Shown: one piece after another, positions 1-35,568 of the stretch
Layout of the letters: every line of letters begins with the position of its first letter
Position numbering within the stretch: the stretch's first letter is position 1
From: Candidatus Avelusimicrobium gallicola
GTDB lineage: Bacteria > Elusimicrobiota > Elusimicrobia > Elusimicrobiales > UBA9959
Assembly: GCA_020722185.1 (NCBI GenBank)
Contig: DYLH01000014.1
Coordinates: 1 to 35,568 of the forward strand
Direction: 5' to 3'
DNA: 35,568 nt
Position numbers and translations under genes: made by a program
Notes under the pieces: generated by a model
Told to the model about the DNA's origin: nothing
Seen by the model: only the letters and a program-made list of their open reading frames with translations
Database searches by the model: none

Positions 1-55
1 TTATACCTTTTCATAGTAATATTCTATATCTAATTTACTATCTTAACAATCTGAA

Positions 56-82
56 TTGAAAAAAAATACACAATTTTATAAA
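56..82 (+). promoter_or_regulatory. Possible promoter of the tRNA-Glu gene
   Basis: A TTGAAA hexamer (56-61) and a TATAAA hexamer (77-82) lie 15 bp apart, which is shorter than the preferred 17 bp. Transcription would begin near 89, about 17 nt before the mature tRNA. The region is very AT-rich, so chance matches are likely. No other feature is visible in bases 1-105. Confidence 0.3.
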
Positions 83-105
83 CTATACCTTAGAAGTTTA
101 TCAAT

Positions 106-179
106 GGCCTGTTCGTCTAGCGGCCCAGGACGCCGCCCTCTCAAGGCGGAGATCACGGGTTCAAATCCCGTACAGGCCG
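106..179 (+). tRNA. tRNA-Glu, anticodon CTC
   Basis: A full cloverleaf can be read by hand. The acceptor stem is GGCCTGT/ACAGGCC (7 bp). The D arm runs GTC...GAC. The anticodon stem is CCGCC/GGCGG with loop CTCTCAA, giving anticodon CTC, which reads GAG. The T arm is ACGGG-TTCAAAT-CCCGT. The discriminator base is G179, as usual for tRNA-Glu, and no CCA is encoded. Its 3' 18 nt (162-179) are repeated exactly at 313-330 without the 5' part of the tRNA, so only this copy is a complete gene. A GAG-reading tRNA-Glu implies a separate UUC isoacceptor elsewhere. Glu-tRNA is also the type of substrate used by the GatCAB genes downstream. Confidence 0.95.
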
Positions 180-211
180 TTTTTGTTTTTGTATAGTAAG
201 GAAGCCAACTG
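162..211 (+). repeat. 50-bp direct repeat, copy 1 (tRNA 3' end plus downstream DNA)
   Basis: This copy holds the last 18 nt of the tRNA-Glu gene, the T-rich spacer ttttt-g-ttttt and the first part of the GGAAGCC hairpin. It matches 313-362 base for base at an offset of 151. It reads like the left attachment-type repeat of a small insertion at a tRNA 3' end, but no integrase is present between the copies. Confidence 0.95.
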
Positions 212-221
212 CTTGGCTTCC
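200..221 (+). terminator. Terminator-like hairpin after the tRNA (first, altered copy)
   Basis: GGAAGCCAA-CTGC-TTGGCTTCC is a perfect 9-bp stem with a 4-nt loop. T-runs lie before it rather than after it, so it may be a weak terminator or a processing signal. Its left arm belongs to the direct repeat and its right arm to the inserted DNA. Compare the shorter version at 351-369, which does have a T-tract. Confidence 0.5.
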
Positions 222-223
222 GT

Positions 224-321
224 CGGGATTTGAAAGGCGCAGCGTTGCTGAGCTCTGCGAAGCCGCGAGCCGGGGTCGCGCAAAATTTCACTTATGGAAA
301 TTTATGTGTGACCAAATCCCG
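224..321. mobile_element. GC-rich palindromic element inserted behind the tRNA, four-way-junction fold
   Basis: The ends are inverted repeats CGGGATTTG (224-232) and CAAATCCCG (313-321). Three hairpins lie inside: CGCAG/CTGCG (238-259), CGCGA/TCGCG (264-280) and AAATTTC/GAAATTT with loop ACTTATG (283-303). Closed by the outer stem they make a four-way junction. Bases 224-281 are about 40/58 G or C by hand count, in a clearly AT-rich neighbourhood. The left end is the reverse complement of the T arm of the intact tRNA. I see no convincing ORF: the two ORF-track entries here run through the tRNA or its duplicated tail. Calling it a mobile element is inference from the flanking direct repeats. 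A structured RNA or a REP-like element is also possible. Together with the repeats and hairpins it fills most of the 305-base gap between the tRNA and ychF. Confidence 0.55.
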
Positions 322-362
322 TACAGGCCGTTTTTGTTTTTGTATAGTAAGGAAGCCAACTG
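313..362 (+). repeat. 50-bp direct repeat, copy 2 (tRNA 3' fragment plus downstream DNA)
   Basis: Exact copy of 162-211. It holds an orphan 18-nt 3' tRNA-Glu fragment with no D arm, anticodon arm or 5' acceptor strand, then the same T-rich spacer and start of hairpin. It is what an attR site would look like after an insertion or partial duplication at the tRNA end. Confidence 0.95.
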
Positions 363-379
363 GGCTTCCTTATCTTTTT
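351..379 (+). terminator. Intrinsic terminator of the tRNA-Glu unit
   Basis: GGAAGCC-AACTG-GGCTTCC forms a 7-bp stem with a 5-nt loop, followed by TTATCTTTTT. This is probably the original tRNA terminator, now displaced 151 bp downstream by the duplication. Confidence 0.7.
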
Positions 380-421
380 CATCTTTTAACTTGTAAAACC
401 AAATATAGGTTTGTTTTTTTC

Positions 422-450
422 TTTCACTAAAACTTACAAGATTGTATAAT
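422..450 (+). promoter_or_regulatory. Likely promoter of ychF
   Basis: A consensus -10 TATAAT (445-450) lies 17 bp after a weak -35-like TTTCAC (422-427). The start would be near 457, about 28 nt before the ychF ATG, leaving room for the AAGGAG ribosome-binding site. Confidence 0.5.
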
Positions 451-484
451 TTACTTCTAAGATTTGAGGATTAAGGAGAAAATT

Positions 485-1558
485 ATGGAAGTTGGAATAG
501 TAGGTCTGCCTAATGTCGGGAAGTCGACCCTTTTTAACGCTCTTACAAATGCTCATGCCGCCAGCTCCAATTATCCATTTACTACGATAGAGCCCAATGT
601 GGGAATAGTTTCTGTGCCAGATAGAAGGCTGGATACTCTTTTTGATATATTTAAACCACCTAAAAAAACAAATGCTTATGTTAAATTTGTGGATATTGCC
701 GGCCTTGTAAAAGGCGCCGCACAAGGCGAAGGGCTTGGAAATAAATTCCTTGCAAACATAAGAGAAGTTGACGCAATAATTCATATAGTCAGAGCTTTTA
801 GCGACAAAGATGTTGTCCATGTGCTTGGAGAAGTAGATCCGATAAGGGACATAGAAGTCATAGAGACAGAGCTCATCCTTGCAGATTTACAATCGCTTGA
901 AAAAGCTATTGATAAAAATTCAGGAGCTGCCAGAACTGGCAACAAACAAGCGCAGGAAAAACAGGAAAAGATGCTTAAAATAAAGGAAATTTTATCCTCG
1001 GGCAAGCCAGCTTCAGCTTCGCCATTAACCCAATTAGAGATGCGCGATTTTAATTTGCTGACAGCAAAGCCTGTTCTTTATGTGGCTAACACTTCAGAGA
1101 AACCAGACAATTCAGTGATAGAAAAGCTCTCATCCTACATAAAATCCAGAAATGCCAAAATGATAACTGTCTCAGCAAAAATAGAGTCTGAGATAATAGA
1201 GCTTCCACCAGAAGAAAGAGCAGCTTTCCTCAAAGAGCTAGGCGAAGAATACACAGGTCTAGAAAAAGTCATCAGAGGTTCAGGAGAGTTATTGAATCTC
1301 ATTTATTTTTTTACGGCTGGAAGCGAAGATGAGGTAAGAGCATGGACGATTACAAAAGGAACAAAAGCTCCTCAAGCCGCCGGGAAAATACACTCTGATA
1401 TAGAAAAAGGTTTTATAAAAGTTGAAGTTTATTCTTTTTCAGACATTGAAAAATACAGAGATGAAAAGACCCTCAGAGAAAAAGGGCTGATAAGACTGGA
1501 AGGCAAGGATTACGAAATTCAAGATGGAGACATTTGTTTCTTCAAGTTTAATGTATAA
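485..1558 (+). CDS. ychF: Redox-regulated ATPase/GTPase YchF (Obg family)
   Basis: A conserved P-loop NTPase of the Obg-HflX group that binds ribosomes. The E. coli and human members prefer ATP. The N-terminus has the P-loop GLPNVGKST, then the switch region with YPFTTIEPN and the DIAGLVKGA motif. A helical coiled-coil insertion follows around residues 120-200. The C-terminus is a TGS-type domain ending in [15 protein letters not shown]. Length is 357 aa, close to the family's roughly 363. The ORF track begins seven codons upstream at a TTG, but the ATG at 485 is preceded by AAGGAG at the right distance and gives the family N-terminus [12 protein letters not shown]. It opens the plus-strand gene run and lies 41 bases before the helicase gene. 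Confidence 0.96.
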
Positions 1559-1599
1559 TCCAGCTTTTACTACCTTTCTCTATTTGCTAAAATTTATCT

Positions 1600-3786
1600 G
1601 TGAGTCTGCCTGAATTAAATCTTGACAAAGAGATTTTGCCCAAGCTAGCATTAAATGACAAACAGCTTGAGGCGGCTCTCTATTTTGACTCGCCTCTTCT
1701 GATACTTGCCGGAGCCGGGACTGGAAAAACTAAAACATTAATATCAAAAATAGCGCTCATGATAAATTCCGGTGTAAGCGCGTCAAGAATACTTGCTATA
1801 ACCTTTACCAATAAGGCGGCTGGAGAGATGCGCCACAGAATAGCGGCAATAGCCCCGCAATCGCATGGTCTATGGATTTACACTTTTCATGCATTTGGAG
1901 CAAGAATGCTTAGACAGCATTGGCAGAAGGCGGGACTAAAAAAAGATTTCACCATTTACGATGAAGAGGACCAAAAAAAACTTATACAAACTGCGATAGA
2001 AGAACTTGGCCTAGATAAGGAAAAAAACAAAGCTTCTGTATATGCCTCTCTTATATCAAGAGCCAAGGACGATATGCTGGATGCTGAATCTTATATGCTT
2101 CATGCCAGAGTTTCCAACGATATAAATCGCATTAGGGTAGGCCAGATATACCTCATTTATGAAAAAAAACTCTCTCAAGCTAATGCTGTCGATTTTGGCG
2201 ATTTGATAATGAAGACAGTAAAGCTTATAAGAGACGATGAACAGATTAAGTCCTACTATCAGGAATATTTTAGATATATCCTTGTGGATGAATATCAAGA
2301 CACAAACAGGGCTCAGTATACGCTTGTGAAACTGCTTTCCGCCATACATCACAATGTATGCGTTGTGGGAGACCCTGATCAGTCTATTTATTCATGGCGA
2401 GGAGCAGATATAAGAAATATTCTGGATTTTGAAAAAGACTTCAAAGATGCCAGAACAATAATACTTGAGCAAAATTATCGCTCGACTACAAATATATTGG
2501 ACGCAGCGAATAAGTTGATAAAACACAATAAAGGCAGAAAGGAAAAAAATCTCTGGACAGCCAATGGCACAGGAGAGAAGGTTTCTGTACTTGAATGCTT
2601 GAATGAAAAAGATGAGGCGACCATATCCGCTCAAAAGGCGGCGGAGATTAAGAATAGTGGCGGGAAATACTCAGATTTTGCAGTGTTTTATAGGACAAAT
2701 GCCCAGAGCAGAAACTTCGAAGAAGCTTTTAGAAGATACAAAATACCATATAAACTTATAGGCTCGGTTAGATTTTATGAAAGAAAAGAAATAAAAGATG
2801 CCCTAGCCTATCTGAGAATAATGGTAAATCCCTCAGACAGTGTCAGTCTTGAGAGAATAATAAATTTACCCCCCAGAGGGATAGGACCGAAAGCTCTGGA
2901 ATCGCTCAAAGCTTATTCAAAGGCCAGAGGGATTTCTCTTTATGAAACTCTTCTCGACAGCGACAATATAGAATCAATTTCACCATCTGTGAGAAAAGGC
3001 ATAAGGGAATTTATTCGAATATTTGACGACTTAAAAAATGATATTTTCTCATCCCAACCTCATTATATCCTTGAAAAGATACTGGCAAGAAGCGGCTATT
3101 GGCAAATGATTGAAGACCTCTCACAGAAAGATCCACAAGAAGCGCTTAATAGATTGGGCAATCTTCAAGAGCTTGTAAATGCCATAAAAGATTTTGAAGA
3201 TAACTGCGAAAAAAATTTAGAGAAGCCTCTTCTTGAAAAATATCTGGAAAACATAACTCTTCAAAGCGAAATAGATAATCTAAGGGAAGATTCAGAAGCT
3301 GTGGTGCTTATGACTCTTCATCTGGCAAAAGGGCTGGAATTCCCATATGTAATGCTTACGGGGCTTGAAGAAGGACTTTTCCCGATCAACTCTGCAGCTT
3401 CAGATGATGAGGATATGGAAGAAGAAAGGCGACTAATGTATGTCGGGATGACAAGGGCTAAGAAAAAGCTTTTTTTGAGCTGGGCCAACAATAGAACTAT
3501 TTTTGGTAAAACATATCCAAATCTGATGTCTAGATTTATTTTCGAGGCAAGGCTTATAGACTATTCCAGAAAGGAAAATTTAAAATCCGAGGAAAAGATA
3601 ATAGAAGCTTATGAAACGGCAAGACCGAAAGCTTCCAGCGGACGCAAAGTAGCGCATCCACTTTATGGTATAGGGAGAATAAAGTCTGTAACAGGCACTG
3701 GAGAATTCACAAAAGTCACTGTAACTTTCGACAATGGCATTACTCAAACCTTTATGCTTAAATTCGCTCCGCTTGAAATGCTTTAA
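1600..3786 (+). CDS. pcrA: UvrD/PcrA-type superfamily 1A DNA helicase
   Basis: A 3'-5' DNA helicase/translocase used in repair and in clearing proteins or RNA polymerase from DNA. The SF1A motifs are in order: Walker A GAGTGKT, Ia AITFTNKAAGEM, II DEYQDTN, III GDPDQSIYSWRGAD, IV LEQNYRST, V TLHLAKGLEFPYVML and VI RLMYVGMTRAKKKL. The last 50 residues (HPLYGIGRIKSVTG...VTVTFDNG) look like the Tudor-like tail that in PcrA/UvrD contacts RNA polymerase. It is 728 aa, a normal length. The start is GTG at 1600; an in-frame stop at 1588 blocks a longer form, and the Shine-Dalgarno is weak. PcrA and UvrD cannot be told apart with certainty by eye. It ends nine bases before gatC. Confidence 0.93.
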   Translation: MSLPELNLDKEILPKLALNDKQLEAALYFDSPLLILAGAGTGKTKTLISKIALMINSGVSASRILAITFTNKAAGEMRHRIAAIAPQSHGLWIYTFHAFGARMLRQHWQKAGLKKDFTIYDEEDQKKLIQTAIEELGLDKEKNKASVYASLISRAKDDMLDAESYMLHARVSNDINRIRVGQIYLIYEKKLSQANAVDFGDLIMKTVKLIRDDEQIKSYYQEYFRYILVDEYQDTNRAQYTLVKLLSAIHHNVCVVGDPDQSIYSWRGADIRNILDFEKDFKDARTIILEQNYRSTTNILDAANKLIKHNKGRKEKNLWTANGTGEKVSVLECLNEKDEATISAQKAAEIKNSGGKYSDFAVFYRTNAQSRNFEEAFRRYKIPYKLIGSVRFYERKEIKDALAYLRIMVNPSDSVSLERIINLPPRGIGPKALESLKAYSKARGISLYETLLDSDNIESISPSVRKGIREFIRIFDDLKNDIFSSQPHYILEKILARSGYWQMIEDLSQKDPQEALNRLGNLQELVNAIKDFEDNCEKNLEKPLLEKYLENITLQSEIDNLREDSEAVVLMTLHLAKGLEFPYVMLTGLEEGLFPINSAASDDEDMEEERRLMYVGMTRAKKKLFLSWANNRTIFGKTYPNLMSRFIFEARLIDYSRKENLKSEEKIIEAYETARPKASSGRKVAHPLYGIGRIKSVTGTGEFTKVTVTFDNGITQTFMLKFAPLEML

Positions 3787-3795
3787 GGAGAAAAT

Positions 3796-4074
3796 ATGGA
3801 TAAACAGCTTATTGAATACTTATCAGCTATGGCTAAGTTACAACTTAGCGAAAAAGAAAAAGAGCTATACGCAAAACAAATACAAGACATATTTAAATGG
3901 GTAGAGCAAATCAGTGAATTAGATTTATCTTCAGAAAAAGATTATTCATTTAAAACCGGGAAATTTATAAGAGATGATGAGCCTAAAAATTTCCCAGACA
4001 GAGAGGAAATACTAAAAAATTTCACCGATAGAGAATTTGATTTTTTGAAAGTAAAGAAAGTTTTAGACAACTGA
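3796..4074 (+). CDS. gatC: Asp/Glu-tRNA amidotransferase subunit C
   Basis: Small subunit that braces GatA and GatB in the GatCAB transamidation complex. At 92 aa it has the family pattern: an N-terminal helical segment (IEYLSAMAKLQLSEKE), the stretch DIFKWVEQISELD and the late RDDEP motif, which in the family wraps the other subunits. An AAGGAG site lies six bases before the ATG. gatA follows after 12 bases with its own GAGGGAG site, so the pair is clearly one transcript. Confidence 0.93.
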   Translation: MDKQLIEYLSAMAKLQLSEKEKELYAKQIQDIFKWVEQISELDLSSEKDYSFKTGKFIRDDEPKNFPDREEILKNFTDREFDFLKVKKVLDN

Positions 4075-4086
4075 GGGAGAATTTAT

Positions 4087-5502
4087 ATGGAAAGCGCCAT
4101 TAAAGCAATAGAAGCAGTGAAAAAAAAAGAGAGATCAGTATTGGAAATAACTTCATCGTTTTTAGACAAGATAAAAAAAGAAGACGGAAAGGTTAAGGCA
4201 TTTCTTGAGATTTTTGAATCTAGCGCCATTGCCAAAGCCAAGGATATAGATGAGAGAATATCTTCTGGTAAATCAGTGGGCGAGCTTGCTGGAGCAGTCA
4301 TAGCAATAAAAGACAATATACTCTACAAAGGTCATGAGATAACCTGCGCGTCAAAGATACTCAAGGGGCATATAAGCGCCTACAATGCCACAGTGGTTTC
4401 AAAACTTCTGGAAAAAGACGCAGTGATAATAGGAAGAACGAATATGGATGAATTTGCTATGGGATCATCCTGTGAAAATTCAGCATGGCAAAAAACACAT
4501 AATCCAATAAATAATGAATTTGTGCCGGGTGGGTCCTCTGGTGGCTCTGCTGCGGCCGTCAAAGCTGGATTTTGCCACATAGCCTATGGTTCAGACACTG
4601 GAGGATCTATAAGGCAGCCAGCCTCTTTCTGCGGAGTATGGGGGATGAAGCCTACATATGGCAGAGTGTCTCGATATGGATTGGTGGCCTTTGCTTCAAG
4701 TCTGGATCAGATAGGTCCCATTGCCACAAATGCGCAGGATTTGTTGCTTGGATATAAAGCGGTGAAGGGCTTTGACGCAAATGACTCAACATCTATTGAT
4801 AAAGAAGATGAAAAAAAACAATTTTCTTCCCTTAAGGGAATGACTGTAGCTATACCTTCTGGTCTGTCAAAACATGATGGGCTTGAAAGCGATATGGCTG
4901 AAATATTTTCTTCTTTACCTGAAAAACTCATGGATGCTGGAATTAAAGTTATTGAAGTGGATTTTAAGAGTTTTAAATACGCCCTCCCAGCATATTACAT
5001 TTTAGCCTCAAGCGAAGCTTCAAGCAATCTGGCCAGATTTGACGGTTTTAGATACGGCATGTCGTTAAACACAGGCAATCTAAATGAATCATATATGAAA
5101 AATCGTGGAGAAGGGTTTGGGCCAGAGGTAAAAAGAAGAATACTGCTTGGCACACATTCTTTAAGTAGCGGATATTACGATGCCTATTACTTGAAGGCTC
5201 AGCGAGTTAGAAACTTTATAGCCAGAGAGTTTGATGAAGTTTTTTCTAAAGCAGAAATAATACTTGCGCCAACATCTCCCACAGCCGCTTTTAAATTTGG
5301 GGAGAGGATGAAAGATCCACTTTCAATGTATCTTTCAGATATTTTCACAATACCAGTTAATATGGCCGGGATATGCTCACTGTCTTTTCCATATGGGAAA
5401 AGAAAATCTGACAATATGCCATATGGCCTACAGATAATGGCTCCGCATTTAAGCGATGAATTTATGATAAAAGTTGCGGGAGAACTTTCATGCGCGCTTT
5501 GA
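4087..5502 (+). CDS. gatA: Asp/Glu-tRNA amidotransferase subunit A
   Basis: Amidase-signature enzyme that releases ammonia from glutamine (or asparagine) and channels it to GatB to make Gln-tRNA(Gln) and/or Asn-tRNA(Asn). The Ser-cisSer-Lys triad is visible: Lys75 in IAIKDNI, the cis-Ser in PGGSSGGSAAA and the nucleophile Ser174 in DTGGSIRQPA. It is 471 aa, near the usual 480-490. The 3' end overlaps the Nudix gene by 13 bases, which suggests translational coupling. Confidence 0.95.
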   Translation: MESAIKAIEAVKKKERSVLEITSSFLDKIKKEDGKVKAFLEIFESSAIAKAKDIDERISSGKSVGELAGAVIAIKDNILYKGHEITCASKILKGHISAYNATVVSKLLEKDAVIIGRTNMDEFAMGSSCENSAWQKTHNPINNEFVPGGSSGGSAAAVKAGFCHIAYGSDTGGSIRQPASFCGVWGMKPTYGRVSRYGLVAFASSLDQIGPIATNAQDLLLGYKAVKGFDANDSTSIDKEDEKKQFSSLKGMTVAIPSGLSKHDGLESDMAEIFSSLPEKLMDAGIKVIEVDFKSFKYALPAYYILASSEASSNLARFDGFRYGMSLNTGNLNESYMKNRGEGFGPEVKRRILLGTHSLSSGYYDAYYLKAQRVRNFIAREFDEVFSKAEIILAPTSPTAAFKFGERMKDPLSMYLSDIFTIPVNMAGICSLSFPYGKRKSDNMPYGLQIMAPHLSDEFMIKVAGELSCAL

Positions 5503-5927
5503 AAGAATTTTCAGCCGGAGGCGTGATAATAAAGGATAGAGAGATCTTGCTTGTTTTAATGAACACAATAAATGGCAATAAGGTATGGACTTATCCAAAA
5601 GGACATATAGAAAGCGGGGAAGATTCCATAAAAGCCGCGCTGAGGGAAGTTTTTGAAGAGACTGGATATGAGTGCAGACTTGTAGACAGCAGAGAAATAT
5701 ATCTTTCAAGATATAGCTTCATAAGAGATGGAAATAGAGTTGAAAAAACTGTCAAATGGTACATTATGGAACCTATCTCTGAATCAAAAGGCATACAAAC
5801 TATTGATGAGATAGAGAAAACTATTTGGTTTTCATATCCGAAAGCCAAAGAAAAACTTTTTTATCCAAGCGATATTGAAATACTTGAAATTGTAAAAGAA
5901 AAACTTGGAGGGGACAATGGAATTTGA
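5490..5927 (+). CDS. Nudix hydrolase, Ap4A-hydrolase-like
   Basis: A 145-aa single-domain Nudix protein. The Nudix box is complete: GHIESGEDSIKAALREVFEE followed by TGYE fits GX5EX7REUXEEXGU and carries the metal-binding Glu residues. The start MRALKEFSAGGVII and the segment KVWTYPKGHIE resemble bacterial and archaeal diadenosine-polyphosphate hydrolases (the NUDT2/MutT-like group), but the substrate cannot be fixed from the box alone. The gene begins inside the end of gatA and ends inside the start of gatB (overlaps of 13 and 11 bases). It is therefore co-translated with the amidotransferase. Ap4A is a by-product of aminoacyl-tRNA synthetases, so a housekeeping role near tRNA charging is a reasonable inference. 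Confidence 0.85.
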   Translation: MRALKEFSAGGVIIKDREILLVLMNTINGNKVWTYPKGHIESGEDSIKAALREVFEETGYECRLVDSREIYLSRYSFIRDGNRVEKTVKWYIMEPISESKGIQTIDEIEKTIWFSYPKAKEKLFYPSDIEILEIVKEKLGGDNGI

Positions 5928-7356
5928 AAGCGTTATAGGACTTGAAATACATGTCCAATTGAAAACAAAAAGCAAAATGTTTTGCCGATGTCAGGTTGCG
6001 CAAGATAACTCAATGGCCAACACTCATATATGTCCTGTATGTACTGGCCAGCCCGGAGCGCTGCCAGTTCTAAACCCCGTAGCAGTCAAAACAGCTTTAA
6101 GAGTTGCATCCGCAATTAAATGTGACATACATCCGATTTCAGTTTTTGCCAGAAAAAATTATTTTTATCCCGATCTTCCAAAAGCTTATCAAATATCTCA
6201 GTACGACAAGCCTCTTGCCGAAAATGGAAAGATAGAATTGCCAACCGGTAAAATTATAAACATAAAAAGAGCTCATTTAGAGGAAGATGCAGCTAAATCG
6301 CTTCATGCCATAGGTAGCAAAGAACTTGATTACACAATCATTGATTTCAATCGCTGTGGGATGCCACTTCTTGAAATAGTTTCCCAACCAGACATCCATT
6401 CCCCTCAGGAGGCATATGATTATCTTGTGGAACTTAAAAAAATTCTTAAATGGGTGGATGCCTCAGACTGCGATATGGAAAAAGGCCAGCTTAGATGCGA
6501 TGTAAATGTTTCCATAAGACCAAAGGGAGAAACTGCTCTCGGACAAAAGGTAGAGATAAAAAATTTAAATTCTTTTAAGGCGGCAAAAGACGCAATCGCA
6601 TATGAAATAGAAAGGCAAAAGGAGCTTTTTTTAAGAAATGAAAAAATTTCTCAAGATACCAGACTGTGGGATGAAAAAGAGCAAAAAACATTTTCTATGC
6701 GTTCAAAAGAAATGGCTCATGACTACAGATATTTCCCGGAACCAGATCTTCCGCCTTTATATATAAGCGAGGAAGAAATCAAAGAAGCCGAGGAATGTAT
6801 AGGCAAATTACCAAGCGAGATTAGAGCTGAATATGAAAAGCTGGGGCTTTCTTTCAAAGAGGCTTGCGCTCTAAGCGAAAACAGAAGCATTAATATCTAC
6901 TTTGAAAAAATTCTCTCACTAAATCCAGATCAGAAAAACTTGAAGAATTCAGTAAATTTGATAATGGGTCCATTTTTTGCCAAAATAAATGAGCTTAAAA
7001 TAAGCGAAGATGAAATATTATCAAAATGCATAGCTCCTGAAAATATTTTAGAAATTGCTTCCCTTATTTCAAAGGGGGAAATATCCTCTGCGGCTGCTAA
7101 GAAACTGATTGAATTGTGCTGGGACAATAAGATGAATCCTTCCCATGCTGTGGAAAAATACTCGCTCAAGCAATCAAGCGACACCAGTGAGATAGAGGCG
7201 TGGGTAAAAGAAGCGATTGAGGGCAATAAAAAAGCTTTTGAAGATTTTAAAAATGGCAATGAAAAAGCCTCAGGTCCTATAGTTGGTTTTGTGATGAAAA
7301 AATCAAGAGGTAAAGCCAATCCTCAAATAGTAAATGAAATTTTAAAGAAACTTTAA
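5917..7356 (+). CDS. gatB: Asp/Glu-tRNA amidotransferase subunit B
   Basis: The subunit that binds the misacylated tRNA, phosphorylates its side chain and amidates it. The N-terminus VIGLEIHVQLKTKSKMFC, the Cys-rich CPVCTGQPGALP and the segment DFNRCGMPLLEIVSQPD are hallmarks. The last 150 residues form the helical and YqeY-type tRNA-binding domains. Length is 479 aa. The track start is an upstream TTG; the ATG at 5917 follows GGAGGGG and gives the family N-terminus MEFESVIGLEIH. The 3' end overlaps the convergent gene on the other strand by 15 bases, so there is no separate terminator. Confidence 0.96.
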   Translation: MEFESVIGLEIHVQLKTKSKMFCRCQVAQDNSMANTHICPVCTGQPGALPVLNPVAVKTALRVASAIKCDIHPISVFARKNYFYPDLPKAYQISQYDKPLAENGKIELPTGKIINIKRAHLEEDAAKSLHAIGSKELDYTIIDFNRCGMPLLEIVSQPDIHSPQEAYDYLVELKKILKWVDASDCDMEKGQLRCDVNVSIRPKGETALGQKVEIKNLNSFKAAKDAIAYEIERQKELFLRNEKISQDTRLWDEKEQKTFSMRSKEMAHDYRYFPEPDLPPLYISEEEIKEAEECIGKLPSEIRAEYEKLGLSFKEACALSENRSINIYFEKILSLNPDQKNLKNSVNLIMGPFFAKINELKISEDEILSKCIAPENILEIASLISKGEISSAAAKKLIELCWDNKMNPSHAVEKYSLKQSSDTSEIEAWVKEAIEGNKKAFEDFKNGNEKASGPIVGFVMKKSRGKANPQIVNEILKKL

Positions 7357-8763
7357 TGAACCCGGCATTATAGCTGAATAATTTACTTTTATCTTGTATT
7401 TCTCGCATCCAAAGTTAAGGCCAAATGGCCAAAAGATCTCAAAAGCAAGGAATTGCATTTTAGCATTAATCAAAGAAATTTCTTTCTTTTTTTCGATTAA
7501 ATTATTGGCCTCATAAAATATATTTGAACAGCTCATAATGCTCTCAATATTTCCGTTTAGAGCGTCCTTTCTAAGCATTTCAAGATTTACTCTGAGATCC
7601 TCTATTTTTTTCTCCACCACAAAATATTGATTTTCTTTAAAGAAAAAACTCTTTATTTTGTAATCTAGCCAATCCAGCCAACCTGAAAATCTATGGCATT
7701 TTAATTTATTTAAGACATCTCCACTAAAAGAATATATACGAAACATATAAAGTAGAGAATCATATCTCTGGCTGATTTCCTTTAGAATTTGGGCTATTCT
7801 TTCAAAAGGAAAATCTGGATTTTGAAAAACAGCTGAACTCTTTTCTATTTCTATCGCAAGTTCAAGCATAATTTCTTTCAAAAAACCAGACTCAATTTTT
7901 TGAGCATAAATTTTAAGTTTAGAAGACATCAAAGAAGCAAACAAATAAAGCCCGGACCTTCTCAATGAATCAAGAGCGTAATACAATTCTTTTGATTCTT
8001 TCTGAGTGATTGTTTTTCTTCCTTTAAGCGATGAAGATATAGCAATGAATTCGGCATATCTTTTTTTAAATAGAACAAGAGCGGATGAATCAGATTCTTT
8101 TAAAATATACTTCTCGGCTTCTTTCATCAATAATTCATTTATCCTGGACAATTTATTCTCTTCCTCGATTAAAGCGGAAGTATTCAGTCTATTTGTGGCC
8201 AGATTACTTATAGTGGACTGTCTGTTTTCCATTTTTGAGCTTGACACATCGAGAATTGAATTGTCACCATAACTTACAAATCCTTCAAAAAGTCTGGCTG
8301 ACGATAGTCTGATCTCTTCATCTTTTAATCCTCCATCTCTGGCTATTTTTTCCAGATTATTTACAAGTTCAATAAAATGTTTTTTTAGTCCCACACTGGT
8401 AATCACATAACTTATTTTACCTTTATAAACCAATGGGTCTCCTTTTTGCGCTCCAACATAGAAATATGCGGCTTCCTTAGGATTCTTTTCAGCCCAAAAA
8501 ATAAGATATTCTCTTGCCTGTGAATATGTTGAAAATTTTTTAGTTGTTATCTTTGGAAGCAAATCCTTTTCAAGTATATAGTCAGCTACTTCACCCCTAA
8601 AAAAAAGCTCCTTGCGAATCCTATTCTCAGTTTCCTCTAAAATTTCATCTTTTTCCTCTTGAAAAGATGGATTCATCTGCGCAATAGAAATTTGAGAACC
8701 CAAAAAAAGAATTAAAACAGATATACATTTCACAAGGAAAGTCATATTAACATTCACAACCAT
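7342..8763 (-). CDS. Exported protein of unknown function, last gene of the pil run
   Basis: I do not recognise a family. The 473-aa product starts with a signal peptide (TFLVKCISVLILFLGSQISIAQ, likely cut near residue 29). It is followed by a mostly helical, Lys/Glu-rich chain with few Cys and no membrane segment I can see. A repeat-type helical fold such as TPR/Sel1 is possible but unproven. The start may be codon 1 (overlapping the phospholipase gene by 10 bases) or Met7 at 8745; both keep the signal peptide and neither has a strong Shine-Dalgarno. Its place after pilMNOPQ, two ligases and a Cls-like gene suggests an envelope role. Its stop lies inside the convergent gatB stop region. Confidence 0.7.
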   Translation of the reverse strand: MVVNVNMTFLVKCISVLILFLGSQISIAQMNPSFQEEKDEILEETENRIRKELFFRGEVADYILEKDLLPKITTKKFSTYSQAREYLIFWAEKNPKEAAYFYVGAQKGDPLVYKGKISYVITSVGLKKHFIELVNNLEKIARDGGLKDEEIRLSSARLFEGFVSYGDNSILDVSSSKMENRQSTISNLATNRLNTSALIEEENKLSRINELLMKEAEKYILKESDSSALVLFKKRYAEFIAISSSLKGRKTITQKESKELYYALDSLRRSGLYLFASLMSSKLKIYAQKIESGFLKEIMLELAIEIEKSSAVFQNPDFPFERIAQILKEISQRYDSLLYMFRIYSFSGDVLNKLKCHRFSGWLDWLDYKIKSFFFKENQYFVVEKKIEDLRVNLEMLRKDALNGNIESIMSCSNIFYEANNLIEKKKEISLINAKMQFLAFEIFWPFGLNFGCEKYKIKVNYSAIMPGSLKFL

Positions 8764-9896
8764 GACCTGAATAAATAAAGAAAATAACTGAGCGCTTTCA
8801 ACCCAAAAGCTCTTTGTTTACATTTTTCAATAGTTATGGGTTCGCAACTTTTCAAATCTCTTAAAAAAGCCTCTCTCATTTCTTTGCCTATTTTCTCGTC
8901 ATAAACATTGGCATTTAATTCAAGATTATAGTGCAGACTCCTGTGGTCTAAATTATGGCTACCGATAGAAACCCAAAATCCGTCTATTACAGCTGTTTTA
9001 GCGTGAAGTATTTTCCCTTTCCACTCATAGATCTGCACTCCGTTTTTTACAAGACCCGGGAAAAGAGCCCATGAAGCTATGCGAACATAGGGATGATCTG
9101 TCTTGCCAGGTGTTATTATTCTCACATCCACTCCACGACGAGCAGCCTGTATCAGTCGCCTATAGATTATTCTATCCGGCAAGAAATACGCATTTGTTAT
9201 GAATATTTCTTCCACCGCAGCATCTATAGCATATTTGTAATTTCTTCTTATTGAAAAATAATTTTTCAAACCAGAGCCTTTAAGAATGGACACTACAGAA
9301 TTAAAATCTGAGTTTTTTGGATTGCCTGGAAGTTGAGCTGTAATATTTTTAATTTTAGACCAGTTTTCCTCAAATACTTCAAATAGTCCAGAAACTGCGC
9401 TTCCTTCAATATACAATCCGCTATCCTTCCACTCCCTGCCGCCCATCGATAATGCGGCATAATCAAGGCTTATATTGAACCCTCCAAGACAAGCAGAAAA
9501 GCAATCCGCCGCCACTATTTTTCTGTGGTCTCTTCTAAAAAATTTTTTGAAATTATAGAATTTACTGCTTGGATTATATTCTGCTATTTCTACTCCATTT
9601 TTTATAAGATCAGTGAAAAATTCCTTATCAGAAAACCATGATCCTATTGAGTCATATATGACACGAATCCGAACACCCATACTCGCCTTTTTCTTTAAAA
9701 GCTCAGCCAATTTTTTCCCTATGGCGTCGTCGGCAAACTCATAGATCTCAATTATCAATGATTCCTTTGCGCTGTCCACAACATCAAAAAGTTTTTCAAA
9801 AAATTTTTTAGACTCCAAAAGGAGCTCTACTCTGTTTTGTCTGTAAACAGAATTTGTGTCAAGACAATATTTTTTCAGCCTATAATCCTCAGTCAT
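8754..9896 (-). CDS. Phospholipase D family protein, cardiolipin-synthase-like
   Basis: Two HKD motifs are intact: HRKIVAAD (His124, Lys126, Asp131) followed by the GGFN turn, and HAKTAVID (His298, Lys300, Asp305) followed by GSHNLDHRS. The two-domain layout and 380-aa length match the ClsB/YbhO type of cardiolipin synthase, which lacks the N-terminal membrane helices of ClsA. The likely reaction is phosphatidyl transfer between phospholipids to make cardiolipin; other PLD-type phosphotransfer is possible. The ATG overlaps the stop of the upstream ligase gene as ATGA, so translation is probably coupled. Confidence 0.87.
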   Translation of the reverse strand: MTEDYRLKKYCLDTNSVYRQNRVELLLESKKFFEKLFDVVDSAKESLIIEIYEFADDAIGKKLAELLKKKASMGVRIRVIYDSIGSWFSDKEFFTDLIKNGVEIAEYNPSSKFYNFKKFFRRDHRKIVAADCFSACLGGFNISLDYAALSMGGREWKDSGLYIEGSAVSGLFEVFEENWSKIKNITAQLPGNPKNSDFNSVVSILKGSGLKNYFSIRRNYKYAIDAAVEEIFITNAYFLPDRIIYRRLIQAARRGVDVRIITPGKTDHPYVRIASWALFPGLVKNGVQIYEWKGKILHAKTAVIDGFWVSIGSHNLDHRSLHYNLELNANVYDEKIGKEMREAFLRDLKSCEPITIEKCKQRAFGLKALSYFLYLFRSWL

Positions 9897-11335
9897 TTTT
9901 TTGAAACCAAAACATCTTTTTCTTTAATTTCTTCAAGCAAAACTCTTGCCTCATCAAAGCCCGGTTCTATCTTCGCCGCTTTCAATGCCTCTTCTCTGGC
10001 TTTCTCTTTTTCTCCCGCGAGAAAAAGATACCTTGAATATATAACAGGGAAATAAGGCGAATAAGGGAATTTTTTTTCAAATATCTCCGCTCCAGCAGAC
10101 ACCCTGAAAGGATTTTTTTTAGAATCTTCAATAATTTTAGCAGCCTCCTGTCTGGTATGCATTATATTCTCATTTTTATAAGTAATTCCAAACCAAGAGA
10201 CAATGAAAAAAAAGAAAAAAGAAAAATATTTATATATGTCAGAAACGGGAGCAGTATTTTGCTTTTTTTCAGAGAGTCCAATTAAAGCAAAAAATAAAAT
10301 CCACAAGAATGGCAGATAAAATATGACATCAAAAACAGCCTGAGCAAAAAGACTTAAGGCAAGAATCGAATAAATATTTTTTCCATCAAAATGTTTCAAT
10401 ACTGATCTATATAAAGCAAATAAAAAAACAAAAAGAGCCACAAACCCTGCGCCAGAAAGCAGCTGCAAAATTTCGCTGTGAGCATGCTCAGTGTAGTGCT
10501 CATAATAAAAAGATCCATCGAAATAAGGAAACTTAAAAATTTCAAATACAGATCCAAATGTCCCCATCCCGGACCCAAATATAGGAAAAGCCATAGCTGA
10601 TTTTAAGGCAGAAAACCATATCAAAGGACGAGCATAGCTTTTTACCTCATTAAATTTAAGCAAGTCATTTTTTAAAGCCATAAAAGCCATAATTCCAAGC
10701 AAAAATGAAATATATCTAATAGCATATCTTTTGCCTTTCAAATGCCATGAGCTGATAAATGTGCCCAAGAGAATGGAAAGGACAGCGCCTCTAGATTGAA
10801 GATATATAACACTTACAAAAAAGAAAATATAGCCTGCAGTCTCTCTGAATTTGTCAATAATTGAACTTGCTTCAAGGCTTCTATAATAAAAATAAATGCA
10901 ACATAAAGCCATTATGGCAGCCGTATAATTTTTATTTGCTCCTACAATTTTCCAACCTAAAAATTCCGGGTAAAATTTTGCCTGTATAATTATCAAAATC
11001 CCAAGAATAAATCCCAAAAAAGCAAGCGACACGGCAAAATGGTGTTTTAGGTTCTCAGAGCGTTTAAGGAAGTAAAGATAAACAAGATAAAAGATAAAAA
11101 ACTTAAAAGAATTAAAGAATGAAATAGATGGGTAAAGAGAAAAAAATGAGCAAATGGATAGCCAGAGAACAAAAGCAAGCCATGGGCCTAAGTCAAATTC
11201 AATTTTCTCGTATAGAAAATACAAAGAAAACAAAATGGCAAAAGAGAAAAAAAACACCTGATTGGCCAGACCAGAAAAAAGGGCAAGAAAAGGCAAAAGA
11301 AGCGCCGCATCCAAATTGTATTTTTTCAGTTCCAT
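9893..11335 (-). CDS. O-antigen ligase/polymerase-like membrane protein (Wzy_C family), copy 2
   Basis: 480 aa with about ten hydrophobic segments and a C-terminal soluble tail of roughly 90 residues with TPR-like helices (KAREEALKAAKIEPGFDEA). Family features are SRGAVLSILLG after the mid membrane helices, then RPLIWFSALKSAM, FGSGMGTFGSVF and HAHSEILQLLSGAG in the large periplasmic loop. Members include WaaL O-antigen ligases, Wzy polymerases and the PglL/TfpO O-oligosaccharyltransferases that glycosylate pilin. Sequence alone does not separate these. Its position in the pil run makes pilin or envelope glycosylation a fair hypothesis. The ATG lies 10 bases inside the preceding paralogue. Confidence 0.85.
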   Translation of the reverse strand: MELKKYNLDAALLLPFLALFSGLANQVFFFSFAILFSLYFLYEKIEFDLGPWLAFVLWLSICSFFSLYPSISFFNSFKFFIFYLVYLYFLKRSENLKHHFAVSLAFLGFILGILIIIQAKFYPEFLGWKIVGANKNYTAAIMALCCIYFYYRSLEASSIIDKFRETAGYIFFFVSVIYLQSRGAVLSILLGTFISSWHLKGKRYAIRYISFLLGIMAFMALKNDLLKFNEVKSYARPLIWFSALKSAMAFPIFGSGMGTFGSVFEIFKFPYFDGSFYYEHYTEHAHSEILQLLSGAGFVALFVFLFALYRSVLKHFDGKNIYSILALSLFAQAVFDVIFYLPFLWILFFALIGLSEKKQNTAPVSDIYKYFSFFFFFIVSWFGITYKNENIMHTRQEAAKIIEDSKKNPFRVSAGAEIFEKKFPYSPYFPVIYSRYLFLAGEKEKAREEALKAAKIEPGFDEARVLLEEIKEKDVLVSKK

Positions 11336-12747
11336 TTCAAAAACTTTTTCTCTCTTTCTCTCAACTCCTCAAGCGCAGAATTTTCCCCCAAAAAGTAATA
11401 TATTTTTTCAAGCGCTATATAGTCGCTTATATTGTAGGGATTTACAAACAATTTTTTTTCAAAAGTTCTGGCACTTTCATATAGTATTTTTTTATCTTTC
11501 TTTTCTTTAGCCACAGCAAGCAGATTCTTTGCCTTAAAAGAAAGCAAATCATAATCTAATGGTTTTTTTTCAAGCATGAGTGAAATATTTTGAGAAAAAT
11601 TTTTATCTTTGACATATCCCAATATAAAATTTTCCTTTTTTACATTTTCCAAACCCCATTGTAAAAATACAATCAAAAAAGAAAAAGAGGCCACCCCGAA
11701 AAATTTTAAAAAACTAGCATTTACTTTAAATTCCTCATTTTTTAGAGAAAGGCCAAGTGAAAAACAAAATAGCCAAAATCCGTAAGGAGTTGAAAGCCCA
11801 AAATCAAAAAGGCCATGAGCCATAGCGGCAAACAAAGCATAGCGCAAAAAACCACTAGTTTTCTTTATGGCAATATATAGAAAGGCAAACCATAAAAAAG
11901 CAGAGAATATTCCATTTTCTAGAATAAATTCTAGATAGTAGTTATGCGCATAAATACTACCCAAGGATATTGGGCCTTTAAAAGCGCTTCCCGCAAAAGC
12001 AAAAGCTCCAGATCCCCAACCTAAAAAAGGTCTCTCAAAAATCATAAGCAAAGCAGCTCTCCACCAGTGTAATCTATCTTTAATCGAAGAAAGATCCATT
12101 GAAATAAAAGCGGCTACAAGCAAAACAATAGCAATCAATGAAAGAATAGGATTTTTTTTAAATTCCCTCTGAGCCTTCATATCAACAGAGTAAAGCAAAG
12201 AAGCAAAAAATATGGCGAGTATAGCTCCCGCAGATTTGGATACGAAAATCAGTATTAAAAATGAAAGAGCCAGATAATAATTCCCCCACTCCAGGCAAAG
12301 TCCTGCCGCAAGAATTGAATAAAAAGCCATCGTATTTGAATTTTTCAAAGTGGCATAGGGCTCTCCGTGGGAGAAAAGTTGGTAAAATCCAGATAGAAGC
12401 GAAATGAACAATACAAAGTAAATAATGCTCTTTCTTTTTTTCACCTCATCTTTCATTGAAGACACAGACCATATAAGCGAGAAACCACAAAATAAATTTA
12501 TCAACTCCCCCGTTAAAATATTTCTAATTGGAGAAAAGGCCCAGGCAAGAGCAGAAAGTAAAGCCGCCCCGGCAATCATACGCCCTTCAAATGGAATTTT
12601 AACAAAGCCTTTTTTTATTGCATTAGATAAAAAAATGAAAGAAAAAAGTCCCAATATGAGACCCTGAAAAAAAACTTGTATTTTAAAATTCCAGACATTG
12701 CCAAAAATGGCAGCTGAAAGAACTGAAATTAGTACAACAGCAGTCAT
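11326..12747 (-). CDS. O-antigen ligase/polymerase-like membrane protein (Wzy_C family), copy 1
   Basis: 473 aa, polytopic, with the same architecture as the next gene: membrane helices, a periplasmic loop, further helices and a soluble C-terminal tail of about 100 residues with helical-repeat character. The loop has WWRAALLMIFERPFLGWGSG and YAHNYYLEFILENG, the Wzy_C-type pattern; SKSAGAILA matches SRGAVLS of copy 2. The two proteins are clearly diverged, so this is an old duplication or a two-gene system, not a recent repeat. The track begins at a TTG; the ATG at 12747 shares its A with the pilQ stop (TGATG), the tightest coupling possible. The target glycan or protein is unknown. Confidence 0.85.
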   Translation of the reverse strand: MTAVVLISVLSAAIFGNVWNFKIQVFFQGLILGLFSFIFLSNAIKKGFVKIPFEGRMIAGAALLSALAWAFSPIRNILTGELINLFCGFSLIWSVSSMKDEVKKRKSIIYFVLFISLLSGFYQLFSHGEPYATLKNSNTMAFYSILAAGLCLEWGNYYLALSFLILIFVSKSAGAILAIFFASLLYSVDMKAQREFKKNPILSLIAIVLLVAAFISMDLSSIKDRLHWWRAALLMIFERPFLGWGSGAFAFAGSAFKGPISLGSIYAHNYYLEFILENGIFSAFLWFAFLYIAIKKTSGFLRYALFAAMAHGLFDFGLSTPYGFWLFCFSLGLSLKNEEFKVNASFLKFFGVASFSFLIVFLQWGLENVKKENFILGYVKDKNFSQNISLMLEKKPLDYDLLSFKAKNLLAVAKEKKDKKILYESARTFEKKLFVNPYNISDYIALEKIYYFLGENSALEELREREKKFLKWN

Positions 12748-14576
12748 CAAGATTCTATTATTTTAGGAGTGACGAATATTAAAAGCTCCATTCTGCTGCG
12801 AGTGACACTCTTTTTCCTGAACAGATATCCTATTATTGGTATATCTCCAAGAAGAGGGACTTTAAAGACATAGTCGCTTTGAGTGTCATGTATAAGACCG
12901 CCTATGACAATGGTTTCTCCATCTTGAACTATAACATTCGTATCTGCGCTTCTTATATCTACACCAGGGGCGCCAGCAACAGGAGTTATTGTTGGAGATG
13001 GCTGACTCACTGATGGATTTACCTTAAGAGCTACTTTACCATCGCTTGTTATAGTAGGCGTCACTTTAAGTACTATTCCAGTTGTCAAGTAGACTACTTT
13101 TGTGGTAAGAACGGGAGGAGTTGAGCCTGTAGTCTCAGTGGTTGTATAGGGAATCTGTGTGGTTATATTGATATTGGCCTCTTTATTGTTTAAGGTAGCT
13201 ACTTTAGGATCTGAAAGGACCTTTGCCTTGCCTTTTTTGGCAGCGGCTGAGATAACAGAGTCAAACATAAAATTAGAAGTCACTCTCCCAAGTCTAAAAG
13301 CGCCATAAATTACATTAGCTGGCAGTGCTACACCAGTTCCTCCCGCGGATCCAGACAAATTTCCAAGAGTTCCGTTTATCGCAGTAGGGTCATATCCGGG
13401 AACTATACTTTTTTGATTGCCGTATTCTGAGGTTGGCCCTATGGCGCTGTTTATATCATTGGCGCCGATATAATTTCCTTTGGAATTTCCAGAAGCAGAC
13501 CACTGTATGCCCAGATTGAAGTCGCTGTCAAGCGCAACTTCAACAAGTTTTGCTTCAATAAGAACCTGTTTTGGCATTCTGTCAAGAGTTTTAATAATCC
13601 TATATGAGGCATCCAAACCTATAGGAGTATCTGTTATTATCAAGGCATTATTCGCCTCATCGGCATTGCATCTAGTTGTTGTCCTTCCTTCAGCTGAAGC
13701 TACAGCCTCTATTTGCGTTTTGATATCTGAAGCTCTTGTGTAATTTAGGAAAAAAACTCTGGTTTGAAGTATTGAATTTTTCTGCTCGTTTGAGAAAGTT
13801 CTTGGAGTAGCTATTCTAAGTATATTATCCCCTACCTGTTGCGCCGCTAATCCCTTTACATTCAGTATTGTTTTGAATGCTTCATCAAAGGGAACATCTT
13901 TAAGAGAAATCGTTATTGTTCCACTGACATCATCTGAGTAAATGATGTTTATTTTCGCTCTGGACGACATCATATTCAATACTTCCCTTATATCTGCTTC
14001 AGTGTAATCAATTGAAATATTGCTCCTAGGAAGAGAATCCATTATATTTCTGTAACCCTTTTGAGAAGAAACAGAAGAGGAAACTGGTTTATACTTAGGC
14101 AATTCATCTTTTAGCGCCTGATATCCCGACGGAGTCACAGCGTTTGGCGCTATTATGGGCAAATCCCCAGAAGGGGAATCTTTGACTGAGGAAACATCTC
14201 TTTTTCCAATAAAACTTATAGAAATTTCACTTGCCTTTTGGACTATGTCATAAATCGTTTTCTGAGTAAGCTCCACAACTACTCTAGCTACATCTGGATT
14301 TTTAGAGAGCTGACCGGTTCTAACCCTTTTTATGAAAGTCCCACTGCCAGGCAGATCCTGTATAGTTTTTACTCTGGCATTGTTTAAATCAAGAACAATC
14401 CTGTTTGGATTAGACAACTCCAAAACTTTATAAGAAGCCTTTCCATCAAGCTTCACATAAACAGAATCCGGTGAAACCCTTACCCCTTCAAGCGCAAGAG
14501 TTTCCCCTGCCGCAAGCATAAGTGGCTGAGGGACAAAAACAAAAAAAGAAAGCGCGCAGGCTATTATTTTTCTCAT
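12747..14576 (-). CDS. pilQ: Type IV pilus secretin PilQ
   Basis: Outer-membrane secretin ring through which the pilus leaves the cell. Order of parts: signal peptide (RKIIACALSFFVFVPQPLMLAAG), one AMIN domain (residues about 25-120, peptidoglycan binding in relatives), a linker, an STN/N0 domain (IDYTEADIREVLNMMSSRA), a secretin N1 domain (VFFLNYTRASDIKTQIEAV), and the C-terminal secretin domain with VLSDPKVATLNNKEA and VPLLGDIPIIGYLFRKK. Length is 609 aa. The track start overlaps pilP, but AAGGAG precedes the ATG at 14576, which I prefer. Only one AMIN domain is visible. It directly follows pilP, as in the standard operon. Confidence 0.95.
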   Translation of the reverse strand: MRKIIACALSFFVFVPQPLMLAAGETLALEGVRVSPDSVYVKLDGKASYKVLELSNPNRIVLDLNNARVKTIQDLPGSGTFIKRVRTGQLSKNPDVARVVVELTQKTIYDIVQKASEISISFIGKRDVSSVKDSPSGDLPIIAPNAVTPSGYQALKDELPKYKPVSSSVSSQKGYRNIMDSLPRSNISIDYTEADIREVLNMMSSRAKINIIYSDDVSGTITISLKDVPFDEAFKTILNVKGLAAQQVGDNILRIATPRTFSNEQKNSILQTRVFFLNYTRASDIKTQIEAVASAEGRTTTRCNADEANNALIITDTPIGLDASYRIIKTLDRMPKQVLIEAKLVEVALDSDFNLGIQWSASGNSKGNYIGANDINSAIGPTSEYGNQKSIVPGYDPTAINGTLGNLSGSAGGTGVALPANVIYGAFRLGRVTSNFMFDSVISAAAKKGKAKVLSDPKVATLNNKEANINITTQIPYTTTETTGSTPPVLTTKVVYLTTGIVLKVTPTITSDGKVALKVNPSVSQPSPTITPVAGAPGVDIRSADTNVIVQDGETIVIGGLIHDTQSDYVFKVPLLGDIPIIGYLFRKKSVTRSRMELLIFVTPKIIES

Positions 14577-14587
14577 AATATTCTCCT

Positions 14588-15058
14588 TCATTTTTCCATA
14601 AAAATCTTTTGAGATTTAGCGTTTGGATCAATGATCGTTATCTCTTTTAGTTTTATAAAGCATTTCCAGCCTTGAATAGGCTTTCTCTTTGTATTGTAAA
14701 GTTTGCCGCCATTACAGACAAACACTTCTCCGCTTTTGTTTTTAAGCAATGCTTCTTTGTTTCCATAAAATTCCATTATTCCCAAAACTGAAAAATCCAT
14801 GTATGTGGTTGTGGAAATACTTACTTGAGCAGATTCCAATTTTTCATCATAATTTGTCAGAGAGTCAGTCCTTGATATATAAACATATGATTTTATAAAT
14901 GGATCCCTATTTTTTTTAGGCGCATATATATCGCCAATATCTTTTGAAGAAGTGGATATCGAGACATTGGGCACAATATCGGCAGAAAAAGAAATAGATG
15001 CTAAGGACAGGATAAAAAACAAAAAAATAAAATGAAGGGTATTGTTTTTTTTATTCAT
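14588..15058 (-). CDS. pilP: Type IV pilus assembly protein PilP
   Basis: Inner-membrane-anchored periplasmic protein that links the PilNO complex to the PilQ secretin. It has an N-terminal hydrophobic segment (NTLHFIFLFFILSLASISFSA), a flexible stretch, the YAPKKNRDPF motif typical of PilP/GspC-type linkers, and a small beta domain (FSVLGIMEFYGNKEALLKNKSGEVF). No lipobox Cys is seen, whereas many PilP proteins are lipoproteins. The start may be the ATG at 15070 (overlapping pilO) or at 15058, just behind the pilO stop with GGTGGA upstream; I chose the latter. About 156 aa. Confidence 0.88.
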   Translation of the reverse strand: MNKKNNTLHFIFLFFILSLASISFSADIVPNVSISTSSKDIGDIYAPKKNRDPFIKSYVYISRTDSLTNYDEKLESAQVSISTTTYMDFSVLGIMEFYGNKEALLKNKSGEVFVCNGGKLYNTKRKPIQGWKCFIKLKEITIIDPNAKSQKIFMEK

Positions 15059-15059
15059 C

Positions 15060-15605
15060 TCATCCACCATATTGATATGCCGAAAGAGTAAATGTTACAC
15101 TGCATGAATCGCCAGACGCATCAAGCTGCGAAATGACAAGATCTTCAACATTTAATATTCTTTCCTCAAGTCCTACAGAAGCAAAAAAACGACCGATATC
15201 GTGGTACTTACCCTTTACAGACATTGAGTAATTGACCTTAGTAAAATATTGATCTCTAGATGTAGACGCAGGATTGAAACTCATTATCTTAACATGATTT
15301 TTATCGCTGAGCTTTTTAATAGTCTTTATCAGATCTGGAAGCTTTTTATCATGAGGCAATTTTTTTTCAGCTTCTGATTTTTGAATTTTCAGCTCTTCCA
15401 GTTTTTTCTGAAGATTATTGAACTGGGCCTTTATCTGTTTTGCGTTGGATATATCTTGCTCCAGCTTTTCCAATTTAATGGTATTTTCACTTATTTTTTT
15501 TGAATATGGCATCCAGAAATAAGAGACATAAGCATAAATAAAAAGCCCGCCAAAAAGAACTCCAGCTATTATTTTTCCCAAAGTATCTTTATCCAGTTCC
15601 TTCAT
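15060..15605 (-). CDS. pilO: Type IV pilus assembly protein PilO
   Basis: Inner-membrane protein of the alignment complex. 181 aa: a short cytoplasmic start, one membrane helix (IIAGVLFGGLFIYAYVSYFW), a Lys/Glu-rich coiled coil (about 38-85) and a ferredoxin-like periplasmic domain (HVKIMSFNPAS...YSMSVKGKYHDIGRFFASV), the usual PilO plan. It dimerises with PilN in known systems. It starts one base after pilN and ends next to or inside the pilP start. Confidence 0.9.
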   Translation of the reverse strand: MKELDKDTLGKIIAGVLFGGLFIYAYVSYFWMPYSKKISENTIKLEKLEQDISNAKQIKAQFNNLQKKLEELKIQKSEAEKKLPHDKKLPDLIKTIKKLSDKNHVKIMSFNPASTSRDQYFTKVNYSMSVKGKYHDIGRFFASVGLEERILNVEDLVISQLDASGDSCSVTFTLSAYQYGG

Positions 15606-15606
15606 A

Positions 15607-16158
15607 TCATTTATAAATATAAGAAAATCCTATAGGCAGAGAGTATATATTTGTCTCCTCGCCTTCAGATACACTTATATTTCCCACATTTATATTCTGC
15701 ATTCTCTCATTTTTTTCAAGAAAAGAAATCCACCATGCTATATCATATAGAGAGTTTGAAAAAAGGTTTGTATTAACTTGAAGGCTCTCACCTGAGCCCT
15801 TAGTTTCTATTCCTGTAAACCACATAGTATCTGGCAAATTGTTGTTCACATCCTGCATAAAAGCAACATAGATATATCTTCCTTTGGTTATTTTGTCTAT
15901 GGCAGATATATAATTGTTTATCTCGTTTATTTGACTTTTTATCTCTTCCGCTTTTTTCACATCCTCTTTCAGACTATTGTATTCAAGCATCTTGCTTGAG
16001 AGTTCTATTTCTATAGCCATAGCCTTTGTAAAAAGCCAAACAGAAAGGGAGAGAACAATTATAAATGCCGCAATGCCTGCAAGAATAATCTTAGCTATGA
16101 GAATTGACCTCTCCAACTTATCAAGATATTCTTTTGGTGTGAGGTTTATTTTTATCAT
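15607..16158 (-). CDS. pilN: Type IV pilus assembly protein PilN
   Basis: 183 aa with the signature N-terminus MIKINLTPKEY, the short cytoplasmic peptide that in PilN docks into a groove of PilM. One membrane helix (IILAGIAAFIIVLSLSVWLF), a coiled coil and a small periplasmic domain (NNLPDTMWFTGIETKGSGESLQ) follow. The track start is 12 codons too early: the true ATG overlaps the pilM stop as ATGA at 16155-16158 and gives the conserved docking peptide. Confidence 0.93.
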   Translation of the reverse strand: MIKINLTPKEYLDKLERSILIAKIILAGIAAFIIVLSLSVWLFTKAMAIEIELSSKMLEYNSLKEDVKKAEEIKSQINEINNYISAIDKITKGRYIYVAFMQDVNNNLPDTMWFTGIETKGSGESLQVNTNLFSNSLYDIAWWISFLEKNERMQNINVGNISVSEGEETNIYSLPIGFSYIYK

Positions 16159-17315
16159 TGCCAATCCCTCAGCTCTCTCAAAGCTAGTCCGCAAGCAACA
16201 GCCATAGATGGCAATATATCAGCGGGCATATTCTTTGGCATTTCAGACAACATCGAAAATGGATTTAAAACTTCAACTGGAATATGAAATTCTCCAGAAA
16301 AATATGCGCTAATCCCGGGCATAGCGGCCAAACCTCCAGATATGTATATCCTTGAGAGGCTTGTATCAATACCCTGAGATAAATAAAAGTCTATAGAACG
16401 AGAAATCTCTAAACCCATATCCTTAAAAATCGAAAAAGAGGCACTGGATGATATTATGAGCTGTCTGTCATAGTTTTTTATAGCTTCCAGTTTTTCTTCT
16501 TCGCTTACCAAAAGTCTTATGGCCTTCTTAAACTCCTGAACCTGCTCTACGGGGACTGAAAGAGACTTAGCTATTGCTCTATCCAGAGAAGAACCTGAGA
16601 TAAATATATCTCTGACAACTTTGGAATAAGGGGTGAATTCAGCATTTTTATCAACCGGCATATCTGGTAAGTTCAATGCCCCGCTGTGAATAACAGAAAG
16701 GTTGGTCACCTTGTTTCCCATATTGACAAGCAAAACAGATTTTCCTTTTTCAGCAGATGGCAATTTTGAATAAAGATTTTCAAGAGCAAAAGAATCCACA
16801 TCTATTATAACCGGATCTAGTCCCGCGCCAGTTATTATGTCTATCTTTTCATTTACGGCTTCTTGCTTGGCAGCAGCTATAACAACTTCCATTTTTTGCT
16901 GGCCTTCTTCTTGAACATTGTCGTTTAGTATGTAGTATGACAAATAGACATCGTTTATATCAAATGGGATGAAAGGCTCAGCCTCCACTCTAATTGCCAA
17001 ATCAAGTTCTTTCTTAGTCATTTTAGGCAATTTCACATATCTGACTATCACAGAATTCCCTGAAACGGAAGTGGCGACGTATTTCGTCTGTATCCCCATT
17101 TTTTTAAAAAAAAGAGAGATTTCACCTGATATTATCGCTTTTTTTTCTTCCGGCTGAGCATTGGCTGGCACATTGAAAGGGATATGTCCCCAAACCTTCA
17201 GTTTTCTTATATTCTTTTCATTGGAGAAAAGAACCACTTTAACAGATGAAGATCCTATATCCAGGCCAACTATATCTCTTTTTTTGGAAAACGAACTCAA
17301 TACTTTATTCAGCAT
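16155..17315 (-). CDS. pilM: Type IV pilus assembly ATPase-fold protein PilM
   Basis: Cytoplasmic actin/FtsA-like protein that binds ATP and the PilN peptide and anchors the alignment complex. The N-terminal phosphate-1 motif DIVGLDIGSSSVKVV, the middle VLLVNMGNKVTNLSV (phosphate-2-like) and the late RIYISGGLAAMPGISAYF (adenosine motif) are in place. The 1C-type subdomain appears as VRVEAEPFIPFD-like sequence. 386 aa, normal length. First gene of the pil run; a promoter-like pair lies just upstream. The motors PilB/PilT, the platform PilC and the pilins are not in the window. Confidence 0.94.
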   Translation of the reverse strand: MLNKVLSSFSKKRDIVGLDIGSSSVKVVLFSNEKNIRKLKVWGHIPFNVPANAQPEEKKAIISGEISLFFKKMGIQTKYVATSVSGNSVIVRYVKLPKMTKKELDLAIRVEAEPFIPFDINDVYLSYYILNDNVQEEGQQKMEVVIAAAKQEAVNEKIDIITGAGLDPVIIDVDSFALENLYSKLPSAEKGKSVLLVNMGNKVTNLSVIHSGALNLPDMPVDKNAEFTPYSKVVRDIFISGSSLDRAIAKSLSVPVEQVQEFKKAIRLLVSEEEKLEAIKNYDRQLIISSSASFSIFKDMGLEISRSIDFYLSQGIDTSLSRIYISGGLAAMPGISAYFSGEFHIPVEVLNPFSMLSEMPKNMPADILPSMAVACGLALRELRDWQ

Positions 17316-17359
17316 TGTAAAATTTTACCTCAAACTCCTTACAAACATATTAAATAATT

Positions 17360-17387
17360 ATTAAACATAAATAAGCGAGTATTTTCA
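17360..17387 (-). promoter_or_regulatory. Likely promoter of the pilMNOPQ run
   Basis: On the minus strand TTGAAA (17387-17382) and TTTAAT (17365-17360) are 16 bp apart. They sit between the upstream membrane-protein gene and pilM, and the -35 nearly touches that gene's stop codon. AAGGAG and GAGGT lie between it and the pilM ATG, although the spacing to the ATG is long (about 12 nt). Confidence 0.45.
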
Positions 17388-17389
17388 AG

Positions 17390-17881
17390 CTAAATCTTTA
17401 TCGCCCCAATTATTTCAACTATTCTGGTCCCTATTCTGTTTCTGTGTGTATAGAAATAAAATCCGACAACGCCAGCAAACCACAGAACTATACCTGTAAA
17501 GAAAAGTTTATAAGAAAGCAAAAAATAATCGTTGAAAAAAACTGAGACAAAAGGCAAGAAGGCATAGTATGAAAAAATCGAAAGCAAAAAATACAATGCC
17601 GCTCTATATGGCTTGCCTAAATCAGGCAACCATGAAGCTATAGACTCTATTTCTATAGAAGAATCAACAGCATACTCAATAATAGCCACCACGGCAACAA
17701 AGCAAAGCAAAACTGAGATAAACTGTGAAAGATCCACAGATCCCCAAAAAGAAAGCTCTTTCAAAAAAGGAACCATATTGAGTATTTTATCGGCAACAAA
17801 CAAGATAAAAAGAAAAAAAAGCAAAGAAACAGACTTAAGTGAGTATTTTTTTAAGGCTTGAGAATCGCTATTGCTTTCCAT
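17390..17881 (-). CDS. Small integral membrane protein of unknown function
   Basis: 163 aa with four hydrophobic segments (about residues 16-35, 54-72, 92-115 and 124-147). Between helices 2 and 3 is a hydrophilic loop with acidic residues (DSSIEIESIASWLPDLGKP), and the C-terminus is short and basic (THRNRIGTRIVEIIGAIKI). No family recognised. It is read in the same direction as pilM, 74 bases upstream of it, but both genes have promoter-like sites, so joint transcription is uncertain. Coding potential is supported by length, hydrophobic periodicity and an extended -10 promoter upstream. Confidence 0.7.
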   Translation of the reverse strand: MESNSDSQALKKYSLKSVSLLFFLFILFVADKILNMVPFLKELSFWGSVDLSQFISVLLCFVAVVAIIEYAVDSSIEIESIASWLPDLGKPYRAALYFLLSIFSYYAFLPFVSVFFNDYFLLSYKLFFTGIVLWFAGVVGFYFYTHRNRIGTRIVEIIGAIKI

Positions 17882-17898
17882 ACCATTTATATATTAGA

Positions 17899-17907
17899 AT
17901 TATATCA
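17899..17907 (-). promoter_or_regulatory. Extended -10 promoter element of the 163-aa membrane protein gene
   Basis: Minus strand TGATATAAT, i.e. the TGn extension plus a perfect TATAAT, ends about 18 bases before the ATG. There is no good -35, which extended -10 promoters tolerate. Confidence 0.5.
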
Positions 17908-17959
17908 AACAAGTAGGCAATTTGCGCTTTGCTTTTACTTTTTGCTTTTAGGAGATTCT

Positions 17960-18136
17960 ATGATAGTTGAAAAAACTGAATATAAAGGTCAGCCGGTTCT
18001 CATTCTAAAAAGAAATGAAAACGACAGATATCCGTTCTCATTTGGACTTGGGAAAGCTAGAATGATACTGGAATCTATAGACGATATAAAAAAATTCGTC
18101 GAAGAAAACGACAATAAAGAAGACAAAAAAGACTAA
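17960..18136 (+). CDS. 58-aa protein of unknown function upstream of ubiE
   Basis: The ORF track extends this frame 34 codons upstream, but the ATG at 17960 has AGGAG six bases before it and yields a compact, charged, soluble 58-aa protein (MIVEKTEYKGQPVLILKR...). The centre, YPFSFGLGKARMILESIDDI, followed by an acidic tail, looks like a conserved small domain; a beta-beta-beta-alpha fold is plausible. I cannot name the family. Its stop is followed directly by the ubiE ATG (TAAATG), so the two are co-expressed. A nucleic-acid-binding role is conceivable but not shown. Confidence 0.75.
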   Translation: MIVEKTEYKGQPVLILKRNENDRYPFSFGLGKARMILESIDDIKKFVEENDNKEDKKD

Positions 18137-18841
18137 ATGCACCAGTCTCACAAAGCTGTAAGCTCTCTCTACGACAGCATCTACGGCCACTATGAGATAA
18201 TCAATTCCGTTTTGACTTTGGGATTTGATTTATATTGGCGAGCCCGCGCCGCTGGACTAATAAAAAAAGAAATAAATAGCGAACCTTTGGAAATACTGGA
18301 CATATGCTGTGGAACTGGAGACTTTACGGTATCTCTTCACAATGTTTTTGGGGAAAAATCATCATACAAAGGCTGTGATCTAAACGAAAAAATGCTTGGG
18401 AAAGCCAAAAAGCGCGCCCCATGGGCATCTTTTTCCCTGAGTGATTGTTCAAATATGCCATTTGAGGACTCATCATTTGACATCGTCGCAATTTCTTTTG
18501 CCACAAGAAATATATTTGTCAACGAAAATGATTTTAAAGCTACTATGAAAGAAGTTTTAAGAGTTATGAAAAAAGGGGGGGTATTTGCCTGTCTTGAAAC
18601 AACTGTACCAGAATCTCAAATAATAAAAAAAACTATGTTCTTTTTTGTCAAATCAACAATAAAATTTTTAAACCTTATAAACCCAGACTCATCATTACCA
18701 TATACCTTTCTTATGAAAACAATAATTAATTTTAAGACGGCCAAAGAACTTTCTAAAATTTTTTACTCATGCGGTTTTTCCAAAGTTTCACACAGAATTC
18801 TCTCTCCCGGCGCAGTGGCTCTACACTTGTGCGAAAAATAA
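18137..18841 (+). CDS. ubiE: UbiE/MenG-type C-methyltransferase
   Basis: SAM-dependent methyltransferase, 234 aa. The N-terminus (LYDSIYGHYEIINSVLTLGFDLYWR) matches the UbiE/COQ5 pattern YDxxNxxxSLGxxxxWR. Motif I is LDICCGTGDFTVSL, the post-I acidic segment is KGCDLNEKML, and the family's second signature appears as ATRNIFVNENDFKATMKEVLRVMKKGG. The family methylates demethylmenaquinone and/or demethoxyubiquinol. No other quinone genes are in the window, so the substrate is not proven; a related lipid or quinone methyltransferase is possible. It converges on the SEC-C gene with seven bases between stops and no terminator. Confidence 0.83.
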   Translation: MHQSHKAVSSLYDSIYGHYEIINSVLTLGFDLYWRARAAGLIKKEINSEPLEILDICCGTGDFTVSLHNVFGEKSSYKGCDLNEKMLGKAKKRAPWASFSLSDCSNMPFEDSSFDIVAISFATRNIFVNENDFKATMKEVLRVMKKGGVFACLETTVPESQIIKKTMFFFVKSTIKFLNLINPDSSLPYTFLMKTIINFKTAKELSKIFYSCGFSKVSHRILSPGAVALHLCEK

Positions 18842-18848
18842 ATTGCTT

Positions 18849-19349
18849 CTACTTTCCACAGCATTTTTTATATTTCTTTCCACTGCCGCATGGACAGGGA
18901 TCATTTCTCCCGACCTTTGGAGCTTCTCTTTTGTAAGTCTCTGGCTTAGGTAGCGGCTCTCCCCCTTGAGCAACTTCTGGATGTTTTTGAAACCATTTTC
19001 TAACTTCTTTTTCATTGTTTATATCCACTTTATCTTCAAGCATCTTGCGGTAAATGTTTATAATCATTTTTCGCATCTGGGGTGTCTTTGCTTGAGCAAA
19101 AATTTCTGGAGAATATTCTAACAACTCTTTTTCCAAATCTTCATCAGTCTTTTCACTGACATCTTTCTCTACCTTAACCTGACTTTTTGGGGGAACTTCA
19201 TCCTTGACTGGAATAGGCAAAGGATTGCTTTCCACTTTATCTGAAGGCTTATCCATTGAGGCTGTTTTAGATGGTTGACCGATTTCCGGTTTAGGCATTT
19301 CATCAATTTTTCTTTTCTTAAATATCCTTTTTATAAAATCTAGGACCAT
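18849..19349 (-). CDS. Small SEC-C zinc-motif protein
   Basis: 166 aa. A short basic N-terminus ([13 protein letters not shown]) leads into a long Lys/Pro/Glu-rich, probably disordered region (about 15-75). A helical segment ([26 protein letters not shown]) follows, and the protein ends in [20 protein letters not shown], the zinc-binding SEC-C motif (CxCx8CC) that SecA uses to bind SecB and ribosomes. SecA in this window has nearly the same tail. Function unknown; SEC-C-only proteins are often linked to the ribosome or export. The true start follows GAGGAGG at 19349, not the TTG in the track. It overlaps or abuts the upstream P-loop gene. Confidence 0.82.
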
Positions 19350-19360
19350 GATATACCTCC

Positions 19361-19927
19361 TCAATCCATCTCTCTATCTATTATTTCCATAGCTTTTTCT
19401 ACTTTAAACAAAAAATCAGGCTCATCTTCTATGATAAAACGTTTCGGATGAGCCGACCAGGCTTGCTCAGTTTTTTTATCAAGCTCTAGTGCCGCTTTAT
19501 GGTCCTCTATTCTCGTTCCAGAAAGCTTATAAACATCAGATTTCTTTGGGGGGCGAAGATGTATAACCACATCATATCTTGCCAGCTCTTTCTCCATGGT
19601 GGAACCAACTGATTCTAAAAAACCTTCGGCTGAATCCTTAGGCCAATAAGCCATACTATCAAGAGTGCCTCTATCGCATAGAAAAATTTTAGCCTCTTCA
19701 TCAATAGACATATCTTCAAGCTCTCTTACAGTAAAGTATATTGCTCTCTGTATATGGCGCATAGCTTTAGAACCGGGCTTTCTTGGAAATCCTCCTCCAT
19801 AGAGAACGCTAGCCGCCTCTGGCACAGTAAAAACCTTAGGACAATATTTTCTCTGGGCTATATCTATTATAGAAGTCTTACCACCAGAAGGACCGCCAGT
19901 AAAAACTATTCTCTTTTTCTTTTGCAT
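19361..19927 (-). CDS. P-loop ATPase/kinase-like protein, NadR-like AAA_28 type
   Basis: 188 aa with Walker [10 protein letters not shown] near residue 11 and a hydrophobic strand ending in [15 protein letters not shown] (a DRG motif like that of nucleoside/nucleotide kinases). A later segment, [19 protein letters not shown], resembles the lid of thymidylate-kinase-like folds. This fits the AAA_28 group, which includes the kinase part of NadR. The substrate is unknown. It begins directly after the ptb stop, so it belongs to the buk-ptb operon. A role tied to that pathway is inference only. Confidence 0.75.
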
Positions 19928-20860
19928 TCATCTCACCACACTCTTATTTGCTTCTTTTAAGTAAGAGGCAAGAGCTATAGAATGAAGTTTAGTCATAGGC
20001 GAATCTGTTCTGGAAGAAAGTATCACAGGGAAATTTGCGCCAGTCAATATAGTGGATGATTTCATTTTGGTATCAAAAAATGAAATGGCTTTGTAAACCG
20101 GGTTTGCGCTGTCAAGATCTGGCAAAAGAACTATATCGACTTCTCCGGGGACAGATGCATCTTTAACACCTTTTTCCATAGCAAGCTTTTTTGAGAAAGT
20201 TATGTATATGTCGTATGGACCTTCTATGACGCAGTTTTTTATTTTCCCTTCCTTGTTCATATTTACAAGAGACTGGGCATCCACTGTGCTTGGTATTTTA
20301 GGATTTACTTTTTCAACAGGACAAACTACAGAAACCTTAGGACAATCTACACCAAGAGCCCTCATAGTATTGATTGAATTTTCAAGTATCTTGACTTTAT
20401 CTTCAAGAGAAGGTTTTATCATTATAGCGGCATCAGTAAGGGCAAACATCTTGCCATAAACAGATGTCTCAAAAAGCACGAAATGGCTCAAAACACTTCC
20501 TTCCTTGACAGCTCCTATATCTTTCCTCAGTATAGCCTTCATATAAAGCTTTGTATCAACAAGCCCCTTTACCAGAAAATCTCCTTGCCCCGCCTTTATC
20601 ATTTCAACGGCTATATTAGACATTTGAGCCATATCATTTTCATTATGTATGTCAAAAATATCAAGTTTAAGTCCCGCTTTCGAAGCATGCTTTATAATTT
20701 CTTCCTTTGGACCTATCAAGGTGCCTCTAGAGATTATTCCATATTCAACTCCCATTTTGCAGGCTTCAAGCACCTCTTCATTGTTTGCTCCCGGCACTAT
20801 GACCCTGTTTGATTTTCCTTTTACCATTTTTATCAGTTCGTCGTGATTTTTAAAGTTCAT
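19928..20860 (-). CDS. ptb: Phosphate butyryltransferase (phosphotransacylase)
   Basis: Converts an acyl-CoA plus phosphate to acyl-phosphate and CoA. 310 aa, the usual length for Ptb. The start HDELIKMVKGKSNRVIVPGA, the segment GDFLVKGLVDTKLYMKAIL, then SHFVLFETSVYGKMFALTDA and the C-terminal ILTGANFPVILSSRTDSP are phosphotransacylase features, closer to Ptb than Pta. A GAGGAGAT site lies five bases before the ATG. The buk stop is nine bases upstream, so the two steps (acyl-CoA to acyl-P, then ATP) are encoded together. The preferred acyl group (butyryl, isobutyryl, acetyl) is not evident. Confidence 0.9.
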   Translation of the reverse strand: MNFKNHDELIKMVKGKSNRVIVPGANNEEVLEACKMGVEYGIISRGTLIGPKEEIIKHASKAGLKLDIFDIHNENDMAQMSNIAVEMIKAGQGDFLVKGLVDTKLYMKAILRKDIGAVKEGSVLSHFVLFETSVYGKMFALTDAAIMIKPSLEDKVKILENSINTMRALGVDCPKVSVVCPVEKVNPKIPSTVDAQSLVNMNKEGKIKNCVIEGPYDIYITFSKKLAMEKGVKDASVPGEVDIVLLPDLDSANPVYKAISFFDTKMKSSTILTGANFPVILSSRTDSPMTKLHSIALASYLKEANKSVVR

Positions 20861-20869
20861 ATTATCTCC

Positions 20870-21991
20870 TCAGTATTTTTTTATTTTTTTGGGATTTTTA
20901 AGCGCAGTTTCACAAGCCAAACGCAAGGCGGACATTTCATCCCCTCCGGGATAAACTATAACCGGGGCAATCCACTCCACCCTTCTCCTCAATTCAGCTG
21001 TGACATAATCCTCTTCTCTGACTATCCCGCCAGTCAAAACGATGGCATCAACCTTTCCCTCAAGGACACAAGCCATGGCGCCTATTTCTTTGGCTATCTG
21101 ATAAGACATGGCCAAAATCGCCTCTTTCGCCTTTTCTCTTGTTACTCTATTTGGGTCTAAACCGCTTTTCTCTACAACTTCTCCGGTGTCTATATACTTC
21201 CTTATAGCTATCATATCGCTTGTTCCAGTGTATGCTGCAAGACCACCTCTGCCCTTAAGTTTCAGTTTTATTTCTTCAAGTGTGTATTTGCCAGAAAAAC
21301 ACATTTTGACAAGGCCGCCAGCTGGCACTCCACCACTTCTCTGGGGAGTAAAAGGACCTTCTCCGTCAAGAGCATTATTTACATCTATCACTCTTCCATC
21401 TTTATGCGCGCCAATTGAAATTCCTCCACCTCCATGCATAACTATCAGCCTACACTCCTCATACGGTTTGCCAAGCTGTCTTGCTGCGTGTCTGCCAACT
21501 CTCTTTTGATTGAGTGCGTGAAATATGGAAATTCTGGGGTTTTCTGGCATCCCTGAGTATCTTGCAATTGGATCCATCTCATCTACCACCACAGGGTCGG
21601 CAATAAATGCCTTTATTCCATGTATTTTAGCTATTGATTTGGCAATGAGACCGCCTAGATTAGACGGGTGATCCCCCATAACACCTTCCTTTAAATCTTT
21701 TTCCAGAGTTTCATCAACTTCATAGGTTCCACTCTCTATAGGCTTGACAAGACCGCCACGACCTATGACAGCTTGCACTTCCTCAATTGCAATATTGTTT
21801 TCTTTCAAAGCCTCTAAAACAAGATTTTTTCTCATTTCAAATTGAGCGGTAACTTTCTGATTTTCAAATGGTTTCAAATCCTCTGGCGAGTATCTTACAA
21901 CTTTATGAAAAATGAGCCTTCTGCCTTTGAAAAAACTAACTTCATCGCTTGTGGAACCCGGATTTATGACAAGGATATTGTACTCTGACAT
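20870..21991 (-). CDS. buk: Butyrate kinase
   Basis: Acetokinase-family enzyme that makes ATP from acyl-phosphate and ADP. 373 aa. The N-terminal INPGSTSDEVSFF is the family phosphate-binding start. AVIGRGGLVKPIESGTY, FIADPVVVDEMDPIARYSG, MHGGGGISIGAHKDGRVIDV and TGGIVREEDYVTAELRRRV follow in order, all typical of Buk and branched-chain carboxylate kinases. The track starts at a TTG; GGAGGA sits before the ATG at 21991, which I use. First gene of a likely buk-ptb-(P-loop)-(SEC-C) operon downstream of the atp genes. Confidence 0.92.
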   Translation of the reverse strand: MSEYNILVINPGSTSDEVSFFKGRRLIFHKVVRYSPEDLKPFENQKVTAQFEMRKNLVLEALKENNIAIEEVQAVIGRGGLVKPIESGTYEVDETLEKDLKEGVMGDHPSNLGGLIAKSIAKIHGIKAFIADPVVVDEMDPIARYSGMPENPRISIFHALNQKRVGRHAARQLGKPYEECRLIVMHGGGGISIGAHKDGRVIDVNNALDGEGPFTPQRSGGVPAGGLVKMCFSGKYTLEEIKLKLKGRGGLAAYTGTSDMIAIRKYIDTGEVVEKSGLDPNRVTREKAKEAILAMSYQIAKEIGAMACVLEGKVDAIVLTGGIVREEDYVTAELRRRVEWIAPVIVYPGGDEMSALRLACETALKNPKKIKKY

Positions 21992-22142
21992 AATTCCTCC
22001 ATGAAAATTCAATTTTAAGCCTGAGACATCAGACCAAAAAACTAGAAACTTGCATGTCTTTATTTTCTTATGAAGAGACCTCGTGTTTTATAACTTTTAT
22101 TTTTGAAAAAACAGCAAACCACTACAACTCCTACTATCTAAT

Positions 22143-22170
22143 GATATAATAGTAGAGGCAATCATTTCAA
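22143..22170 (-). promoter_or_regulatory. Candidate promoter of the buk-ptb operon
   Basis: Minus strand TTGAAA (22170-22165), 16 bp, then TATATC (22148-22143), in the 211-base spacer between atpC and buk. It would leave a leader of about 140 nt. No terminator hairpin for the atp operon is seen in this spacer, so read-through from atpC is also possible. Confidence 0.33.
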
Positions 22171-22202
22171 CCTTGTATTTTTTAAGTAGGTTTCCCCGTT
22201 TC

Positions 22203-22622
22203 TCAGACTTTACTTTTATTTCTGATTTCGACAAGTTTCATCCTAACTAAAGCTTTTTTCAATGAAGCTTGAGCGGTGTCCATATCCATATCTGCGCCTT
22301 TCATAGTGATAGCATCTTTCGCTTTTTGAAATTCCTGTCTAGCCCTTTCCTCATTTATTTCCTTCATAAGTTCGGACATTTCAGTCAATATAACCACCTC
22401 ATTATTCTTGACATAAGCAAAGCCCCAAAATACAGAAAGAAACTCATTAACTCCAGACACAGTGTATTTCAATATACCTTCTTTCAACTGAACCACAATC
22501 GGCGCATGGTCGGGCAGGATTCCCATCTCTCCCTCAAAAGCTGGAATAACTATTGAGTCAACTTCCACATTTGAAAGAAGTGGCCTATCCGGGGTAAGGA
22601 CAGTCATATTTATTTTCTTCAT
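22203..22622 (-). CDS. atpC: F1 ATP synthase epsilon subunit
   Basis: 139 aa. The N-terminal beta-sandwich domain is clear: MTVLTPDRPLLSNVEVDSIVIPAFEGEMGILPDHAPIV is the family signature. The C-terminal helical hairpin (about 85-135) is present in full, so the inhibitory epsilon conformation is possible. The track start is a GTG that overlaps the atpD stop as GTGA; the ATG two codons later (22622) is equally plausible and gives MKKINMTVL. Last gene of the atp operon. Confidence 0.93.
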   Translation of the reverse strand: MKKINMTVLTPDRPLLSNVEVDSIVIPAFEGEMGILPDHAPIVVQLKEGILKYTVSGVNEFLSVFWGFAYVKNNEVVILTEMSELMKEINEERARQEFQKAKDAITMKGADMDMDTAQASLKKALVRMKLVEIRNKSKV

Positions 22623-22624
22623 AT

Positions 22625-24034
<1,410 letters not shown>

Positions 24035-24079
24035 CTATTCACAAATAAAGCTCAAAATCAAAGCTAAATGCAATAAAAC

Positions 24080-24979
24080 TCACTCCTCTAAAGCTCCCGC
24101 TCCGCTTACTATCTCATTGAGCTCAGTCGTTATTATGGCCTGCCTGGTTTTATTCATTTTCAGCGTAAGATCGTTAATGAGATCTCCGGCATTTTTACTG
24201 GCATTCTCCATAGCAGTCATTCTAGCTGAAAGTTCCGCGGCTTGAGATTCAAGGAGAAATCTATACAGCTGAGACTTAATATCCCTCTCTATCAGACCCT
24301 CTAAAAGCTTTTCTTTAGACGGTTCAAAATAGAAATCAGATTGGAGGTTTTCATCTTGAAATTTGCTCTCAAAGGCGCTTTCAAGCGGCAAGAAAACTTT
24401 TTCCACCATATTCTGGGATATCATTGACTTAAACTCATTGAAAATTATGTGCACTTTGGAAAGTTTTTTCCCCCTATACATTTTAATCAATTGCTGCGAG
24501 ATTATTTCAGCATGGACATAGCTTGCCTTTGGAAAAATTCCAAACATTTCATAGTAAAAATAGACATGAGGCATTCTAACCCTTCTTAAAAAATCTCTAC
24601 CTTTTTTACCAATAGTTATGATATGTATGCGTTTATCGCTATTTTCTCTTATAAAACTCAAGGTCTTTTTTATCAAATTGACATTGAAAGAGCCACAAAG
24701 ACCTTTATCTGAGGTAATCAAGATAAGCCCTATATTTTCTGATGTGTATTCGTTTTCAAATAGGTCATAAAAAGATGATTTTTTGAAATCGCTTTCTTTC
24801 ATTTCATTTTTGAGCATTGCTATAGCTTCATTCATTTTAATCGCGAAAGGTCTAGCTAAAAGCATGGAGTTCTGCGCTTTTTTTATTCTTGCGGCCGCAA
24901 CCATTTTCATAGCATAAGTTATCTGCTTTATGCTTTTTACTGAAGTTATGTGTTTTCTTATATCCCGCAAAGAAGCCAT
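24080..24979 (-). CDS. atpG: F1 ATP synthase gamma subunit
   Basis: Central rotor stalk, 299 aa. The N-terminal helix ASLRDIRKHITSVKSIKQITYAMKMVAAARI is the family hallmark, LITSDKGLCGSFN marks the Rossmann-like middle, and the C-terminal helix ends with TARMTAMENASKNAGDLI-like sequence and KTRQAIITTELNEIVSGA. The ATG follows the hldD stop without a gap (TAGATG), so its translation probably depends on hldD being read through. Confidence 0.95.
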   Translation of the reverse strand: MASLRDIRKHITSVKSIKQITYAMKMVAAARIKKAQNSMLLARPFAIKMNEAIAMLKNEMKESDFKKSSFYDLFENEYTSENIGLILITSDKGLCGSFNVNLIKKTLSFIRENSDKRIHIITIGKKGRDFLRRVRMPHVYFYYEMFGIFPKASYVHAEIISQQLIKMYRGKKLSKVHIIFNEFKSMISQNMVEKVFLPLESAFESKFQDENLQSDFYFEPSKEKLLEGLIERDIKSQLYRFLLESQAAELSARMTAMENASKNAGDLINDLTLKMNKTRQAIITTELNEIVSGAGALEE

Positions 24980-25894
24980 CTATTTTTTCTCCATAGTTTT
25001 AATATAATCGGCTATACCATCTTCCAAATTCCACATAGGCGAATAATTGAGCAAATATCTTGCTTTTCTTAAATCTGCTTGGGTCTTGTTTTGGTAAAAA
25101 TCATAAGGATTGTCAAAGTACTCCGGCGAAAAGGAAGTTTTAAGAGCTTTATTCAGGCATTCTACCACAAAATTAAAGGTCTCAGCTCTGCCTGATCCAG
25201 CATTTACTATGCATGACTTCTCGGCGTCTAGAGCATTCAAATTTATTCTCACTATATCCTTAATGTATACAAAATCCCTGCTTTGTTCCCCATACTTGAA
25301 TATCCTTGGAGCTTTGCCCGCTTTCATCTGTAAGTAAAGCTGATACATCATGCTGGCAAATTTTCCCTTATAGTATTCTCCAGGTCCATATACATTGAAA
25401 TATCTCAACCCCACAACTTTAAATTTCGGATTTTTCTCCCAAAATTCTCTGGCCACATTGTCCATTATAGCCTTGGAAAAACCATACACATTTTCTGGAA
25501 TTGGCGACTGATCTTCCCTCATAGGACAGTTTCCTCTGCCATAAGTTGCCGCAGAAGAGGCATAGATTATATTCCTTACATCGTATTTCAAAGCAAAGTT
25601 GAGGATATTTTTAAATCCCTCAACATTTACCTCCATCATCTTCTTTTGATCTACTACCGTGGTATCTGTGATAGCGGCCTCGTGAAATATGGCATCCACT
25701 CTCCCTACTTTTTCCCACCAAGAAGTATCCCTTATATCTCCTGCGATCAGATCGCCTTGAAAACCAATTAAATTTTTAAAATGACCGCTTGAAAAGTCAT
25801 CTAAACCCACTACTGTCTCTTTTCTATCCCTAGACAAAGCAAAAGCTATATTGGATCCTATAAATCCAGCCGCGCCAGTAACTAAAAATCTCAC
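24980..25894 (-). CDS. hldD: ADP-L-glycero-D-manno-heptose-6-epimerase, inside the atp operon
   Basis: NAD(P)-dependent short-chain epimerase, 304 aa, that makes the heptose donor for the lipopolysaccharide inner core. The Rossmann motif is [32 protein letters not shown] (Tyr/Lys catalytic pair), [30 protein letters not shown] and [10 protein letters not shown] match HldD/RfaD well, and better than GalE or RmlB. It starts with GTG overlapping the atpA stop as GTGA, preceded by AGGGGG, and its TAG stop touches the atpG ATG. The full gene is intact and its base composition resembles the neighbours. A different sugar epimerase is a smaller possibility. Confidence 0.85.
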
Positions 25895-27417
25895 AATTCC
25901 CCCTTCAAATATTTTTCCTTAAAGGATTGCAGTATTTCCTTCAAATTTTTCTCTATGTCTGAAGTAAGCTCTTTCTTGATTCTTATCTCACTAATCAGAT
26001 TCTCGTAATTCCTTTTAAGATACGAAATAAGTTTCTCTTCAAAATCTTTCACTTTTGACTTTTCAATTTCATCCATATATCCGCGAGTTCCGGCATAAAG
26101 AGATATCACCTGCTCTTCAGTGGCCATAGGATTGTATTGACCTTGTTTAAGCAATTCAACCATTCTCTCGCCTCTTTTTATTAAGTCCATACTTGCCTTG
26201 TCTAAATCTGAACCAAATTGGGCAAAAGCCGCCAGCTCATTGTATTGGGCAATATCGGTTCTAAGCTTTCCAGAAACCTGACGCATAGCTTTAATCTGCG
26301 CAGAACCACCCACCCTTGAAACTGATATTCCCACATTCACAGCAGGTCTTATCCCCGAATGAAATAGGGAAGATTCAAGATATATCTGCCCATCCGTTAT
26401 TGAAATAACATTGGTTGGTATATATGCGGTAACATCGCCGGCTTGAGTTTCTATAATAGGCAAAGCCGTAAGTGAGCCGCCACCATTTTTATCACTGAGC
26501 TTACACGCTCTTTCAAGAAGCCTTGAATGAAGGTAGAACACATCCCCCGGATAAGCCTCCCTGCCGGGCGGACGCCTTAAAAGAAGAGACATCTGCCTAT
26601 ATGCCTGAGCATGTTTAGATAAATCGTCGTATATTACAAGCACATGCTTTCCATTCCACATCAATTCTTCGCCTATGGCGCAGCCTGAATATGGAGCAAG
26701 GTACAAGAGAGGAGCAGGTTGAGAAGCCGAAGCTGAGACTATTATGGAGTACTCCATTGCCCCATTGTCTTCAAGCACTTTGGCCACTCTGGCTACAGTG
26801 GATTCTTTCTGACCTATGGCCACATAAATACATATAGGTCTGCTGGCTTGAGGCTCCTTTTTCTGGTTTATGATAGTGTCTATAGCAATAGCAGTCTTGC
26901 CGGTTTGTCTATCACCTATTATCAATTCCCTCTGTCCTCTTCCTATAGGTATCATAGCGTCTATGGCTTTTATCCCAGTTTGAAGCGGCTCTTTGACAGG
27001 CTGCCTCTCAACTATACCGGGAGCTATGATTTCAACCGGCCTAAATTTATTGGTTTTTATCGGGCCTTTGCCGTCTATAGGTTTTCCCAGAGGATCAACT
27101 ATTCTGCCTATCATGTCCTCGCCCACTGGGATTTCCATAACCTTTCCAGTTCTCTTAACCCTATATCCTTCCTTTATGAGAGAGTCCTCACCCATGACAA
27201 CCACTCCAACGCCTTCTCTCTCTATATTCAACACCATACCTGATACTCCACTAGAAAATTCAACAAGCTCTCCCACTACAGCGCTGCCAAGTCCATATAT
27301 TCTGGCTGTTCCATCCCCTATACTCACCACCTGCCCCACAGTTTCCAATTGCGATTCTGGAACATAACTTTCTATCTTGGACTTTATTATCTCAGTCATC
27401 TCTTCTGGTTTTATCAT
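25891..27417 (-). CDS. atpA: F1 ATP synthase alpha subunit
   Basis: 508 aa. Walker [10 protein letters not shown], the [10 protein letters not shown] lead-in, [15 protein letters not shown] and the Arg-finger region [17 protein letters not shown] are all present. It binds nucleotide non-catalytically and supplies the arginine finger to beta. TGAGGTG lies just before the ATG at 27417; the track's GTG two codons earlier is part of that Shine-Dalgarno and is unlikely. The 3' end overlaps hldD by four bases, an unusual neighbour, since atpG normally follows. Confidence 0.97.
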
Positions 27418-27429
27418 AAACACCTCAGC

Positions 27430-27954
27430 TTAAATCAAAACTTTCTTTCTTAAACTTTCAAGTCGGCCTTTGATAGATCCGTCTATAAGTAAATCGCCTA
27501 TTTTTATCTGAACGCCGCCTATAATATCTTCACTTTTCTCTCTTTCAATTTTTATTTTTCCGCCTATAGCCAAGGACAAAGCTTCCTTTATACCATCTAT
27601 TTGTCCCTGTTCAATGTCAAAACGAGAAATTAGAACAGCCTTCTTAATGCCAGACATCTCATCTGCAAGTTCAGCGGCTCTTAAAGCGATTTCTTTTATC
27701 AGAGATATTCTCTTGTTTGCCACAAGAATTCTTATCAAATTTAGAATTTTTGTCTGCCTTTTATCAATCAATATTTTTGATACTATTTCAAAAATGACAT
27801 CTGGAGGCAAACATGGGTTTGAAAGAGTTCGCAAATATGGAGAAAGGGTTGAGGCCGCCCAAGCTAGATCCTTTGCCGCTGTTTGATGATCTGAGCTAGA
27901 GGAAAGGAATGCCCTCGCGTATTTATTGAGGACGGCCTTTTTTGAATCTCTCAT
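27430..27954 (-). CDS. atpH: F1 ATP synthase delta subunit
   Basis: 174 aa, mostly helical, linking the top of F1 to the peripheral stalk. The N-terminal KYARAFLSSSSDHQ fits the usual YAxAL start, and the C-terminal IERE-KSEDIIGGVQIKIGDLLIDGSIKGRLESL segment is the conserved delta signature. The ATG overlaps the atpF stop as ATGA. Confidence 0.93.
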   Translation of the reverse strand: MRDSKKAVLNKYARAFLSSSSDHQTAAKDLAWAASTLSPYLRTLSNPCLPPDVIFEIVSKILIDKRQTKILNLIRILVANKRISLIKEIALRAAELADEMSGIKKAVLISRFDIEQGQIDGIKEALSLAIGGKIKIEREKSEDIIGGVQIKIGDLLIDGSIKGRLESLRKKVLI

Positions 27955-28466
27955 CCGTTCACCTTTTTAATTCTGCCACTGGCAATTTCTTTGGCCAAGA
28001 CATCAGAAAGCTGAGCATTTATTTCTTTGTCTATAACAGAGCCCAAAGCTTTCTCGCTGGCTAAAAGCGCTATTTCAAGCACCTTTTTTTCAAGCTGCCT
28101 TGATACCTCTAACTGTTGAGATTGAATCTCTTTTTTTGCATTTTCAAGCATCAACTGGGCTTGAGCTGATGCTTTTTCAATTATCTTCTCTCTTTCTAAG
28201 GCAGCTTCTCTGGAAGCCAATGATATTTTCTCTGATATTTCGCCAGAAAGTTTTTTTAGCCTTTCTTCTATTTCATTTTTGACAATTTGAGCTTCATCTC
28301 TTGCTTTTTTTGCGGCCTCTATGTCAGCCTTGATTTTTTCTTCTCTCGCTTCCACGGCAGATAGCAAAGGCTTCCAAACCGTTTTGGCCAGAATAAAAAC
28401 CAGGATTACAAAAATGAGCACTGTCCAAAATATCAGGCCCAATTCAGGCTTTATGAGAGCTTCCAT
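27951..28466 (-). CDS. atpF: Fo ATP synthase b subunit
   Basis: 171 aa: one N-terminal membrane helix (LGLIFWTVLIFVILVFILAKTVWKPLL), then a long charged, heptad-like helix (KADIEAAKKARDEAQIVKNEIEERL...) that forms the peripheral stalk dimer. Only one b-type gene is present, so the stalk is presumably a homodimer. Ten bases after atpE; four-base overlap with atpH. Confidence 0.94.
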   Translation of the reverse strand: MEALIKPELGLIFWTVLIFVILVFILAKTVWKPLLSAVEAREEKIKADIEAAKKARDEAQIVKNEIEERLKKLSGEISEKISLASREAALEREKIIEKASAQAQLMLENAKKEIQSQQLEVSRQLEKKVLEIALLASEKALGSVIDKEINAQLSDVLAKEIASGRIKKVNG

Positions 28467-28475
28467 TTTTAACCT

Positions 28476-28769
28476 TTATTTTGTCTGAACAGTTTCTGTT
28501 GCGTGATTGGCGGCAACATTTTCCTTAGGCATGCCAAAATTCATCAAGGCAAGAAGGCATATAACTAAGGCCAAGAAAGCCAAACCTTCTATCAAAGCCG
28601 CAGCTATTATCATTGTGGTTCTTATTGTTCCGGCAGCTTCAGGCTGTCTGGCTGTGCCCTCCAAAGCGGCTGTGGCAAGTTTACCTATGCCAAGCCCGGC
28701 GCCGATAAGAGTTATTCCAGCTCCTATTCCAGCTCCTATATAACCCATTCCGAGAAATGTCATGTCCAT
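28476..28769 (-). CDS. atpE: Fo ATP synthase c subunit (rotor ring)
   Basis: 97 aa, two membrane helices with the polar loop EGTARQPEAAG. The ion-binding Glu lies in helix 2 (AALIEGLAFLALVI). At the positions where Na+-type rings have Gln in helix 1 and Ser or Thr right after the Glu, this protein has Ile (GAGLGIGK) and Gly (IEG), so H+ coupling is inferred. The C-terminal tail of about 20 residues after helix 2 is polar and longer than usual. AAGGAGG precedes the ATG, the strongest Shine-Dalgarno in the operon, as expected for a subunit needed in many copies. Confidence 0.96.
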   Translation of the reverse strand: MDMTFLGMGYIGAGIGAGITLIGAGLGIGKLATAALEGTARQPEAAGTIRTTMIIAAALIEGLAFLALVICLLALMNFGMPKENVAANHATETVQTK

Positions 28770-28786
28770 TTTTCCTCCTTAGTTTA

Positions 28787-29551
28787 TCAATGCGGATTCA
28801 TGGCCGCGCCAGTAAATATAGCGGTCAGAAAAGCAAAAACATAGGCCTGCAAAAAGGCCACAAACAACTCCAAAAAAGAAATAAAAAGCACCAGCAAAAC
28901 AGAAACCGGCGCCGTAACGAAAAGTCCTAAGTACAAATTTATGGATCCAAAGATAAATATGAAGGATATAAATACGAGTATAACTATATGCCCGGCAATC
29001 ATATTGGCAAAAAGCCTTATGGCCAGAGCGAAAGACTTTGTAAAAAGCCCTATAATCTCTATGGGAAACATTATGGGATAAAGCCAAACCGGCACGCCGG
29101 ATGGCACCATATGCGAAAAATACTTTACAAGTCCCTGATGCTTAATGCCGGCAAAATTCATTAAAATGAAGCTAGTCAAGGACAGAGCCAAAGTGACGGA
29201 TATATTGCCTGTAGCAGTGGAAGCAAAGGGGATAAAGCCAAGCAAATTCATTATTAGTATGAAAAAAAATAGTGTAGAAAAATATGGAGTATAACCCTTA
29301 TTTTTTTCTCCAAGATTTGGGATCACTATTTCATCCCGTATGAAGAGGAGTATTATTTCTATCATGGATTTAAAAGGCCTAAGAAATAGACTTCTAGACC
29401 CTATTATCAAAGGAAAGACAACTGCGAGCACAAATGCAGTTATTAACATCATCAGTAAATGCTTTGAAATAGGCAGATTAAATCCCAGCAGAGAGAACCA
29501 TCTGTAAACATGGTCTATTATGTGATGCTCAAGTATTTCCTTTAATTCCAT
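28787..29551 (-). CDS. atpB: Fo ATP synthase a subunit
   Basis: 254 aa with five to six membrane helices. The essential Arg lies in SFALAIRLFANMIAGH, and FIPFASTATGNISVTLALSL and VAFLQAYVFAFLTAIF are family segments. It forms the ion half-channels next to the c ring. The minus-strand ORF at 28779-29087 in another frame is a shadow of this gene. Confidence 0.95.
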   Translation of the reverse strand: MELKEILEHHIIDHVYRWFSLLGFNLPISKHLLMMLITAFVLAVVFPLIIGSRSLFLRPFKSMIEIILLFIRDEIVIPNLGEKNKGYTPYFSTLFFFILIMNLLGFIPFASTATGNISVTLALSLTSFILMNFAGIKHQGLVKYFSHMVPSGVPVWLYPIMFPIEIIGLFTKSFALAIRLFANMIAGHIVILVFISFIFIFGSINLYLGLFVTAPVSVLLVLFISFLELFVAFLQAYVFAFLTAIFTGAAMNPH

Positions 29552-29559
29552 AGTGGATG

Positions 29560-29826
29560 CTACTTTTTCAAAGGCTTAAGCTCAAAAAGCACTTGAAAAA
29601 AAATAAGCGCTAAAGAATAAGCTATCAAGATTATACTTTTTTTAAAATTCAAAATCAAAATAGACAAAATTAGAAAAAAGAGTTTGTAAAAAAGGCCAAA
29701 AAGGTAAGAAGACATAAAATGGGCATTGCTCTTATTTAAGTGCTTTTTTAATGCAAGACGACATAAAAATCCATTCAAAGACCCAAAAAAAGCTCCAAGG
29801 AAACTGGCAAACCATATATTATCCAT
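29560..29826 (-). CDS. atpI: AtpI-like small membrane protein of the ATP synthase operon
   Basis: 88 aa, three to four hydrophobic segments, with a basic loop (RLALKKHLNKSN) after the first helix. It stands just before atpB, where ATP synthase protein I (AtpI, an assembly or ion-uptake factor) is normally encoded. The sequence is too hydrophobic and short for certain naming, so the symbol rests on position and size. It overlaps the upstream AtpZ-like gene by eight bases and ends eight bases before atpB. Confidence 0.6.
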   Translation of the reverse strand: MDNIWFASFLGAFFGSLNGFLCRLALKKHLNKSNAHFMSSYLFGLFYKLFFLILSILILNFKKSIILIAYSLALIFFQVLFELKPLKK

Positions 29827-30022
29827 TATTCCTCTTTATAAAATCTTTCCACAAAATATAAAAAACTGAAACTATTCCTAAAAAAGCTCCAGACAAAGTA
29901 AACCATGGTTTTGACGACAGTTTATTGTCAAGAAAATATCCAATAGAAATAAAGATCAAAACTGAAACACTCAATTCCAGTCCCAATTGTGCATAAGATG
30001 TCCACGCCTTATCTTCTTTCAT
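29819..30022 (-). CDS. AtpZ/AtpQ-type small membrane protein, first gene of the atp operon
   Basis: 67 aa with two membrane helices. SYAQLGLELSVSVLIFISIGYFLDNKL and the following PWFTLSGAFLGIVSVFYILWKDF match the 'ATPase gene 1' family (AtpZ/AtpQ) found at the head of atp operons, where it works with AtpI in c-ring or ion handling. The ATG follows GAAGAT-poor sequence without a good Shine-Dalgarno. It marks the start of the ten-subunit-plus-hldD transcript. Confidence 0.75.
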   Translation of the reverse strand: MKEDKAWTSYAQLGLELSVSVLIFISIGYFLDNKLSSKPWFTLSGAFLGIVSVFYILWKDFIKRNNG

Positions 30023-30051
30023 AACACAAATTCTAACAAAGAGACTTCATA

Positions 30052-30081
30052 TTTACATATAGGACTTAAGCCCCATACAAT
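30052..30081 (+). promoter_or_regulatory. Likely promoter of the endonuclease I gene, in the divergent atp/endA spacer
   Basis: TTTACA (30052-30057), 18 bp, TACAAT (30076-30081). The near-palindrome GGACTTAAGCCC (30062-30073) lies between the two hexamers, and GGACTT (30062-30067) recurs inverted as AAGTCC (30091-30096) across the -10. These may be operator sequence, but the evidence is only symmetry. The divergent atp operon promoter must lie in the same 115 bases; I could not pick a convincing pair for it. Confidence 0.45.
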
Positions 30082-30137
30082 ATTTCTCTAAAGTCCCTTG
30101 AGCTAAATCATATCTGTTGGTAGGATTTAGTTTTGTT

Positions 30138-30995
30138 ATGCTAAAAAATTTTAGACTGCTTCTTGCTCTGCTAGTATCGGTTTCCGCCTTAAATGCTGCT
30201 CCAAAAGCTGTGGACCAGCTTGGGCTTGATTCATTTGAAATAGATCTGCCAAAACCTGATTTTTCTCTTGTCAGAACTTTTGAAGACCTCTCCGATGACT
30301 TGAGTGGAGAAAATCTTTTTCAGTACTTACACAAGAGAACTGAGATAAAAACCCCACTCTCATATACGACATCCTCAAATCTCATGTTCTCCAGTGTAGA
30401 CAATTTCACCTGTGAAAATGGCAAATCTGGAGTTTTTGCCTTCTATTCGCTAACCTGCGTAAATGGCACCTCTTCAGAGGGTTCAGATTACCATGAAGAA
30501 GGCGATAAAAATGGAGATGGCTATAAAGAAGATTGCATGAATATAGAGCATATATGGCCACAGTCATTTTTTGATAAAAATTTGCCAATGCGCTCAGACA
30601 TGCACCACTTAAGACCAACTTTCACAAAGCCAAACAATGTCAGGGGATCCTTTTCTTTTGGCGAGGTTGAAAATTATGTTTACTCTGTAAATAGCGGGGC
30701 TAAATTTGACGGGCAATACTTTGAACCGCCCGACTCTGTCAAAGGCGATGTGGCAAGAGCTATTCTGTATTTTGTAGTGCGATACTATGACAAAAAAATA
30801 AAGCCTTCGAATTACAATGATTTTTTCCTATCCAAAGTGGAAACTTTCCTGAAATGGAACAGGATGGACCAGCCAGACTCTTATGAAAAAACCAGGAATG
30901 ACAGAGTATATGCCGCGCAGGGCAATAGGAATCCTTTCATAGACGATTACACTCTCGCAGATAGAATAGGTGAAAAAGTATTCAAGACTCACTGA
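30138..30995 (+). CDS. Secreted endonuclease I (EndA/Vvn-type, beta-beta-alpha-metal nuclease)
   Basis: 285 aa. A signal peptide (MLKNFRLLLALLVSVSALNA) is followed by the endonuclease I domain. The catalytic region reads NIEHIWPQSFF, then SDMHHLRPTFTKPNNVRGSFSFGEV, with the His, Asp and Asn residues expected for this family, which cuts DNA (often RNA too) non-specifically outside the cell or in the periplasm. A DKNGDGYKED stretch just before the active site resembles a calcium loop. Three Cys in the N-terminal half could form a disulfide. Start is the ATG at 30138; the track's TTG is upstream of the signal peptide and only a weak TAGGAT site is seen. Likely role: DNA scavenging for nutrients. 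Confidence 0.86.
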   Translation: MLKNFRLLLALLVSVSALNAAPKAVDQLGLDSFEIDLPKPDFSLVRTFEDLSDDLSGENLFQYLHKRTEIKTPLSYTTSSNLMFSSVDNFTCENGKSGVFAFYSLTCVNGTSSEGSDYHEEGDKNGDGYKEDCMNIEHIWPQSFFDKNLPMRSDMHHLRPTFTKPNNVRGSFSFGEVENYVYSVNSGAKFDGQYFEPPDSVKGDVARAILYFVVRYYDKKIKPSNYNDFFLSKVETFLKWNRMDQPDSYEKTRNDRVYAAQGNRNPFIDDYTLADRIGEKVFKTH

Positions 30996-31075
30996 AAAGC
31001 CTATTCAGTAAGAGAACAGATACTAAAAAACATAGAATAGATAGTAGAAATTGAGAGATTAAGTTTGAAAGCTGA

Positions 31076-31115
31076 AACTTTTGAACTTTGAAAATTTCTA
31101 ACTTTCGAACTTTTG
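31076..31115 (+). repeat. Imperfect 8-bp tandem repeat, five units
   Basis: Consecutive octamers are AACTTTTG, AACTTTGA, AAATTTCT, AACTTTCG and AACTTTTG, consensus AACTTTNG. Weak further units may precede it (31060-31075). The spacing is exact over 40 bp although the units differ, so it is either a decaying microsatellite or a row of binding sites upstream of secA. Confidence 0.6.
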
Positions 31116-31313
31116 AGCTAATATATTATCCAGACATATCTTTCAGAACTTTATTTTTGAAATCTTTATTACTTTTCAATATGCTTTCACTCAAAGCTCA
31201 TTCTTTAGACCTTACAGTCGTAAAGACATTTTATTCTCTATATTGAATATTTTAAATACCTCGTAGAATCTCCATATATATTGGACTTTTTTTGATTTTG
31301 AAAATTTTTGACC

Positions 31314-31343
31314 TTGGGTTTATTTGATTAAACAGGCTATTAA
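31314..31343 (+). promoter_or_regulatory. Candidate secA promoter with very short leader
   Basis: TTGGGT (31314-31319), 18 bp, TATTAA (31338-31343). The start would fall near 31350, only about 13 nt before the secA ATG, and no Shine-Dalgarno is present in between. Confidence 0.3.
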
Positions 31344-31362
31344 TTTGTTTAATATATCTATT

Positions 31363-33978
31363 ATGATAAAGAAAATTCTTGAATCATTTATTGGCACAAA
31401 AAGTGAAAGAGACATTAATAAAATAAAACCTCTTATAGATGAAATAAATTCCCTTGAAGAAGATTTTAAAAAGTTGACTGATGAACAACTGAAAAACAAA
31501 ACAACTGAATTCAAAAAAAGGCTAAGCGACGGAGAAACCTTAGACAATATCCTGACAGAAGCCTTTGCAGCAGTTAGAGAAGCATCTAGAAGGACAATAG
31601 GACTCAGGCATTACGATGTTCAGCTCATCGGCGGCATAGTTCTGCATCAAGGCAAGATTTCAGAAATGAAAACTGGCGAAGGTAAAACGCTTGTTTCCAC
31701 TTTGCCAGCTTATCTCAATGCGCTAAGCGGCAAGGGCGTGCACATAGTCACGGTCAATGACTATCTGGCTAGAAGAGATGCCCTGTGGATGTCGCCTGTT
31801 CACAATTTCCTGGGTTTAAGCGTAGGATTCATACAGCATGATATGTCTCATGAGGAAAGACAAAAAATGTATGCCTGCGATATAACATATATCACAAATA
31901 ATGAATTGGGCTTTGACTATTTAAGAGACAATATGGTGATGGATAAATCCGAAAGGGTGCTCCGCGGACTCAACTATGCCATTGTTGACGAAGTGGACTC
32001 CATATTGATAGATGAGGCCAGAACTCCTCTCATAATATCTGGTCCTGCAGAAGAATCAACTGATAAATACTACATAGTAAACCGCCTCATCCCCCTGCTA
32101 AATGCCAGATTCATAACTGAGAAAGAGGAAATAGAAGCCAAGAGAACTGGCGAAGATCTGGGGAAAGGTTATGATGCAATCATTGACGAAAAAAGTCACA
32201 ATGTGGTTTTAACTGAAGAAGGTGTAAAAAAGGCTGAAAAGATACTCAATGTTGGCAATATATATGACGATGTAAATGCCGGCTGGGCACATCACATAAC
32301 CCAAGCTCTAAGGGCGCATCATCTATTTAAAAAAGATGTTGAATATGTGGTAAAGGATGGAGAAATAATCATAGTTGATGAATTTACCGGGCGATTGATG
32401 CCGGGCAGAAGATGGTCTGATGGGCTTCATCAGGCAATAGAAGCTAAAGAACATTTGAGAATAAAAGAGGAAAATCAGACTTTGGCAACTATTACTTTCC
32501 AGAATTTTTTCAAACTATACAAAAAACTGTCCGGTATGACAGGTACAGCAATGACTGAGGCCGCAGAATTTGCCGAAATATACAAATTAGACACCGTAGA
32601 AATACCTCCCAATAAAAAATGTGTAAGGATAGATAGTCCCGATCAGGTTTATAGAACTGAAAGAGAAAAAAACAATGCCATAGTAGCAGAAATAGAAGAA
32701 AGGTGGAAAAAAGGACAACCAATGCTTGTTGGCACCAGATCAATAGAAAAATCCGAGAAATTGTCCCAGATGCTTAGAGCAAAGGGAATACCTCATCAGG
32801 TTTTGAATGCCAAGTATCATGAAATGGAAGCCCAGATAATATCTCAGGCGGGCAGAAAAGGCGCCGTGACCATAGCCACAAATATGGCTGGGAGAGGAAC
32901 AGACATAATACTTGGCGGAAATCCACCAGATCCTGAAAATCAGAAATTTGTAAATGAAGTCGGCGGACTACATGTGATAGGAACAGAGAGACATGAGTCA
33001 AGGCGTATAGACAATCAGCTCAGAGGCAGATGCGCTAGACAGGGGGATCCGGGAAGTTCAGTTTTTTATGTTTCACTCGACGATGAACTTATGAGATTAT
33101 TCGGTTCTGAGAGAATTTCTTCTATAATGGCAAGGCTTGGCATGGCTGAAGGAGAGGTGATAGAATCTTCATTGATTACGCGTCAGATAGAAGGAGCGCA
33201 AAAACGAGTTGAAGCAATGAATTTCGACACAAGAAAGCAAATTCTTGACTATGACAATGTGATGAATAAACAGAGACAGGCTGTATATGAATTGCGAGAC
33301 ATAATACTGGATGGCTCTGACATAGAAGACAGGGTGTGGAAAATAGTTACAGAAAGCGTTGAAGAAAATATACTTCAATACGCTTCAAATGAAAAATCTC
33401 CTCAGTTGTGGGACTTTGAGAACCTGAATATCTATCTGAAAAAATTTTTTGGTTTTGAGATTTCATCACCTGAAAATTTTCAGACATACGACGCCTTGAA
33501 AGAAGAAATTATGTCTCATGTGAAGGAAAGCTTTGAAAAAAGGCGTTATGACTTTACTGAAAGAGGCGTCGATTTCAAGGAAATGCAAAGAGTACTACTG
33601 ATTCAAATAATAGACCATAACTGGAAAAATCATCTCTATGAGCTTGACCATTTGAGAAAAGGAGTTGTGCTTAGAGCTTATGGTCAGAAGGATCCTCTAA
33701 TAGAGTATCAAAAGGAATCTTATGCCATGTTTGAAAATATGCTAAACAGAGTAAGGGAACAGATGACAGAATATATTTTCCGCATGCAGCTGCCGCCAAG
33801 AATAGTCAGACAAACCATCAATCAGACTCCGACTCAAAACAATCAAAATGCTCAGACGAAAAAAGAGCCAAGGGAAAAAAGTGAATCAAATTTTTCAAAT
33901 CTCAAAATAGGCAGAAATGATCCATGCCCATGCGGTAGCGGCAAAAAATATAAAAAATGCCATGGCAAAAACCTCTAA
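31363..33978 (+). CDS. secA: Preprotein translocase ATPase SecA
   Basis: Motor of the Sec export pathway, 871 aa. NBD1 has Walker A MKTGEGKT (about 102-109) and the DEAD-like motif VDEVDSILIDEARTPLIISG. The preprotein cross-linking domain follows, then NBD2 with TNMAGRGTDIILG and the RGRCARQGDPGSS arginine motif, the helical scaffold and wing domains, and the C-terminal zinc motif [21 protein letters not shown]. The track start is a TTG; the ATG at 31363 gives the family start MIKKILESFIGTKSERDIN. No Shine-Dalgarno precedes it. The lnt gene follows directly. Confidence 0.97.
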   Translation: MIKKILESFIGTKSERDINKIKPLIDEINSLEEDFKKLTDEQLKNKTTEFKKRLSDGETLDNILTEAFAAVREASRRTIGLRHYDVQLIGGIVLHQGKISEMKTGEGKTLVSTLPAYLNALSGKGVHIVTVNDYLARRDALWMSPVHNFLGLSVGFIQHDMSHEERQKMYACDITYITNNELGFDYLRDNMVMDKSERVLRGLNYAIVDEVDSILIDEARTPLIISGPAEESTDKYYIVNRLIPLLNARFITEKEEIEAKRTGEDLGKGYDAIIDEKSHNVVLTEEGVKKAEKILNVGNIYDDVNAGWAHHITQALRAHHLFKKDVEYVVKDGEIIIVDEFTGRLMPGRRWSDGLHQAIEAKEHLRIKEENQTLATITFQNFFKLYKKLSGMTGTAMTEAAEFAEIYKLDTVEIPPNKKCVRIDSPDQVYRTEREKNNAIVAEIEERWKKGQPMLVGTRSIEKSEKLSQMLRAKGIPHQVLNAKYHEMEAQIISQAGRKGAVTIATNMAGRGTDIILGGNPPDPENQKFVNEVGGLHVIGTERHESRRIDNQLRGRCARQGDPGSSVFYVSLDDELMRLFGSERISSIMARLGMAEGEVIESSLITRQIEGAQKRVEAMNFDTRKQILDYDNVMNKQRQAVYELRDIILDGSDIEDRVWKIVTESVEENILQYASNEKSPQLWDFENLNIYLKKFFGFEISSPENFQTYDALKEEIMSHVKESFEKRRYDFTERGVDFKEMQRVLLIQIIDHNWKNHLYELDHLRKGVVLRAYGQKDPLIEYQKESYAMFENMLNRVREQMTEYIFRMQLPPRIVRQTINQTPTQNNQNAQTKKEPREKSESNFSNLKIGRNDPCPCGSGKKYKKCHGKNL

Positions 33979-33983
33979 ATTTT

Positions 33984-35486
33984 ATGAGGCCGACTTCGGC
34001 AAGTTTTCTTGAAAAGATTAGCCCGCCTCTACTGGTTTTAATATCATCATTTTTGCTTTTTCTTTCTACGCCCGGATTTTCCCTCTGGCCAATGGCCTTC
34101 ATAGCGCTTATCCCCCTTTTTTTAGCTATAAAAAATACCAAAAAGGCTAAAACTGCCTCTTTTTACGGTTTTCTTTTCGGATTCTCATTCTATTGCCAGC
34201 TTCTCTATTGGCTTATCCCAACAATGAAAGCAGGCGGCGTAGGGTTGCCTATAGCACTTTTTTCACTCTCTGCTCTGTCCACTCTTTTAAGCATAGAGTT
34301 TATAATAACTGCATGGCTCTCATTTTATTTCAAAAAATTTGGGAGCTTGCCGTGGGCTCTTATGATTGCATCCACATGGACTATGCTCGACTTTATCAAA
34401 TTGCAGATTAACAAAATAGCAGTATGGTTTCCGTGGTTTTCTATGGCTATGACTCAAACGCCAAAAGAGGAATTTTTGCGATGGGCTTTTTATGCGGGGA
34501 TATATAGTTTTTCATTTTTAATGGTCTTTTTCCAGGCTTTAATCGCTCACTCAATAGGAAATCTTCGCTCTACTATAATAAAAAGTTTAGTTTACCTAGC
34601 AAGTCTGATATTTTTATTTTTCTTCCCAATAGAAAATCATACAGGAAGCGGAGAAAAAATCAGGATAGCTCTACTTCAACCGTCTATTGAATTGTATAAG
34701 AAATGGGATATCGCCTATCAAGAAGAAGTAAAAAACAAACTGGAAACTCTTGCACTCTCAGTCTCAAAAGAGAAACCAGACCTCATAGTCTGGCCTGAAA
34801 ATGCTCTACCCGGCTGGATTGATGATAAAGAAATATTCTCGTGGCTTGTTTCACTAATAAAAAAAACTGAAGCTTTCCATATGGTAGGCTCTGTTTCAAG
34901 AATAGATGCCAGACATGTATCCGTATTTTTAATATCTCCGCAGGGCGAGGTAGAGGCAGAGTATGACAAGAGAGAACTTGTCCCATTTGGCGAATACGTG
35001 CCAATGAGAAATTTTTTGGGCAAATACATAAAAGCCCTTGGAGCTATGGGAGAATTTGAAGAAGGAGTATCAAAACAGCCCCTTATGAGAGTAAAAGATT
35101 TCAGTATAGGGCCTTCCATATGCTATGAAAGCGTATTTGATTACTTATTTGACGAACAAGCCAAACAAGGCGCTGACATTTTTGTAAATATAACAAATGA
35201 TGGCTGGTACCTTGATACTTTTATGCCGGAACAACATTTAGCTGAAGCTAAGATAAGGTCAGCTGAAAATGGCCTTCCTCTGGCTAGAGCCGCAAATAAT
35301 GGCATTTCTGCATTCATCGGGCCAAATGGCAAAACAATAAAATCCACAAAACTCAATGAAACAACTTTTATAATAACTGACATTGAAAAAATAAATTCAA
35401 ACAAATCTACTTTTCCAAAACTTTTTTTTGTCTACATTAGTTCGATAACCTTGATCTCATTTTTAACAGCAAAAATTTTTATGTGA
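33984..35486 (+). CDS. lnt: Apolipoprotein N-acyltransferase
   Basis: Inner-membrane enzyme that adds the third acyl chain to lipoproteins in diderm bacteria. 500 aa: about six N-terminal membrane helices (residues 10-205), a periplasmic nitrilase-type domain and one C-terminal helix. The triad is present: Glu in IVWPENALPGW, Lys in YDKRELVPFGEY and Cys in GPSICYESVF. NITNDGWYLDT...PEQHL is the Lnt substrate-loop pattern. The start could be ATG 33957, overlapping secA, or ATG 33984, six bases after its stop; neither has a good Shine-Dalgarno. Its presence supports an outer membrane with triacylated lipoproteins. Confidence 0.94.
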   Translation: MRPTSASFLEKISPPLLVLISSFLLFLSTPGFSLWPMAFIALIPLFLAIKNTKKAKTASFYGFLFGFSFYCQLLYWLIPTMKAGGVGLPIALFSLSALSTLLSIEFIITAWLSFYFKKFGSLPWALMIASTWTMLDFIKLQINKIAVWFPWFSMAMTQTPKEEFLRWAFYAGIYSFSFLMVFFQALIAHSIGNLRSTIIKSLVYLASLIFLFFFPIENHTGSGEKIRIALLQPSIELYKKWDIAYQEEVKNKLETLALSVSKEKPDLIVWPENALPGWIDDKEIFSWLVSLIKKTEAFHMVGSVSRIDARHVSVFLISPQGEVEAEYDKRELVPFGEYVPMRNFLGKYIKALGAMGEFEEGVSKQPLMRVKDFSIGPSICYESVFDYLFDEQAKQGADIFVNITNDGWYLDTFMPEQHLAEAKIRSAENGLPLARAANNGISAFIGPNGKTIKSTKLNETTFIITDIEKINSNKSTFPKLFFVYISSITLISFLTAKIFM

Positions 35487-35509
35487 GATGCCTGTAATAA
35501 AATAAACGG

Positions 35510-35537
35510 TTGTGATAATGTCTAAAATTGATAGAAT
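35510..35537 (+). promoter_or_regulatory. Possible promoter for the gene beyond the window end
   Basis: TTGTGA (35510-35515), 16 bp, TAGAAT (35532-35537), between lnt and the Shine-Dalgarno at the window edge. It suggests that the next gene has its own start of transcription. Confidence 0.35.
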
Positions 35538-35560
35538 GTACGCGTAGTAAAACTGAACTT

Positions 35561-35565
35561 GGAGG
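35561..35565 (+). promoter_or_regulatory. Shine-Dalgarno of an off-window gene
   Basis: The window ends in CTTGGAGGACT. GGAGG at this point implies a start codon within a few bases after 35568, on the plus strand. Nothing can be said about the product. Confidence 0.6.
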
Positions 35566-35568
35566 ACT

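Follow-up and report, generated by a model that had tools for sequence, protein, structure and literature searches.

A tRNA-linked element in Elusimicrobiota and Patescibacteria with arms that copy the 3' half of the host tRNA gene

The locus behind tRNA-Glu

The window analyzed here, a stretch of 35,568 nucleotides (nt) from Candidatus Avelusimicrobium gallicola, is contig C4 of a 1.6-Mb draft genome in 60 contigs. Its sole tRNA gene is tRNA-Glu(CTC), and the structured segment at 224-321 lies directly behind it (Table 1), followed by a gene from position 485 that is read from its sequence as ychF. The T-loop positions T54, C56, and A57 of the tRNA fall at 160, 162, and 163. A 50-nt direct repeat surrounds the segment. 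Its first copy runs from C56 through the tRNA 3' half (here called X) and the trailer into a hairpin termed H1, of which it includes the left arm and part of the loop. The insert between the repeats measures ~100 bp, which leaves no room for a gene and thus for neither an integrase nor cargo. Behind H1 follows X', in which CGGGATTTGAA is the exact reverse complement of TTCAAATCCCG (160-170) in tRNA-Glu. The hairpin further downstream is the H1 of the second unit, with a shortened loop, and may act as a terminator.

Table 1 Features of the tRNA-Glu locus in the window.
Feature	Position	Strand	Basis or remark
tRNA-Glu (anticodon CTC), host gene	105..180	+	ARAGORN; Rfam RF00005, 63.3 bits
Direct repeat, first copy, 50 nt	162..211	+	100% identical to 313-362
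H1, perfect 9-bp hairpin GGAAGCCAA-CTGC-TTGGCTTCC	200..221	+	Family-typical CTGC loop
X', reverse-complement copy of tRNA positions 54-64	224..234	+	Exact 11-nt complement of own tRNA
Core arm P1	236..271	+	Covariation in the alignment of 64 homologues
Core arm P2, GGTCGCGC/GTGTGACC, then AT-only stem	274..313	+	Both partners change in 10/16 pairs; 94.9% of cells paired
Direct repeat, second copy (X from C56, trailer, H1 left arm)	313..362	+	Identical to 162-211
Hairpin GGAAGCC-AACTG-GGCTTCC, T-rich stretch after	351..369	+	Inspection of the sequence

The segment at 224-321 (98 nt) folds at -41.8 kcal/mol. None of 200 dinucleotide-shuffled versions folds as well, their mean being -28.3 with an sd of 3.3 (z -4.09); the structure that the initial annotation had seen in these letters is real, though not in every detail of its outline. 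As it had also proposed, the ends pair, CGGGATTTG (224-232) with CAAATCCCG (313-321), forming a helix termed P0 that is closed by the first 9 nt of the second repeat copy. Its remark that the closing stem is complementary to the T-arm proved to describe the key feature of the locus. The four-way junction with three inner hairpins, however, gives way to a three-way junction of P0, P1, and P2 in the consensus of 64 homologues: the hairpin at 283-303 is conserved, and the AT-only third arm is real (about 282-304) as the outer part of P2, whereas those drawn at 238-259 and 264-280 are not conserved pairs. P1 is instead made up of GGC/GCC, GCG/CGC, and GCT/AGC with G-A-type internal loops. The consensus-like fold of the window sequence alone reaches -38.2, against -41.8 for the minimum free energy structure, and the choice of the three-way fold rests on the homologues because the minimum free energy of the single sequence favors another fold. 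Both H1 and the 50-nt repeat were absent from the earlier outline and its coordinates. A covariance model built from 64 copies, R1, matches the same genome twice more, near tRNA-Asp (6.4e-9, R1 E-values being rough) and, weakly, near tRNA-Gly.

A family of copies behind tRNA genes

The loci were found by patterns and models derived from the family itself, in genomes that are mostly metagenome drafts. In a BLAST search over 59 genomes of the taxonomic family, most genera proved to have copies, and nearly every good one lies behind a tRNA gene. R1 matches 123 of 341 Elusimicrobiota genomes with 1-11 copies each. It also matches each of the 20 Patescibacteria genomes searched, which are 0.4-1.1 Mb in size and contain 1-32 copies, up to 32 in 0.7 Mb; the latter proportion is not a frequency, because these genomes were chosen for holding a pattern hit. 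In a pattern scan of GTDB genomes, genuine copies among the matches listed belong to Elusimicrobiota and Patescibacteria, including Kaiser-, Adler-, Nomura-, Taylor-, and Zambryskibacteria and other Paceibacterota, while those listed from Actinobacteria, Sphingomonas, and others were rejected as chance matches in GC-rich DNA. A viral origin was likewise rejected, as none of 28 pattern matches in viral contigs has P1 and X' context, and no copy was found in phage records. A single 33-nt match on a Streptomyces plasmid was judged to be chance.

A tRNA or tmRNA gene on the same strand ends <600 nt upstream in 125 of 147 copies (median distance 53 nt), and several of the remaining copies lie at contig ends. 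The hosts are tRNA genes of about 20 isotypes and tmRNA, less often other terminated genes. In the Patescibacteria genome G357, all 26 copies listed follow a tRNA, and at least 27 of its 48 tRNA genes are covered within a limit of 450 nt. Copies also sit behind tmRNA (L065, L372), the copied part being its tRNA-like 3' half, and others have no adjacent tRNA (L107 5700-6200, L151, L181, L141); at the first of these, the inverted arm copies the end of what looks like a protein-coding gene, on the far side of a terminator with a CTGC loop.

The arrangement of a copy is tRNA 3' half (X), hairpin, X', core (P1/P2), and second X. X' ends one base before the core and is the exact reverse complement of the 3' end of the locus's own tRNA. 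Among the 123 copies with a tRNA, X' matches that tRNA over at least 6 nt in 108 (mostly 11-12 nt), compared with 30 of 123 for a randomly chosen other tRNA. In 72 copies X' has its edge exactly at T54, and in about 20 the edge is near nt 70. A second X can be recognized over at least 6 nt in 76 of the 123, against 15 for another tRNA, and begins at C56 or R57 in 61 copies; where recognizable, it starts 2-3 nt inside the edge of X', or about two bases inside in the few readable cases of the nt-70 class. Since X' also complements T-loop bases 54-60, it is not copied from the 5' strands of the tRNA. In several Patescibacteria copies it extends through the discriminator, the encoded CCA, and the trailer, so that the terminator sits at the center of a large palindrome. 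Of 36 tRNAs in sampled segments of G357 and G345, 27 are followed within 300 nt by an exact 11-nt complement of nt 54-64, while none was found behind 22 core-less tRNAs of G020.

Several variants of this arrangement were observed. In one Patescibacteria class (L089, L105, L132, L152, L169), the copied X starts not at T54 but ~3 nt short of the tRNA end, which forms a second precise edge. At L047, both direct repeats contain a terminator hairpin, and the stem sequences have diverged while both still pair. A different GC-rich repeat (..GGCGGGTCCGCC..GGCGGA) lies exactly between X' and core in two genera (L035, L036, L037, L053, L225). A second subtype (L059, L069, L070, L071) shares the P1/P2 core and has its own left end, GTGAGG..GAGC-hairpin-GCGT..GCAAGG; it is nested inside a tRNA-linked copy in L074 and inverted beside a copy in L219, and several of its members are not near a tRNA. 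Finally, an inverted tRNA tail is followed by two hairpins of quite different sequence behind tRNA-Arg(TCT) (L360), tRNA-Leu(TAG) (L363), and tRNA-Gly(GCC) (L368), so the family may be wider than R1.

RNAalifold and direct pair counts concur on three helices in the 64 copies, namely P0, in which X' pairs with the second X, P1, and P2; 28 of 38 pairs change on both sides and 89% of cells are paired. The covariation score is 0.496, compared with 0.157 for shuffled alignments and at most 0.12 when the pairing is slid. The stems are kept by compensation, with 517 cells changed on both sides versus 163 in shuffles, and the selection for structure suggested in the initial annotation, or else copying of it, is strongly supported by this covariation. 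P2 alone displays 59 distinct 5' arms among the 64 copies. G-T pairs make up 1.3% of paired cells in P1 and P2, against 3.4% in the acceptor and T stems of the tRNAs at these loci (Fisher p 7e-6 on cells that are not independent, two fixed or semi-fixed P2 G-T pairs excluded). The core arms hence look copied or DNA-selected rather than drifting via wobble pairs, and the rarity of G-T pairs in the variable stems fits arms copied at the DNA level. The G-T pair at the base of P2 is invariant, and the structured strand is therefore the tRNA-sense strand; this pair could point to RNA. H1 is a perfect hairpin of at least 6 bp in 106 of 122 copies, compared with 4 of 147 shuffles. Its arms come in 90 different sequences, and its loop is CTGC in 48 copies. 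Kissing of this loop with the P1 loop AGCA was considered and dropped, as the loops do not covary between clades.

By inspection, H1 appears to separate an acceptor complement on its 5' side from the T-stem complement in many Elusimicrobiota copies, giving a tRNA topology in which H1 would occupy the place of the D and anticodon arms and the core that of the T-loop. The tRNA-like outline read earlier into the segment is thus right in many copies, in a different way than it was put, and is not clearly seen in the window copy.

Probable gain and loss, and a proposed mode of spread

Orthologous sites can be filled in one genome of a genus and empty in another. At tRNA-Glu-ychF, a copy is present in G000, G020, and G021, whereas the site is empty in G008 and G022, both of them congeners of genomes that have the copy. 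Two Patescibacteria with several tRNA clusters in common have copies at the same tRNAs, where the core identity between them is 51%, compared with 52% at non-orthologous loci and 86% for the tRNAs; within each of the two genomes it is 62% and 57%. P1 and P2 variants occur in new combinations, which we read from the sequences as recombination, and the whole block forms tandem units at L046 and L035. On the sequence data, core turnover, filled and empty sites, and tandem units argue for gain, loss, and spread.

Our preferred reading, with a probability of roughly one half, is that the copies belong to a small element, non-autonomous and able to spread among tRNA genes, which copies its target by fold-back synthesis. 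Mobility and the enzyme behind it are what we infer beside the observed order of parts, precise edges, own-tRNA copy, covariation, and polymorphism. The core would move from tRNA gene to tRNA gene within a genome. On arrival, the tRNA 3' end would be opened by a cut at the T-loop, and the 3' half would be copied by fold-back synthesis, starting from the terminator hairpin and ending at the cut, to give X-hairpin-X'. The folded single-stranded core would then link the end of this palindrome to a second copy of X. The intermediate may be a closed dumbbell, in which the hairpin caps one end of the X/X' duplex and the core caps the opposite end; a single recombination of such a dumbbell into the chromosomal X would yield exactly X-hairpin-X'-core-X. 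If the two X copies then recombined with each other, the unit would be multiplied in tandem or excised cleanly, and host polymerases and recombinases may suffice as the enzymes. A further step, which we put forward only tentatively, is that this is a self-spreading DNA element without fixed ends, in which a folded single-stranded adaptor caps the cut tRNA 3' half, folds back to copy the target, and thereby rewrites its own arms with each move. If true, one core could colonize most tRNA genes of a minimal genome, in Elusimicrobiota and Patescibacteria alike.

The main rival, which we regard as unlikely, is a cis-acting RNA in which X' of read-through transcripts pairs with the 3' half of its own tRNA or with the second X, the core controlling tRNA maturation as a switch or as a tRNA-like site for processing or protein binding. 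The strong covariation and the invariant G-U pair on the tRNA-sense strand speak for such a role, as does the tRNA topology of many Elusimicrobiota copies. The tRNA genes of G357 are nearly saturated, and near saturation in some Patescibacteria could reflect a function. X' is also better kept than the second X, which is missing from many copies that retain X', and a mere insertion footprint would not predict this retention. However, a terminator lies between tRNA and core in many copies, the core turns over between orthologous tRNAs and is present or absent within one genus, and some copies stand behind non-tRNA genes.

A T-loop site and a directly duplicated tRNA 3' half are typical of tyrosine-recombinase integration, and the copies could accordingly be remnants or minimal forms of tyrosine-recombinase integrative elements in tRNA T-loops that left the duplication behind. 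This is improbable: the element holds neither cargo nor integrase, the inverted X' and H1 are not part of attL/attR, and one core serves about 20 isotypes with locus-specific arms. We consider it more doubtful still that a retro-element is at work, where a reverse transcriptase, with the tRNA 3' end or the terminator hairpin as its primer, would make X' as cDNA of the tRNA tail and insert it. X' does copy the tRNA 3' strand, and the acceptor and T-stem complements resemble a tRNA primer-binding site, yet X' can hold trailer bases that are not part of a mature tRNA, and RVT_1 was found in only 6 of the 20 genomes tested and in none of the Patescibacteria G357, G345, G343, and G341, which harbor 18-32 copies. 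The Y1 transposase PF01797 is absent from G345 (29 copies), G343 (20 copies), G045, G078, G080, and G155, and the distribution over genomes rules out either enzyme as a universal mover. Recognition by a transposase or processing by an RNase, which the initial annotation gave as examples, are candidate roles of the structure; Y1 transposases do not follow the element's distribution. Chance structure or an assembly artefact, for which a draft assembly in 60 contigs and a perfect repeat might be cited, has a negligible probability, and both are refuted for the family by independent copies in >100 genomes with covariation.

Significance and comparison with known systems

To our knowledge, known small repeats have ends that are element-borne, whereas the ends of this element copy the target with nucleotide precision at one tRNA position. 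Target-copied ends would point either to a mode of DNA insertion or amplification that has not been described before or to a tRNA-linked RNA that is likewise undescribed. The element reaches over a third of the sampled Elusimicrobiota and, in one Patescibacteria genome of 0.7 Mb, at least 27 of the 48 tRNA genes; it is thereby a major feature of genomes thought to be streamlined, and its occurrence in two distant phyla makes inter-phylum transfer testable. In Rfam 15, a gathering-threshold scan of the window matched tRNA only, and the element was assigned to no family when 15 loci were scanned by E-value; among the open-licence papers listed in literature searches, no title or abstract mentions a tRNA-linked repeat of this kind.

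Several known systems share individual traits with the element. Like REP, BIME, REPIN, and other MITEs moved by RAYT Y1 enzymes, it is short, non-coding, hairpin-forming, and multicopy, without a gene of its own. Unlike them, it lies behind tRNA genes in tRNA orientation, has arms that differ per locus and follow the host tRNA in place of fixed element-borne ends, and occurs in high copy in several genomes that lack Y1_Tnp. The T-loop junction and the duplicated tRNA 3' half are found here as in tyrosine-recombinase elements and satellites at tRNA genes, from which it differs in being about 100-250 bp and gene-free, in the inverted tRNA 3' half, and in having its edges at T54 and C56/R57 across about 20 isotypes. 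The folded strand, with its paired arms and a shape that is conserved while the sequence varies, recalls integron attC, a resemblance only, as there is no cassette array and the arms are tRNA copies. The position behind terminator hairpins is that of group IIC introns, although the element is far too small and has no Rfam intron match. With tRNA-like structures and retroelement primer-binding sites it shares the complement of the tRNA 3' end and, in many copies, the acceptor and T-stem topology; it differs in being a DNA-level copy that may include the trailer, in the P1/P2 core that replaces the T-loop, and in the lack of a reverse transcriptase in the high-copy genomes. We hold the family to be new in kind because its arms are copied from the target.
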